Of a DNA stretch of 64,000 bases, positions 1 to 64,000 are shown piece by piece. Below the pieces are notes generated by a model. That model was not told the origin of the DNA and ran no database searches. It saw nothing but the letters and a program-made list of their open reading frames with translations. Source of the stretch: Trigonopsis variabilis (lineage: Eukaryota > Ascomycota > Trigonopsidomycetes > Trigonopsidales > Trigonopsidaceae); assembly GCA_003707065.3 (NCBI GenBank), contig PPXM03000002.1:124001-188000 (forward strand), read 5' to 3'. The position numbers and the translations under genes were made by a program. Position 1 is the first letter of the stretch. Each line of letters starts with the position of its first letter.

Positions 1-268
1 AATGTATGAGAATGTCATCATTACCGGAGGAGGAGCAGGATTCGCCGAGTTTCCTCGCTTACTGGAGGATCGCGTAACTATGTGGCAACGCAACTGTGGA
101 ATCAATGTAATCCCAATTCCTCGGGAAATTGACCCTACCTTTCTAGCGTGGAAAGGAGCAAGCGTGATGGTGAAACTGAACATCGCCAACGAATTGTGGA
201 TTACCAAGGAGGACTGGGACGTTCTTGGTAGTAGAATGATCCATTATAAAACACTGTTTACCTTTTGA
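1..268 (+). CDS. ARP8: Actin-related protein, C-terminal end (probably Arp8), cut by the window edge
   Basis: Only the last 88-89 codons of an actin-fold protein are present; the frame is open to base 1, so the methionine at base 2 is probably internal. The visible part has the actin-family phosphate-loop-like ITGGGAGF, then PREIDPTFLAWKGASV and a C-terminus of the form ELWIxxxxWDxLGSRxxxYK. The PRE-(M/I)-DP...WKGASV signature followed by a WI...LG-R...YK tail is how I remember fungal Arp8, a subunit of the nuclear INO80 chromatin remodeller; Arp10/Arp11 of dynactin is the main alternative. No intron lies in the visible part. It is convergent with the small bHLH gene only 20 bp downstream. 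Confidence 0.7.
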   Translation, partial: MYENVIITGGGAGFAEFPRLLEDRVTMWQRNCGINVIPIPREIDPTFLAWKGASVMVKLNIANELWITKEDWDVLGSRMIHYKTLFTF

Positions 269-288
269 GAGGCAGCGTTAGCGTGCTA

Positions 289-725
289 TTATAAACCAGG
301 TATTCGAAGTTCTGGGGGGACTGTTTTGCCTTCTCTTTCAATTTTTCGAATCAATTCTTCGTGCCTCTCAATCAATTCTCTCATATAGACCACAGCTAGA
401 CGGTCAGCGACGAGCGGAAAGACAAAGCACGTACATCTTTGGAGAATGACCGATTCTTTGCGTTGATGACTTTCATCCAATGTAGGGACAATTTCAGTGA
501 GCCGTACGAAGCAGTCGCGAATGGCTTTTCGTCGCTTTTGCTCAGAAGCAATGTGATTAGCCTTTTAGTCAGCATTGAACAGAGCTCAAAAGAGCATACT
601 CTCTTCTCCGTAGGAGTTAATAATTCTCCAGGTGGTTTGATCCTTCGAACCTGGTCTTGTTCTGGAAAAGAGTCAGAGCGGCGTCGTTTGGGACCGTCTT
701 CTTCCTGAGAGCTTGATTGTGGCAT
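289..725 (-). CDS. Small basic helix-loop-helix transcription factor (Ino4/Max-like)
   Basis: Three exons, complement(289..395, 435..561, 600..725), give 119 residues. Introns are 38 and 39 nt (donors GTATGC and GTACGT, branch GCTGAC in both, acceptors AAAAG and CTAG). Splicing joins TPTEKR to ANHIASEQKRRKAIRDCF, a textbook bHLH basic region with the H-E-R contacts expected for an E-box CANNTG binder; the loop carries RLTEIVPTLDES, and helix 2 runs over the second junction (SVILQR/SVVYMREL) into a short coiled tail. The N-terminal 40 residues are polar and include PKRRR, a likely nuclear signal. Only the bHLH supports the call; no leucine zipper is clear. The exact partner is inferred, not seen. 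A TCACGTGAC box sits 47 bp upstream of its ATG. Confidence 0.85.
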
Positions 726-1547
726 GCGAATGTGAAAATGTGGGGTGCCACTTGGTGACGACGTGCTTTATTCACGTGACCGCCAATCACTTGCAGCAGT
801 GGGGAAGCTTGTTGTATCCTAGCAATTTAGTATTATGCTGAAGATCTTGCTGATGATCGTATTGTACTCCTAGACGTTATCGAGAATTATGTCTATGATT
901 AGCGAGAAATCTTTCTTTCTGCTTGCATTCGAATGTTGGGCTGGAAGACCTGTTCTTTGGGATTGCGAAGAAAGGACTCATTCTAGATACAGGTATAAGA
1001 TTTAATTGCATAGCTTTGTCCAGGGACTAGAGCATTTGGGGAAGGCTATGTGAAGCATATTGGAAAAGCGAGTTCTTAAGGATTGAAAGAGTAAAGCACT
1101 GTTCATACGCTACTCCCCATGAATCTAATTGGCTTAGTTAGAAGTCTATAATCTGTCTCTTTTGTCTAAACGAGCATAGCAGGTACTGAATATAACTACA
1201 CCAAGACTTTACGACACAGTAGTATTGATTCGTCTAGCGATAGTGATTCTCTCCGCGACTGCAAACGAACAAAGTAGACCAAGGAAAGAACTACTCTTTC
1301 TCTTATCACAGTTATTTCCTATCGCGCTATCCCTGAGTAACTGACCGTAGAAATTGGGCATGGACCTGAGATTCCGTCGAAATCGCCTCAGAAACCGATT
1401 CCTATTGCCTAAGTAAAGAATGTTACCTCTGACAGAATAAGCACACCGTCTTTTTGGCTGCATCTGATTCTACAAAGACACAGTCAATGACCGTAGATTG
1501 GTTTCATTAAAGTCAGCTGTAACACCTCGACGTCTCGTCCGTCACTC
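726..1547. other. Intergenic region between bHLH and Rictor genes
   Basis: About 820 bp shared as promoter by two divergent genes. Apart from the E-box at 772-780 I see no coding exon, tRNA-like B box or repeat. A short minus-strand open frame at 1209-1463 has arginine-rich composition with no motif and is treated as chance. Confidence 0.6.
772..780 (+). promoter_or_regulatory. TCACGTGAC E-box upstream of the bHLH gene
   Basis: The sequence TCACGTGAC lies 47 bp upstream of the start of the minus-strand bHLH gene. CACGTG is the classic E-box bound by bHLH homodimers and heterodimers, so autoregulation is possible but inferred. Related boxes sit 50-90 bp before several other start codons in this window. 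Confidence 0.45.
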
Positions 1548-4500
1548 ATGTCCCAGGCCGACTTTGGGGGCGGAGGACGGTCAAGGAGCAGCCGACCGGG
1601 AAGCTTTACAGTACCTCATCGGACCAATGATTCAATCCCAGGGGGATTTCCGAAAGGTTTGGAAGGTGGGAAGGACGAACGAGGCGTAAGTACGGACTAC
1701 GCGGGCCGTCGTCGCTAAGAAACAGTACGAACGACGATCAATGGACCTTAAGACTATACGAGACGAGCCGATTGAGATAAGAAAACGATCTAGCTCGACA
1801 GAGTTGAATTCACGGGACTCATATACGAAATTGACAATGGGGAGCCGAGAGTTAAGTCGACAGTCGAGTATAAGTGACATAAAAATGGGCCGCGAACCTG
1901 GTGAGAATGATCCACATCGACCTGGATTAAGAGTAATATTACCAATGACGGGATTAATAGAGTCAGGGCCTCAGACGATAGGGGCCACTCCCCAGGGGAG
2001 TCCAACTTGGTCCTTCGGAGATCTATTGCAATCTATAGGAGATACCAATCAACCTAGTAATTTACTGGTTGATAAAGCCAACAGTCTAATTGAGTTATTG
2101 AAGAGGGTGCCCTTATTACGGTATGATATAGCCATGGGTATATATCTTGGAAAAGTGCTGGGTTTGCTTCTAAGCTCGGATCGAGAAGTGATGGCATGTG
2201 GGTACCGATTGTTTCGATATGCTATTGTAAATAATCGGTCCTTAGAAAGAATGAAGGATTTTCATATTGAATATTTCATTATCCGAAGTTTATCAAGGGA
2301 TCTAAAGGCTAACGTTGAACGAGTCCAGGCTTTAAAGGTTATTCGAGCCTATTTGAATGTCGAAGGTGGTACAAAATATGTTAGTCCCGGGATTGTAAGG
2401 GCTATGGTAGCGGTTGCCGAACAGAATGATGATAAATTGCGATTTGTCACCTTGGAGACCTTGGCTGAGCTATTAATTCTAGACTCAAAGCTGGCCTATA
2501 GAGGAGGAGCAATCCGAATGTTGTTTCAGTATGTAGTCGAAGGTCCTTCCGACGTCGCGTTACCCCTGGCCATCCCTTTTTTCTATATTCTAAATAGCCC
2601 TGATACGAGAAAGTTTCTACATTCGATGAACTGTATGGATTATATAGTATCAGGTTTCTCTGACTTGCATCTAAAGGGATTTGTGAACGATGAAAAGTTG
2701 ATGAGTGAGGCACAGATATTGACGAGTTTTTTCAATTCTTGGTCTGGGTTATTCGGTCTAGGGGCATTCAATTGCCGAGCTTTGAGGGTTTTTGTGGATA
2801 GCTTGATCTCTCCTACTCCGATCCTACGAGATATAGCAATGGAAGTTGTATTTGATGTTTTAAGAATCAAACAACCTCCTTGGGCTAATGCATACATACA
2901 AGGCCAACGCCTCAATGGAGCAATGACAATTTCTGCTCCTCTATCTGCATCTCAAGATTTCAGTCCATTTCATGAGTATCCAGTAACAAATACAGATCAA
3001 TCTTTTGATCTCACGTTGCAGCATACGGCCTTATTATTGGAAGTATTTGTCGAATGCAACCTCCTGGATCGATTAATTTATATAATAAAAACTAGTCAAG
3101 ACGAGAAGAATGTCCGAAAGGCCACTCTACTAATCAGCGAAATCATTCTAATGGCCGGTAAGTTATTACCAACCAAAATGGTTGAAGATATTGTGAATGC
3201 TGCTTCTCAAGCCGATCTAGGCTCAGGAGGGTTCCATATTGAAGCCATTATGCGATCCATTTCCAAAACTGAAGTCGATGTCTCGTCAGCAATCATTCCG
3301 GATGTCTTCAGTATCAAGAATCGATCGCGATCTCGGGGGAAAAAGGGAATAGTTAAGATGACACTTGGATTACAGATTGAAGACAGTCACTTTCGAAGTT
3401 TAATCATGGAAACGCAGGTGTTGGTGACCAAAAATTATGCAAAATGGAATTGGGACGCACTGGATAATATTATTCAAGGACCTCTGAGGAATCCCAAGCG
3501 ATTAGATGAAGCTATAAGGTCTACTAAGTTCATTAAACGAGTCATGTCTTTTTTTCGCCCTTTTAAATACCGATTTTCTTATATAAAGCGAACCGCAAGA
3601 AACACTCGAGTTGTTAAAGTTGGGTGTGCCTTATTCCAGACGTTACTATCAAATCCAGATGGCATTCGATACTTACAGGAAAACAAATTGCTTCGACAGA
3701 TTGCTGAATGTTTGGCCCAATTGGACCCCATGAGTGGTATCACATCTCCAGACCCTCTATTCTCTCGCGAGCGATTACAAAAAACTCTGAGCTATGGATA
3801 CTTTGCCATGTTAGGGACGCTTTCAGCTGATCCAAGTGGTCTGCGGATGCTTCATCGCTGGAGAATTTTCAATATGATGTATCATCTGAGTGAACTGGAA
3901 GATCGAGATGACTTGATGGTGGCATTTATATCTTCAATGTCGTTTGATCCTGACGATCATCCTAGGATCATCTTCACCAAGGCGTTGACTACTGGAGTGA
4001 AAAGTGTCCGATTATTTGCTACCCAGCATCTAAGGAAACTGGTGGCTCCAGAAAGCAAAACAAGAGAATGGGCGATGAAATTGCTGGTCCAGCAATTGTA
4101 CGACCCGGATTTTGAGGTCTGCAAATTGGCCGTCCAAGTACTCGGGGATGCTTGCAGTGGATACAGTGGAAATTTACAATATGTAGTTGATTGCCGCCCT
4201 AATTTGGATCATCTCGGTGATACGACATCTCCTCTTCTACTGACATTCCTGTCTTCTCCCATCGGGTTTCGATACCTGGAAAGTCTGAACTATATCGACT
4301 GGGCCATGCATTACTGGGTCGAAAAGGGGAATCTTAAATACGTGGAAGAGATTGAGCAAGCCTTAAATGGTTCTTATCTCTGTCTACAATCGACTCCTGT
4401 TGCTCGCAGGGGACATCTTAAGAGTGTTAGTGATGTGACGTCGTCTGCCGTTTCTGCCCTTGATATGAAAGATTTTCAATTAGCGAATCATGTTCCAAGG

Positions 4501-5616
4501 ACATCAAACACTGGACAGAACGAAGAAGAAAACTATCCTCCTTATGGAGCTCCTGTCATGGCTCCTCCGCATTTCTTTAGGGAGTTGGCTAGAACTCAAC
4601 AAGGCTGCGATTTATTGGCTCGAACAGGATATTTTGAAGAGTTTGCTAGGTACATTCACCATAATAAAAGCCAATGTCATGATACTCAGATCATCACAAA
4701 GTTGAAAGCTTGTCTATGGGCTATTGGATGTATCGCTTCGTTACCTCTAGGTGCAAACACTTTTCTAGGGAACATTGCCTACTCTGCAAGCCGGCAATAC
4801 TCGAAAGCTCGATCAAGAAAGATACTATCTGACGATGGGGAGATCGAGATTGACGATGATGATGAGATCCCAATGTCAGTACCTCCTCCCACCGAACCAA
4901 TTAAACATGAAGGTCTCCCGTTTGATTTGGCTGGAGATATTGTCGATATCGCGTCGAATTCCAGAGTGTGGAATCTTCGAGGTACTGCATTTTTCGTTCT
5001 TGGTATGATATCTCAGACTCCTCTGGGCATAGAGATTCTTGACGAACTTGAATGGGAAAGCATTTTGAATGCAAGCAATGTCCCTATTGGATGTGCTCTT
5101 CCTCGAAATCTACAGTCTTTTCTCCGATGCGATGACTGGGAACAAGCTGACACTGACCCGAATCAAGACCAAGGAAACCAAGGTGATCTGAAAGTGCCCG
5201 TCATTACAGCTGAATATGCTATCAATATGATGAAAGTCGAACAAGGCCTCAATCCTGGCCAAGATTTAGGCGACGTCGAGACCCAGATCATGTGCCATCT
5301 TTGTAATCTCGGTAATCAAATCCTGGCCAATGAAGCCAGCCGACAGCTCATGAAACTGGCTGTCCAGCATCCTGATAAATTCGCCTCCCCCCATCTATTT
5401 AAAATCGCAATGGAACTTCTCGAACGGTACCGGTACCGGTCGCCAATCCGGCGATTCATCCTCGAACTCTTCAACGTGAACAAAATCCTCAAACAAATAT
5501 GCCTTGCTGGCTCTGGTGTATCCAAGGGCGTGGAAGTGAACGGACTATCAAATACCAATATTCAAATGGTGCCTTCAAGCGCTCCAGCTGAGCTATCAAC
5601 TGAGGCGCTTTTCTAG
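1548..5616 (+). CDS. TSC11: TORC2 subunit Rictor / Tsc11 (Avo3, S. pombe Ste20)
   Basis: Two exons, 1548..1685 and 1726..5616, encode 1342 residues; the 40-nt intron (GTAAGT...CGCTAAG...ACAG) restores frame exactly into the long exon, which is why I start at 1548 rather than at the internal ATG 1741. The first ~130 residues are serine-rich and low complexity. From about residue 130 the protein is helical and armadillo-like, with the conserved Rictor stretch around LVDKANSLIELLKRVPLLRYD followed by YRLFRYAIVNNRSLERM and LPLAIPFFYILNSPDTRKFL. The middle and C-terminal conserved blocks (GVKSVRLFATQHLRKL; LRGTAFFVLGMISQTPLG) are present, separated by an acidic insert (EIEIDDDDEIP). Rictor scaffolds TOR complex 2, which acts at the plasma membrane on AGC kinases, actin and lipids. 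Length is in the usual fungal range. Confidence 0.93.
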
Positions 5617-5729
5617 ACCATAAGGCGGGCCTCCATTGAGTTAAATGTATTGTACAACAGCGGCTTAAGAATTAGATGTAGCTAAAATACATTCTTTGTG
5701 CAATTACCAAGCATTCTAACCTCGCAGTA

Positions 5730-7277
5730 CTAGTTGGAGCCCTTACCGCTGTCTGGTGTTCGTTCTATGATGCTCTTGATCATCGCGTTTCCGACTTTGG
5801 AAGCGTCAGCAAACCGATGTGAGAAAAACTTGGCCGTCGCTTCGAACTTTCGCCGGTAGAGGTCATAATTACCAAACTGGACGGTCTCTGACCAATCTCG
5901 GGCGGCAAAGGTAAACTCAAGATCATCTTTACGAAAAGTGAAGTCATCTAAAGCAGCAGAGATGGATTCTTCGAGGGCTTCGACCGAATGAAAGAGATAT
6001 TCGGTGACACCGAGCCAGATTCGAAATACCGGGGTCGAGCATATTATATGTTCATAGGGAACAATCCCTAATTTCCACCAACAGTCCACAATTGCCAGCA
6101 GACTGAGGTGGGAGTTAGGTTTGCGAACTCCACTGGGAGGTTCGATATTGAGAGAGAACCGATCCAGGACATCGTCATCCAGTAATAGATGAGGACACTC
6201 AGTAAAACGTTTTCCAAAAACAAACTCTCTAGCAGCAAATATTCGGTCCCTTAGTTCTTGCTTTTTATGTTGGATCATGAGCTTGAAAAGGTCGCTGACA
6301 GAATTAGCATACTGGAGAATTTGTCGATGAGCTGCAGGATTCTCGATCGCTAGACCAGCATAAACGTGCCATTTGTTCGAGTAAATTCGCAGAGCAATAT
6401 TTATTTTGGCATTTTCTATTCCTCCTGTCAGTCGCTTGACCTCCCATGGCAGATCACCGTTGGCTTGCCAAGCGGTTCCCATCGATAAAAATGCTGCATG
6501 AGTCACGGCTTGGATATCAGCTGTGATACGATCATGTTCCTCTACCGTCAGGTATACTTGAGTAGAGTGAAAACATTTGGTAATTGTTGTGATTAAATCG
6601 ACACTCTGCTGGCTTGCGCGATGGCCAATGATAATCAGAGGTTGGCCAGTAGGATTGACATTAGGTCCATGAAGGGAATGAATAGTGACAATTTCCACAT
6701 CTTTAGGGACGTGAGCCTCAAAGGCTTCAATCTCGGGAGTTTTACATGAACTTTGACCGCCCACAATCGCGCCATATTTAGTAGCTACTGTTAGTAGGAG
6801 ATCACAACATCGATATGGGCAAGAGAAAGACAAGACTAGTAGAACGCAGACAAGTTACCCTCATGGGCACAATCTGATTCGATAGAGATATCACCCAGCC
6901 CACGTTTTGGCATCATTGGCACTTACAAGGACCATAAGTCGCTATGACTTTTTTAATAACTTCAACCTCAACGCTGTATATGATATAATCTGCCCTCCGA
7001 GATACTAAATGCCCATTCTCCACGATCTCCACATTTTCATTATCTAGGCGATTAATATACGTCTCCAGCGACCATACCCTTATATGTTTCCTCCAACGCT
7101 TTGAAATTTGTGGGTAGATCACAAGCGAGAACACTAATCTTAGATGATGAATCGATAACCAACTTACTTCCACCCAGATCCACTTAGAACTCGGGCATAG
7201 AACTTTCCCATATCACCCATTCCTATAATTCCAATAACAAAGGAGCTCTGAAGCTCTTGCAGAGCTTTATCGTCCAT
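5730..7277 (-). CDS. TYR1: Prephenate dehydrogenase (tyrosine biosynthesis)
   Basis: Four exons, complement(5730..6784, 6927..7043, 7078..7133, 7168..7277), give 445 residues, matching yeast Tyr1 (452). The N-terminal Rossmann motif GIIGMGDMG is at residues ~16-24; NGHLVSRRADYIIYSVE, GAIVGGQSSCKTPEIEAFE, HSLHGPNVN and QAVTHAAFLSMGTAW align almost residue for residue with yeast. The enzyme oxidatively decarboxylates prephenate to 4-hydroxyphenylpyruvate using NADP in the cytosol. Two introns are only 34 nt; the third is 142 nt, far above the local norm, and ends in CTAACAGTAG, where either AG keeps the frame. Homologues favour the second AG (GPSTKYG). A TGACTCA (Gcn4/CpcA-type) site is at 7646-7652, about 370 bp upstream, which would suit amino-acid control, but this is weak evidence. 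Confidence 0.96.
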
Positions 7278-8882
7278 CTTTTGTTTTTCTAGAGGACGCT
7301 GTCAATCCTAGTCTGGGGTTGGTATCCGTTACCAGGTACCTCCACGAAAAAGTAGAAAGGCTAGGCCGAGCCCATTCTACTCGTCTGCTTCTGTCGTCCA
7401 CGTAAAATATGTTCTGTTGATATTTATGGTCTAACCTATTTCGTGAATTTCTGCTATTTTATGAAGAATGATATCGCGAATGACCTAGAAAGTGGTAAAG
7501 TTTTATCGGCGTAGCTTTATCAGCAACGATTATTCAAAACACTTGATCGCTGACTGAGATTTCAATACTCCTGTGGAAATAATAGGAAATTCACTGGCCC
7601 ATCGCTACTGATAGTGAAAGGGAAATATCGAACAGCTTTAACAGTTGACTCAAGAAATAGCTGTCTCGTGACCGTGTGTCGCGTACAGGGTATCTAAGCC
7701 GTTCAGATCTTAACCGGTGAGCAAGAGCCCAAGAGAGACAATTAGACTATCTCTGCTAGTTTGAGCTAAGAACGATGTCCCTTAGAGTACTTTGGCCTAT
7801 TATCCTAGACAATGGCTATATTCTTCTCGAATTGATTCTTCACTTGTATCACCATGTTTAATGGCTCTAATCTTGCCTCCTATGTACGAAAATTGATAAG
7901 GGAGCCTTATTAGCATTCCAAGGAGAGAGAGGTTAGGTGAGAAATGCCTGTTCCAATGAAACGCCAGAGTTGCTCGCGTCCACTTAGCCATCAGCTTTCG
8001 AGCGGCCGGATGGGCATTCCCTTACTCAATCTAAGGCATACCTCTGGCATAAATCTAAAAGGCTACATTTCGTATCTGAATGTTCGAGAAAGAGCAAAAT
8101 AATAACATCTATAATAGTTTCCTGCTGTTCTGCGGCCGACTCCGAGGAGTCGTAGCGCTTTCGATACCATGCGATGAGCTCCACGTGACTGCGAGCGAGA
8201 TCCCTCAATCATTTCTGGGTGATTTGGAGATTTCTTATCAGGACTTGTAACTATGGAGCTGGAGGTAGTTGGTCCGTACGAGTTCACTTTCAAGACATTG
8301 AAGCCAGATTCGCTGGTGGAAGCTACCAGAGAAATGTACAGTTGGGAACCCAGTCATTTCGATGGTTCACGCACAATATAAGCATAGAAGAATGACACCG
8401 TCCGATAGGGCGATAAGCTCTTGGCAAGGCACGCAAATCAAGCTTGACTAGATTTGACCCCTGACACGTACGCCTTTCATAGCTGTTAGTCGGGGATCTC
8501 CGATAGGGTATGACGTATTTGAATCCAAAGAAGGTTTCCGTCAGATCGGTTGATCGCTTATTAGCTCTAATGATATATTTATGATTACTTGGTTGATTCG
8601 TAAGTACGATTTTGCCTTCTCGGTGGTAAATAGCTTTTCGATCGGCACATCTGTGAGAAAGTGTGCCCAAGGGTGGTCTAGCGAGGCACAGATGCCAATG
8701 GAGAGCGTCCTATTACTTGGAAAATAAGCCTTGTAAGATAGGAAAAGTGGTCTGAGACGTACGTAAGACTGTTGATAAGATTAGATCGCAATTGGGCACG
8801 ATTTCGGAGATCGCCGAGCGAACCAGCATTAAAAGTCCCAACGGCGGCCATACCACTCACTATCACCTACAGACTAGAAATC
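7278..8882. other. 1.6 kb intergenic region, divergent promoters of TYR1 and urate oxidase
   Basis: No family was recognised here. It contains a TGACTCA site (7646-7652), a CCACGTGAC box (8181-8189) and several short open frames. A 42-codon frame at 8253-8381 and a possible spliced frame starting at 7461 read like protein but match nothing I know and are not called. No tRNA-like structure was found. Confidence 0.5.
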
Positions 8883-9791
8883 ATGATTGCTGAGGTTTCA
8901 GAAGCTGCTTATGGAAAAGATAACGTTCGAATCTTGAAGGTTGTTCGGGATCCCAAGAACCCCAGTTATCAGACTGTGTATGAACAAGTGGTCCGAGTTC
9001 TTTTGTCGGGCGACATTGCGACTTCATACACAAAAGCAGACAATTCGGTGGTTGTGCCTACTGATACAGTCAAGAATACCATCTACATTCTTGGTAAACA
9101 AAATCCTATCAGCCCTCCTGAAGTTTTCGGTGCCATTTTGGGCCAGCATTTCTTGGACAAGTACCCTCATTTGAATAAGATTCGAGCCCACATTATTCAA
9201 CTGAAATGGACCCGTCAACTAGTTGATGGAAAGCCTCACGAGCACTCATTTATCCGTGATGGTCAAGATAAACGGGTTGCTGATGTGACTGTGGAACGAG
9301 GTGGTCGGTTTAAGATCAGATCTGGATTTAAAGATGTCACGGTATTGAAAAGCACTGGGTCTGCTTTCACTGGATTTCATACTTGTGATTTTACCACCTT
9401 GAAACCTACAGACGACAGGATCTTATCTACTGATATCCAATTGTTTTACGACTGGTACCCCTTGATTTCCCTAAATAAAGTCAAGGAACTGTCGTCGAGT
9501 TTTGACGAAGCATTCAAGGCTGCCCTTTCTACTGCCTTAAAGACATTCTGCTTGGAAAACTCGGCCAGTGTCCAAGCTACGATGTTTAACATCTCTCAAG
9601 ATATCTTACGGGATTATCCTTTACTTTCTCAAGTTTCCTTGGCTCTTCCGAATAAGCATTATTTTGAGATCAATCTTGAATGGCATCATGGTCTTAAGAA
9701 TACTGGCTCTGATGCTGAAATCTACGCACCTCAGTCCGACCCCAACGGTCTCATCACTGCTACCTTCGGTAGGACTCTAAGTAAACTCTGA
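8883..9791 (+). CDS. uaZ: Urate oxidase (uricase), peroxisomal
   Basis: A single 302-codon exon. I start at 8883 (MIAEVSEAAYGKDNV); the open frame runs further upstream, but family members begin just before the AxYGKDNVR motif. Catalytic and binding residues seen in Aspergillus uricase are present: the Lys in YGKDNV, the Thr in SYTKADNS, Phe and Arg in STGSAFTGF and DRILSTD, Gln in SASVQATM, and Asn/His in LPNKHYFEI. The C-terminus is SKL, a canonical type 1 peroxisomal signal. The enzyme oxidises urate to 5-hydroxyisourate with release of hydrogen peroxide, the first step of purine nitrogen recovery; catalase and a peroxin are encoded elsewhere in this window. No intron was needed. Confidence 0.97.
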   Translation: MIAEVSEAAYGKDNVRILKVVRDPKNPSYQTVYEQVVRVLLSGDIATSYTKADNSVVVPTDTVKNTIYILGKQNPISPPEVFGAILGQHFLDKYPHLNKIRAHIIQLKWTRQLVDGKPHEHSFIRDGQDKRVADVTVERGGRFKIRSGFKDVTVLKSTGSAFTGFHTCDFTTLKPTDDRILSTDIQLFYDWYPLISLNKVKELSSSFDEAFKAALSTALKTFCLENSASVQATMFNISQDILRDYPLLSQVSLALPNKHYFEINLEWHHGLKNTGSDAEIYAPQSDPNGLITATFGRTLSKL

Positions 9792-10069
9792 TGACGCAGG
9801 CGTCTGTGGTTAGTTAATTGGTTTAGTTAATACAATGATTGTTTGGAAGCTGTGTAGCCAAATATAAACGAATACACCAGTGTATGTTTTATAAACCTAG
9901 GCCGGAGTATCTAATTTCTGCATGTACATACTGCAGCGAAACATCCCACTGGAGTAAGGGTGGAAGGGTAGAGGAATGTATGCTGGGACAGATCGATGTC
10001 CTCAATGTGAGATGGCAAAACCTACGAATCAGATCCTATAGGGATGTCATTCAGCATGTTTATATACAG

Positions 10070-10585
10070 TTATTCAACTTTCGAGATTAGTGTGGGCTTA
10101 GTGGGTCCCAGGTTTTGATGGAATCGTAGGATGTTCTTGGCGTGAGGGTTATGATCGTCTTCGGAGACATATAACCGACTAAGTCTGAGATCTCTCATCC
10201 GGTTCTTGGGAAGCATTCCGTTGACTGCCCGCCGTAGGACTTCTCCAAACCCTTGCTTGGCTATAATGCGCTCCATCGAGATCTGCTTGAAACCCACGCC
10301 CGGTCGACCAGTATGGGAGTAATAAATCTTGTCCTCCTTCTTGCTTCCTGAAGTCTTCAATTTCCGGCAGTTTGTCACAACCACATAATCACCAATGTCC
10401 AGTGATGGATGGAACCCTGGTTTGTGTTTGCCCATGAGCGTACTCGCAATCGACGAAGCAAGCCGCCCTAAAGTTCGCTCTTCCTTGGCGACATCGACGT
10501 GATGCCATGCTCTAGCTAATAAAAGTCCGGTCTAATGGTCAGCACGTTCACGCAAGCTACATACTCGGCCCCGGATCTGAGACAT
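10070..10585 (-). CDS. MRPL23: Mitochondrial large-subunit ribosomal protein uL13m
   Basis: Two exons, complement(10070..10531, 10565..10585), encode 160 residues. The first exon holds only seven codons (MSQIRGR) and is followed by a 33-nt intron (GTATGT...TGCTGAC...TTAG). Splicing yields TGLLLARAWHHVDVAKEERT, then LGRLASSIASTLMGKHKP and DIGDYVVVTNC, the conserved uL13 core, ending in a fungal mitochondrial extension with HNPHAKNILRFH. It is part of the mitoribosomal large subunit. The match to S. pombe and yeast Mrpl23 is strong through the first 110 residues. The stop lies 279 bp from the urate oxidase stop, in convergent orientation. Confidence 0.94.
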
Positions 10586-11142
10586 GGTGGTGCAAGATTT
10601 GATGTAACGGCCGACCGAGAAAGACAAAGTGGAAGTGCTGACAACTACAACCGCGGCCTCTCCAGATTATGAATCAGTTATATCAGACATGTGAAAAGAC
10701 AGCTTAAAATGGGGACTACAAACGTTGAATAATACATATAAATTTCAAGAAGAGAAATCAACTTGAACCTTTGAGTTCATGCCAACTCCTTCATGACACA
10801 GCGTCTTTAGGCACAAAAGACACTCGAGTATATACATCATTATGATAATTTAAATGTTGCTTTGACTCATAGCCACTATATGGAGCTCTTATGTATCCAG
10901 TCAGGGATAAATAGATTCGTGCCTGCAGTAAAGCTCATATACGATTCGTACTCAGGATGAAAATTTTAAAAAAAATGCTAAATCCCTCAGGAATACCACG
11001 AGGGATAATACACTTTGTTGGAATGTATCTCTTCCATGTTATTTTATAGAGTAGTGTTTAGCAGACGGTTTCGGCCTACTCTGCTGAGCAACGCTACAAT
11101 CCCGTCTCGACACTCACACTTCTCAACTCGGCTGCTCACCTC
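10586..11142. other. Intergenic region between MRPL23 and RSC9
   Basis: About 560 bp, AT-rich, with homopolymer A runs near 10965-10975. I see no exon, RNA gene or repeat; it is the divergent promoter of the two flanking genes. Confidence 0.6.
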
Positions 11143-13101
11143 ATGTCTTCGCCGGCAAATGATCATTCTATTTCCGCCCCTCCAATACCTCAGCCAGTCT
11201 CTACCCCGGCGAATGCACCTTCTCTCTTCCCAGCAAATGATGAGTTGATTCCAAGTGAAGGCAGTCAAGTGAAGTTTCTCGAGACATTACCATATTACAT
11301 TGATGCCCAAGGATCGCGGGTTCCATTAGCGTCTGGAGCTCTTTCAGCATCAAGTGAAGGTAATGACCCGTTCAGTGTTGCCAAAAGGGTTGGTCAAGGC
11401 ATGCCAGGAGTGGATTCAATGACTAGGATTGCCATGGCTCTTAGATCGGGCCTGGTCCAGGAAATCAACTGGGCATTACAGCAGCTAGTTCCAATGTCCT
11501 TTGAACAGCCCGAATCCTTAAGATTTGATATATTTCCGGGCTTGGCTCAAGCACTGGTCAAAAGAATCGCGACTAGTCCTCTTGTGGGAGCCGATTATTC
11601 CTATGATAACGGTCTCCATATCATTGCTTCCCTATCCTATCACGATTCTCAACAAGAACGGCATAAGCTGCTCGAAGCAGCCTTGGTATTAAGGAACACC
11701 TGCTTAATACCTGAGAATGCGAGGTTCCTAAGCGATTTGTCGAATATAAAATCGGTCGTCACTAAAGGTTTGTTAGTTCCTGAATGTTCTACTCTTATTG
11801 AACTCAAACATTATGCCTTGGATGTGGCGGAATCAATCTCCATCCATCTCAACCTGGATTCTCCTCAGGATCCTTTCTTACTGGCTTTAATCCCTTGCTT
11901 TACTAGTACTGATAGAAGCATCCTGTTGGGTGGCTTACGTACCATGGCTCGACTACTCATTCAAGATCAGACAAATGTATTAAAAGAGCTTGAGCAATCT
12001 ACCTTAGAGGCTATTTGGAGGTTTCTGCTACTAGAAAGCGATGAAGAACTTATCTCAGCTTGTTTGGACTTTCTTTATCAGTACACCATTTATAAAGAGA
12101 ATGTCTCGAGAATCTTAAAGTCTCCCTCAAGCCTTCAGTTCGTCCATCAATTGGTCAGACTCCTCCTCTTTCAAGCTCACTCTCGGTTCTACCCTCCTCC
12201 CCCTACCCCTGCTCCGACTCGTCCTCCAGTTACTGCTTCTTTTCCCAAGCTTCCTGAAGCTTTGGTCACCGAGCTGATGGCCTTTCAAGAACCAGATCGT
12301 GCTACCCACTGGCTTCGAACCGTTTTCGAAGAAGACCCTACTAGCGATATCACTCAAATCGCCCTTTGGAAAGCATATGAAGCGCAATTCGAACCTTTTA
12401 TTCACCAAGGCCGTCGGTTATTACCTGCAGCTGATTTCATTAAAAACGTCACTCTCGCCTTTCATTCTGCCTCTGCTATGGTTGTGCAAACTCCCCAAGG
12501 CCAGAAATTTGTCATTCGCGGTATTCGGCCCAGAGAAGCCCCTGTCTCGCCGTCGGGCAAAGTTTACCTTAGCTGTAAATGGGAAGGACCACAAGGCCCC
12601 TGTGGTGAGATCTTCGAAGGGCCCAAACCTTTGTTTGAACATATCTTGCTCCATCATATTCCTCCTCATGATGGCGACGTTGCCATGGACGGGTCTGATG
12701 ATAATGGCTTGTACTATTGTCGATGGAAGAACTGCGATCGTTTCCCAAGCGGCTCTACCGACCGAGCAGCTGTGGCTGGTCATATAAGGACTCATCTGGC
12801 TGGTCTTCTGGCCCAAGTGTCTCCGCCTACCGGTGCATCCGTCCTTCCTCCCAAACGCGACGCACAATCGACTCCCTATCAGCCGCCTTATGAATTAATG
12901 GCGCGACTGACAGCCGTAGATGAAACAGGTGAAGCCTGTGGTGTCTCCTTGACGGCTGCGTTGGTCCTGCGGAATTTGGCGCGCACTGCCATTGGCAAAG
13001 AGATCCTAATGGGTGTGCAGGACCAAATTATAAAGGTTGCCGCCTTAAACCCGAGCTTGGGCAACTACGTCGCAGACCTTTTGGATTTTATGAGCTCATA
13101 G
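11143..13101 (+). CDS. RSC9: RSC/SWI-SNF chromatin-remodelling subunit Rsc9-like
   Basis: A single exon of 652 codons. The first ~80 residues are Pro/Ser-rich, followed by a helical repeat region (MTRIAMALRSGLVQEINWAL onward) typical of Rsc9/ARID2-type armadillo repeats. Around residues 430-460 there is a conserved DNA-binding-like block (DFIKNVTLAFHSASA ... KFVIRGIRPREAP), then two C2H2-like zinc-binding units between ~470 and 560 (CKWEGPQGPCGEIF...HILLHH and CRWKNCDRF...HIRTH). The C-terminus resumes conserved helices (LTAALVLRNLARTAIGKEIL), also a Rsc9 hallmark. The protein would act in the nucleus in a SWI/SNF-class remodeller. Assignment rests on domain order and remembered fungal Rsc9 sequences; an Rsc9-like subunit of SWI/SNF proper cannot be excluded. 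Confidence 0.82.
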   Translation: MSSPANDHSISAPPIPQPVSTPANAPSLFPANDELIPSEGSQVKFLETLPYYIDAQGSRVPLASGALSASSEGNDPFSVAKRVGQGMPGVDSMTRIAMALRSGLVQEINWALQQLVPMSFEQPESLRFDIFPGLAQALVKRIATSPLVGADYSYDNGLHIIASLSYHDSQQERHKLLEAALVLRNTCLIPENARFLSDLSNIKSVVTKGLLVPECSTLIELKHYALDVAESISIHLNLDSPQDPFLLALIPCFTSTDRSILLGGLRTMARLLIQDQTNVLKELEQSTLEAIWRFLLLESDEELISACLDFLYQYTIYKENVSRILKSPSSLQFVHQLVRLLLFQAHSRFYPPPPTPAPTRPPVTASFPKLPEALVTELMAFQEPDRATHWLRTVFEEDPTSDITQIALWKAYEAQFEPFIHQGRRLLPAADFIKNVTLAFHSASAMVVQTPQGQKFVIRGIRPREAPVSPSGKVYLSCKWEGPQGPCGEIFEGPKPLFEHILLHHIPPHDGDVAMDGSDDNGLYYCRWKNCDRFPSGSTDRAAVAGHIRTHLAGLLAQVSPPTGASVLPPKRDAQSTPYQPPYELMARLTAVDETGEACGVSLTAALVLRNLARTAIGKEILMGVQDQIIKVAALNPSLGNYVADLLDFMSS

Positions 13102-13364
13102 TGTACTTTAGTGAAGAATAGTGACTGGTAATACTGCGGTTTCGTGTGCATGGGCTCGTAGGTGCCGAGTAGAACTATCCAGATCAAACCTACACGTGGT
13201 GCCTCTATACAAATTGGAGGTGCTCTACTGTAGCATCTATAAACATCCAGTTTATCTTTCCAAAGTTCTGCTGAGAACCAGAAACACATGTTCCGTAGTC
13301 AACGAGCCCTTGGTGTCGACCGGTGAACCCCGTCGTCACGACACCTTCGACGATCGCTCCTGAT

Positions 13365-14528
13365 ATGGATGAATATATAGACTATGATCTATTTCTGGAT
13401 CCTTCATTCGATCCAATTGCTTTCATAAATAGTCTTGTCTTAGCTACAAATGATGGGACGGATGAAGAGGTTGATCTTGAGGCATCCAAGAAGCGAGTGG
13501 GATACGATGTCCAAGAACTGGACAAAATGATCCAGCGTACGATCGACACCGGGTATTTAGAGATGATTGAGAAATGTAACGAGATCGTGGAGATGGATGA
13601 GACCCTTGGAGAATATAAAGAAGCGATTGAACGGGTGACTAAATCATATGATCGCCTGAACCAAGACATCTTGACTCCCTACGATAACGGCACACAGATA
13701 TACAAAGAATTAGTTAATTTGCGGACCTTGAGTCAATCTTTACGAGGATTGATTGATGCCATGAGATTAATGGACCAGGTTGAACGATATAATCCAAAGA
13801 GCTCATTAGATTCTTTGATCCGATGCGTCAAATCAATGAAGCAACTACAGCCCTCGCTCGATGCTTACCCTGGTCTTGAGAACTTATCTCTGGGGCGACG
13901 CTTTGACCGAAGTCTCCAAGATATCGACTCTAAAATCAAGAACCAGCTCAAGACGAGCCTAGTTCATGGATCCAATCAATCAATAGACCAAGTTACTCTC
14001 ATCTGTCAGGCTGCAGGTACTATCTCCATTCCGTTTCTCTTGTCTACAGTGGACCAATGCTTGACCACCTTGGTCACGGCGTCCGTGTTGGCTATCACCC
14101 GGTCGCTAACGTCGCGTCAAACGTTGGAAAAAGCAATGAGCGATTGTCTAAAAAAAGTTGACAACATTACTCGATTATCAGAGGCTTTGAGTCGCTTAAC
14201 GCCAGCTTCTGTCGGTCTAACTAGCCTCCCGCCATCGTCGCCATCATCCATCCAGTCACTTGCAGATCTCGTCAACGACTACTTTGATACCTCAGCTCTA
14301 CTCACAAAGTTCTGGAGAGATCTCGCATCTAAATTAGAACAAAAGTCCAAAGACTTTACCTTTCTATCAATGAGGAGAAATACCCAGAGCCCCTCATTGG
14401 GCCATGAAACCTTGTCGGCGACTCAAGCCAGTGAGATCGTCACCTCCACTCTACATCAATGCGACTTCGATAAATCGTCTCCCGAAGTGCAAGTAATGGT
14501 TCATGCTATCAACTCGTTGCTAGCATGA
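13365..14528 (+). CDS. COG5: Conserved oligomeric Golgi complex subunit 5
   Basis: One exon, 387 codons from the ATG at 13365; the frame extends upstream to a GTG but has no earlier ATG. The N-terminus DYDLFLDPSFDPIAFINSLV is the Cog5 signature, followed by long amphipathic helices and coiled coil (LEMIEKCNEIVEMDETLGEY; LVNLR.LSQSLRGLIDAMRL) typical of CATCHR tethers. The length matches the short fungal Cog5 form (about 400 residues), not the 800-residue animal form. It would work in lobe B of the COG tether for retrograde intra-Golgi traffic. A CACGTG box lies at 13194-13199. The upstream gap from RSC9 is 263 bp, in tandem. Confidence 0.9.
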   Translation: MDEYIDYDLFLDPSFDPIAFINSLVLATNDGTDEEVDLEASKKRVGYDVQELDKMIQRTIDTGYLEMIEKCNEIVEMDETLGEYKEAIERVTKSYDRLNQDILTPYDNGTQIYKELVNLRTLSQSLRGLIDAMRLMDQVERYNPKSSLDSLIRCVKSMKQLQPSLDAYPGLENLSLGRRFDRSLQDIDSKIKNQLKTSLVHGSNQSIDQVTLICQAAGTISIPFLLSTVDQCLTTLVTASVLAITRSLTSRQTLEKAMSDCLKKVDNITRLSEALSRLTPASVGLTSLPPSSPSSIQSLADLVNDYFDTSALLTKFWRDLASKLEQKSKDFTFLSMRRNTQSPSLGHETLSATQASEIVTSTLHQCDFDKSSPEVQVMVHAINSLLA

Positions 14529-15196
14529 TTCTCGGAAATAGATTTATTCTTGTTGATATAATCCCTCCCCGCTGTCCTTAATCAATGGCCCAAGGGCAAC
14601 AAAGTAGCGTTGCAAGCCCAACTGGCAGACTCGGCGAGTCCATCAGTTGATTGCTAAAGTTACTAAGAGCTGATGGATAAGCTAATGGTCCCGACCAAAT
14701 AACAGTTATGACTGTCGTCATAGAAAATGTGCATTTATGACATAACCGGTTCGTTTCGACCGAGTGACAATCGGGAAAATAAGTGATGGGAAAGTAACGT
14801 GAATTGCGGGTGAATACAAATCGGTTGCTTATCATTGGCCGACGGCGCTCTGAGATCGCCCATGTAACAATAGACTCAACGTAAAGTTATGGAAATGACG
14901 TAAAGAATGGATAGGTATATGCTGCAAAAAGGTCCTTATTGGTGTTATAAATATGTCTTTTGGATCTGTTAGGTCGAATCATCATAGCAAAAGTGTCCTC
15001 TATGCGTCTTATCGGCGTAACTTTGGTTGTGTAGAGTCGGCCAGACAACGAATGGACTATGGGGCCTTAGTAAGATTAGTACGAACCACATTTTACCCAA
15101 TTGGGAAATCAACGACGAAGCGATCAGGTGGGGGGGAGTTGATGATATAAAAGCCCACCAAGTCACAATATGTAGCCGTTTTGTTGAAGAACTGCC
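14529..15196. other. Intergenic region with catalase promoter
   Basis: About 670 bp between COG5 and catalase. Near the catalase start it has a TATA box (15146-15153) and a G run just before it. ATTGG, a reverse CCAAT, is at about 14938. No exon or RNA gene was recognised. Confidence 0.6.
15146..15153 (+). promoter_or_regulatory. TATA box of the catalase gene
   Basis: TATAAAAG, 44-51 bp upstream of the catalase ATG, with a GGGGGG run about 15 bp further upstream. The spacing suits a short leader and a strongly induced promoter. Function is inferred from position only. Confidence 0.55.
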
Positions 15197-16731
15197 ATGT
15201 CTGCAAAGTCCGATAAGAACGTAAGTGACTCTTATTATTTAACCTTGTCTCTAACAGAAAGGCTCCTACTTATACAACCTCCAATGGATGTCCGGTGTTG
15301 GACCCCAATGCCTCCATTCGAATTGGAGATCATGGACCGTTGTTAATGGAAGATTTCCATTTGGTCGATATGATCTCTCATTTTGACCGGGAAAGAATTC
15401 CTGAGCGAGTTGTCCACGCCAAAGGTTCAGGCGCCTATGGTGAATTTGAAGTCACTGATGACATCTCTGATTTGACCTGCGCCGATTTCTTGAGCGAAGT
15501 TGGGAAGAAGACCAAGCTTGTTGCCCGATTCTCAACTGTTGGTGGAGAAAAGGGTTCCCCTGACGCTGCTCGGGATCCTAGAGGATTCTCACTGAAATTT
15601 TACACCGAGGAGGGAAATTACGATTGGGTGTTCAATAACACTCCTGTTTTCTTCTTGCGAGATCCCACCAAGTTCCCTTATTTCATCCATACCCAGAAGC
15701 GTGACCCTCAGACCAATCTGAAAGATGCCACTATGTTTTGGGATTATTTGTCTCAGAACCAAGAATCAGCTCATCAGGTCATGATCTTGTTCTCCGATCG
15801 TGGCACACCTGCTTCATATCGCAACATGCATGGTTTCTCTGGTCATACTTATAAATTCGTCAAGGCTGACGGATCATTTGTCTATGTTCAGATCCATTGC
15901 AAGACCGATCAGGGCATCAAGAACCTTACCAATGATGAAGCTGTGGCTATGTCGGGTAGCAATCCTGACCATGCCCAGCAAGATCTATTCAACGCCATTG
16001 AACAGGGCAACTACCCATCTTGGACCTGTTACGTTCAAGTCATGACTCCGGAACAGGCAGAGGCATTCGGACCTGATATTTTCGATCTTACAAAGGTCTG
16101 GCCCCAGAAGGAATATCCTCTCCGTCGGTTTGGAAAGTTCACGCTCAATAAAAACCCCGAGAATTATTTCGCTGAGATTGAACAGGCCGCTTTCTCTCCT
16201 TCTCATCTTGTTCCTGGTGTCGAGCCCTCTGCTGATCCTGTACTTCAAGTCCGTCTTTTCTCTTACCCTGACACTCATCGTCACCGCTTAGGTGTCAATT
16301 ATCAACAGATTCCTGTGAACTGCCCTCTCCATGCTTATAATCCGTTCCAGCGTGATGGCTTCATGAATGTTAAAGGTAACTACGGTCCAACACCCAACTA
16401 TCCTTCGTCTCTTAAGCCTCTTAACTACAAGAAGGCCGCCACGATGGGAGTCGCTGAACACGAAAAATGGGTTGGTGCTGCCACAAGCTTCACGTGGACT
16501 GCCTCAGTTCAAAATGGTGACTTTGTGTGCTCCCGAAGACTCTGGGAAGTCTTTGGAAAGACTGGTCAGCAAGACAATTTCGTGTACAACGTGAGCGTCC
16601 ATTTGTGCAATGCTCATCCCCAAGTGCAAGAGAATACGTTCGAGATGTTTAGCAAGATCGATCAGGACTTGGGAAGGAGGATAGCCGAGGCAACTAGGGA
16701 ACAAGTCAAGCAGAAGAAGGGTCGTCTGTAA
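15197..16731 (+). CDS. CTA1: Monofunctional heme catalase
   Basis: Two exons, 15197..15220 and 15262..16731, encode 497 residues. The first exon is MSAKSDKN; the 41-nt intron ends CTAACAGAAAG, and only the second AG gives APTYTTSNGCPVLDP, the family N-terminus. Seen are the distal His in RVVHAKGSGAYGEFEV, the Asn in FNNTPVFFLRDP, the catalase signature region around the proximal Tyr in RLFSYPDTHRHRLG, and FNPF-like HAYNPFQRDG. Size and absence of a C-terminal flavodoxin-like domain mark the small-subunit clade that converts hydrogen peroxide to water and oxygen. The C-terminal KKGRL could be a weak type 1 peroxisomal signal; peroxisomal location is inferred and would fit the urate oxidase nearby. 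Confidence 0.97.
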
Positions 16732-17244
16732 ATTTAGTTAGTGCGAGAAGAGTCTGATATGATATGTGTAGATTATACTTCTTCGATTATAAGCTATGCG
16801 CGGTGAAATTGGGATCCAAGTCTCCCTCCATCCGAAATGCAGCTTCGCTTAGCCTTTCAGTCGGTATACCTTTGCTCCACAAGACCAGCCAGAACATATA
16901 CTAATGATGCAGTGTTCATTATCTGTAAAAGAGAAGATATATGGACATTGACAGTGAGAAGCGGCAGTCACGTAGTAGTAGTCTGTCTCGGCAGAGAGAG
17001 AGCGCTGCCCGTTTGGTCACATCTTGGCAGCATGAGTAAAAAGGTATAGAAGAAAAGCTACTCCTCCAATTCTCTAGTCCTTTGGTATTATCATTCGCAC
17101 TCCTTTCTCCAAGGGCTTCGCCGAACTGTGCTGTTCTCCTGGTTCTAATTCTATATTTTCCACATCCCTATCCCACCAGTAAGTTGAGCTGACAAAAAAT
17201 TTGATTGACAATATATACAAGAAATAACAAATCAAAGATAGATA
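16732..17244. other. Intergenic region between convergent catalase and COX14
   Basis: About 510 bp downstream of both genes. It holds pyrimidine-rich stretches (17080-17170) and nothing I can assign; a short plus-strand frame at 16837-17049 has no motif. Confidence 0.55.
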
Positions 17245-17535
17245 TTAGGCATTAGAGGGAGCATTAGCGATAGCTTCGGGGGCTGAATCGGCTTCGGCCT
17301 GCGAGATTAGCCAGATCATAAGAGATTACAAACTTCAGCCTTTTGTTTCTTAGCAAGAGCTTTTCTCCTGCTAATTTCTTGTAAGGTCCTGCCACTAGTA
17401 TAGATGGTTCCACAAAATAAAAAGACTATGATCAGAAATATCCGCCATACACGTACCTGTGGCTCCAGCAAGAGTCAAAACAGTCAAACGATGAGCAATA
17501 TCGGTCGCACGGACATACCAAGGACGAATCGCCAT
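17245..17535 (-). CDS. COX14: Cytochrome c oxidase assembly protein Cox14
   Basis: Three exons, complement(17245..17298, 17334..17425, 17457..17535), encode 74 residues, close to yeast Cox14 (70). RPWYVRATDIAHRLTVLTL aligns with yeast YAWYTRVTDTLHRLTVLTL, then a single membrane segment (TLAGATVFLFCGTIY) and a charged matrix or intermembrane tail (RTLQEISRRKALAKKQKAE). Cox14 is an inner-membrane factor that couples Cox1 synthesis to assembly. The first intron is only 31 nt (GTACGT, branch TCTGAT, acceptor CATAG), the shortest found here; the second is 35 nt. Upstream of the ATG there is a further GTAAGA...CTCTGACCAAG pattern that may be a 5' leader intron. The start is 185 bp from the divergent ABC1-type kinase gene, also mitochondrial. 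Confidence 0.92.
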
Positions 17536-17720
17536 GATGTTTAAGATGGGAGAGAATGCTTGGTCAGAGAAAGGCCTATTTCGAGTGGTCTTACCCTGCG
17601 TTACTTGGCCTGGCAACGCTCTAATGACTGCACTGTTACATCAATCGACAACGGGCGGCCGTACAAAGTGGCCGTCAGCTTGTGAGAAGGTGACTTAGTA
17701 CCGCTGTTTACGCCAGTGGT

Positions 17721-19997
17721 ATGATGGACAAGATAAGGTTGGCATTATCTGGCACGAGAGTGTCGTGGAAAGTTCAGAATGCACTGGTTCCTGCAAAACT
17801 AACAAAACTAATTGGCGATCGGGGCATGTCGATGAAGTTTACACGAGGGAACGAGTTAATTAACTTATCCTATCACACCCATCTGACTTCTGGAAGAAGT
17901 AGTATTAGAAGAGGTAGTGTTTACAGGGGATTTTGTGAGTGGTCACAGACTCGACAGGATCGATCGCCTTTCAAAAGGCTATTTCACAACTCAGTTTCTA
18001 GAGTAAGGCCGCAATTGAAATCGTCTAGGTGTGCTCATAGTGTTATGATCGTGGCGATTTGTGCTTTAGGGACCGTTTACATGAACCAGAGCGAGATTTA
18101 CTGCGAGGGCTTATTGGAACCTCAACCTGCTTCCACGACTGAGCAGGGACTCTATCTAGCTTCAGAGAAAGAAAAAATGGATAACATTCTTGGACATTCA
18201 TCTCATCTAGCCATCAGACTTTGGAAAAGGATGCGATACCAAATCAAGATATATATAACTGATCCAATTGCAACTTTTGTTCGCTTTATATATCTCAGTA
18301 TTCTTTTCAGCCCCATTCTGATTCTTCTTCCTATGTCATATTTTGGTCCCAAGCAGCCTGACAAGGCAAACGAGCGCAAAGGCTGCTTGTTGTGGTATAC
18401 CTTGATAGTAGATCTGCTGGAACAAGCTGGACCCTCATTCATCAAATTGGGTCAATGGGCAGCTTCGAGGCCTGATATTTTTCCCCAACAGTTATGTGAC
18501 ATCCTCTCGAGACTACATAGTCATGCTAAGGCCCATTCTCTTCATGAAACTAAGCGGATTGTTCGGAAAGCATTCGGTGGAAGAAAGTTTGAAGATATTT
18601 TTGAAGATTTTGACCCTGAGCCAGTCGGAGTGGGGGCCATGGCTCAGGTCTATCGAGCCAAGCTGAAACCGGAATTGGTCAAGGAAAGCGAAGAGGATAC
18701 GAACCCACCTGTGAAATCTCTGGCATCTGCTATCAGTTTTGCTTCAAAATTGTCACCAAAAGCTTCATGGGTTGCTCTTAAGGTCCTTCATCCTAAAGTC
18801 GACTTGATGGTAGAGCGAGATTTATCGATCATGAGATTCTTTGCGGATACTTTGGACGTCATCCCGGGGTTCAAGTGGTTCTCTTTTCCTGACGAAGTCG
18901 AACAGTTCTCTCGAATGATGAGGCTCCAGTTGGATATGAGAATTGAAGCATCCAATCTGAACCATTTCCGGGCTGATTTCCGAGATCAAAAAGGTGTACG
19001 TTTCCCACGTCCTTATTCAGACTTTTGCTCCAAAAACGTTTTGGTTGAAGATTATATCGAAGGACTACCTTTGTCGGTCTTAATGGAGATGTCGGATGGA
19101 AAGGGCAAAGGGCTCGACAAGGCTACAGCTGACTTGGGGCTGAATATCTTTTTGAAAATGTTATTATTGAATAATTTTATCCATGCTGATCTGCATCCAG
19201 GCAATATCTTTGTGTCTTTCTATCGACCAACTAACATCAACTTTTCTAGGGAAGGAATCTCACTGTCAACGATCCTTCCTACAGTTGAATCGGTCCAACA
19301 TGATTCAGAATTGAGAACGAAAGAACTGATGGATCTTTATCGGACAGATGATAGAGAAGAATGGCGAAAGACTCTGACAGCTATGTATACTTCGGACTAC
19401 CGGCCCATTCTATCGTTTATTGACGCCGGACTGGTGACTGAATTGGATGCTGTGAACCGCCGTAACTTTTTGGACTTATTTATAGCCATATCTCGTTTTG
19501 ACGGGTATAAGGTCGGTCAACTGATGATTGAGAGGTCCAAGTCACCGCAGACTGTTGTCGACAACGAGATATTTGAGTTGAAGATGGAAAATCTAGTATC
19601 AGATATACGCAAGCGAACTTTTGCGCTGGCTAATGTCAAAATCGCAGACCTGCTGGGCAGAGCTATGTCTATGGTCCAAACTCATCATGTGAAGCTCGAA
19701 GGCGACTTTGTTAACGTGGTGTTATCAATTCTGTTGTTGGAAGGTATCGGAAGACGTCTTGATCCTCAGCTTGATCTTTTCAAGTCCTCTTTGCCGATCC
19801 TTCGTCAATTGGGTGCAAAGCAGGCCATGGCGATGGGAGAAGATCAGATCAAAGGTTCTGAGAACATCAGTGAGGTCGTCTCACTCAATGCCATGTTAAA
19901 AGTATGGGTTGCTTTGGAAGCAAGGCAGTTTGTCGCCGCATCAGTCACGGAAACAAAGAAATTGGTTGTTCACGATCTTCTTGCCCCCAATTGGTAG
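17721..19997 (+). CDS. CQD1: ABC1/UbiB-family atypical kinase, ADCK2/Cqd1-like, mitochondrial
   Basis: One exon, 758 codons. A basic N-terminus suits a mitochondrial presequence, and a membrane segment lies at ~190-210 (IYLSILFSPILILLPMSYF). UbiB hallmarks follow: KxGQ in SFIKLGQWAASRPDIF (~240-255), the alanine-rich loop replacement GVGAMAQVYRAKL, VALKVLHP with the ion-pair lysine, a catalytic loop NNFIHADLHPGNIF (~485-495) and a DFG-equivalent FIDAGLV (~566). These families act on coenzyme Q biosynthesis or distribution. The GAMAQVY loop and long insert between it and VALK resemble ADCK2/yeast YPL109C (Cqd1) more than Coq8. The subgroup is less certain than the family. COX14 is divergent upstream. 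Confidence 0.88.
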   Translation: MMDKIRLALSGTRVSWKVQNALVPAKLTKLIGDRGMSMKFTRGNELINLSYHTHLTSGRSSIRRGSVYRGFCEWSQTRQDRSPFKRLFHNSVSRVRPQLKSSRCAHSVMIVAICALGTVYMNQSEIYCEGLLEPQPASTTEQGLYLASEKEKMDNILGHSSHLAIRLWKRMRYQIKIYITDPIATFVRFIYLSILFSPILILLPMSYFGPKQPDKANERKGCLLWYTLIVDLLEQAGPSFIKLGQWAASRPDIFPQQLCDILSRLHSHAKAHSLHETKRIVRKAFGGRKFEDIFEDFDPEPVGVGAMAQVYRAKLKPELVKESEEDTNPPVKSLASAISFASKLSPKASWVALKVLHPKVDLMVERDLSIMRFFADTLDVIPGFKWFSFPDEVEQFSRMMRLQLDMRIEASNLNHFRADFRDQKGVRFPRPYSDFCSKNVLVEDYIEGLPLSVLMEMSDGKGKGLDKATADLGLNIFLKMLLLNNFIHADLHPGNIFVSFYRPTNINFSREGISLSTILPTVESVQHDSELRTKELMDLYRTDDREEWRKTLTAMYTSDYRPILSFIDAGLVTELDAVNRRNFLDLFIAISRFDGYKVGQLMIERSKSPQTVVDNEIFELKMENLVSDIRKRTFALANVKIADLLGRAMSMVQTHHVKLEGDFVNVVLSILLLEGIGRRLDPQLDLFKSSLPILRQLGAKQAMAMGEDQIKGSENISEVVSLNAMLKVWVALEARQFVAASVTETKKLVVHDLLAPNW

Positions 19998-20229
19998 CGA
20001 GAATCACAGTGGAGTTTCATACTCTTGGATTCACGACTAGAAGATGCAATGGCAGATGACAAGTTATGCTCTGACTTACGTGTAATGATTTAGGGATAAG
20101 GGTCTTTTTTTCTTGGTTATGGACAGGATTAGATGGAGCATCAATGAATATAAGAAAATAAGACATTCAGCGTAAACTCTCCCTAACAGACGCTTCGGAT
20201 AACGTCTGATGAGCAGTCACGTGGACCTC

Positions 20230-20685
20230 TTACTTCTTCTTAGGTCCATGTAAAGGCTGTCCAATTTCTTTGCCTCGTAATTTAATTCCCAAAGCTCGTT
20301 CCATCTTAGCTAAGATTTGCTGATTCGGTATAGCCTTGCCGTTCTCATATTCGTTGACCACTGTTTGCTTCTCATTAATCTTGACAGCCAAGTCCTTCTG
20401 AGTCATCTCTTTCTCTTGACGGCCTCGCTGGATAGCTTTTCCGACAGTAGCATCAAGCTTTTGAGTGGGGACGACATCATCAACATTTGCCACTTTAGTC
20501 AATCGCTGACCTTCGGTGCTGCTGTGGGCCTTATTAGATCCAGCACTAAACTTCTTCTCAGTGGCTACCACGCCCCCGGTTCGACGAGCTGCATTGATCT
20601 CGGCGTTCGTTCGAGCAGTCTTTGTACGATTAGCATGCGCTCTTTGTCCAATAACTGTCACGTTATCCCAATCACTGTTCGACAT
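20230..20685 (-). CDS. MBF1: Multiprotein bridging factor 1 (transcription coactivator)
   Basis: One exon of 151 codons starting at 20685 ([16 protein letters not shown]); the open frame extends upstream but the conserved protein starts here. The N-terminal MBF1 domain (residues ~1-75, including [16 protein letters not shown]) is followed by a Cro/C1-type helix-turn-helix at ~85-140 ([20 protein letters not shown] ... [20 protein letters not shown]) and a basic tail. MBF1 bridges Gcn4-type activators and TBP and also acts in ribosome quality control. CACGTG boxes flank the gene (20218-20223 and 20769-20774). Confidence 0.97.
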
Positions 20686-21019
20686 GAGTAAAATGTATGG
20701 AAGGTGTAGGAAGGTTGCGTCATGTAACAGTTGCCGTAATATTAAGAACGCCTTTGTAAATATGATACCACGTGCATATGGCACAGTATAGAACCAGTAC
20801 CGGATCCGAGCTATATGCTCCGTGAAATTAGGTAATTTATCGAATTTGAATGACTTCAATTTCACTCCTCGGCTGTACAGAACACAGTAGAGTATATCGG
20901 AGCATGGCGAATAGGTACTATTCAACACCTCAAACTAGATCGACTCTACCTGGTCCACCGGTTGCTAGACGCGCACACGCTACTGTGCAGCAACCATCCT
21001 CGAGATCAAATTTTAAGCA
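20686..21019. other. Divergent promoter between MBF1 and MRPL27
   Basis: About 330 bp with a CACGTG box at 20769-20774, 84 bp before the MBF1 start. Nothing else was recognised. Confidence 0.55.
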
Positions 21020-21482
21020 ATGAGGCCCTCGTCCATTATTAATTTGATCCGACCATGGATGCCTTACTGGAATGGAGTTCCCAAGCGAACCAGTCTCCGC
21101 AAGCGTGGAGGACGCCGCCGTCTCCCGCTGACAACTAAAGATGGTAATGCGACCTATTATAAGGGTACTCGATCTTCGGGTATAGGAAGGCACACTCGAA
21201 AGGGCGGATATATAATAGATTGGGCTAAGGTACGAACGTATGTTGTGCCTCGTGATTTAGAGTCCTCTTCGGTAGGTTTCTTGTCTAAGACACCAGACTA
21301 ACTCATGCAAGCTGAAGCCTTACGTCCATGCTTCTGCACCCGAAATCCGTCACACTTTTGAAGGTTATACTGGACCGAATGATGGCAATCTTTATCTCCA
21401 GAAACTCCGAGAATATATCCGATATGGTGAGCGAGAACCACTCTCAAACCGACGATCATCTACATGGGTCGAACGAGGTTAA
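21020..21482 (+). CDS. MRPL27: Mitochondrial large-subunit ribosomal protein mL41
   Basis: Two exons, 21020..21271 and 21312..21482, encode 140 residues. Exon 1 gives RRRLPLTTKDGNATYYKGT and GIGRHTRKGGYIIDWAKVRT followed by YVVP, the mL41 core. Without splicing the frame ends shortly after; the 40-nt intron (GTAGGT...GACTAACTCATGCAAG) joins DLESSS to LKPYVHASAPEIRHTFEGY, restoring the expected C-terminal LKPYV block and a basic tail. It is a component of the mitochondrial large ribosomal subunit. The end lies 118 bp from the convergent U2AF gene. Confidence 0.94.
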
Positions 21483-21600
21483 TGTAAATACGATCAATTA
21501 TTGTACAGTCATTACTATGTATCACCAATTTGCCCATATAGTACAAGATTTGAATTTTACCTTCTCATTCCTTTCCACCGTTTGAGCACTCCAACAATCT

Positions 21601-22215
21601 TCACCTCCGATGATGGACTGGCGAGGGAGATCTCTCTCTCGGATCTCTTCCCTTTTTCTTCAATGAAACAGCCTGTGAGACTTGTAAACTTCTGAGCAAC
21701 TCATTCGATGGCCTTCGTGCGTGAATGAAGTTACACATGCCACCTCGAGAACACTCATGAGAGTCGTGTTGCCGACAACAAGCCTCTCTAAAATCAGTCA
21801 CCGGGCTTAGCTCGCAGTAGACAGGCCTTCCACCGTACCATCGCGAGTTGAAACTTTCACAAGCCTTTTGAGCATCCTCCTCATAAGAAAACCGGACATA
21901 GACATTGCCCATTAAGTGGTCATTATTATTCTCACAGACAACGATATCCTCGACCGGACCGAATTTGGCAGCCTCACAAAAGATATCTTCATAGAAAGCA
22001 TCCATATGTTCTTGCAGCTGATGCTGATTCAGCTTTTTACCGTTCGCATTAGGATCCTGGAACAGATTTGGACATAAGATGGTTTGAGAAAACGCCGGCT
22101 TCACATGCTTTCTGGAACATTTATCACCATGTCGACAGGCACCAATTTTGTAATAGAATGAGCAGTGGACTTTGTCTTGCTCTGTACCATAGATCGAAGC
22201 TAAATATGAAGCCAT
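21601..22215 (-). CDS. U2AF1: U2 auxiliary factor small subunit (U2AF35)
   Basis: One exon, 204 codons, no intron. It has the full order: N-terminal CCCH zinc finger (KVHCSFYYKIGACRHGDKC...H, ~15-38), U2AF-homology RRM (~45-145, with MGNVYVRFSYEEDAQKA), and second CCCH finger (FREACCRQHDSHECSRGGMC...H, ~150-170), then a short basic tail with RDPRERSPSP instead of a long RS domain. U2AF35 recognises the 3' splice-site AG with U2AF65. This is of interest because the local introns are extremely short with AG very near the branch site. The C-terminal residues between ARRPSNELLRSL and the basic tail are less conserved. Confidence 0.96.
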   Translation of the reverse strand: MASYLASIYGTEQDKVHCSFYYKIGACRHGDKCSRKHVKPAFSQTILCPNLFQDPNANGKKLNQHQLQEHMDAFYEDIFCEAAKFGPVEDIVVCENNNDHLMGNVYVRFSYEEDAQKACESFNSRWYGGRPVYCELSPVTDFREACCRQHDSHECSRGGMCNFIHARRPSNELLRSLQVSQAVSLKKKGRDPRERSPSPVHHRR

Positions 22216-22529
22216 AGCAGAATTGTGAAGAAGTGGAGAGGCGCTGGCGAAATATAAAGGATTGTCATGACAACACTTGTGGCACCGTTACACGATTTCC
22301 AAAAGCCCAGATGATTCCATGTAAACTTACAAACTACAGTTTCTGTTAATACAGCAATAATTGCTTGAGCACTGTCTGTAATCTCTCGATATCGAAATCG
22401 AACTGAGTGAATATCTGGTCTTTCTGGCTTGTGAACTGTGCTGGTCTATATCTCGCAGAGCGTGAAATATTGATTCAGACTAGAGTTAAATAGCGATATA
22501 CGCTGCTAATAGTTAGCGTTGAATTTGTA
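22216..22529. other. Divergent promoter between U2AF1 and RTF2
   Basis: About 310 bp, AT-rich; no recognised element. Confidence 0.5.
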
Positions 22530-23178
22530 ATGGGTGTATGTATACTTTATGATGTATATCTAACGGTAGAACGACGGAGGTAGCATTCCCAAGCGAAGTG
22601 AGCTCGTGAAGCAAAGCTCTAAGGAGCCTTCGAGCAGCGAAAAGTTCGAGAAAAAGCAGTTGGATGAAACGTTCCTTTGGTCTTGTTGTCACTTGAGTAC
22701 TGAACCGTTGAAGACACCGATTTCTAGTGACTATCTGGGACGACTATATAATAAAGATGCCATATTGGAGTACTTGGTCGAAAATCGACCTGTAAATGAT
22801 ATGGCTCATATCACCACTTTAAAAGATGTGGTTGATTTGAAACCTAACGTTTCGTCGAATGGAAAGTTCATCTGTGCTGTCACGAGGAAAGAATTGAGTT
22901 CGGGTTCTAGATTTGTCTATTTGGTACCCTGTGGTCATGTCTTTGCTCATTCGGCTTTAAAAGAGCTTAATAGTCATAACTGTCCTCAGTGTGGCCAAGA
23001 ATACAATCTTGACTCGGTTGTATTGATAAACGCCTCCTCTGATGCTGATATTCTTAGGGCTCAAGAGCGTCTAGATAAATTAACTCGTGAAGGGCTGTCT
23101 CATTCACTCAAGCCTTTAAAGAAGAAGAAGAAGAAGCATGCCATAGAAAAAAAGGCAGTCGAAGAGGTGCAAACATGA
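22530..23178 (+). CDS. RTF2: Replication termination factor 2 (Rtf2-type RING protein)
   Basis: Two exons, 22530..22535 and 22570..23178, encode 204 residues. Exon 1 is just ATG-GGT; a 34-nt intron with GTATGT donor, ATCTAAC branch and GGTAG acceptor joins it to produce MGNDGGSIPKRSELVK, the invariant start of Rtf2 proteins. The degenerate RING is seen as FLWSCCHLSTEPLKTPISSDYLGRLYNKD with FICAVTRKEL, LVPCGHVFAHSAL and CPQCGQEY; the C-terminus is lysine-rich. Rtf2 controls replication-fork pausing and, in S. pombe, splicing of particular introns. It is divergent from U2AF1. Confidence 0.95.
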
Positions 23179-23302
23179 ACGCGTGCAACGAGCAACCTTG
23201 CTTAACCAGGGTAAAAAGCAAAAGTGTGTTCGCCTTGTACACACGAAAACCCGAAACCCCTACGAAAGAGGACTCAAATCATTTTTCTGGCTCCATTACG
23301 GA

Positions 23303-23383
23303 ATACTTACCTCCGTGGAATGTCCACATATAGTTCATGGCTGGATCTGAACTGTTATATCTATTGCTGATTGGGGTTCCAAT
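23303..23383 (+). ncRNA. Candidate structured RNA with U1 snRNA-like 5' end
   Basis: ATACTTACCT equals the 5' end of U1 snRNA, which pairs with 5' splice sites. It is followed by three perfect inverted repeats: GTGGA/TCCAC (23315-23327), AGTTCA/TGAACT (23332-23353) and ATTGG/CCAAT (23370-23383). The canonical U1-70K loop and a clear Sm site are not seen, so this is weak. The same bases read on the minus strand form a good 5' splice donor (GAG/GTAAGTAT), so a minus-strand exon is an alternative. Confidence 0.2.
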
Positions 23384-23484
23384 GCTGAGAACAGGAAAAA
23401 GAGAGATATGTGTATCATTAGATATAAACTGTAAGAAAATGCTTGGTCAATTATCTAGTCTGCGATTTTTCTACTGTGATCCTC

Positions 23485-23493
23485 GCACGTGAC
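23485..23493 (+). promoter_or_regulatory. GCACGTGAC box before the peroxin gene
   Basis: E-box lying about 60 bp upstream of the ATG at 23552, like the boxes before the bHLH, metallothionein and Vip1 genes. Binding is inferred. Confidence 0.35.
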
Positions 23494-23551
23494 TCTTGAC
23501 GTAGTTGCTGCGATCGTTCTCACTTCCTCTATCCACGTCTGCCGTGGATGA

Positions 23552-24976
23552 ATGGCGGCATTTGAGACACCTTTGATCATGGCATCAACTGATAAAACGA
23601 AACCTGAAGGATCTGACTCATTCTCCGTGACTCAGGCATTATTCAGTGCTACGGGAACGTCTAGTCAGCCTGGTCAGGCCGGCGCAAATGCAAGCAGCGC
23701 CAGCGAAGCTGCGTTTGTTCCTGTTGACAATTCTTTTATCAATCAAAAGAGCCCATTGCTGTTGTCCACACCACCAGTCATCACTAGGGCACTAAGTCAA
23801 GCGTATCCTTATATTGTGGTCCTTAACAACTTGCTAGGTTTATTAACATGGACGTCTGGTGACAGTTGGGCTTCGTTCCTAGTCATAGGATCGTGGTGCT
23901 TGCTTGTTCTTCATTGGGAAACGTTAGCTATCTATGGAGGGCATCTAATCGGAGTCGGCGGCGTAGCGGCCTACGTTTGGGCGAATTCAAAGATATCAAG
24001 TGAACAGGATCTACATCCGACATTGGATGACATTGTTTACACACTGACTACTGCGGTCTCCCGTGCCAATCTTTTTCTTTCTCCGCTTACCTCTCTTTCG
24101 CTATCGTCTCAAGACCTAAGTAGAGTCATCTGTTCCACTCTATTATTTACTCCGATTCACTATATAATCATACGGTTTGTCATAACTCCTAGGCTTTTCA
24201 TCCTGCTAGTAGGATTATTTTTCTTATCTTATCATTCCCTTCCTTGCCGTGTCACTCGCCGAGTTCTATGGAGATCACGTATTATCCGTAAACTTTGTCG
24301 AGTGTTCACTGGGTTTGATGTTTCTCTTTGGAATTCTCATACAAGTTCGGGGGTCGGCAAGTCTTTAATCAAGAAGATCGGTCCTACGTCCCCTTCAGTC
24401 GCAGAAAAACAAAGCGCACGGTTTACTTTTATTGTCTACGAGAACCAGCGGCGTTGGATAGGCTTAGGTTGGACTACCAGTCTTTTGGCTTATGAACGCG
24501 GACCGTGGACGGACGAATTCTTAAATGAATGTAAAGATATTGTGGCTTTCAATCTGCCAGAGACGAGCGGATCAGGAATGAAATGGGAATGGATTGATCC
24601 GAGCTGGAAATTGGAAATTCCTACTCCGGATGAGCAAGCCAGCCCGGCCAAGGATACCAAGTCCGCTAAAACAAGTAAAGTGTTCAAAACTGATCCTAGT
24701 CCAGAAGAAGGCTGGGTCTACTATGATAATCAATGGAAAGACCCGGGGTTGAGAGATGGATACTCTAAATTTACTCGACGACGACGCTGGGTCCGAACCG
24801 CAGAGCTGCGATACGTTGGAGATGGCACTTCAAAGGCTGCTCCAGAGACAAAGATCGATGAGAAAGAAAGCCCAAATGTGGATGGATTACGGAAGCGAAT
24901 CGATGTCGGTGCGAAGTCTCCTGCCCAAGGCAAGTTAAGCGACGAGACTGCTTCGGGAGATCTGAAAGTGAATTAG
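23552..24976 (+). CDS. Pex23/Pex30-family peroxisomal (ER) membrane protein with dysferlin domain
   Basis: One exon, 474 codons. After a polar N-terminus (1-75) come hydrophobic segments (~85-150 and ~190-235: YIVVLNNLLGLLTWTSGD, ASFLVIGSWCLLVLHWETL, FILLVGLFFLSYHS) forming the reticulon-like membrane part of Pex24/Pex30 proteins. From about residue 290 the dysferlin domain is clear: FIVYENQRRWIGLGWT, ERGPWTDE, then WEWIDPSWKLE and GWVYYDNQWKDP...FTRRRRWVRTAEL, with the paired Trp-rich motifs of DysFN/DysFC. Family members sit at ER-peroxisome contacts and regulate peroxisome number. The exact paralogue (Pex23, 30, 31, 32) cannot be fixed. The C-terminus (~420-474) is charged and low complexity. 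Confidence 0.9.
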   Translation: MAAFETPLIMASTDKTKPEGSDSFSVTQALFSATGTSSQPGQAGANASSASEAAFVPVDNSFINQKSPLLLSTPPVITRALSQAYPYIVVLNNLLGLLTWTSGDSWASFLVIGSWCLLVLHWETLAIYGGHLIGVGGVAAYVWANSKISSEQDLHPTLDDIVYTLTTAVSRANLFLSPLTSLSLSSQDLSRVICSTLLFTPIHYIIIRFVITPRLFILLVGLFFLSYHSLPCRVTRRVLWRSRIIRKLCRVFTGFDVSLWNSHTSSGVGKSLIKKIGPTSPSVAEKQSARFTFIVYENQRRWIGLGWTTSLLAYERGPWTDEFLNECKDIVAFNLPETSGSGMKWEWIDPSWKLEIPTPDEQASPAKDTKSAKTSKVFKTDPSPEEGWVYYDNQWKDPGLRDGYSKFTRRRRWVRTAELRYVGDGTSKAAPETKIDEKESPNVDGLRKRIDVGAKSPAQGKLSDETASGDLKVN

Positions 24977-25364
24977 AAGTGCCACTAAACGGGACAAGTG
25001 ACTTTAAACGGTAGCCTCGCTACTTCGTCCCCTTCAAGGCATGCTTCAACGTGTGTTTGCAGAGATGATCGTGTGATCAGCGAAGTCTTGAGGGGCCTGA
25101 TGACTCTGAGTCACCTAAACCGAGACAGCGGCACCAAAAGTCTGCTTTTTCCAACGTTTGGTGGATTATTTAAGTAGCAATAATAAGTATTTTCAAGACA
25201 AATAATATTTCATCGTAGATGAAAACGCACTCTACCTTTCTTTTCCTCTTCTTCTCTCTTTGGTGATCGGCCCCTGTAACAGCGCTCAGTACACCTCATC
25301 ATGTTCCGTTACATCCAGGGTGAGGGGCCATAAATTCGAGATCTTCACTTCTTTCTTCACAACA
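24977..25364. other. Arginase promoter region
   Basis: About 390 bp. TGACTCTGAGTCA (25101-25113) is a dyad containing a perfect Gcn4/AP-1 type TGAGTCA at 25107-25113. The last 100 bp are pyrimidine-rich. No exon was recognised. Confidence 0.5.
25107..25113 (+). promoter_or_regulatory. TGAGTCA (Gcn4/CpcA/AP-1-type) site
   Basis: Perfect 7-mer within a larger inverted repeat TGACTC-T-GAGTCA, about 250 bp before the arginase start. A role in nitrogen or amino-acid control is inferred only. Confidence 0.3.
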
Positions 25365-26438
25365 ATGAGCGATCAACGACGTAAGTTAAGAGCTCGAGAT
25401 ACATGACTGACCTAGGTAAATTCGGGGCATTGGATGCCTCGGTTTAATGCTCTAGCTAACAGCGTGAAGTTCAATTATTATCCCGATAAGCGGTTGACTG
25501 TGATTGCGGCGCCGTTTTCAGGTAGGGGACCTTCTAGCAATGGGCAAGACTAACGATTAAAAGGAGGCCAAGGGCGAGCTGGAGTAGATCAGGGGCCGGC
25601 ACATTTGCTCAATCACCGTCTGCTTGATCAAGTTAAACAAGTTGGATGGAAGGCAGACGAACCTGGCACGTTAGACTTTGAAGTTCCAGAGTCTGATCCG
25701 GACGTGCGAGGTTTAAAGCGACCCTTATATGTATCTGAATCAACAAAGAAAGTTGCCAAAGCTGTATCTGAGTCGATTAAGGATGGTGCATTACCTTTGA
25801 CTTTAGGAGGAGATCACTCGTTGGCTATCGGCACGATTATGGGAGTGTTTGAAAATCACCCGGATGCATGCGTTTTATGGGTCGATGCTCATACGGACAT
25901 TAATACTCCAGATACCAGCCCCAGCGGAAATATCCACGGCTGTCCTCTATCGTTTGTCATGGGTTTAGCTGGAGATTTCCCTCCAGGGATCTTTGATTGG
26001 GTCAAGAATGTACTGCCCACAGATCGATTGGCATACATAGGAATTCGAGACGCAGATAGTGGAGAAAAAAGGATCGTGCGAGAGTTAGGAATCGCTACGT
26101 ATACAATGCATGACGTGGATCGATATGGCATAGCCGGATGCGTTGAGAAGGCATTGAAGCGAATCAATCCCGATGGCAAACGACCAATTCACCTTAGTTT
26201 CGACGTCGATGCAATGGACCCTTTCTTTGCTCCTGCGACCGGTACTCCAGTTAGAGGTGGACTGACCCTTCGAGAGTCTTGCTATCTCTGCGAAGCGGTG
26301 GCCGAAACCGGACAACTCGTTGCCTTGGACATCATGGAGTGCAACCCTATGCTTGGTGCTACTGACGCTCATATCCGAGATACTATCGGTGCAGCCATTA
26401 GTTTGACTAAATCCGCTCTAGGTGATCTACTTCTTTAA
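25365..26438 (+). CDS. CAR1: Arginase
   Basis: Three exons, 25365..25380, 25456..25521 and 25564..26438, encode 318 residues. Spliced start: MSDQR-PNSVKFNYYPDKRLTV; the 42-nt second intron restores APFSGGQGRAGVDQGPAHL. Manganese ligands are present in GGDHSLAIG, DAHTDINTP and SFDVDAMDP, along with the substrate-contact GNIHGCPLSF and the closing EVNP-like MECNPMLG. Arginase splits arginine to ornithine and urea; it follows from the fold that it is a hexamer or trimer in the cytosol. The first intron (25381-25455, 75 nt) looks like two complete introns back to back. Removal of only the first unit would put a stop about ten codons later, so splicing could tune expression (inference). Confidence 0.96.
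25381..25455 (+). other. CAR1: Tandem (zero-exon) intron in arginase
   Basis: Unit 1, 25381-25415 (35 nt), has donor GTAAGT, branch ACTGAC and acceptor CCTAG. Unit 2, 25416-25455 (40 nt), starts at the very next base with GTAAAT, has TTTAAT and ends CTCTAG. Each unit has the size and signals of a normal intron of this genome, and together they are about twice the norm. This suggests sequential (recursive) splicing or a stwintron-like element. Confidence 0.5.
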
Positions 26439-26971
26439 AAAGATAATCTTGTCCTTGTGGGTCCAGACCGTAGAAGTCATAGTGCATGAATCACCTGTCT
26501 CTCATCCGACCGTACTGTCTATCACTGTCACTACTGCGGCTTCCTCTGCTCTTATCATGACACGTCACTTGCTTTTCCAATGGCCGTGTCATTAGGCTGG
26601 ACTGGACACTAAATCATAGCCATGCGCGTCAGCAAAAATCGCTCAAGGTTGAAAAATCACGAGAGAGTCCCCACCACAAATGTCCTTGCGCTATAATGTA
26701 GATCTAGTCGTGTTTGTTGACTAAAATCAGACAAAGGAAGCCAGCGTGACTCTCGGGTGATTCAGCACTACTAGATAAGAGTGCCAGTCGTATATATGGG
26801 GGTGCTTACTTTTAGGTCTTCTAGGTCGTTCTATTGGGATGCGTGAGAATGCCGTGGCTGATTATCTTTTGAACAGGATAGGATAGGGTGATGTCACAGG
26901 AAGCGCTGTCACGTGGTCGATAGGACTATATAAGGATCGCCTAGTCCGATAGTTTCACTCTATCATCAAAA
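26439..26971. other. Metallothionein promoter region
   Basis: About 530 bp between arginase and the metallothionein gene, with CACGTG (26910-26915) and a TATA box (26927-26933) near its end. No exon or RNA gene was recognised. Confidence 0.55.
26927..26933 (+). promoter_or_regulatory. TATA box of the metallothionein gene
   Basis: TATATAA about 40 bp upstream of the ATG, with TCACGTGG 11 bp before it. The compact arrangement suits a strongly inducible gene; the inducer (metal or stress) is inferred from the product. Confidence 0.6.
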
Positions 26972-27064
26972 ATGTCTGAATCTCAATGTCAATGCACTGC
27001 GAACGGTGGAAGCTGCCAATGTCCGGGAGGCAAATGTACCTGCAAGAACTGCAACAGCAAATAA
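26972..27064 (+). CDS. Small copper-type metallothionein (30 aa)
   Basis: A 30-codon frame: MSESQCQCTANGGSC followed by QCPGGKCTCKNCNSK. Seven cysteines lie at 6, 8, 15, 17, 22, 24 and 27, in the order CxC, CxC, CxC, C, the same order as the 26-residue Neurospora copper metallothionein (CxC-x5-CxC-x3-CxC-x2-C), with slightly longer gaps here. The end NxSK also resembles that family. There are no aromatic residues, as expected. It would bind Cu(I) or similar ions in the cytosol. It is too short for usual gene finders. TATA and CACGTG elements sit directly upstream, supporting a real, inducible gene. Confidence 0.9.
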   Translation: MSESQCQCTANGGSCQCPGGKCTCKNCNSK

Positions 27065-27446
27065 GCGTGGATCAAGGATGGAAGATGATGAATATTGATT
27101 CGTCTTATATTGCTTTTTGAATCTGGAAACACAAGTTGCTGCAATAAGAATGATGATGATAAGCTGATGTCTATAAGAAAATCTATATGTTTATATGTGG
27201 TCTGACGAGGAGCCGTAGGATATTACGATACGCTACAGGACACGGAAGATGATAAGAGCCGATGACGATGTAAGTTTCTTTGTAGTACCCAATTTAGCTG
27301 CTATTATGACATATAAGCTGATATATTGTATCGAGTGATCATCTAGATGGTATCCAAAATCATCTGTCGGCCCTTGAGGATGATCATCTCGCCCACTAGG
27401 GTCAGCGCATTCAAGCTCTAAACTCACAAAGTCGAATTGAATTTAA
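27065..27446. other. Intergenic region with a possible 3' UTR intron of UBC6
   Basis: About 380 bp between convergent metallothionein and UBC6. On the minus strand a 32-nt segment (27396-27427) has donor GTGAGT, branch GCTGAC and acceptor CCTAG, so it looks like an intron in the UBC6 3' leader-out or in an unrecognised small gene. No protein was recognised. Confidence 0.4.
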
Positions 27447-28410
27447 TCAGTCAATGATATAGACTAGACAAGATTTTAGCAGAGCAAGCAATAGAAGAAA
27501 GAGGATCCCGCAGAATAAGATAGGAAAACGATGAACCCACGATATCAATCTCTTCCAGGGTGACCCAGATTCTAAGTTACCTTTATGATCAGTCTTGTTT
27601 TTCCGCCTTGGCTTCCGATCTTCATCGTCCGAGATCTCAATAACTGCTGCCGTGTCACTAGGTACTTCGGAGGCAGGTTTTTTCTGTGGAGGTTGATTAG
27701 AGGCTACAGAGGAGGACGAGGATGATGATGCAGACGTAGAAGATTGGTCGGGTCTAGGATTATTGTATTCCTCCACCAGCTCGGGAAAAGCATGTTTGAA
27801 CCGCTGGTTCGATCGAGCATTCCAGGCATGAGATTCTTTTGCCAGTCGACGTTTCTCATGAACAGTTGAAGTGATTGATCCAGCAGTAACTTCATTTCCA
27901 GTCTTGATGTTAGAATTAAGCTGTTTCATCAACTCACCATGAAACTCAAAAGGCCAATCAAAATGGTGCTAACACTCCATGCTGGGTTCCAAGTCTTGGG
28001 ATGGTAGTCTGAGATAGACAGACATAGTCTGGTATCAGGCTGGAACCGTCCTATCATTTGTATAAGTCCCCTGTTTATCTTCCTGTCTTGTGACTTACCG
28101 CTGGGAGTGATCATCCGGATCGAAGGAGGTCGAAACGGATAGTCACTAGGAAAAGTCAAGGTGCCATGATATTGCCCTCCTTCATATGGAGTATCAGGAG
28201 GACCAGTAATTACATAATGCCAACTGCTCAAGTCAGTCTAGTCCTTAGATCCTTAGATCTGTCCTCACATTAAAATATTCTCCTCGCTGGGATGCGCCTT
28301 GATATAAGGGGGAGGTGATTCCTCCATCATTTTATATTCTCGAACCAGCTGCAGGTAAGCAAAGTCACTGCCTAACTACCCACTCGTTTATGTGCTGCCT
28401 TGGTCGCCAT
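27447..28410 (-). CDS. UBC6: ER tail-anchored ubiquitin-conjugating enzyme E2 (Ubc6 / UBE2J)
   Basis: Five exons, complement(27447..27902, 27938..28050, 28099..28223, 28269..28348, 28384..28410), encode 266 residues. The start [17 protein letters not shown] and [38 protein letters not shown] are Ubc6 hallmarks. The catalytic Cys is residue 87 in [18 protein letters not shown], where the J-type family has no HPN. Introns are 35, 45, 48 and 35 nt; the first donor, GTGGGT, is poor. After [18 protein letters not shown] a Ser-rich linker leads to a C-terminal membrane anchor ([18 protein letters not shown]). Ubc6 works in ER-associated degradation with Doa10-type ligases. Confidence 0.96.
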
Positions 28411-28987
28411 GGTTGAGATCAAGACCGAGCCTGTCGTCCAGTCGTTGTCAGGTTGTTAAGCCAGAATGCAGGTCCTCTGTCTCAATTAGCACGCCTATAT
28501 ATCACCTCTCACTGACGCGTTTCTTTGGCGGCTCGTTCAAATAAGATCTAATATGAAGAGACAAGACCCAATGGTTCAAAAGTGTTCCAATCAAACCCCA
28601 AACATAAGTACGATTACAAGCTAAATAGGACACTCTGATCGGTCGAATTAGGAACTTTCTTAATCCAGCTGAGTCTCATTGGACCTATTTAGCGCATTTG
28701 TTTTTCGTAACTAGTCTTGCCAATACTTGTCATTTGCTATTCTTAACATCAGGGAGCGTTAGATTTCAATTTACGTTGTCCTTTAATCATCGTCAATAAG
28801 TGTAACTAATCTTAGAGCAAGCTCAAATCCCTTGGTCATCCTAGCGACTACAAGCAAGAACGTCTTGAGATGCTAATTCTCTCTTGGATCTCAACGCCAA
28901 GTCTATCACTGCCCAATTTGTGTTCATGTCCGTTGCTGGGTGCTTCGTGGCCCTTGCAACAATAACTGTTGTCAACATTCATCAGTC
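28411..28987. other. Divergent promoter between UBC6 and ERG2
   Basis: About 580 bp with no recognised exon, RNA or repeat. Confidence 0.5.
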
Positions 28988-29762
28988 ATGAAATTGATAT
29001 CAATTGGATTGGTGCTGAGTCTGGTGTACTTTCTTGGAGGATACTATCAGAAGTATTACATGGCTTCAAATTACATCTTTGATCCCAAGTATATCCAGGA
29101 ATTATCTCAAGTAAGTTTGGAGTCGGTCAGGTGACTGGGTACTTTTCGGACATTCTAATAATTTTTAGCAAGCAATTGCAAAGAATGACGATATCAAGGG
29201 AATCTTGCAAGATATCTCTAGTGGCTTGAAGGAAAAATATGGACCATTAGTCAACGAGTTGGATTTTGACAACTGGGTCTTCAACAATGCGGGTGGAGCC
29301 ATGGGATCGATGTTTGTCCTACACGCGAGCGTCACTGAATATCTGATCTTCTTTGGCTCTGCTGTAGGTACTGAAGGCCACTCTGGAGTCCATACTGCTG
29401 ATGATTATTTCACCATTCTCTGGGGTGAACAGCATGTAGCTTATCCCGGGGATTTGGTTCCTACTGTAAGATAGGCACAAAAATCGGACTAACCATGCAA
29501 GGTCTATCGACCAGGGGATATGAATCTAATGAAGAAGGGCGACTGTACTCAATATAAGCTTCCAGAAACTGCATGGGCTATTGAATTGGCTCAAGGTGAG
29601 TAAGAAAAAGCGATGGCGCTAAGTATAGGTTGGATTCCTCTGATGCTTCCTTTTGGTTTTCTCGATACTTTGACCTCGACCATGGACTTCTACACCTTCT
29701 ATGAAACGGCCAAGATCACTGCGATCAACATGGGTCGTAACATCTATTACGGCAAGTTCTGA
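28988..29762 (+). CDS. ERG2: C-8 sterol isomerase Erg2 (sigma-1 receptor family)
   Basis: Four exons, 28988..29110, 29169..29465, 29502..29595 and 29629..29762, encode 215 residues (yeast 222). Introns are 58, 36 and 33 nt. An N-terminal membrane segment ([17 protein letters not shown]) is followed by the family core: [39 protein letters not shown], the acidic/cupin-like [15 protein letters not shown], and [18 protein letters not shown]. The C-terminal [19 protein letters not shown] and YYGKF complete it. Erg2 moves the sterol double bond from C8 to C7 in the ER during ergosterol synthesis and is a morpholine fungicide target. The last two introns join codons exactly across GQ/GW and PT/VY. 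Confidence 0.97.
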
Positions 29763-30156
29763 TTGACTCGAGACCAACCCAGATGTAGTACGATTATACG
29801 ATAGCTGTGTCAGGTATTATTGCATCTTGCCTCTAGGTACTCTATGCTCTCTAGTTGTCGTCTATCACAAAATGTAAGCTCTCCGTAGCATCGTAGTCTG
29901 GCAATTTGTCAAAGCGCGGACTCAATTCGACAGTAGTGGGTCCATAGTAGCTTGTTAGAGTTATATTCCTAGTAAATGTTCTTCCAATTTACAGTTGATA
30001 GTACAGAGAGCCTCCATTCTCTGCCTTTAAGAATTTCGGAGTCGGTACGGTGGGTCTGGAGAACACGGCGGATGATCTCATCCGAAGCACTGCCCCACGT
30101 GACAGATGGCTCCTCGATGATATGGGGAGCAAGGATCGCCATCGTCTCTCAATAAG
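29763..30156. other. Intergenic region between ERG2 and VIP1-like gene
   Basis: About 390 bp; contains CCACGTGAC (30095-30103) 54-62 bp before the next ATG. Nothing else recognised. Confidence 0.5.
30095..30103 (+). promoter_or_regulatory. CCACGTGAC box before the Vip1-like gene
   Basis: E-box at about -55 relative to the ATG 30157, the same distance range as in the bHLH, peroxin and metallothionein genes. Binding is inferred. Confidence 0.35.
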
Positions 30157-30918
30157 ATGACAGCCACTGTTCTTGTTAAAAATATTTCGCCATCCTTGAG
30201 TGAGGCAGACATCGAGAAGTTCTTTTCCTTCTGTGGGGCTATATCCAATGTCACTCTTACTAAGGATCCTTCCGGGAATGGGCTCATCGCCAAAGTCGAG
30301 TTTGAACAGTCCACGGCAGCCAAGACGGCGTTGCTGTTGAATGGAACAAAACTAGGCTCCAATGAAGTCACTGTGGAATCTGCTGATTCCAAGGAAATTG
30401 AGGATGAACCAGCTACGACTAATACTGGCGAGCTTCGTCAAGAGGACAAGCCCCGCTCGGCCATTTTTGCGGAATATTTGGCCCACGGCTACGTTTTATC
30501 GGATTCGGTTCTCCAGAAGGGAATTGAATTGGATCAAAAGCATGGTATTACGCAGCGTTTGAACCAATTTATCCAGGATGTCGACGATAAGTTTCATATC
30601 CAGGCCAAGACTCAAGCCGCTGATCAGGCTTACGGCGTATCAGAACATATTCAATCAGCTCAGAGTGCTGCTCAGAAGAAACTTACCGACTTGTCTGGAC
30701 AGGCTCTTAGCACTGGCTGGGGTGCTAAATTAAAGGACATCTATGGAAACTTGTCGAAAAATGTCAATGATATCCATACTAAAGCTAGACAGCTAGCCGA
30801 TCAAATGGAGAATAAGGATGCACCGGCAGGAGCGTCCAAGACCGAAGAAGCTCAGGCCGGAGCATCTCAGTCCAGTGACTCTAAACCTTCCGAGGACTTG
30901 CCTCCTTACGAGAAGTAG
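30157..30918 (+). CDS. vip1: Vip1-like RNA-recognition-motif protein
   Basis: One exon, 253 codons. The N-terminal RRM (residues ~3-75) shows TVLVKNISPSLSEADIEKFF (RNP2) and LIAKVEFEQSTAAKTALLL (a diverged RNP1). The rest is a hydrophilic helical region (PRSAIFAEYLAHGYVLSDSV, ELDQKHGITQRLNQFIQDVD) with an acidic, Ala/Ser-rich tail. This order matches fungal Vip1 proteins, first noted in S. pombe and listed in other fungi as actin-cytoskeleton-associated; a firm molecular role is not known to me. The RRM lacks strong aromatic residues at RNP1, so RNA binding may be weak (inference). Confidence 0.8.
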   Translation: MTATVLVKNISPSLSEADIEKFFSFCGAISNVTLTKDPSGNGLIAKVEFEQSTAAKTALLLNGTKLGSNEVTVESADSKEIEDEPATTNTGELRQEDKPRSAIFAEYLAHGYVLSDSVLQKGIELDQKHGITQRLNQFIQDVDDKFHIQAKTQAADQAYGVSEHIQSAQSAAQKKLTDLSGQALSTGWGAKLKDIYGNLSKNVNDIHTKARQLADQMENKDAPAGASKTEEAQAGASQSSDSKPSEDLPPYEK

Positions 30919-31148
30919 GAATGAACATGTCCTGCTATGGTTATTAGTTTTGAAATTGTGGATTGTATTTAGCTCAATAGCGTATGCATGTGATTAATAT
31001 TGATGAACAATGTATTGCATTTTAAGCCTCAAACCATCTTGACCATATTCCATATTAGTTGTTTCTACCTGCAAATCAACTCTCACACATGCAAACTTGA
31101 ACCGCATCATGTCATATACCAAGTATTCTCAAGCAAGAGTTCATAAAA

Positions 31149-32033
31149 CTACCTCTGTGCTTCGCGGTTTTTATATTGTCTTGGGGTCTCGACCCCTTCA
31201 TACCCATCCTTCCATTGTCCCACTCTATGGATCTTTGCGCGCCGTTCCAGTCTATGGTACTTTGATTCATTCCCTGCGAACTCTGCTCCCGTCTTTGCTT
31301 CGTAACAAACAGCCCATCCTCGTCGTAACATCTCAGCTCCCACATCCCTCCGTCCATTCCATTTCCAGATCTTAACCAGTCCAACGACTCGACCATACTG
31401 GTCTAAACTAAACAATCTCACCCGTACTTTATGACCCAAAAGATAATCATTCAACCATTCTCTGGCTTCTTCTGCATAGAGTTGGCCTTTCTTGCCAAAA
31501 TGAGATGCTTCTGGGGCATCTACACCACAAATCCGCACATGAATGGTGCAATTAGATAATCGAAGGGGATCGGGATCTCTGGCATCCGGGCCAAGTGCTA
31601 TTTTCTTAAGTCCACCATAAACAGAACTCATCACTCGACCAATCCCACCAAAAAGCCCCTCCTTCGGTACAAGATGAGTCTTTTTCTTGGTCTCGGGTTC
31701 TATAAGACGACCCGTTGCAGAAAACTGCGGAACTTTCCTTAACCAGCCCCATCCAGCCCAGATACCTCCGGGCGTGTGGAAAAATCGAAAGTTATCACCA
31801 TCTCCAACATAAACAACCTTGCCTTGAAGGTGCCGGCCTCCAAAAGCCCGGAAATTTCCTTGTTTCGTCCGCCGATATATAGCAAGATCACTCGGTTTCA
31901 AATAAGCCGCGGTCGGAATCCGCTTCAACTTGGCTCGATAGAACTTCCCTCCCAAGTAAGTGATTCCAACACCAATGGTGACCAGACTGAGTGTCTCACC
32001 AAAGGTGAAGACATCTGAGTCTCGCGTCGGCAT
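31149..32033 (-). CDS. LCL3: Membrane-anchored staphylococcal-nuclease-like protein (Lcl3)
   Basis: One exon, 294 codons. A membrane segment near residues 12-30 (ETLSLVTIGVGITYLGGKF) precedes a TNase/SNase fold: GKVVYVGDGDNFRFFHTPGG, IHVRICGVDAPEASHFGKKG, QLYAEEAREWLNDYLLG, SLDQYGRVVGLVKIW, EMLRRGWAVCYE. The acidic and basic catalytic positions of the fold (D-x-D in GDGDN, R in HVRICGVDAPE, Q/R in DQYGR) are seen. Lcl3 proteins are fungal mitochondrial membrane proteins with this fold; enzyme activity is inferred. An insert around residues 110-140 (loop with GLFGGIGRVMSSVYGGL) is typical of the fungal family. Confidence 0.9.
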   Translation of the reverse strand: MPTRDSDVFTFGETLSLVTIGVGITYLGGKFYRAKLKRIPTAAYLKPSDLAIYRRTKQGNFRAFGGRHLQGKVVYVGDGDNFRFFHTPGGIWAGWGWLRKVPQFSATGRLIEPETKKKTHLVPKEGLFGGIGRVMSSVYGGLKKIALGPDARDPDPLRLSNCTIHVRICGVDAPEASHFGKKGQLYAEEAREWLNDYLLGHKVRVRLFSLDQYGRVVGLVKIWKWNGRRDVGAEMLRRGWAVCYEAKTGAEFAGNESKYHRLERRAKIHRVGQWKDGYEGVETPRQYKNREAQR

Positions 32034-32289
32034 TGTTGGTCTCGACCCCGTGTAGTGCAGTCGTCGATGGGAGCAGAGTCGAATCGGCCAGCGCTACCGA
32101 AAACATGCATGATGGATATAAGGTGAAAGGTGACTTATTTCTCGCTGAGAGTTATTAGGAATCTTAACAAGTGAAAGTAGGACTGTTTCATCTGCAGCAA
32201 TTCTTGGATACTGGCGAGAGATGTGGAGTATGACTCTCTGGACAGTGCTGCTACGCGTTCTCGCTTCAGATCTTAAGAATCAACCATGT

Positions 32290-33762
32290 CTACAAAAATT
32301 CAAGCCCGATGCCAAACTGTAAACCCTTGCGAGTGGCATCAGATGCATGAGCGGCCAAAGGTAAACAGAAGTTTAGCTCGAATCGAGCAGCAGGATGACG
32401 ATAGAGTAAGCCGGCACCACAAGTGACTGCAGGGGTCTTGAAGAGTTCCGAGGCCGTTTTGGAGATATCGGATTTATTGAGAGATAACGAATTACCGGTG
32501 TTGACAAACGTCTGGAATCGCAATCCAGAGTCTTTGGGTAAGCGGGGTAGTCTGGTCAGAATATTAGCGCCAGCCATCATATAAGTTTCTCCTCCAACCG
32601 AGTCGGAGCCATCTTTAGGGCCAAGTCCTCCGAGCACAGTGCCCCGAACATCAGTGGGTCCGCCTATGAAAAATCGATCCAGTAGAGAAGTGGGTCCAAA
32701 CCCGTACAACAGACCTCCTCGAGCTGAAAGGCTTAGCGTGACATCTCCATTGAGAATGGAGTTGACTACTTGTGACTCCGCCTCGGTCTTCAAAAATGAG
32801 ACGTCTGAAAGCAAGCCAACTCCAGCAAGCTCTTGCTTCGCCTTGAAGTATACTCCCTTGGATGGCAGGAGCCGGTCATCACGGAAGTCGGCCGTGGCAC
32901 TGGCAAAGAACGAAGATTTGACTGAATGCCCAGCAGCAGATCGCACCGTATCCGAGGCGCCATCTCGGATATCGGTGATGGTTCGCCACGTACTTTCGAT
33001 GCCCGATTCTAGGAACAGGTGGGGACATGGAGTTCCCTGGATCTTTGCTTGGATCCCTCGGAGTCGTTGATCGTGGGAGGCATAAGGACTGGTTCGAGAT
33101 AAGACGTAGCCATCCAACACTGATCTCCACCGGGGAGAACTGAGAAAAGGTGAAGATAACTTGAAAGTATAAGCTGACTTGGTCCTAGTACCGACCGAGG
33201 ATTCAAAGTTAAATGTCTCTGCTCCTCCAAACAAGTTCCTGTACTCAAGTGAAGCATTAGCGTTGCCTTCACCGTTACCAAAGTCTGTTCCTGTCTTGAG
33301 CTTGAATCGTTTGGCTGATTTCAAGTATAAAGTCGGATGGACATGCAACACATTAGAGGGTTGAGAAGGATCGAGGTCCAATTTGTAGGAAGCAGACTCG
33401 AAAATATCAAATGCACTCAAGTTCTTAGTAGTTTTATCCAGATTCTGGAACAATTGACCTAACGTAGTCCGCTCTTGCGAAACAATTGGCTCGATCTGAC
33501 TGGCAAGAAATCCCGTCCGCGTCTTCCCAGCTCCAACCACGGTAATACCCGACACATTGACAGCTCTCGATGCATTTTCTGATAGCTTTATTTTGTTAGC
33601 TGACCTGCGTCATTCCAGCTTCAGTTCTTACTTTGCTCTCAAGGTAATCAACGGCTCGCTGTTGCTCGGTAAGAGCAGAATCTAGATTTTCTGGAGACTA
33701 ACTTGTCAGTTCATTTCTAATATATTGTAATAAGAGAAGTATTTCATTACCTTTGCTGACAT
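32290..33762 (-). CDS. SAM50: Sorting and assembly machinery beta-barrel protein Sam50
   Basis: Three exons, complement(32290..33585, 33632..33697, 33751..33762), encode 457 residues. Exon 1 is just MSAK; introns are 53 and 46 nt. After an N-terminal region with the POTRA-like LSAFDIFESASYKLD comes the Omp85 barrel: NLFGGAETFNFESSVGT, TADFRDDRLLPSKGVYFK, LLYGFGPTSLLDRFFIGGP and DVRGTVLGGLGP, the Sam50 equivalent of the IRGF loop 6 motif. The barrel ends in a C-terminal strand with aromatic/hydrophobic residues (LQFGIGLEFL), the expected beta-signal. Sam50 inserts beta-barrel proteins into the mitochondrial outer membrane. It is divergent from PAM16, another import gene, 625 bp away. Confidence 0.95.
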
Positions 33763-34387
33763 GCTAGGTCTATATTCGACAGTTGAAGTCACTTATTAGG
33801 TGGAACGGGCGGAAGTGACAGGGTGGTCGATGGTTGTAACAACTCAACGAGTCCATGTGCAAGTCTTGATTGAAAGTGGTGTAGAATCACATCGCTGTCA
33901 AAGTGAAATGCAACTCCGATGTAAAAGATCGAATGTATTTACTGTAGGAACGCTTTTAGTGAGTCTTCGCGGTTGCGCTACCATTGTCTGTCTAAACTCA
34001 GATCAATCCCCACGACTTTCTCGGAAAACACTCGAGATATCAACGTATCTAGAACCTCTTTCGTCATGAATTTGATTTTCTTATATTACCCAACGTATCT
34101 GAAATACCAGCGAGGGCATTTCGTCATCTTCTACGCTTCATTTGGCTTAACAATATACCTGCCCGACGACTTTCCCTTTCATTTCCGTATTCCTTATTCC
34201 TGGAAAGAGCTCTATTAAATAATGCTTCCGCGGAGGAAATAGCCGCCACTATTCGTTTTCCTACAAAAATTCCAGTAGTCTGCGTAAGTAAGATTTTCGG
34301 GGGTAAATGAGTATCCATACACGCCGTCGTTGCTAGGGAAAATTGTCAACTCAAACTCTTCTTGAAGCAAGCAAAAGTTTTGGAACG
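33763..34387. other. Divergent promoter between SAM50 and PAM16
   Basis: About 625 bp. CAACGTATCT occurs twice (about 34041 and 34091) and TTTCGTCAT twice close by (about 34059 and 34119), a small diverged duplication. No exon or RNA gene was recognised. Confidence 0.45.
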
Positions 34388-34839
34388 ATGGTAAGGAATA
34401 CTCGATCCATTACTAATTTCAGGCTCATCGGATCTTAGTCCAAGTTATGGTGACTGGTGCCCAGGTCTTTGGTAAGGCTTTCACCCAAGCCTACAAGCAA
34501 GCGGTCGCCCAGAGTGCCATCAACAGTGCCGCTGCTGCCCGAGGTGGTGCTGTCCGAGGTGGCATGAGCTTGGATGAGGCCTGCAAGATTCTGGATGTCC
34601 CGAAGGATAGTCTCAAGTATGATGAGGTCAAGAAGCATTATGACCATCTCTTCGCTGTGAACGCGAAAGACAAGGGCGGATCATTCTATCTCCAAAGTAA
34701 AGTGTTCCGAGCAATGGAGCGAGTTGAAGCCGATATTAAACCAAAAGAACCGCCGTCCACTGGACCTGGAGCGGCTGCCGAATCGAAAGGACCTAGTGAC
34801 TCTCCAAACTCTTCAACCTCATCAAGTGCTCCGTCCTAA
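34388..34839 (+). CDS. PAM16: Mitochondrial import motor subunit Pam16 (Tim16)
   Basis: Two exons, 34388..34390 and 34423..34839, encode 139 residues. Exon 1 is the ATG alone; a 32-nt intron with GTAAGG donor, TACTAAT branch and TTTCAG acceptor gives MAHRILVQVMVTGAQVFGKA, the invariant start of Pam16. The J-like domain follows (MSLDEACKILDVPKDSLKYD and VKKHYDHLFAVNAKDKGGSF), and lacks the HPD motif that true J-domains carry, as in Pam16, which inhibits and positions Pam18 at Hsp70 on the matrix side of the inner membrane. The C-terminus is a Pro/Ser-rich tail. Confidence 0.96.
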
Positions 34840-36715
34840 TCCCTTCTTTCCTCTTAATCCGAGATCCTCTTGTTGTAAATATATAAAATGTATATTGGGT
34901 CTATACAATAGATTATTCACGGCGATCTTTTCTGTAAGCTTGGTGACTGACTGTTGTTCTATCATACGGTCAGAATCTCTTTGGGGTTCATACTGTGCTA
35001 TCGCCCGTGTATATAGAGACACTGACGGTTTTCTATGTAAATCTCACCTCTCTTTACTAAGCATTTTGATCACTACGCTTATTTGAACTCTTGTCTACTT
35101 ACTCCGAGTCCAGTCAGTTGTCTTGCTCTTCTTCCGTAGAAAAGGAACCTGGCTTTGTTCATTTCATTTGGTTTTTTGCATTTCTCGAGTTGATACATAC
35201 TTTTTGGCTCCTGCTTTGAGTTTATCAGTTTTTGTTTCTTCTTCGACAAGCTCAGCGTCTCATTACTTTTTAGACTACCACGGAGGACTCGCTCAAAGAG
35301 CAGAAGTATAATTAGGTCTTACACAGAATGCTCGCTATGACGGCATCGGCAATCAATCGACTGAATTATAGTTAATTTTTTGCAAAACCGTGAAACACAA
35401 GACTCTACGCGTCTGGAATACGCTGATAGCACCCGAACACCATTCCTAACATAGGCAGGGAGAACAAGAATGAAGACCTGTTAAAGAGGAAATAATAAAG
35501 GCACTGAGACATACACTAGACCGTGCAAAGTCACGAATTGGACCCGTCAGCGAACCAAGAATACGACTGAATGAGACGCTTACGAGAGATGAAGGTACAA
35601 AAAAGAGTGTTTCGCGGACAAAACGGCACCACGCTAATTTATCCGGAGAATGTGAAGCGGATGTCGTGGTATTATCAAACTAAAACAGCGACGCAGTCAA
35701 AAATAAGGCTGACAACGCGTATATACACGCGTCGCCTTAATAATTTCCGTTTTGGGACTAATGACAATCGCTCATTACAAACCTCCTTGCTAGTCTAAGG
35801 AGTATTATACAAGACTATATATATGACTCTGCAAGACGGCACACTGACTGAATGAACTATGTCTGGAACACAGACGTCGTCAGGAAGAACGACCTCCAAT
35901 ATCCTCTGCGAATGAAACTTTCCTGAAAACTCTACATGTAAGAACAACAATAAAGTTATTGGATACTGACAGATAGGTCTGGAATTCTATGGGATATCTT
36001 GTTAGAAATTATCTGATACCCCACGAATTCTGACTCTACCGAAACTGGCTTTAAGGATATCTTTTTGCACAGACTATTGAATTTCATACCTTCTCAGATC
36101 TACAGATGGTGCTTTTATTGTTTCGACTGACTACTCATATCCACCGTCTCCTTGAGATTCCTATCCACCCTATTAGAGGCGATATTCCCTGCACGGCTAA
36201 ACCTGTTTCGACGATAGAAGACGATACGGATCAATGAGGCATATTGGAATCTTACTTTCTTCTTCGATGCCATCGATGATCCATCTCTTTGATGCATTCC
36301 AATTGCCGGGAAAGAATAATAGCGCCATCAGCGCTCTCTTCATATGGCTGACCGCCGCCGAAAAAAAGTTTGCCGGACAAAAGAACTTCAAATAGGACAA
36401 GTGTACCGGCAGAGTAGCCCAAAAGGCACAGTGTCAATTATAGTTTTGTCCCCTCGTGGGCCAACCAAAAGTCACCGCTACGGGTTCGCATGCCAAAAGA
36501 AGGGTCCAATGGAATATCGCGTCTCTTTGAAGTTCGAAACTAGTCTCAATCTGTCATCGCAAAGACAAATTACCTCTCAGGTGCCTCAGGGAACAGATCT
36601 ATTCTGTTCTCTAATCAGGTTTGTTTACTCGTCTCATCTCTCATCATCGATTGCCCTCTCAGTCTCATAAACACCACACTCTCTCTTCGTCTCTTCACTC
36701 TTTCTTTCCTACGCG
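34840..36715. other. 1.9 kb gene-poor region upstream of an orphan gene
   Basis: No recognised protein. It holds a TATATATAT run (35816-35824) about 115 bp upstream of a segment (35938-35976) with perfect local intron signals: donor GTAAGA, branch ATACTGAC, acceptor AGATAG, 39 nt. That suggests transcription from about 35850, either a long spliced 5' leader of the gene at 36716 or a separate noncoding RNA. A near-palindromic ACGCGT...ACGCGT is at about 35715-35732. The stretch 36610-36715 is pyrimidine-rich. Confidence 0.45.
35938..35976 (+). other. Candidate 39-nt intron in noncoding or leader sequence
   Basis: GTAAGA donor, ATACTGAC branch 9 nt before the acceptor AGATAG. The flanks ACAT/GTCTGG would make an ATG after splicing, but it opens only a short frame. 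The signals match the proven introns of this genome, so the locus is probably transcribed on the plus strand. Confidence 0.35.
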
Positions 36716-37816
36716 ATGCCTTTCTTTAATACGCTATCGTCGAGTCGCTCTATGGGAAATCTCAGACCTTCCCATCATTTTTCCGCGCATAAAGTCCCGG
36801 ACCTTGATTGTTCTATTCCCACCCCCGACCTCGAAGAGTTGCAAACACCAACCTTTGACCGAGCTCAATTCATCTACGATGAAGAGAAGTTCACTGCTGA
36901 ACTTAATCAAAGTCGTCTTATCCTCGATGATCTGGAAAAATATCTTTCGCATTTCAATATGTCTGACCCTGATTCTTCGTTTGAGACTACAGATTCCGGG
37001 CATTCGTCATCTACTTCGGTAGAAGATGCTTATGCTCCAGAAATTGGTCCTGAAGCTGTCATCTCTCGACGAACTTCATCCTTGAGTGCATCAGATAAGT
37101 TCCGCCGAAGCTACATTCCTTCTGAAAACTTCAAACGGCTCAACACAACTGAGCAGCATTTGCAGAAATTACTGGAAGATCTGGCGGTTGAAGATACCGC
37201 TCCTGGCGCAGGTACCGCGGTTTCGTCCTATGCTAGTTCCTGTACGACCACTTCATTGCTTCCCTCTCCAGTTATCCAAGGCCACTCACCTGCTAGCACT
37301 ATTGCTCCCAGCTCTACTAGAACGATATCTTGTGTTGACACATGTGACCTCGACGATGAAGATGATGATGACGATTTCTTCTTTCGTCCTGCAAACGACG
37401 AGGTAAAGAAGGAAAAATTTAGATTATCTCGTCTTCGGATCAGCTTCTCAAAGCTCAATCGCAAGGCATCGCAAACCCGGCCCAACCCGGTTTCCTCCAA
37501 GGCCTCTGAAAAGGAGCTGCAATATCCTGGACCTCCTGTCGCTCCCTATCAAAGCCAACTCCGAAAGCAGCAAAGCTCGATCGAACTCGGCTCTCGACCG
37601 GTGCATTCACATTCAATGGCTAATCTACGCCGCCCTGTGAGACCTCAAGTCGAGACTATTGCTGAAGATGTCTTAGCCGAGCAGAGTTTTGGGTCACCTA
37701 AAATCAACGCCAAGGTGGCAAGCAGCGCTCGACAATTTAATGCCGTCTATGTCCGGCCATCCAAGAGGAAGGTGACTAAAGACCAAATTTCAAACCCCGT
37801 TCTTCTGAGCTGCTAA
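36716..37816 (+). CDS. Unrecognised low-complexity protein (366 aa)
   Basis: One exon with an ATG and a long pyrimidine-rich leader. No domain was recognised. It is Ser/Pro/Thr-rich, with many SP/TP-like sites, an acidic run (LDDEDDDDDFFF, about residues 215-227), a basic patch soon after (RLSRLRISFSKLNRKASQ) and another at the C-terminus (YVRPSKRKVTK). The composition is that of a disordered, phosphorylated regulator, for instance of the cell cycle or of stress control, but that is inference. Codon use looks like its neighbours and the frame is intact, so a real gene is likely. The noncoding stretches of nearly 2 kb and 2.5 kb on its two sides also suggest complex regulation. Confidence 0.7.
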   Translation: MPFFNTLSSSRSMGNLRPSHHFSAHKVPDLDCSIPTPDLEELQTPTFDRAQFIYDEEKFTAELNQSRLILDDLEKYLSHFNMSDPDSSFETTDSGHSSSTSVEDAYAPEIGPEAVISRRTSSLSASDKFRRSYIPSENFKRLNTTEQHLQKLLEDLAVEDTAPGAGTAVSSYASSCTTTSLLPSPVIQGHSPASTIAPSSTRTISCVDTCDLDDEDDDDDFFFRPANDEVKKEKFRLSRLRISFSKLNRKASQTRPNPVSSKASEKELQYPGPPVAPYQSQLRKQQSSIELGSRPVHSHSMANLRRPVRPQVETIAEDVLAEQSFGSPKINAKVASSARQFNAVYVRPSKRKVTKDQISNPVLLSC

Positions 37817-38100
37817 ACGAAAATTTTTATTACGAACTATTTACAGGATTCACTTCTTATTTTGCGGCCTCCGGCCGTTATACCTTTTAACCGAATGTAT
37901 TTTAGATTTTGTTGGGAATGGACTGGGCAATGTCAATTTTTAGACTGTTAGACTAAGAGCGCGTAAATCGAGAGAAGCACGAAATAGGTGCGAAAGACAA
38001 TCGTACTTCCTTCTCTGTAGCCTTACCCTCGGGCAAGGTCAACCGAGGAAATGTTTAACCGCATTCGGAATAAAAGGAGCAAGGATTCTTAATACCAATT

Positions 38101-38377
38101 ATGGCCACCGCTTATCGTTACGCGGCTGAGCTTAGCGGTGCCCTAGGTGGTCTCTCGAATAAGGTAGAGAAAGACAATCAAAACCTCGAAATAGAAGTCT
38201 AGAACGCAAGCTAAGAAAGAGGATATCTATGAAAATCTCGCCATTGATACCAAAGGAATAATATGGGGCAAGTTACAGTTCATATCTGCCGAAGACAGGT
38301 TGCGGTCGCCTGACCTTTGGACCAACGGTTTCAGTCCGGAAAATCCCAAACAGGAAGCTTGGTCAAAGATCTTTTGA
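38101..38377 (+). CDS. Possible small two-exon orphan gene
   Basis: Exons 38101..38163 and 38216..38377 would encode 74 residues: MATAYRYAAELSGALGGLSN then (K)KEDIYENLAIDTKGIIWGK and onward to EAWSKIF. The 52-nt intron has a GTAGAG donor and AAG acceptor but no clear branch site, which is the main doubt. The second exon has no family I know. Composition is protein-like, but chance is quite possible. Confidence 0.25.
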
Positions 38378-39607
38378 TCTCAGGAATGCAAAATTGTGTC
38401 TAGTTCGACCCATGTGGCAACCGTCTAATCTCTTTGGCGTTTCCTTTTTCGCTTCATTATTTAAGAGATAACATTAAGACCGGCTATCTGAAATTGTCTT
38501 TAGGAATGAGGCTTAATTTCAAAGACATTATTTTGCCTACGAGACAGATAAAAAAGCGGATTGATATAAATCAAGTCTATGGCAATGAAAAGGAGGTAAA
38601 GGAAGAAAAGAGAGAATATCAGATCAGCATGGATGCTTTTTGCCACGAAGCGGAGTAGAAGATATAAGACGTGTAAGAATGACTCGAGAAAGTTGGATTA
38701 TTCGTAGCATTGGGTGCGTAGAGGTGTAAATCTGACGCTGATCAAAAATGAGGCAATTGACCAATGGAGGTCCGGTTACTCTCTCCTAACAGACTACAAT
38801 CCAAATTCGAATTCGGTTAAACAGCTAGTCTATACTCCAGCTAGACTTGACCTAGTTGTCAAAATCTATGGAGCTTCACTTGGAAAGATGGTAATCTGAA
38901 GACAGGATCATGAACAGTAGTATAGTTGACTCATATATGAGTGTTATTCGTACCTTTGTCTCGCAAGTGATTGTTTGAAGCAGCTTTTGCAGAGTGAGCT
39001 TACTTTCTTTCCCTGTATGGCTGTCCCGTATGGTCCTCCGGTGGAACCACGCCATGTGTAGGACCAACACTGGACACAATAAGGTCATCTTAGCTCAGGT
39101 TATAATTATGACTGCTGAAAGAAATTCAAGGTGAATTTATCCTTATAGTGTCCCAGCCTCCTTTATCGAAACGGCTTTCAGTTCGCGTTTGGTAAAGTCT
39201 AAATGGAGACTGACATGGTTAGATATAGGATAGTTTTTTACGGATAGATGCAGAAGTTCGTACTTTCTTCATCCTAGCTTTGATTGTTTATTTAGAGAGG
39301 CTGGATATGGGAAAATGGTCGTGTCAATCATGGAGAGAGACAATTAAATATGGACTTTAGTGATGAGGGTATGACACTTTGCACGAGTATATAGTGTATA
39401 AAGTTAAGCTTGAACACCTAATATAGTCTAAGCATTTTGCTTCGAAGTCATATAAACTTGCTGCTACGGATTCTGGGATATCCCGACTTTTCTGTTGGCA
39501 GGAGAAAATGTAACTTATTATGATATTGATGCTGTTTTTTGCTATAAATCGAGGTCTGTTCTAGTATATTTCAAGGTTATACCCCTAACTAAATGCTTAC
39601 TCGTCTT

Positions 39608-39744
39608 ATGGAGAAGCGATTTCAGTGAGAACTACGTTTCCTCCAAATATACTAACATATTTCAATAGGTACGTCCTCTCCCTAGCGTTCACTTCGGCGC
39701 TGGTAGTCGTCGAGATTCATAGCATAACAAGACCCGGCACTTGA
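39608..39744 (+). CDS. Possible 30-residue spliced membrane peptide
   Basis: Exons 39608..39624 and 39669..39744. The 44-nt intron has donor GTGAGA, a perfect TACTAAC branch and an acceptor CAATAG, so splicing is credible. The product would start MEKRFQYVLSLAFTSAL, continue with VVVEIHS and end RPGT: one hydrophobic segment, like tiny membrane-complex subunits, but no family was recognised. The intron is more trustworthy than the peptide. Confidence 0.3.
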
Positions 39745-40375
39745 AGGATTTTGGCGGACCCAGCCAGCCGCTAGTTATGAAGAATCCTTTAGTTCTTTTT
39801 CACTTTAGCGACTTTATTCACTAGCATGCTATACGTATTTATTTACAGTATCGTATTATTTTATTAAGATTAGTTGGTTTGAAGAGAAGTTCATTATCTA
39901 CTCAAGTGCTAGCAACTCTAAAGCATTTTTCTTTCGTCGCCAAACTGATAAAATGACTAGCAGGGCAGAGAAAAATCTCACGATTCGACACCTAGCAAAG
40001 TTACATTGAAAAGACACATAGCAAAGTGCCAGAGAAGCAGTTATAAACTTCCAAACCTTGCTAGTCTTGTTTCGTTCCTGACCAGATATACTTGGAGGTG
40101 TCTTGACTTTATGTTGCGGTTAGCAACCGTCGTCAGGCAAATCCTGACGCCGCTTGTTCGTCGTCTGTTAAGTCATCCCTTTGCCATGGATGAACAAAGG
40201 TTCTTTGTCTTCGTGTCGACTTATCCTCTTCTGGATATATATAGGGGCACGGTACATGTATCTAGAAATAAGACTGAACTGAGGTTGCCGCCAAAACTTA
40301 CGCTCACACCGTAACACTTTAAAACGCGGTTACTGTGACAACCGTATAAACACTACTCATAAACATCCATTCTTT

Positions 40376-41125
40376 ATGACATCTCCCTTGGCCTTTAGGT
40401 CTCCAAATATTATACCTTCTTTGAGTCAAGCGAAGAATCGATCCATAACTGGTTTAACAGATGGTGGAAGAGGGCGAATGAGTGAGCCACACAAAGAGAA
40501 TGGGATCGGACAGGGAGCACAGAAGACTGAATTCTCATTTTTAGAGGATTCGTTAATGAGTGAATCAAATATGCAGCTAAATCATGCAATGGAAACGCCT
40601 ACAAGGCCGCGGGCGATCAATGAACGTGCTGATACTGGGCTGACATTATCGGCAGATGATAAGATTCCACTATGTACGCCACGATCGATTCCCACAATGA
40701 CTATCAATCAAGTTGAAACGATCAAAGCAGGACTACAGGCAGAGATAGACCGGTTGAAGGCCTCTTTGGCAGGCACTGAGATGGAACTCCAGACTCTTCG
40801 TCAAGCCTCGATCAAAACGGAAACAAGGATGAGCGAAATAGAAAACGAATATGACCGGCGGATCGAACACATAGCGACGGAGCTGCACGCACAGTACTCC
40901 AAAAAACACGAACAGAAAGTGACTGCTCTGAAGGAAGGATATGAAAGGAAGTGGTCAAATAAGCTAGCACTGGTAGAGTCTCAGTTGCAGGAAGCTAACG
41001 ATACTATTCATGAGCTACGAAATGTAGTGCAGAAGGAACGCCAGGAGAAGAGCGAGCTGGTCACTTTATGGGACCAATTCCTCCAAGCTGAGAAAGAACG
41101 AGATGGTCATGTTAAACGGGTTTGA
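40376..41125 (+). CDS. Coiled-coil protein of unknown function (249 aa)
   Basis: One exon. The first ~110 residues are polar and disordered with SP/TP sites (METPTRPRA, CTPRSIPTM). From ~115 to the end it is a continuous long coiled coil with heptad-like spacing (VETIKAGLQAEIDRLKASLA, LQTLRQASIKTETRMSEIEN, LVESQLQEANDTIHELRNVV). An N-terminal disordered, CDK-site-rich part with a C-terminal coiled coil is typical of spindle, kinetochore or septin-linked proteins, and similar fungal proteins are annotated as Fin1-like or kinetochore-type, but I could not match it. It ends 151 bp from the convergent BTB gene. Confidence 0.65.
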   Translation: MTSPLAFRSPNIIPSLSQAKNRSITGLTDGGRGRMSEPHKENGIGQGAQKTEFSFLEDSLMSESNMQLNHAMETPTRPRAINERADTGLTLSADDKIPLCTPRSIPTMTINQVETIKAGLQAEIDRLKASLAGTEMELQTLRQASIKTETRMSEIENEYDRRIEHIATELHAQYSKKHEQKVTALKEGYERKWSNKLALVESQLQEANDTIHELRNVVQKERQEKSELVTLWDQFLQAEKERDGHVKRV

Positions 41126-41276
41126 TTTTGTATGTTGTATAATTATGGGATTTCTGATGTAGCAAGTGGATAGAGAGCCTGGGAAAGGACGCCGTATACG
41201 GGTTCACTAGCTCTCTCGATGGAGAACAGTCAAATCCACGCTATATACATGATTAACTCCAGCCCGCACTCTCCAA

Positions 41277-42212
41277 CTAAGAAGCTTTCCACAGCGTTTT
41301 CCGGCGATTGACTGGTTTCCGGATCACGCTGACGCCTCCACGAGACGACCCGCCAAAGGCAAGAACAACACTTTCTTCGTATGATCGATCGATTGGGAAC
41401 AGACATGGTCCACCACTCCGGCGATGCATCTGTCGCAAGTTTACCAGGTTCTTGAGGAAAGCATGCTGTTCCATTGACGACACGCCATGGTCATGTTCCA
41501 TGACTGTCTTAAATAGCGAGAAGGGGAGCTCAACCAACAGATCTTTGATTTCTGGACTTATATGACCAGGATTACTATTTATACAGAGGTATGATACAAC
41601 GTTTTCCAAGATAGGGTCGGTGATTCCTGGATAAGGACCTTTATAATCAGTGTTGATCTCATCAACTGAGACTCTTGGGACTGCATAGAGAACGGCAGGA
41701 TCAGTAGGGGCCACATCAATGAGTTGAGACAAGGTAAAAATCAGGATTTGCCTCACTGTGGTGTCCGACAATTGGTTCAAGATAGCTTTTAACCCTGATT
41801 CGGCTACCGGTCGTAATCCCAGCAGCACCCCTGACGCTATTAACCCAAATGCCTCTTCAACTGACACATTTTCCAACTCTTTAGTCGAGATTCCGTACAA
41901 GGTAGACAGCGCCATCCGCATTGTCTCAACCGTCAAATACCGGTCCCTTGATCCATTCAATCTAATCTCATAAGGTCCACTCCGCTGTCCACCTGACGTT
42001 AAAGCCTGGTAGAGGACCTTGGACCGAGCAGCAAAAAGAGCGTGAAGATGAAACGGGCCAAGGTCATCGACCATGAGTCGCACATCACTCCAAGCTGAAT
42101 ACTCGAATCCCGTCGTTAGAATATACTGCTCGATTTCCTAACATTAGCTTTGATTTCTTGACTCACTATTTACCGAACGCTCCGTTTTCCCCTCAAGCTC
42201 GTGGCTGGTCAT
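41277..42212 (-). CDS. BTB/POZ-domain protein
   Basis: Two exons, complement(41277..42137, 42174..42212), encode 299 residues. The 36-nt intron (GTAAAT donor, AGCTAAT branch, GTTAG acceptor) joins MTSHELEGKTERS to EIEQYILTTGFEYSAWSDVR, and the BTB signature follows: SDVRLMVDDLGPFHLHALFAARS with LYQALTSG, then VETMRMALSTLYG. The domain covers about residues 25-130 and the rest is a less conserved helical C-terminal part (PVAESGLKAILNQLSDTTVR; SLFKTVMEHDHG). BTB domains dimerise and often adapt substrates to Cul3 ligases; that function is inferred here. The C-terminus is basic (RKPVNRRKTLW). Confidence 0.8.
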
Positions 42213-43285
42213 GGTCGAGTGGAATTTTTTGTAACGGTGAGCTGGTGCCGAAGAAGAAGTGGGACTACAACGACTGAACTAATTGAACTGGCTCAAAAAC
42301 TAAACAGTTCCAAGACAAATCAAGTTACACTCTTATTTCCAAGATCCAACCGAGGAAACCGAGGTGCAATGGCCTATGAGACCTGATTGACATGTTCAAC
42401 TAGGCTAGATGACCAGAGAACAGCCATATGGTTTTACTACATCTCTTGTTCGTTCAGGGAGACCAATAATGACAAATCTGGGTTCAGCGCTCACGCTTGA
42501 CTTCGGTACTTGATGAACGGTGCATTATCTATCTTATAAAATCGAAGGTCCGCGCGCATGACCTTGTTCTATCCTGACGTCTTCTGACAGTGATGATGGT
42601 TCAAGAGCACGCATCGAGAGACGTTACCAGGGCGAAGTCAGGGCACTGGCACCCAAAGAACGAAGATTCAGGACAGGCAACACCAGATGGTGACACGAGA
42701 GTTATCATCATGAACACATTAGAGTCAAACTACGATGTACTATCTGCTTTGACTATCCTTTGCTACCTTCTGCAACAAATATACCAATCAACATGATACC
42801 AGGGTACCATTGGTGATCCAAGGTCTGCGAAGCTCAACCGTATGAGCGATAGTGTGTCTGCGATATTAGTACCCCCGCCTCAAAGAGCGTGTCAAATGCA
42901 CCCTTTTGTGACGCTTTACTGCAAGCATGAAATGTCCTCTCTTGATCGCGTGGTCTACAATCGTGAAGGTGTGGTAAGCATAAGGAGCAATCGTACGGCA
43001 CGAGTAACTGAATTTATCTGCTATCAGCACAATCCCACATAATCTAGAATAGTCAGAGTCAATCTACCTGAACAGAAAAACAGCCAGAAATCTCCATATA
43101 CTATCAACGTAAGAGACTAGACCCACTGGATGAATGCAATTATTTTGTATGCAATCCAAACTAGCCTAGATAGAAGATGCTTCTTATCAAGTCGCTGCCT
43201 CCCATGGAGGACTACACTTCAGGCTGCCTGGCAACCCCATCTCTCATCTCGCAGCCTGTTCTAGTGACAACGCAAAGTTTTCGGA
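42213..43285. other. Divergent promoter region between BTB gene and Sm-G
   Basis: About 1.07 kb with no recognised exon or RNA. Several short frames lack any motif. Confidence 0.45.
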
Positions 43286-43632
43286 ATGTCCCGACCTTCT
43301 CAGCCTGAATTAAAAAAAGTAAGGAAGTTTATTAGTGATGGCGACTGATTTCCTAGTACCTTGATAAGCGGCTATTTGTCGAATTGAATGGATCCCGAAA
43401 AATCACTGGAGTACTGAGAGGATATGATGTGAGTGTTTTGAGCCTCTCCCAGACTAACCTTTTAGGTCTACTTGAATCTTGTTTTGGATGACGTGATGGA
43501 AGAGACAGAAGATGGAGAAAAAATTAGGGCCGGAACAGTGGTAAGTCGAACTTGTGGCACAGTGGATTGACATTGCAGGTCATTAGAGGAAACTCAGTGG
43601 TAATGATGGAAGCACTAGAGAGAATAGGTTGA
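43286..43632 (+). CDS. SMX2: Spliceosomal Sm protein G
   Basis: Four short exons, 43286..43318, 43357..43428, 43466..43540 and 43579..43632, encode 77 residues, exactly the size of SmG. Introns are 38, 37 and 38 nt, each with CTGAT, CTAAC or TTGAC-type branch sites. The product reads MSRPSQPELKKYLDKRLFVE, LNGSRKITGVLRGYDVYLNL, VLDDVMEETEDGEKIRAGTV, VIRGNSVVMMEALERIG, with the Sm1 motif (GSRKITGVLRGYD, LNLVLDD) and the Sm2 IRGNSV/MMEALE. SmG is part of the heptameric ring on U1, U2, U4 and U5 snRNAs. The small exons make it invisible to a simple open-frame search. Confidence 0.95.
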
Positions 43633-45501
43633 TGGATTGAATGCGTGTACGATTAGATGGCGAATAGAATTCTTAAAATCCTGAGACGATGAGTGGAGGG
43701 CCTGCAACCATCTCCCGCTGGGATAGTCATATCTTCCTCATATTGAAGCTAACAAAGCCGACAACACTGAGTAAACCAAGGACAGTGCCATTACATATTG
43801 ATAAATGTTATATTACTTCGAGGCGCTCGCTTTTAGCAGTCTTTACAGAGATCCATGCGTTCGTCCGCAGATCGCTGGGAACAGAACGAGCCCTAAATAG
43901 TAATAGATCTTCTGATCAACTCTTGCAAGTAACAATTTAGCATACTTAATGGAGATCTTACTTGGTGCTCCCCTGCCAGTGAAATAGCCAATCCATATAG
44001 ACAATCCATATAGATGTAGTTTTTACGTGAACAGGGTGACAAGGTTGCATATCTGCCAATCACACGGCAAAAGAAATCGTGTCGAGCTTGTAGACCCCCC
44101 TTACCGCTGGAAGCATCTAGGACCTAACGAAGCTGGGGAACGCCATCCCTAGCTCAGATAGGTTCTTGAGCAATATGTTCGACAGCTGCATGCCAAAGAA
44201 AATGATTTTTTAATTCATCCTATATTATGATTAATATATAAGGGAAAAGTAATATGGAGGAATATAGGTAACAATTGGGAATGAAGGGGTACGCCATCCT
44301 GCCAGGTACGGTTCGGCGACTCATCGCTTTAATGAATTGGGCTAATTAGCCATAGAAGCACAGAAGAATTCCTCATTGCAAGACATCATGGAGCCCCGCC
44401 ACGCGACACGCTTGCATCTCCTGTAGAGAATAGGACGCGTTGCGACGTGCTTGCGTGCCCCTAAAAGCAACCCTGCAGCAAAATGGGTAAAGACTCTCCT
44501 TCGAAAATCACCTAATTGGGAAATAAAACCGGTAGAGCAATTCCATGCATGCACGAAAAAACAAGAAATCTCATTCCAATTATGAGAAAAATCAACTATG
44601 TTTGGGAAACAGCAGTAAGCTGCCCGGATCTGCATCTCGCACGTTGGTGTTCCCCTGAAAGAAGCATGGCCAAGATTGTCTATAACTCTTGGACAGAACC
44701 GGAAAGGGACACCGCGACAAAGGAGAAAAATCAACGACATGAGTAGGGTGCCCAGACAAGGCACGTTCATTATAGTATTTCAGTGTAAAATGTCTTAGTT
44801 GTGATGAATTATTTTTACGGAGAAAAGATGGAAAGTTACAAGCCATGATGGCCACACGTTGCGGTAGTGAGGATGCTATCTTCGGGACGCTATCTATGGG
44901 ACACACTCGAATAGGCGTCAACCGAATAGAACCTATGACGCGCTCGTCTCGCTATTTCGGGCACGCCGTTACACCGTTGTAAACAAAGACAGAGTGAGAA
45001 AAGAAAACAGAGCAGACCAAAGACAAACCTCTTTAGATAAGTGAATTATCATATTCAAATTATTCCAAAATTATCATATATCAAATTGTTTCTATTTTAA
45101 GCTCTGGGAGCTGGGGTAAGTCACCTTGGGACTAAACCGAGAGGAGGCTGGCGTCGCGTCTTCCAAAAACGTTACAACCAGCCATTCCGTGAATTTTGTC
45201 AAGGGGATTGGCGGCAGCTCTAATATCGAGGAAAAAGAAATGCTATTTAGAACATAGAATACATGAAGAGAAAGAGAAAATTCTAAAACATCGGCGCCTG
45301 AAAGCTGTTTGAAATAGAAGCCCATTATAGATGTTCAGCCACGCGCGCGTGACGACGCGATCCTTCGCGCGGCTAACCGGGCACCCCTGAAGGGACAGAG
45401 TTGACCCCCCTCTCAACTCACCCATTTTTATAATCGCGGTATCCCGTTTCTCACCCACCTTCACAGTCATTCTTTTTTCCTTTGATTTCTAGTCATTCCT
45501 T
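43633..45501. other. 1.9 kb gene-poor region upstream of the zinc-finger factor gene
   Basis: No recognised protein. CAATCCATATAGA is duplicated in tandem at 43989-44014. A minus-strand frame of 142 codons (44342-44770) lacks a motif and was not called. Near the next gene, a 12-bp palindrome CACGCGCGCGTG is at about 45341-45352 within a locally CG-rich patch, and 45421-45500 is pyrimidine-rich. Confidence 0.45.
43989..44014. repeat. 13-bp perfect tandem duplication
   Basis: Two adjacent copies of CAATCCATATAGA (43989-44001 and 44002-44014). Too short for a family assignment. Confidence 0.7.
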
Positions 45502-46629
45502 ATGTCGTTTGGTCGCCTGGACTTTAACAAGCTCGATAATCTCAAACTTTCTTTTGATTGCTCGGTAAGTAGCTGACCCTAAAAGTGGCTCGGGACTAAC
45601 AGACAGAATGATTCACCTTTCCGCCAAACTCCTAATTTCACGTCGGCGGAGGCCTTAACTCAGTATCTCCAATCCATTGCCTATCATCAAGGGTTCAGTG
45701 TGGTGAAGAAAAATACCCACCAAACCAAGATTGTCTATGCGTGTAAATTCGGAGGACAATATAAAGACCATGATCCCAAAAGAACCGCGGCAGCGGCAGC
45801 AGCAGCCCAAGACGCGACTATGCCGAGAAAGAAGAAGCAGAGAAAATCCCAGAAATGTGGCTGTCCGTGGACTGTCACTGCTAAACTGATTGATGGCCAT
45901 TGGGTCGTGACGAGACTCTATGATCACCATCATGGTCATGAAATGGTACCTGGTAATTCATTACCCGAGCACCGCCGACTCAATTCTCAAGCTATGGAGG
46001 ATTTGATCCAATGGAAAACTAATGGAGTCCCTACCGCGTTGATAATTGAACGGATTCGCGGCAAATATGGCATCACCCTTTCTTCGGTTGATGTTCATAA
46101 TAAATTGCGAGGAAAGATCAATAAAACACCTTCAAAGCCTAAATCGCATGAGCGGCCCGAATTAGAGTCAGTCACCCCTCCCCTTATCCGGTCTGATTCA
46201 GCTTCGACTTGCTCCTCCTCCTCTTCTATCAGCTCTCATTCATCTACTGCTTCTTCAAGGCCAAGCTCCCCTGAAGCAATGTCCGTCACATCCTTGGTTT
46301 CTCTTTCTCCCGAACCATCCTTGACTCCCCTTTCTTTATCGTCACCGTTGGCTTATCTTCCTCCTCCATTATCATCCTCTCGATCAAGAGTCCTCCCCCC
46401 TCCTCCCCCTTTTAATGCCGATCCCTTCTTGGCTGGCCCTCTTAATGATATCACGAAATCCGGCTGTTATACTACCTATGATAACTCTTTTAATCGTCAA
46501 GCCAATATGGCTTTACCTCCCCTTGGACTATGCTCCTCTCCTCCTCAGGGCCGTGCTCCTTTACCACCTCCATTATTTCCCTCTTCGAATCTTTTACCTC
46601 GCCATCACTTTGGTCATCTTATCCGTTAA
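45502..46629 (+). CDS. FAR1/WRKY-GCM1-type zinc-finger transcription factor
   Basis: Two exons, 45502..45564 and 45607..46629, encode 361 residues. The 42-nt intron ends CTAACAGACAG; using the first AG gives an immediate stop, so the second is used. Residues ~22-125 hold a FAR1/MULE-transposase-like DNA-binding domain: EALTQYLQSIAYHQGFSVVK, VYACKFGGQYKDH, an Ala-rich insert, KCGCPWTVTAKLIDGHWVVT, and DHHHGHEM, giving the C...C-x-C...H-x-H zinc ligands. The same fold occurs in yeast Aft1. A helical segment follows (LNSQAMEDLIQWKTNGVPTA), then a long Pro/Ser-rich, probably activating, C-terminus. No transposase catalytic domain is present. Target genes are unknown. Confidence 0.82.
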
Positions 46630-46855
46630 TGATTACGTTTCGTTTTCAAATTGTGTGTTGTATAGTAGTTGGAATACCTGTTGCAGTGATGATATGATGA
46701 AGTGTGCGCCGTAAATGGGACAAGACAACTACAGTAGATGTTCCCTAGTCCTGCATAAAATAACTAGCCTTAAACGGTGAGGTGATTGTCATGAGCTAGC
46801 TATTCTGACGTCACTACACAAAGCTGATACACCCTACTGTCACAACTAGTATACA

Positions 46856-49800
46856 TTAGAACTCACTTAGAGCATCATCGAGGCTTAATAAGGCTCGCCA
46901 GATAGTCTCTTCGTCGTAATTCCGTCCCACTCTTTTTTGAGTTTCTTGGCGAACACTGACGGGTAAAGTTGAAAAGCCACTGGCAAGATTGCCATCCAAA
47001 ACTGCACGCCTCACGATTCCATCACCACTAGTAGCCATATACTCTGCAAACTTGGTTCCAGCTAAGGGAGCTCGGAAGAGTCTAGGGTTGAGTCCTGCTA
47101 TATGATCTACCTTGTCAATTAGTTGGCCTCCAATGAGATGGAGGAGCCGGAATTCAGCCTCTTTAAGTGGCATCACAAGCGACAAACATCCCGACGACGA
47201 AGCAGCAAGACACATATACCGACCCGGAACAACTGAGCCAGATGCCGCCAACGGTACCATCTTCAATGCCTGGATCTGGTGCCCGATATGGAAAACCGAT
47301 TTACGGAGTAAAACTTGTCCAGATAGTGACTTTGGATCTTCGGGATCGTAAAGCAAGACGTGAAGATTGGCCTCCGCATCAGCCAAGATAAAAGAGACAC
47401 TTTTTTCGTCGACAATAAAGTCAGTACATACGGTGTCAACCTCAGTCGTATCCCGGGCAAAGAGAGGCATTCGATAGGGTTCCTCGCTAAACCCTACAAA
47501 TGATACGGAGCGAAGCAAGTCACCCATCAAGATTGTAGACCGAACAGATTTTACGTCAGTGACGAACGCGTTGGTACTAAAAAATGCAACGGGAAGTAAA
47601 CTGTTCTCGTCCCGTAAACCTCGCACCATGACTTTTTGACCTTGAGCCGATAAGAGAAACCCGTTAACTTCACACATGGCACTGACTGATCCTTTAACTT
47701 CCTCTTTGGTCAGGACTTTCAACCGATGCTTTGTTTCTGGTTGTCCCGGTTTAGGTACCACGCTGATGATTTCAAATAACATAACATTACCCCGAACAGC
47801 TAGGTCCTCTCCTCGGACTAGGGTTGTGCCCACAGCAACAAATTCCTTTTTCTGTTTGTCGACGAATGGCCCATTTCCTTCTGCTGTATCCAAAAGGACG
47901 GCTTTTAAAGACGAGACAGCCTCATTATCTTCCAGTTCGTATTCGTCGATTATATTCCATTTTGTTACTCCCGGGCTAATTAACAAGATAACTCCTTTTT
48001 GTGCCCGAGCTGTCATTTCTTCCCGTCCACTCAGTCCTTCTATAGGATCACCATCGTCATCCAGGGCGTTATAAGGAATCGATCTACTACCGCCCACAAC
48101 AAACAGATTTGTCTTAGAATGATAAGCCATCCCAAATACATCATCGAGACCAATTCGTACCCGCCTAGCAGGCCATTTCCCGTCCAAGTTGAATGCAGGA
48201 TCTGAAGCAAAGATATCAAGCTTTCCCATACTCGAGGTCACCACAAAGCCATGACTAACATTAATCGTATTAAAGCTTGAAACAGCGATCGTATCACTAT
48301 CACCATGAGGAACAAAATGAGGCAATGATTGATTAGTCTTGATCAGCCATTGAGGTTGACGGCCGGAGATAAAGATCGAGTAGGTATTTCCAATATTCCC
48401 CAGAGGCTGTATTATAGAATCAGGTAAAGTAATGCTACCGCGATTGCCTTCATAAGTCGCTTGTCGCGTAAAGAGTGCAACTTGAGGATTCGAGTGGGTC
48501 TCCAGCCGATAGACCGCCAACTCTTCTGATTTGAATCGAATCGTCAAGCATTCGTCTGGGCTCCTGACGTTTCCCAGGCTGGAAAAACAGACTTCCTTTA
48601 TCTGATTCGGCTCATTGTTCTCGCCAGATGGCCCTTTTTCGGGATTCTCTGAATCGCTATTAAGAAGTAGAGGGATTTCCAACAAGCTGGAACAGACAAA
48701 CAATTCTTGCCAATCTGAGACACGCAAGATCCTCAATATGTTGCTGTATTTCTCTACAAGGACGAGGATTTCTGTTTCTGCGCTATTGTCAATGTCTGTG
48801 TCACGCTTTCTTTTTTTGCTAGCGATAGGTAAAGTCGAAAAGATCTTGGAGCTCGCAAGACTGGCATCTGAGATTGCCCACTTGGTAAATTTTCCCACCT
48901 TTTTAAACGGTGCGTTCTGCTGAATTGTGAAGACACAGAATGCACCAGTTTCAAAGATGATAAGAACATGGGGGCCAGAAAATTTGACGGTATGAGCCAA
49001 AGAAGAGTGCCCTGTAATTTTGGACAAGGACACTTTCTGGACTAATCTTAAATCCGAGTCATAGGCACGAAGTTCTGTCTTGGTTGCTTGAATGCATAAT
49101 TGACATTCCAAGATTGATGAAACAGCCACAGTCTCGCCGGTGGTATTATACTTGCTATCTGTAACTTCGGCGATCTTGGGTTGCGATATATCAACCAATA
49201 AATCACTTGCCCCCTCTCTCTTGACAATCAGATAACGATCAAACAGGCCATCCGAAGATTTGAATGCTACCGGCCACACGTTCATGACCTCTGGAATTTC
49301 AAAGGATCCCCTAAATTCACAAGGCATCCTTCGCTTAAAGACTGAAATCGAACTATCTTGCCCCGTACTAGATGAAGCAACAATTTCAAGTTGAGAGTCT
49401 CCTCCTTGAGCTATGATTAAATCATTTAATGGTCCCTGGTTCGCTACCAGATCTTGATAGGTTAGCGATACCTGCCGCGAGGCGATAGACGAGAATTCGG
49501 CTCCAGGATCGGCATCGTCGTCACCATAAATGTCTTCGTAATCATCAGCAACGTCAGATGCAGTGGTATTGTCGGTAGGGAGAGGAGCAGAAGAAGGAAT
49601 ATTTTGAGACTCAACAATATCATATTTAATAAGATAACTATTACCTAGGACAGAGGAAACAAAAATGGTCTGACGAGGGCCACAGGATATGCCAGAAGGA
49701 GGAGAAAGTTGAGTTTCAGGCAAGCCAAGGATATGAGCTGCAGTTATGCTCATTTCGGAAACTGACCTTCCTTCGATAGAAAAATCAATAAAAAACAAGG

Positions 49801-50779
49801 CTCCTTTAGCCGTGGTTAGCAATACCCTGCCTATGTCAGGCACATAGCATGCTTTGGCTCCCTCTAAATGGAGATTGAGAGATGAATAATCAATGAGATC
49901 GATTTTAGTGGTCAAAGAAGCAAACGGATTTAAGCCTAAAGCTACCAGCCGGCCTGAAGAATCAACATGAACAATGTCGTTTGTGCCTATCAGTAGAACT
50001 CCTCCAATTGGAGCAGGGAGAGGGTTGATAGAATATAGATCATAAGGTAATCCTTTGACTGACAATATAGTAGTAGATTCATTTTTGCTGACATCCATCA
50101 ATAAAATTGTGAGTGTCGTTGTATCTTTTTCTTTATCAAGCAATCCTGTATCCGTAAGACGAGGAGAAGCTAAAACTCCTAAAGTAGGCTCGCGGTACTC
50201 AAATAAAAACGTTATATCTCTTATGTGGAATAAACTAGAGTCTAACCTTGGCGCGGGCATGACAAATGATTGGCCAAATAACCGCATCGTAGCCGGATCA
50301 TTAGAGGTCGCTTCTGCTTCATCTTCTTGGGCAAAAGGTAACAGTGCCAACTGGTCATGGCCAAACAGTAATGTAGCTAACTTGTTCAACGGGTCGACCC
50401 GTAGTTTTGAGCATTCAAATTCACTTCGAGTGTTTTTGGTCACCATCGATTCGTAGAAATGAAGACTTATAGTTTCAGGCTTTTTAAATCGATCATTCCA
50501 CCATACTAGAGAAAACTTAGCAACCTCGGTAGCTATAATTAATCCGTCAAGCTCACTGAAATATCCCAGCTTAACAGCACATAGCGAGGTGACTTGTCCC
50601 TGAACCGGATACTCGTATCTTAATATCAATCGTTCTTTGCCTTCAATTTGGTTGAGATTATATATCTGCAGTAATGTCCCTCGAACAAGTATTAAATCAG
50701 CATTCTCCGAGGATGTAAAGTTCGCCCACAGACAATGGTCAACAACCGTTGGATTGGTGATGTCTCGGAATATATTCAT
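46856..50779 (-). CDS. CFT1: Cleavage and polyadenylation factor subunit Cft1 (CPSF160)
   Basis: One exon of 1307 codons, in the normal range for fungal Cft1 (about 1350). The MMS1-like N-terminal propeller region (FTSSENADLILVRGTLLQIY, LDGLIIATEVAKFSLVWWND) and the C-terminal CPSF_A domain (VVPKPGQPETKHRLKVLTKE, EVKGSVSAMCEVNGFLLSAQ, QKVMVRGLRD) are both visible, plus GRYMCLAASSSGCLSLVMPL and DGNLASGFSTLPVSVRQETQ near the end. An acidic linker (DYEDIYGDDDADPG, about residue 400) separates two propellers. Cft1 scaffolds the nuclear mRNA 3'-end machinery. It is convergent with the zinc-finger gene (226 bp apart). Confidence 0.96.
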   Translation of the reverse strand: MNIFRDITNPTVVDHCLWANFTSSENADLILVRGTLLQIYNLNQIEGKERLILRYEYPVQGQVTSLCAVKLGYFSELDGLIIATEVAKFSLVWWNDRFKKPETISLHFYESMVTKNTRSEFECSKLRVDPLNKLATLLFGHDQLALLPFAQEDEAEATSNDPATMRLFGQSFVMPAPRLDSSLFHIRDITFLFEYREPTLGVLASPRLTDTGLLDKEKDTTTLTILLMDVSKNESTTILSVKGLPYDLYSINPLPAPIGGVLLIGTNDIVHVDSSGRLVALGLNPFASLTTKIDLIDYSSLNLHLEGAKACYVPDIGRVLLTTAKGALFFIDFSIEGRSVSEMSITAAHILGLPETQLSPPSGISCGPRQTIFVSSVLGNSYLIKYDIVESQNIPSSAPLPTDNTTASDVADDYEDIYGDDDADPGAEFSSIASRQVSLTYQDLVANQGPLNDLIIAQGGDSQLEIVASSSTGQDSSISVFKRRMPCEFRGSFEIPEVMNVWPVAFKSSDGLFDRYLIVKREGASDLLVDISQPKIAEVTDSKYNTTGETVAVSSILECQLCIQATKTELRAYDSDLRLVQKVSLSKITGHSSLAHTVKFSGPHVLIIFETGAFCVFTIQQNAPFKKVGKFTKWAISDASLASSKIFSTLPIASKKRKRDTDIDNSAETEILVLVEKYSNILRILRVSDWQELFVCSSLLEIPLLLNSDSENPEKGPSGENNEPNQIKEVCFSSLGNVRSPDECLTIRFKSEELAVYRLETHSNPQVALFTRQATYEGNRGSITLPDSIIQPLGNIGNTYSIFISGRQPQWLIKTNQSLPHFVPHGDSDTIAVSSFNTINVSHGFVVTSSMGKLDIFASDPAFNLDGKWPARRVRIGLDDVFGMAYHSKTNLFVVGGSRSIPYNALDDDGDPIEGLSGREEMTARAQKGVILLISPGVTKWNIIDEYELEDNEAVSSLKAVLLDTAEGNGPFVDKQKKEFVAVGTTLVRGEDLAVRGNVMLFEIISVVPKPGQPETKHRLKVLTKEEVKGSVSAMCEVNGFLLSAQGQKVMVRGLRDENSLLPVAFFSTNAFVTDVKSVRSTILMGDLLRSVSFVGFSEEPYRMPLFARDTTEVDTVCTDFIVDEKSVSFILADAEANLHVLLYDPEDPKSLSGQVLLRKSVFHIGHQIQALKMVPLAASGSVVPGRYMCLAASSSGCLSLVMPLKEAEFRLLHLIGGQLIDKVDHIAGLNPRLFRAPLAGTKFAEYMATSGDGIVRRAVLDGNLASGFSTLPVSVRQETQKRVGRNYDEETIWRALLSLDDALSEF

Positions 50780-51595
50780 TGTCTATCTCAATCCCTTTAT
50801 GCAAGTGAATTCTACCACCTTCTAGCCTTGCTCGGACCGTTTTTCTCCCGAGTCTGATCCTGTCTGTCCTCTGTAGTATCTTTGTCGGAACGTTACAAGC
50901 AAGATCCTAAAAACTAACACGACACTGGACGATCGAGATAGCTTGATTAACTTGAGCAATTACATGAAAGAATTATAGAGCAATACCTCTAGCTGCTTTT
51001 AGCTTTTATGAATCTGTGCCTTTTTCGTGAGTTGGCTAGTCGTTCCTTGGAATATAGAAGTTTATCTTAAGCGTCTTCGATCTCCAGTCTCGCTGTCTGT
51101 CTTTCAAACGTGTCTCCACTATACGAACTCCAAACCAACGTATATAACGTATAATGTGTTCGAATCTTTACGGCTTTGCTTCAGGCAGCAAAGCCGACAA
51201 TAATGCCTTGGCACGGCACAATACTAATTGCTAAAGTATGCAATATCTAAAGACCAACAGATCAGGATCTAAAGCTCGAAAATAGACGAAAAAGATATTG
51301 ACGTTTGTACTTGCTTGTTACGCGCTGGGCCATCCTGGATTGACCATTCTACAGAGAAGAGTCACCAAAAGTGAGATAGAGACAAGCGTAAGCCTTTGAA
51401 ATCAATAATACTCCTAGAGTTGAACCCATGCCAGACCGCTAAAATTGTCCTTGACCGCCATATTCTCCTTGGTCGCGTGGGCGTAACGTGAATGCCGTGT
51501 CTGTGCCTGGTCGGTGATGCCAGCCATCTCGTAACAACCAGACCTCTCGAGTGGGTTCTACGCTGCTTACGTTTTCTTAGTCTGCATTTTGTTGA
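50780..51595. other. Intergenic region between CFT1 and LMBD1 with a strong hairpin
   Basis: About 815 bp divergent promoter. It contains a perfect 10-bp stem with a 6-nt loop at 51171-51196. No protein or known RNA family was recognised. Confidence 0.5.
51171..51196. repeat. Perfect 10-bp inverted repeat (hairpin)
   Basis: CGGCTTTGCT, loop TCAGGC, AGCAAAGCCG. A stem of this quality is rare in the window; it could be part of a structured RNA, a protein-binding dyad or chance. Confidence 0.55.
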
Positions 51596-53403
51596 ATGAT
51601 CCCTTTGGTAGCTTGGATACCATGGCTTGGTGTCATTTGTCTGGTCGCAGTTCTGTTATGGCTCGGGTGGTCTATGGTATGACGTTATGGCGTTCAATGA
51701 ACTAATCTCGAGATATCAAGCCTTCAGCGACCGCATGACCAAGATAAACTGGTTAATTTTATAATAGTCATTTGTTTATTTGCTTGCTTGGTGACGACTC
51801 TATTGATACCACTCGATGTTTCTCTAGTCAATTGGACCACCGATCGAACATTGGGGATAAAACAGCCATGGGTCACTCATGAGGTGGGTAGTAAAAATGT
51901 ATGAATACACCTAATACCCAGATAATTAAGCAGATACAATCTCATGTACGAACAGGTAAGGCTCTTGTCTGGATGGGAGATACTAACAGGTAGCTTATTA
52001 TGGTACTATGACCGATTTATGCGTCTAACCTGGTAGTTATATACTCTTTAGATTTGTTTGTCGTTTTAATAATGATTCCATTCGGATACTTTTGGTATGA
52101 AGAATCGGAAGCATTTGATCCTTCAGTGGGACAAAGAATCAAGAATACCCTCAAATATACAATTGGATTTATGATAGTCTTCTCTCTGTTGATTATAGTC
52201 GCCTTCCTATGGCCGCAGAACGGTAAATACGTTAATGACCCTGGGATTGGAGCCACAGTTATTTTCTTGACTGGAGTTTTCATGGGGCTGGGATTATTAG
52301 TTGCATTGTTTTATGGCTCAGCTGGTCTGGGACTAATACCTTCTCGCCTTGTTCGCTACGAGGACCTACCTGATTTAGCACAATCTTTTAGTCACCAAGG
52401 CCAGGCAGTTCCTACTACCAGCCAGATCGCTTTAGAGGCAAACCGGGAACAACAGAGAATGCTTGCTGGGAAATATCAGAGTCAGTCGAACCCATGGAGT
52501 GCCAGAGATCGTCGAAACTATGAGCGCCTTCAACGAGATGAGCGCACCTTAGTAAGAAAGACTAGGTTGGAAGAAAGAAGAAGGACAAGTTCATCTCAAT
52601 CGCCTTCACTGGTGACAAAGCTGTTTTCACCGCTGTCGAAACTATTTGGCATCCTTTCATTCTTTTTGATCTTGGTCATTCTTGTTTCGATGGGCACTTC
52701 AATATACTATCGCATTGCAGCATCTCAGTGCGCATCGAAATGTGGATACTTTGTGAAAGGTGGCTTTGCTAGTGGTTTTGATATTGTACTAGGCCTATGC
52801 CCCTTCCCAGTAGATGAAATCCTTTTCCTGATCATCGTCCTTTTCTTTGCTTTTGCCTTTGCCGTGGGAATCCAGCATTTTGGCATTCGACTTCTATGCC
52901 TGAAATTGTATGAGATACGCAAACGTGCTAGTGCTCCTCAAGGCCTACTAATGGGTATTGCGGCCCTGGTCATAGGAATAGTTGGTCTTAATTACACTAC
53001 TGTAACGGCTCTCGTTCCGAGGTACTCACATTTTGGAGATCAAATGATTTGCACGCATTCTGTCGGTGATTATGGGGAAGTTCTGGACTGCTCGGGGGAA
53101 TACCAGTCCTTTGTCAAACCATGTATGACAGCCAGTGCAATCTGTACTCCGACTGTTTTCTCGGGATTAGTGGACCGTATCAATGAGCTTTACCCGGTAA
53201 TCGGCACTATCCTGCTGTATTTACAGGCGGTGGTTATTGCATCTACTACTCTGTTTGTACTATGGTACATGAGTTTCGGAGAGAGACCTCAAATAGTTGA
53301 AGAAGATGAAGAAGATGAACCGCTGCTCGGATCCCAGCGAGGCTCAGGTACTAGCCAAGCTTGGGATCGACTGGCACGACGAGCACAGCAATTGGACAAT
53401 TAA
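51596..53403 (+). CDS. LMBD1: LMBD1-family lysosomal/vacuolar membrane protein (putative cobalamin exporter)
   Basis: Five exons, 51596..51676, 51728..51883, 51922..51955, 51994..52002 and 52037..53403, encode 548 residues. About nine hydrophobic segments are seen, starting with GVICLVAVLLWLGWSM, then FIIVICLFACLVTTLLIPLD, the conserved SLDLFVVLIMIPFGYFWYEE, and FLILVILVSMGTSIYY; a charged loop (~170-235) has ERLQRDERTLVRKTRLEERR, and the tail is acidic (EEDEEDEPLLG). The IPF-YFWYEE motif is the LMBD1/LMBR1 signature. Animal LMBD1 is needed for cobalamin release from lysosomes; transport by the fungal protein is inferred. The nine-nt exon 4 (residues 91-94, A-Y-Y-V) is needed for frame and for the family match. 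Confidence 0.9.
51994..52002 (+). other. LMBD1: Nine-nucleotide micro-exon of LMBD1
   Basis: Between a 38-nt intron (GTAAGG ... ACTAACAGGTAG) and a 34-nt intron (GTACTA ... GTCTAACCTGGTAG) only CTTATTATG is exonic. Joining gives VRTAYYVIYSLDLF, matching the fungal pattern TVVYYTLYSLDAVL; without it the YY part is lost. Confidence 0.7.
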
Positions 53404-53640
53404 TGACATTAAAAAATTATGATTGATGAAGCGCTATTTCTAGAAATTACGATTATGTAAGACATAGTAGCTAGTGTTGCTGGATAATTCCTAGAGTGAC
53501 TATGAATTCTTTAACTTTGGCAAGTGTTGGATCACAGATGAGAACATGCACCTAACAGGCCACACCAGATTCTATTACAATGCATCTACGGCAACGTCCT
53601 TTTTCCAAATAGAATGACGCAAGTTATATTGTAATGGACA

Positions 53641-54308
53641 TTAAGCTTCACCGATCTGCCGGACCCCATCTTTATCAACAACATGGACATAGCACCCTTT
53701 GAAATCAATCGGCATTCTAGTTTTGAGTTCCAAGAGACATTTGTTTAGTAATTCTTGAGCTTCAGCCAGATCCATGTCCTTTCTATGCCAACGATCTAAG
53801 GTCGCCAAGGAATAATAAGCAGCATAGCCATGGGCGCCGTAAGGAACACTGTCGCAAGCAGCTAAATAATCGACCCAATATAATTCCGGGCTTTCATCTT
53901 TATCATTCCATCCAGCAATAAGAAGATTCACTTGATAAGGTTTCTAAATAAGTTAGCTTCTGTTTAAGCCCTGATGGGCATACTCTACTCCGTAGACTCT
54001 CAGCAAGCTGTTGGCGAGTGAACGCCGCCACTGATTTCGGACTGAGGTCTCTTCCATTACGAATTCCGTATAATTGGATATTCGCTTGAATATACTCCGC
54101 AAATTGGACTATTCTGTTAGTTCTCCCTCAAATCAGATGGTTTTATACCTGTGTCTCCTGCTTCTCCAGTAAAGGCCACCACCGTATGAGGGTTCAACAC
54201 CCGTGTCTTATCATCGGTCGTCTTGAGAACTGTGATGCCTCGAACTGCACTCTTGGACGTCGCTAAAACAACTCCATTCTTATATGTGATGCCTAAGATG
54301 ATATCCAT
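53641..54308 (-). CDS. PRE1: 20S proteasome beta4 subunit (Pre1/PSMB2)
   Basis: Three exons, complement(53641..53943, 53984..54108, 54149..54308), encode 195 residues (yeast 198). Both introns are 40 nt; the first ends CTAACAGAATAG, and only the second AG avoids a stop. The protein begins [20 protein letters not shown] with no cleavable propeptide and no catalytic Thr1, as expected for the inactive beta4 subunit. [37 protein letters not shown] and [20 protein letters not shown] match the family. It belongs in the two inner beta rings of the 20S core. It is divergent from RRP9. Confidence 0.97.
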
Positions 54309-55162
54309 GTCGCAGAGGGTTGAATGATGGCAATCTCGACCGGGTTAGAGCAGAGCGTTACTGTGAATGGCGACGTAACTTGAACAAGGGCTCGCGAACA
54401 CGGCTCTAAAAGTGGGTTCTTGGTATATTTTATCATGGACTTTAGTAAATCGGCCTAGAATTCTAGTATAGTATCTTACGGGATATCATTTATTTAAAGC
54501 ATTACTCGTTTTACTTTAGTTTTCTAATTGTCTGTTGAAGGACTTTGCTAATTATCATTAAAGATAATACCCAGACCGGTTTTGGGGAAGCGTTATGAGA
54601 TTATTAGAAGTCTAAAGCCTGATCAGAACAAGATTATAGAATATCTTTCGGTCTGTCATATTGCACAGCGTAGGCAAGGCTTCTGCCTATGGTCATAATC
54701 GTGACTCTCGTTATATTATGTATATGTCTCCAGGGTTTACTTATCACCCGTTTTACTGAGATGGAAGCCTTACAAGTCATGAGATTTTCCTCTGCCAATA
54801 ATGTCTCTTGTGTGTTCAAAGTGAAGCATTCGCCTTACTTGGTCCGCATTAGATTATATAGAAATCAAGCGTACTGTTATCTCTGGTGTCAAAGTAGTGC
54901 AACTTTTTAGGGCAATGGAAGGAGTAATCCAGTCTCTATAGATCTACCAGTCTTAGGTAATCAAGGTCGAACATCGCCCTCTTCAGACTTTGGTTACAAT
55001 TAATAGTTTATGCACGAAGCAATAAGATACATAAATAAGTATCAAAACGTTAGCTTTCTGAGGTTCGATTAGCTTGGGCATACCCTCGCAGCAAATATTC
55101 GCAGTGTCCAGAGTCCACAGAGCCGTTACACATTATTCCTCCCAACAAAAAATTTCACCGCC
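54309..55162. other. Divergent promoter between PRE1 and RRP9
   Basis: About 850 bp, AT-rich. A TAGGCA/TGCCTA hairpin is near 54671-54689. No protein or known RNA was recognised. Confidence 0.45.
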
Positions 55163-56739
55163 ATGGCTAAAGAGCGGTTTTTCTCGACTCCTGGGCGGTC
55201 TAAAAAGCGATCCAGATCATCTGCTGGATTGAAAAAGGCAGCTAACGGAGATGCGAGTGAAAAGACCGAGAGATCTGTCAAAAAAGCTCGAGCAGACGAT
55301 GATATTCTTGCCAGTGATGAAGAAATTACATCGGAGGAAGAGCTAGAAGGAATAGAGGAACACGAAGGAATTGAAGAAAGTAGTGAATCCGAAGATGAAA
55401 CTACAGCCGACAAACGTCGCCGACTTGCTAAACAGTATTTAGAGAATCTTCAGACCGAGATGGGTAAGTCATAGAATGCTCTCTGTTGCATTTGTTTCGA
55501 TGAAAGACTAACGTTTCAGAAGAGACTGAGTTTGACGCAAAAGAAGTCGAGCAAGATCTATTGGCAGAAAGGTTACGACAAGATGTGGCTGAAAAAGGAG
55601 GTCGGATATATAATTTTGTAGGAGATCGATTGGGAGACCACACGGCAGCAACAAAGAAGATGCCATTGTTCATCACGGGTATAGCTTGCTGCTATCCTTA
55701 TGCCTACACGGTATCAAAGGAAATGGTGCTCACCAAGTGGAATATTGCCAGTCCACTGACTGGCGGTCATGAGTTCAAGAAATTATTACATACACGAGGA
55801 GTCAGGAACGCAGACCCATCATTCGAGGGACATTTGGACGATATTTTATGCATCGCTGTTAGTAGTTCGGGGAAGTTCGTTGCGACAGGAGGAAAAGATC
55901 ATCGCATTATCATATGGCATGGAGACAATTTGGCGCTGTTGAGAGTGTTTACGCAGCATCGCGATCAAATCACAGGGTTAGCATTCCAGCGCGATTCCCA
56001 CAATCTTTTTTCATCCTCGGCTGATCGAACCGTGAAATGCTGGGCGCTGGATAGTCTGGCTTATACTGAGACTTTATTCGGCCACCAAGAAGCGCTTACA
56101 GGTATAGATGCTCCCACCAGTGAACGGTGTGTGACGGTAGGCGGGCGAGATCGAACTGCTCGACTGTGGAAGATTGCTGAAGAGTCCCAGCTAGTCTTCC
56201 GTGGAGGAACAACCGCTCCTGCCGAGAACGGGCAACGGTATGCTGAAGGAAGCATTGATTGTATTGCCATGCTGGATAATCAGCTCTTTGTCACTGGATC
56301 CGATAACGGGTCAATCACACTATGGACTGTCAAAAGGAAGAAGCCCGTGTATATTGTTCCAGTGGCTCATGGTTTAGAGGACCCTTTAGATCCTCAGTCC
56401 TATTCAGCCGAGCAGAACCAGCTTGAGGTTGTCGCTCCTCCTCCTCAGCCCAGATGGATAACCTCTGTTCGTGCTATGCCAGGAAGCGACGTTTTTGTCA
56501 CCGGGTCCTGGGATGGGGCCGTCCGGATCTGGAAACTGTGGGATAATCAGCGAGGATTCGATCTAGTCAAAGTAATTGATGGTCTCAAAGGTGCAGTCGT
56601 GGGTCTGTCTGTCTTCGAGGCAAATAAAAAACTATGCATAGCTGCAGCGACTTCTCGTGAGTTATCCTACGGGCGATTTATCAAAGTTAAAGGGGGCAAG
56701 AATGCTCTGAGATGCATTTCGGTCGACTATAACAGATAA
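55163..56739 (+). CDS. RRP9: U3 snoRNP WD40 protein Rrp9 (U3-55K)
   Basis: Two exons, 55163..55463 and 55520..56739, encode 506 residues. A 56-nt intron (GTAAGT ... GACTAACGTTTCAG) joins LENLQTEM to EETEFDAKEVEQDL. The acidic, Lys-rich N-terminus (DEEITSEEELEGIEEHEG) is followed by the conserved ERLRQDVAEKGGRIYNF region and about six WD repeats, for example FEGHLDDILCIAVSSSGKFV, TGGKDHRIIIW, DRTVKCW, DRTARLW, SDNGSITLWTV, WDGAVRIWKL. Rrp9 binds the U3 B/C motif and acts in 18S rRNA processing in the nucleolus. Confidence 0.96.
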
Positions 56740-56932
56740 TGTATATTATGTATTTCTAGGGATTTTGAAGCGATTCTGTTAGTAGACAGGGGTTCACTCT
56801 GTAGTATCATTAACCGGGTGGAGATCCATGGAGATAGGGCCGGGTTACAAAACACCGTCCAAAAGTATCGATACAACCCACACTTGCTATCGAAATAATC
56901 CCCGCTCTTGTCACCCTCGACCCCACTTGACA

Positions 56933-57685
56933 ATGTCATCTACGTTCAAGAGATTTAATAAATTCCTGTTTTCAAAGGACTTTTTGAGGTAAGTTCAGTA
57001 TTTACGTTAATGTGGTCGTGCGGAGCGGGTTGCGTTTGTGTCAGACAAAGCTGGTTGAGCAAAATTTCCTTGGTATCTATCTATCGAGCCCCCCCCACAC
57101 AGCTAAACTTTTTAGTGAATAGTAATGCTGACTTGATAGATGTAAGTTTGATTGATATCATAGGCTTGGATATATACATATGGGAGAATTGGATCACAAT
57201 TGAGTCTTGAAGGCGAGATTTTGCACGAGTGCAGATGCTCAAGGGCATTCAGTCGTGTGCTACTTGTCCAGAGAGCCTTTTGGGATTCCTTGGAGATATA
57301 TCACAAGCGACTGTTTGATCAATACTAACGATAGATATCTGCTCGACTCATTTCTGGGGTATTGTTGCCTTTAGGGTTTTACTGACTTGGAGGTCCGGTG
57401 TCTAACTTCGGAATTCCTTTAGCGGCTGTCCTCGACACACAAAAGAGCCCTGACCTTATTTCAGGTCCAATGACCGGATCTCTGATTGTTTACTCTTTGG
57501 TTTTCATGAGATATTCGATGGCTGTGACTCCTAAAAATTACCTGCTTTTCTTATGTCACTTCACCAACGAATGCGCTCAGCTGGTCCAAGGCTACCGATT
57601 CGTTCGCTTCCAGTACGACAAAGAAAAGGATCTCAAAATACGTGAATCAGGCCTGACGGCAGGAACGGCGGCTGGTTCTGCTTGA
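56933..57685 (+). CDS. MPC1: Mitochondrial pyruvate carrier subunit Mpc1
   Basis: My model has exons 56933..56988, 57140..57141, 57335..57358 and 57393..57685, 124 residues. Exon 1 encodes FNKFLFSKDFL; exon 3 gives (Y)ICSTHFWG and exon 4 GPVSNFGIPLAAVLDTQKSP, DLISGPMTGSLIVYSLVFMR, YSMAVTPKNYLLFLCHFTNE, CAQLVQGYRFVRFQY, a near-complete Mpc1. The frame between exon 1 and the CSTHFWG block is two nt short unless the AT at 57140-57141, which has an acceptor GATAG before it and GTAAGT after it, is kept; then SKDFLRYICSTHFWG matches family SKDFRDYLMSTHFWG. Mpc1 forms the inner-membrane pyruvate carrier with a second MPC subunit. The two upstream introns, 151 and 193 nt, are unusually long. Confidence 0.9.
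57140..57141 (+). other. MPC1: Two-nucleotide micro-exon (AT) of MPC1
   Basis: The sequence GCTGACTTGATAG/AT/GTAAGTTTG places a full branch site and acceptor directly before, and a consensus donor directly after, the two bases. It completes codon 19 (AGA, Arg) and starts codon 20 (TAT, Tyr). The only other way to close the frame would be a non-GT donor. Confidence 0.55.
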
Positions 57686-57756
57686 AGATCTTTCAAAAAC
57701 CACAATTAAGTCACTCTTAAACAGTTACAGAAATCAATTAAATTTACACCTTAATC

Positions 57757-58599
57757 TTATTGTTTCTGGAGCTTCGTTTCCCTAGGTTCCGTATACAGCA
57801 CCCTTCCTACTTGGCCAATACAGACCGAGCTAAGGAAAAGCACGCTGGCCATACTGGCCACGACTGCAATGTAATCATCCTGAGCGCCGTTGGCTCCAAA
57901 CAACCCCACGCTGGCCCATAAGACGGCCAAAAGAAACCCGTTGACCGTGGCATCAAATATCCACCATGCCATGATGTTAAACATGACAAGCGACAATGCC
58001 AATTGTGCTGCTGATGCCCACTGTAGATGCCTGATCCCATAGGCGATGCCTACAAACGCACATGTACTCTTGACCACTCTTGACCACTGAAGTCGGGTAT
58101 TCTTGCCCCGGATTCCCCCTGCAGGGAACGCCTGATCAAGAATAGGAAGCATTGTACCCAAAACTACCGCAAATAAACCCCAAGAAATGCCTTGGTTACC
58201 GAATTGAAAGACAGCATCAGCAATTCGGCTCCTGTCACGCAGCCGTGAAGCTGCCCCACTATAAGCAAGACCAACCATGAAAAGGATGACCGAGCGAAAG
58301 CAAACAACACCAACCTTCGAGAAAAACCCGGTCGAAGAATCCTCAAAGACATTAGAAAGGGATCGTTGGTGACTTCGCAAAGGAGATGGATCGTAGCCGA
58401 GCCTTGTCCCTGGAATTCGTGATGACTCTGTACCTTGCGAATGAGGGATTAAATCTTCTCGTCGCCGTGGCCGAGGGATAGAAGCATCATTGAGATCTGA
58501 CAGGCCTGCAGCAGATCCAAAGAAACCAAAAAGAGCTCCTCGAGCAATAGAAGCGGACGACTGTGACCGGGAGAGATCAGGCCTATCGGGACCAGACAT
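57757..58599 (-). CDS. INS1: INSIG-family ER membrane protein
   Basis: One exon, 280 codons. The first ~95 residues are Ser/Arg-rich and disordered (phospho-sites likely). Six hydrophobic segments follow from ~100 (VVCFRSVILFMVGLAYSGAA, GISWGLFAVVLGTMLPILD, FVGIAYGIRHLQWASAAQLAL, AWWIFDATVNGFLLAVLWAS, DYIAVVASMASVLFLSSVCI). The block TRLQWSRVVKSTCAFVGIAYG is equivalent to INSIG (R..LEW..V.R..A.FVGIN), and WWIFDATVNGF to WWTFDRSRSGF. INSIGs retain SREBP-SCAP or HMG-CoA reductase in the ER in response to sterols; in S. pombe Ins1 controls Hmg1. ERG2 is also in this window, but not linked. Confidence 0.85.
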   Translation of the reverse strand: MSGPDRPDLSRSQSSASIARGALFGFFGSAAGLSDLNDASIPRPRRREDLIPHSQGTESSRIPGTRLGYDPSPLRSHQRSLSNVFEDSSTGFFSKVGVVCFRSVILFMVGLAYSGAASRLRDRSRIADAVFQFGNQGISWGLFAVVLGTMLPILDQAFPAGGIRGKNTRLQWSRVVKSTCAFVGIAYGIRHLQWASAAQLALSLVMFNIMAWWIFDATVNGFLLAVLWASVGLFGANGAQDDYIAVVASMASVLFLSSVCIGQVGRVLYTEPRETKLQKQ

Positions 58600-58796
58600 G
58601 ATAGATATTAATAATTTTAATCTGAAATATGACCTTGAAAATCAAACAAATGACCAAAAAAGTGTCTTGCTATAATGTTGAAAGGGTCACAATTACAGAG
58701 AAGAGAGTGTTTGAGGCTACATTGTCACCACCCCGCCGTTGCTTAGTGGTGAGGAGACTCTAGTCGTGTGAGGCCAAGCGCCAAACAGGGCACAGT

Positions 58797-59030
58797 CTAA
58801 TACGAATTAGGGCCACGATTGTCGAGAAAGGCGCCTATATATCTTGGGACAGTGAGTTGAAACTGAGCATTCGACTGTAGACGAATCCCCCAGCGATAAG
58901 TGGGTTCCTCGAGTCGATAGTAAGAAAAATGGGCTGATCCGCCCCAGAATAAGTAGCTATAGAGAGAGAGAAACCAAATACATAACGATGATTTCGAAGG
59001 ATCAAGTGATAACTGTTTTATAGTAGCCAT
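58797..59030 (-). CDS. Small hypothetical protein (77 aa)
   Basis: A 77-codon frame from an ATG, with MATIKQLSLDPSKSS, a short hydrophobic stretch (SLCIWFLSLYSYLFWGG) and a polar C-terminus. No family was recognised. An alternative splice within it (GTATTT...CTATAG) would only be 25 nt and lacks a branch site, so I leave the frame unspliced. Could be chance. Confidence 0.3.
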   Translation of the reverse strand: MATIKQLSLDPSKSSLCIWFLSLYSYLFWGGSAHFSYYRLEEPTYRWGIRLQSNAQFQLTVPRYIGAFLDNRGPNSY

Positions 59031-59203
59031 TCGTCACAAGGGGACGAGAGCCCAGGACTTAAAGGCGGGTTAAGAGGTACCACTGAATAATGCCACATTG
59101 ATATATACATCTTTAACTGGGGATAGCGTTCAACATTCCCGGGGAAAGGTCTAGTCAAAAGCCACGACAGTTCTGGTATGTCACCGATATGCTACTCCAA
59201 GGG

Positions 59204-59458
59204 TCAGCTACTTGGCTCTCTCGAGGCTTCTTTGTCTTTCTCAATTTCCTTGTCAAGCACTTGTATCTTATGCTTCTCTTCTAGCTTCGATTGAAAGAAA
59301 TAGTCGGAGAACTCTAGACCCATGTAGGCCACTCCCATTGTGACCATACAGACAAATACCTTGGAAGTCTGAGGTAGTGATGTGTATATACCCCATATAC
59401 TGCTCATCTTGTTGCCCTTGGGCGGGGTAAAAGTTTTGCTCGACTTTTTAACGGCCAT
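59204..59458 (-). CDS. Small single-pass membrane protein (84 aa)
   Basis: An ATG-started frame of 84 codons. A basic N-terminus (MAVKKSSKTFTPPKGNK) precedes SLPQTSKVFVCMVTMGVAY, a likely membrane segment at ~33-50, then FSDYFFQSKLEEKHKIQVLD and KEIEKDKEASR, a charged coiled-coil-like tail. The layout (IW..Y.SLP.TSK then one TM and a Lys/Glu tail) is like small conserved fungal mitochondrial membrane proteins, but I cannot name it. It lies between two genes in the same dense region and looks intact. Confidence 0.55.
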   Translation of the reverse strand: MAVKKSSKTFTPPKGNKMSSIWGIYTSLPQTSKVFVCMVTMGVAYMGLEFSDYFFQSKLEEKHKIQVLDKEIEKDKEASREPSS

Positions 59459-60257
59459 TGGAAGCAGACTGCTAACAAGGATGACGATGGATTTAACTGG
59501 TATCGTTGGGAGAAAGGCACCAACGACAGAGTGCGATCAAGTTTACCATGCTAGTCGCAGACTGTCTTCACATATGAGCATAATAAATATCGGTTGAGGC
59601 CGTTTAACTCACTTTACATTCTAAATGAGGCCTACTGGTATAAACTAGTGGATCACAGTTTGGATCAAATACATGGAGCATTCATCTTAGTGCCATAAAA
59701 GTGAAAACTCCTTGCAAAGGTTTAAAGGATGATCATAATTGGGAATAAAATATTTATTCCAGTCTAATAGGGGGGCCTATCTAATTCTAATTGGACTCTG
59801 GTTGGCTTTGAATCCTCTTGCGTGTAATTGGCTATGGATGCTCTATAGCTTAACCTAAATACTAGAAAAGAAGTGGATCTTAACATATTACCAATGCTAT
59901 GAAAGAAATGACTATTTCTTCAAGTGAGTCGATCAACATGCATATCCAGGACTGCCCTTTTGGTGTCCAAGACAGGCATTTCGAACTTGGAATTGAGTTC
60001 CATTTTTTTGGACTTGATGTAAACTTGTAGCCCCAAAAACATTCTATTACTTTTCTTTATCAAGTATTTGGACATGTTGATGATCTCAGATATCCCAATC
60101 CCATCCGTACTTCGTCTTGTATCATCGCCGCTCCAGGACCTCCAACCTTGACCATAAACGTCCGATCTCAATTGTGGGCCTCTATCATTAATTTTACTGC
60201 CCCCTCAACAAGTGCTGACTCGAGGACGCGGTCAGGCATCTCCAGTTTGGCCTGCCA
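59459..60257. other. Intergenic region between small membrane protein gene and NUR1
   Basis: About 800 bp; a minus-strand frame at 59920-60171 has no ATG start and no motif. No RNA gene was recognised. Confidence 0.5.
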
Positions 60258-61349
60258 ATGAAAGCTCATAAAAACGTCAAGAAGCAATCATTACTGTCCA
60301 AAATCAAGAGCCTCCCTGGTGATTTATTTTTACAGGTGAATGAGCAGTTTGAATTGGTCGACTGGAATTCCATCTCGCCCTCGGTTCCAAGAACGTTGGG
60401 TCTAGCAGGCTTGATTGTGTTGATTCTTTCTAGGTTTCTGGCTGAGACAGTTCTGGAACCTCGGTCTGAAGAAGAGCTATTCTTATCGTACTCTTCTCAA
60501 GATACATATAGAGCTTTCCAACAATTAGGGCAGTTGGATTCAGAGTCATGGTTTTCGAGGAGATTTTGGCACAGAGTGACAGGTTCGACTGCCTTTGCTC
60601 TTTTTGCGGGGTCGGTAGCGAATGCGGTCTACGTGATGAGGAAAGGAAAACCTTATATCTTTTTTGGAGCTGATGAAGTACAACATCAAGAAGATGAACG
60701 GTTGGAAGAAGAATGGGAACTCGGCGGGGGCCTACCACGAGGGTACCTGAGTGCAGCTTGGTCTCCTTTATTGAATTTTCTGAGACTGTTTGAATCATTA
60801 ATTATATGGAACCGCGAACCTGAGATGGTAACTGACTACTGGCAGTTTAAAATCTGGGATCCTCCTTTATTTGGTCTCCGACTTTTCGAGACATTTTCCC
60901 CTCTTCACACTTTCCTACTTTATTTTATGCCTCTATCTTTACCAGCATCTGCTATTTTTTGTTTGCTTATTTTTCTAGTTCTGCTATCAGGGTTCCTGGG
61001 CCTTATCATTGAACAATTTCTATGTCTTATGCGCGATAAGGAGACTCTTCATAAGGAATTCATTGCTGAGTATGATGCTAAGGTCGTCCGTCCAAACTTG
61101 TCCTTGCCTACCCGAGATGCCAAAGTAGGCGATGGTTCTGCGGAATTTTTCAACCCTACCACAAGAAGACTATTCAAAGTCTCAAGTCACGTTCCAGCAA
61201 GGCCAACCGATGCTCTGGCGACGGCTTATTCATCTCCTGGTACTCCCCAACATCTAGAAGACGGAATTAGGAGAACATCATGGGTCAGAATGTCGAGTCC
61301 TGCGCGATCAGAGACTGATAGTCCGTCGTTCCGAAGGAGACGGATCTGA
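60258..61349 (+). CDS. NUR1: Nuclear rim protein Nur1
   Basis: One exon, 363 codons. Membrane segments are at ~47-63 (LGLAGLIVLILSRFLAE) and ~215-255 (PASAIFCLLIFLVLLSGFLG then LIIEQF), with the family block TDYWQFKIWDPPLFGLRLFE and SPLHTFLLYFMPLSLPASA, followed by KEFIAEYDAKVVRPNL. The C-terminus is Ser/Pro/Arg-rich. Nur1, with Heh1/Src1, anchors rDNA and silent chromatin at the inner nuclear membrane. The match is good over the central region; the tail is lineage-specific. Confidence 0.87.
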   Translation: MKAHKNVKKQSLLSKIKSLPGDLFLQVNEQFELVDWNSISPSVPRTLGLAGLIVLILSRFLAETVLEPRSEEELFLSYSSQDTYRAFQQLGQLDSESWFSRRFWHRVTGSTAFALFAGSVANAVYVMRKGKPYIFFGADEVQHQEDERLEEEWELGGGLPRGYLSAAWSPLLNFLRLFESLIIWNREPEMVTDYWQFKIWDPPLFGLRLFETFSPLHTFLLYFMPLSLPASAIFCLLIFLVLLSGFLGLIIEQFLCLMRDKETLHKEFIAEYDAKVVRPNLSLPTRDAKVGDGSAEFFNPTTRRLFKVSSHVPARPTDALATAYSSPGTPQHLEDGIRRTSWVRMSSPARSETDSPSFRRRRI

Positions 61350-61534
61350 TGAGTGTACCTGAAGCTAAAGGAGCTGAAGGGAATTTTACGATCTCAGGAA
61401 ATCTTTCTGGGCGGACATGTGAAAATTACATGGAGAGGACTAGAGTCGAACACTGCTAGGCGGTGACGACCACTAGGTTTTGAGCGGTTTAATCATTTTG
61501 TATTCATAGCTGTAACATAGTACTAAAGACATTA

Positions 61535-63010
<1,476 letters not shown>

Positions 63011-64000
63011 ATGAAAATGATTAATATGTCAGGCCAGCAGATACCCCAACGGCCAGCGATGGCGTTTCCGCCTTCCGGCCATCGTCAAGGACCAGCAAAC
63101 GGTGCTCCTACTAGCCGGCCTCCAAGTATAAAACCTGGTAAGCATATACCGATGAGCGAGCCTGAAAATTTTATTTGGAAACTGACCGCTTTGTAGGACC
63201 ATGGGTCTATAATGGCCAGAATACGCCGGGTCATAACCAAGTTACTGGAATAGGCACTCAACCCCAAGCTCGACAACCATCTTCAGGAATAGTACGAGCT
63301 CCTCAATCTGTTTCGAGCCAGAATGGTGTTCCAAGACAGAGCCAACCAGTCGGAACCCAGCCAGGGCTTCCAAGTGTATCAAATGGACAGCAAGGTCTAG
63401 ATCTATCGGAGTTTCCCGCCTTAGGCGCCAGTTCTAATAGCCAATATGCGAGTCGACCAAATCCGCGACCAACAGGACCTCCGGGTTTGGCGTCGTCAGA
63501 ATCGAATGGTACGTGAAAATAGAAAAGATGATGGACTGACAATTATAGGAAACTTTGAAGGTAAGTTTGCCCTAATATTGGTGTGTTTAGATGGAGAGCG
63601 AGCATTGAGGTATTTGAGTCTTGCCATCTTGTCGGCTTGATTATGAGCGTGCTTAGAGTCGGCGTGGTGACTATCTCTGGTAGATTGTCTCCCTGAGAAT
63701 ACTGGCATTAATCTCGACTTTGGACAGATTCTAACATTATTAGAAAAACCCAAACAAGAGACAAAGGAGTTAACGGAACTGGACAAATTTGGATTGAATG
63801 GACTACTGGGTGTCGTGCGGATGGACAATAGCGATATCAGTGCCATGGGATTAGGGACAGATCTTACAACAATGGGGTTAAATCTTGGGTCATCGGAGCC
63901 ATTGTACTCTTCTCTTTCATCTCCTTGGGCTGAAATGTCGACTACACGGGTCGAGCCAGAGTTTCAACTCCCGGCTTGCTATCGGGTTAGCTCGGTGTCA
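63011..64000 (+). CDS. NOT2: CCR4-NOT subunit Not2 (CNOT2), 5' part, cut by window end
   Basis: Exons 63011..63137, 63197..63508, 63549..63560 and 63744 to beyond 64000. The Pro/Gln/Ser-rich N-terminus contains LDLSEFPALGA, a Not2 marker; after the last intron come LDKFGLNGLLGVVRMDNSD, LGTDLTTMGLNLGSSEPLYS, SPWAEMS and the start of the NOT2/3/5 box, EPEFQLPACYRV. Introns are 59, 40 and 183 nt; the third is unusually long, and exon 3 is only 12 nt (GAAACTTTGAAG). The start could also be the next in-frame ATG at 63017 or 63026. Not2 links the deadenylase complex to transcription and mRNA decay. The NOT box itself lies outside the window. Confidence 0.9.

Follow-up and report, generated by a model that had tools for sequence, protein, structure and literature searches.

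We identified a candidate two-nucleotide coding exon in MPC1, the gene for mitochondrial pyruvate carrier 1, of the ascomycete Trigonopsis variabilis. The dinucleotide AT at positions 57140-57141 of the analyzed window (the whole 64,000-nt stretch, bases 124001-188000 of contig C2) is very probably a real coding exon that would be included constitutively, a reading drawn from the genomic sequence. AT has its own acceptor and its own donor, each with a branch-site or donor partner, and it is needed for the reading frame; these are among the features by which micro-exons shorter than 3 nt are recognized. The MPC1 exon would join an already known class of ultra-small exons, which are rare but have been described before. 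Coordinates of the gene and of the features around AT are given in Table 1.

The 124-aa product predicted with AT matched profile PF03650 at 121 bits (curated cut-off 27). Its best match among solved structures was Mitochondrial pyruvate carrier 1 (9mnw_A and others, E 4.4e-34, phmmer), and the top four PDB matches were, by name, MPC1, an MPC1 chimera or MPC1-like. We take the solved chain 9mnw_A to be human MPC1. Two places in the whole 11.35-Mb genome (15 contigs) matched the MPC family; the window gene was the sole MPC1 among them, which makes a dead copy less likely. The other match, on contig C3 (G000:C3:257001-257315), was considered as a second MPC1 copy and dropped, since we read it as MPC2. 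In that gene (L001 1396-1932, minus strand), a 178-aa open frame runs through the family match without a break, whereas MPC1 has three introns. The upstream neighbor of MPC1 is a WD40 gene; Rrp9 is its best relative among solved structures. No related sequence was found in the scanned prokaryote and viral contigs.

Table 1. Features of the MPC1 locus (positions in the window; scores in bits from matrices built on introns of the same genome; a slash in the text marks a splice junction)
Feature	Position	Strand	Description
MPC1 exon 1	56933..56988	+	56 nt; MSSTFKRFNKFLFSKDFL + AG; SKDF aligns ungapped to SKDF of solved MPC1
Intron 1	56989..57139	+	151 nt; donor GTAAGT 8.75, branch CTGAC (A at 57131) 7.71, acceptor TAG 3.21 bits
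Candidate 2-nt micro-exon AT	57140..57141	+	Third base of Arg19 and first base of Tyr20; best of 24 in-frame middle exons
Intron 2	57142..57334	+	193 nt; donor GTAAGT 8.75, branch CTAAC (A at 57328) 8.66, acceptor TAG 3.21 bits
Exon 3	57335..57358	+	24 nt; last two bases of Tyr20, ICSTHFW, first base of Gly; aligns to LMSTHFWG of solved MPC1
Intron 3	57359..57392	+	34 nt; weak donor GTATTG 1.37 bits; branch CTGAC 7.75 bits
MPC1 exon 4	57393..57685	+	Ends at stop codon TGA
Intron-1 stretch complementary to both acceptor junctions	57078..57088	+	Possible docking site, noticed post hoc

Exon 1 ends in ...TTTTTGAG at 56988 (SKDFL followed by AG), and a GTAAGT donor begins at 56989. The first acceptor, ...GCTGACTTGATAG, ends at 57139, the second donor, GTAAGTTT, begins at 57142, and the second acceptor, ...TACTAACGATAG, ends at 57334. 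The genomic string is GATAGATATCTGC, and an mRNA with the micro-exon would read GAGATATATCTGC. The position of AT between an acceptor and a donor, its coordinates and the lengths of the two flanking introns were as described in the first-pass annotation of this DNA. Three introns are crowded within 26 coding bases, and the very short exon 3 is bounded downstream by an intron of 34 nt whose donor is weak. Intron 1 also contains a run of eight C (57089-57096), at which the assembled length could be off; the coding frame is unaffected by it.

The need for extra coding sequence comes from the reading frame. Exon 1 leaves two codon bases (AG), and the acceptor at 57334 opens exon 3 (ICSTHFWG) in the wrong frame. 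Including AT makes the coding sequence 375 nt long (124 aa and a stop codon), compared to 373 nt with a stop at codon 31 when it is left out; the two added bases complete an Arg codon and start a Tyr codon at the join. The product with AT aligned to solved MPC1 without a gap from residue 8 to 104, through the join (SKDFLRYICSTHFWG over SKDFRDYLMSTHFWG, phmmer), and Arg-Tyr across the join would restore the spacing between SKDF and STHFWG of the solved protein. Pfam scores hardly separated the alternatives (118.7-120.2 bits vs 121 with AT), because the matches of the alternatives just begin some residues further into the profile; the predicted Arg-Tyr pair is supported by the alignment to solved MPC1 and not by the Pfam score.

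We further enumerated single introns that combine GT, GC or AT donors at 56940-56992 with AG or AC acceptors ending at 57290-57359. This gave 12 in-frame solutions, each with an AC acceptor and/or an AT donor, and a single GT-AG intron accounted for 0 of the 12. Acceptors located further upstream for such an intron run into an in-frame TGA at 57316-57318, as read from the sequence. The earlier proposals that MPC1 needs exactly two extra bases, and that AT yields Arg-Tyr at the join and a coding length divisible by three, were borne out by the frame mismatch, the gapless alignment and the lack of an in-frame GT-AG solution among the single introns enumerated.

The same protein would be obtained if a short AT repeat had contracted, such that exon 3 lost its first two bases in the genome or in the assembly (GATAG/ATATATCTGC to GATAG/ATATCTGC). 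The gene would originally have had a single ordinary intron of 346 nt here, and it would now be newly broken or, if the error lies in the assembly, still intact. Since AT followed by exon 3 reads ATATATC, a slip in the AT repeat yields an identical product. However, two or three AT units make a very short repeat, and the well-placed branch site, acceptor and donor around AT would have to be there by chance, the strict form of this arrangement (defined below) occurring at a rate of about 6e-5 per 346 nt of one strand. A miscounted T5 run in exon 1 (4, 6 or 7 T), again read from the sequence, would leave the frame unrepaired. We regard such a loss as improbable.

One non-canonical AA-AG intron would also give the identical 124-aa protein, without any micro-exon, if exon 1 kept GT (GAGGT/AAGTTC) and was joined to 57335 (AGG TAT ATC). 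This option passes over a perfect GTAAGT in favor of an AA donor, which an intron model that requires GT cannot score, and the strong paired sites at 57139/57142 have no explanation under it; it appears highly improbable. One narrowly worded literature search for AA-AG introns returned no match, which says little. The predicted cDNAs of the micro-exon and AA-AG models (GAGATATATC and GAGGTATATC, respectively) are one base apart, with A or G at the third position of the Arg codon. Under either a loss of AT or an AA-AG intron, the paired splice signals that flank AT would have arisen by accident; the quality of these signals was analyzed as follows.

Splice-site matrices were derived from a set of 28 introns (33-61 nt, median 40.5) in this genome, none of them from MPC1. 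They are those of 63 candidates that passed filters on length (at most 62 nt), branch distance and score. The 254 kb of sequence in which the candidates lay comprised the window and 19 of 20 10-kb loci; locus L012 was dropped (8000 of its 10000 bases were N). When the candidates were sorted, real introns above 100 nt could not be distinguished from false ones. Both donors flanking AT scored above the reference median (8.75 vs 7.37 bits), and so did the branch sites of intron 1 (7.71) and intron 2 (8.66; reference median 6.68). Two features count against the micro-exon: both acceptors are weaker than the reference median (3.21 vs 4.65 bits), and the exon side of the second donor (GAT) is off consensus, with a full-donor score of 6.96 vs 9.69 for the first donor. 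The flanking introns had been described as 4-6 times the local norm; they are indeed longer, but the factors are 3.7 and 4.8 relative to the median of the 28 introns, which is itself biased short because the set stopped at 62 nt. The accompanying suggestion that the added length gives room to two spliceosomes is conjectural.

A longer middle exon elsewhere in the 346 nt, or several tiny ones, might repair the frame as well. Single middle exons of up to 90 nt were enumerated, and 24 were in frame, such that 23 further candidates exist besides AT. However, AT reached 19.7 bits and the best of the others 12.5 (a 23-nt exon at 57123-57145), and 22 of the 23 add residues within the stretch that is gapless against solved MPC1, which makes this alternative highly improbable. 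The only other 2-nt in-frame option, TC at 57253-57254 in the second AGNNGT of the region, scored 10.7. That AT is by far the top-scoring middle exon supports its earlier interpretation as a micro-exon.

The AT site was also rare in the genome. Among the 1638 AGNNGT sites on the two strands of the 254 kb (508 kb in all), only the AT site itself reached 19.7 bits. An equally good exon of 3n+2 length (up to 60 nt) occurred in one of 3000 random 346-nt genomic segments; this segment was L025 5611-5956 (plus strand). A strict motif (CTRAC, 3-11 bases, AG, two bases, GTAAGT) occurred in at least 4 places in 11.35 Mb on both strands, compared to at least 20 for the pattern read backwards; some parts of the genome sequence read N, and the counts may be too low for that reason. 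The other three places were antisense within open frames of 695, 567 and 581 aa, and by our reading they arose by chance. The strict motif was picked after the site had been seen, and it therefore serves as a supporting test rather than an independent one. Versions of the motif with zero or one base between AG and GTAAGT occurred in at least 6 places elsewhere in the genome. Two of these are antisense within open frames of 321 and 493 aa, one falls inside a 343-aa frame on the sense strand, another sits where a 506-aa sense frame ends, and the remaining two (L030 and L031) are near no long frame. Judged by eye, the L030 and L031 sites look like ordinary exon ends, and a micro-exon was seen at none of the six places.

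If AT is an exon, both flanking introns would be complete, with a canonical U2-type donor, a branch site and a TAG acceptor each. Two spliceosomes are unable to occupy sites two bases apart at once, and therefore the two introns are most likely removed stepwise. In the simplest order, intron 1 would be removed first, joining exon 1 to AT and leaving GAGAT/GTAAGTTT, which contains a full donor. This donor could then be used again with the second acceptor, in a process similar to recursive splicing that would leave 2 nt instead of 0. Skipping of AT would lead to the stop at codon 31. Two related arrangements were considered and rejected. A stwintron does not fit, as both donors are whole, two bases remain between the introns, and a stwintron supplies no bases; a 0-nt recursive splice site (ratchet point) does not fit either, as the order is AG/AT/GT and the acceptor AG does not abut the donor GT.

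RNA folding differed between the two introns. Only 2 of 200 shuffled sequences folded as well as or better than intron 2 (z -2.58), and its predicted shape pairs the two ends of the intron, the donor with the branch region, which would bring the donor closer to the branch site. No folding excess was detected in intron 1 (88 of 200 shuffles as good or better, z -0.06). The stretch 57078-57088 within intron 1 is complementary to both acceptor junctions, exactly over 9 nt to 57329-57337 (second acceptor) and with one mismatch in 10 to 57132-57141 (first acceptor). The 9-nt match was reached by 2 of 500 shuffles, a figure obtained post hoc for one among many possible pairs. A search for an Rfam RNA hosted in a long intron found none up to E 5 in 56500-57800 and none in the window at the gathering cut-off.

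Several tiny exons with similar properties have been described. According to PMC9929638, exon 2 of human MPC1 is a constitutive 4-bp micro-exon, TACG, flanked by introns of over 12 and 3 kb. Splicing persisted in minigenes where this exon was reduced to 2, 1 or 0 bp, a precedent for the fungal site, and the 4-bp and 0-bp constructs yielded both lariats. The human and fungal micro-exons lie in the same gene, near the N-terminus and after exon 1, neither has a length divisible by three, and both are constitutive (presumably so in the fungus). They differ in length (4 vs 2 nt) and in their flanking introns, which are 151 and 193 nt in the fungus. Human GRK6 and SEPT7 are named in that report as genes with a 2-bp exon (PMC9929638). 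The first-pass annotation had described exons below 3 nt as known in only a few genes of any eukaryote; they are rare as it held, but not unheard of.

We examined whether the human and fungal micro-exons could be orthologous. Within the first 25 codons of the solved MPC1 protein, TACG fits at Tyr12/Val13 or Ser24/Thr25, and we presume the latter placement, AG/TACG/CAC. TACG misfits the Asp20/Tyr21 column of the solved protein, where the fungal exon falls, and orthology was rejected. Therefore, these appear to be two separate micro-exons in one gene, with introns at different places.

Among fungi, the accessible text of PMC12940212 describes a 1-nt exon in Fusarium CYP621A, supported by SRA reads and called the first in a fungal gene; it is shared by 20 Fusarium orthologs, and its intron stretch is 139 nt (median 56). 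This case resembles MPC1 in that a fungal nuclear gene has an exon below 3 nt, deduced from the frame and a conserved motif, in an overlong intron stretch. However, the CYP621A exon is 1 nt long, lies in a P450 gene and is found in 20 orthologs, whereas the MPC1 site is known from one genome. We found no earlier report of a 2-nt exon in a fungus in the open-access literature searched. Plant APC11 and VPS55 have 1-nt exons (PMC4674806, PMC8831610). The APC11 exon is below 3 nt and constitutive, as the MPC1 exon would be, and VPS55 keeps strong GTRAGT donors; the plant exons differ from the MPC1 site in their length of 1 nt, in their conservation throughout land plants and in the RNA-seq and RT-PCR data that support them (PMC4674806, PMC8831610). 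Stwintrons of fungi, according to PMC7138796, are removed stepwise, and an origin by donor duplication has been proposed for them. The MPC1 site is similar in having two nested or adjacent introns at one place and donors that are near-copies of each other, but it has no split donor and keeps two exonic bases.

The two MPC1 donors (GAGGTAAGTT at 56986-56995 and GATGTAAGTT at 57139-57148) may be a trace of such a donor duplication. Together with the two acceptors, both of which read GATAG/AT, they suggest the gain of a new intron at a point two bases into an old exon 3. A broader and distinctly speculative view, to which we give little credence, is that MPC1 repeatedly gains micro-exons (4 nt in animals and, independently and a few residues away, 2 nt in this fungus). 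The fungal exon would then be an obligatory step of recursive splicing, possibly guarded by pairing of 57078-57088 with either acceptor, and its skipping, which would cut the protein after 30 residues, may be an off-switch for mitochondrial pyruvate entry.

The most interesting point is that a micro-exon may have arisen twice in one gene, in human and fungal MPC1. Exons of one or two bases probe the lower limit of recognition by the spliceosome, and they are missed by gene finders; models of MPC1 in fungi should be viewed with caution, as they may be misannotated as broken or truncated. If the AT exon is real, T. variabilis, with an 11-Mb genome and introns of ~40 nt, would offer a small and experimentally handy system for studying how introns two bases apart are removed, and the host gene would add to its interest, as animal MPC1 also has a micro-exon.
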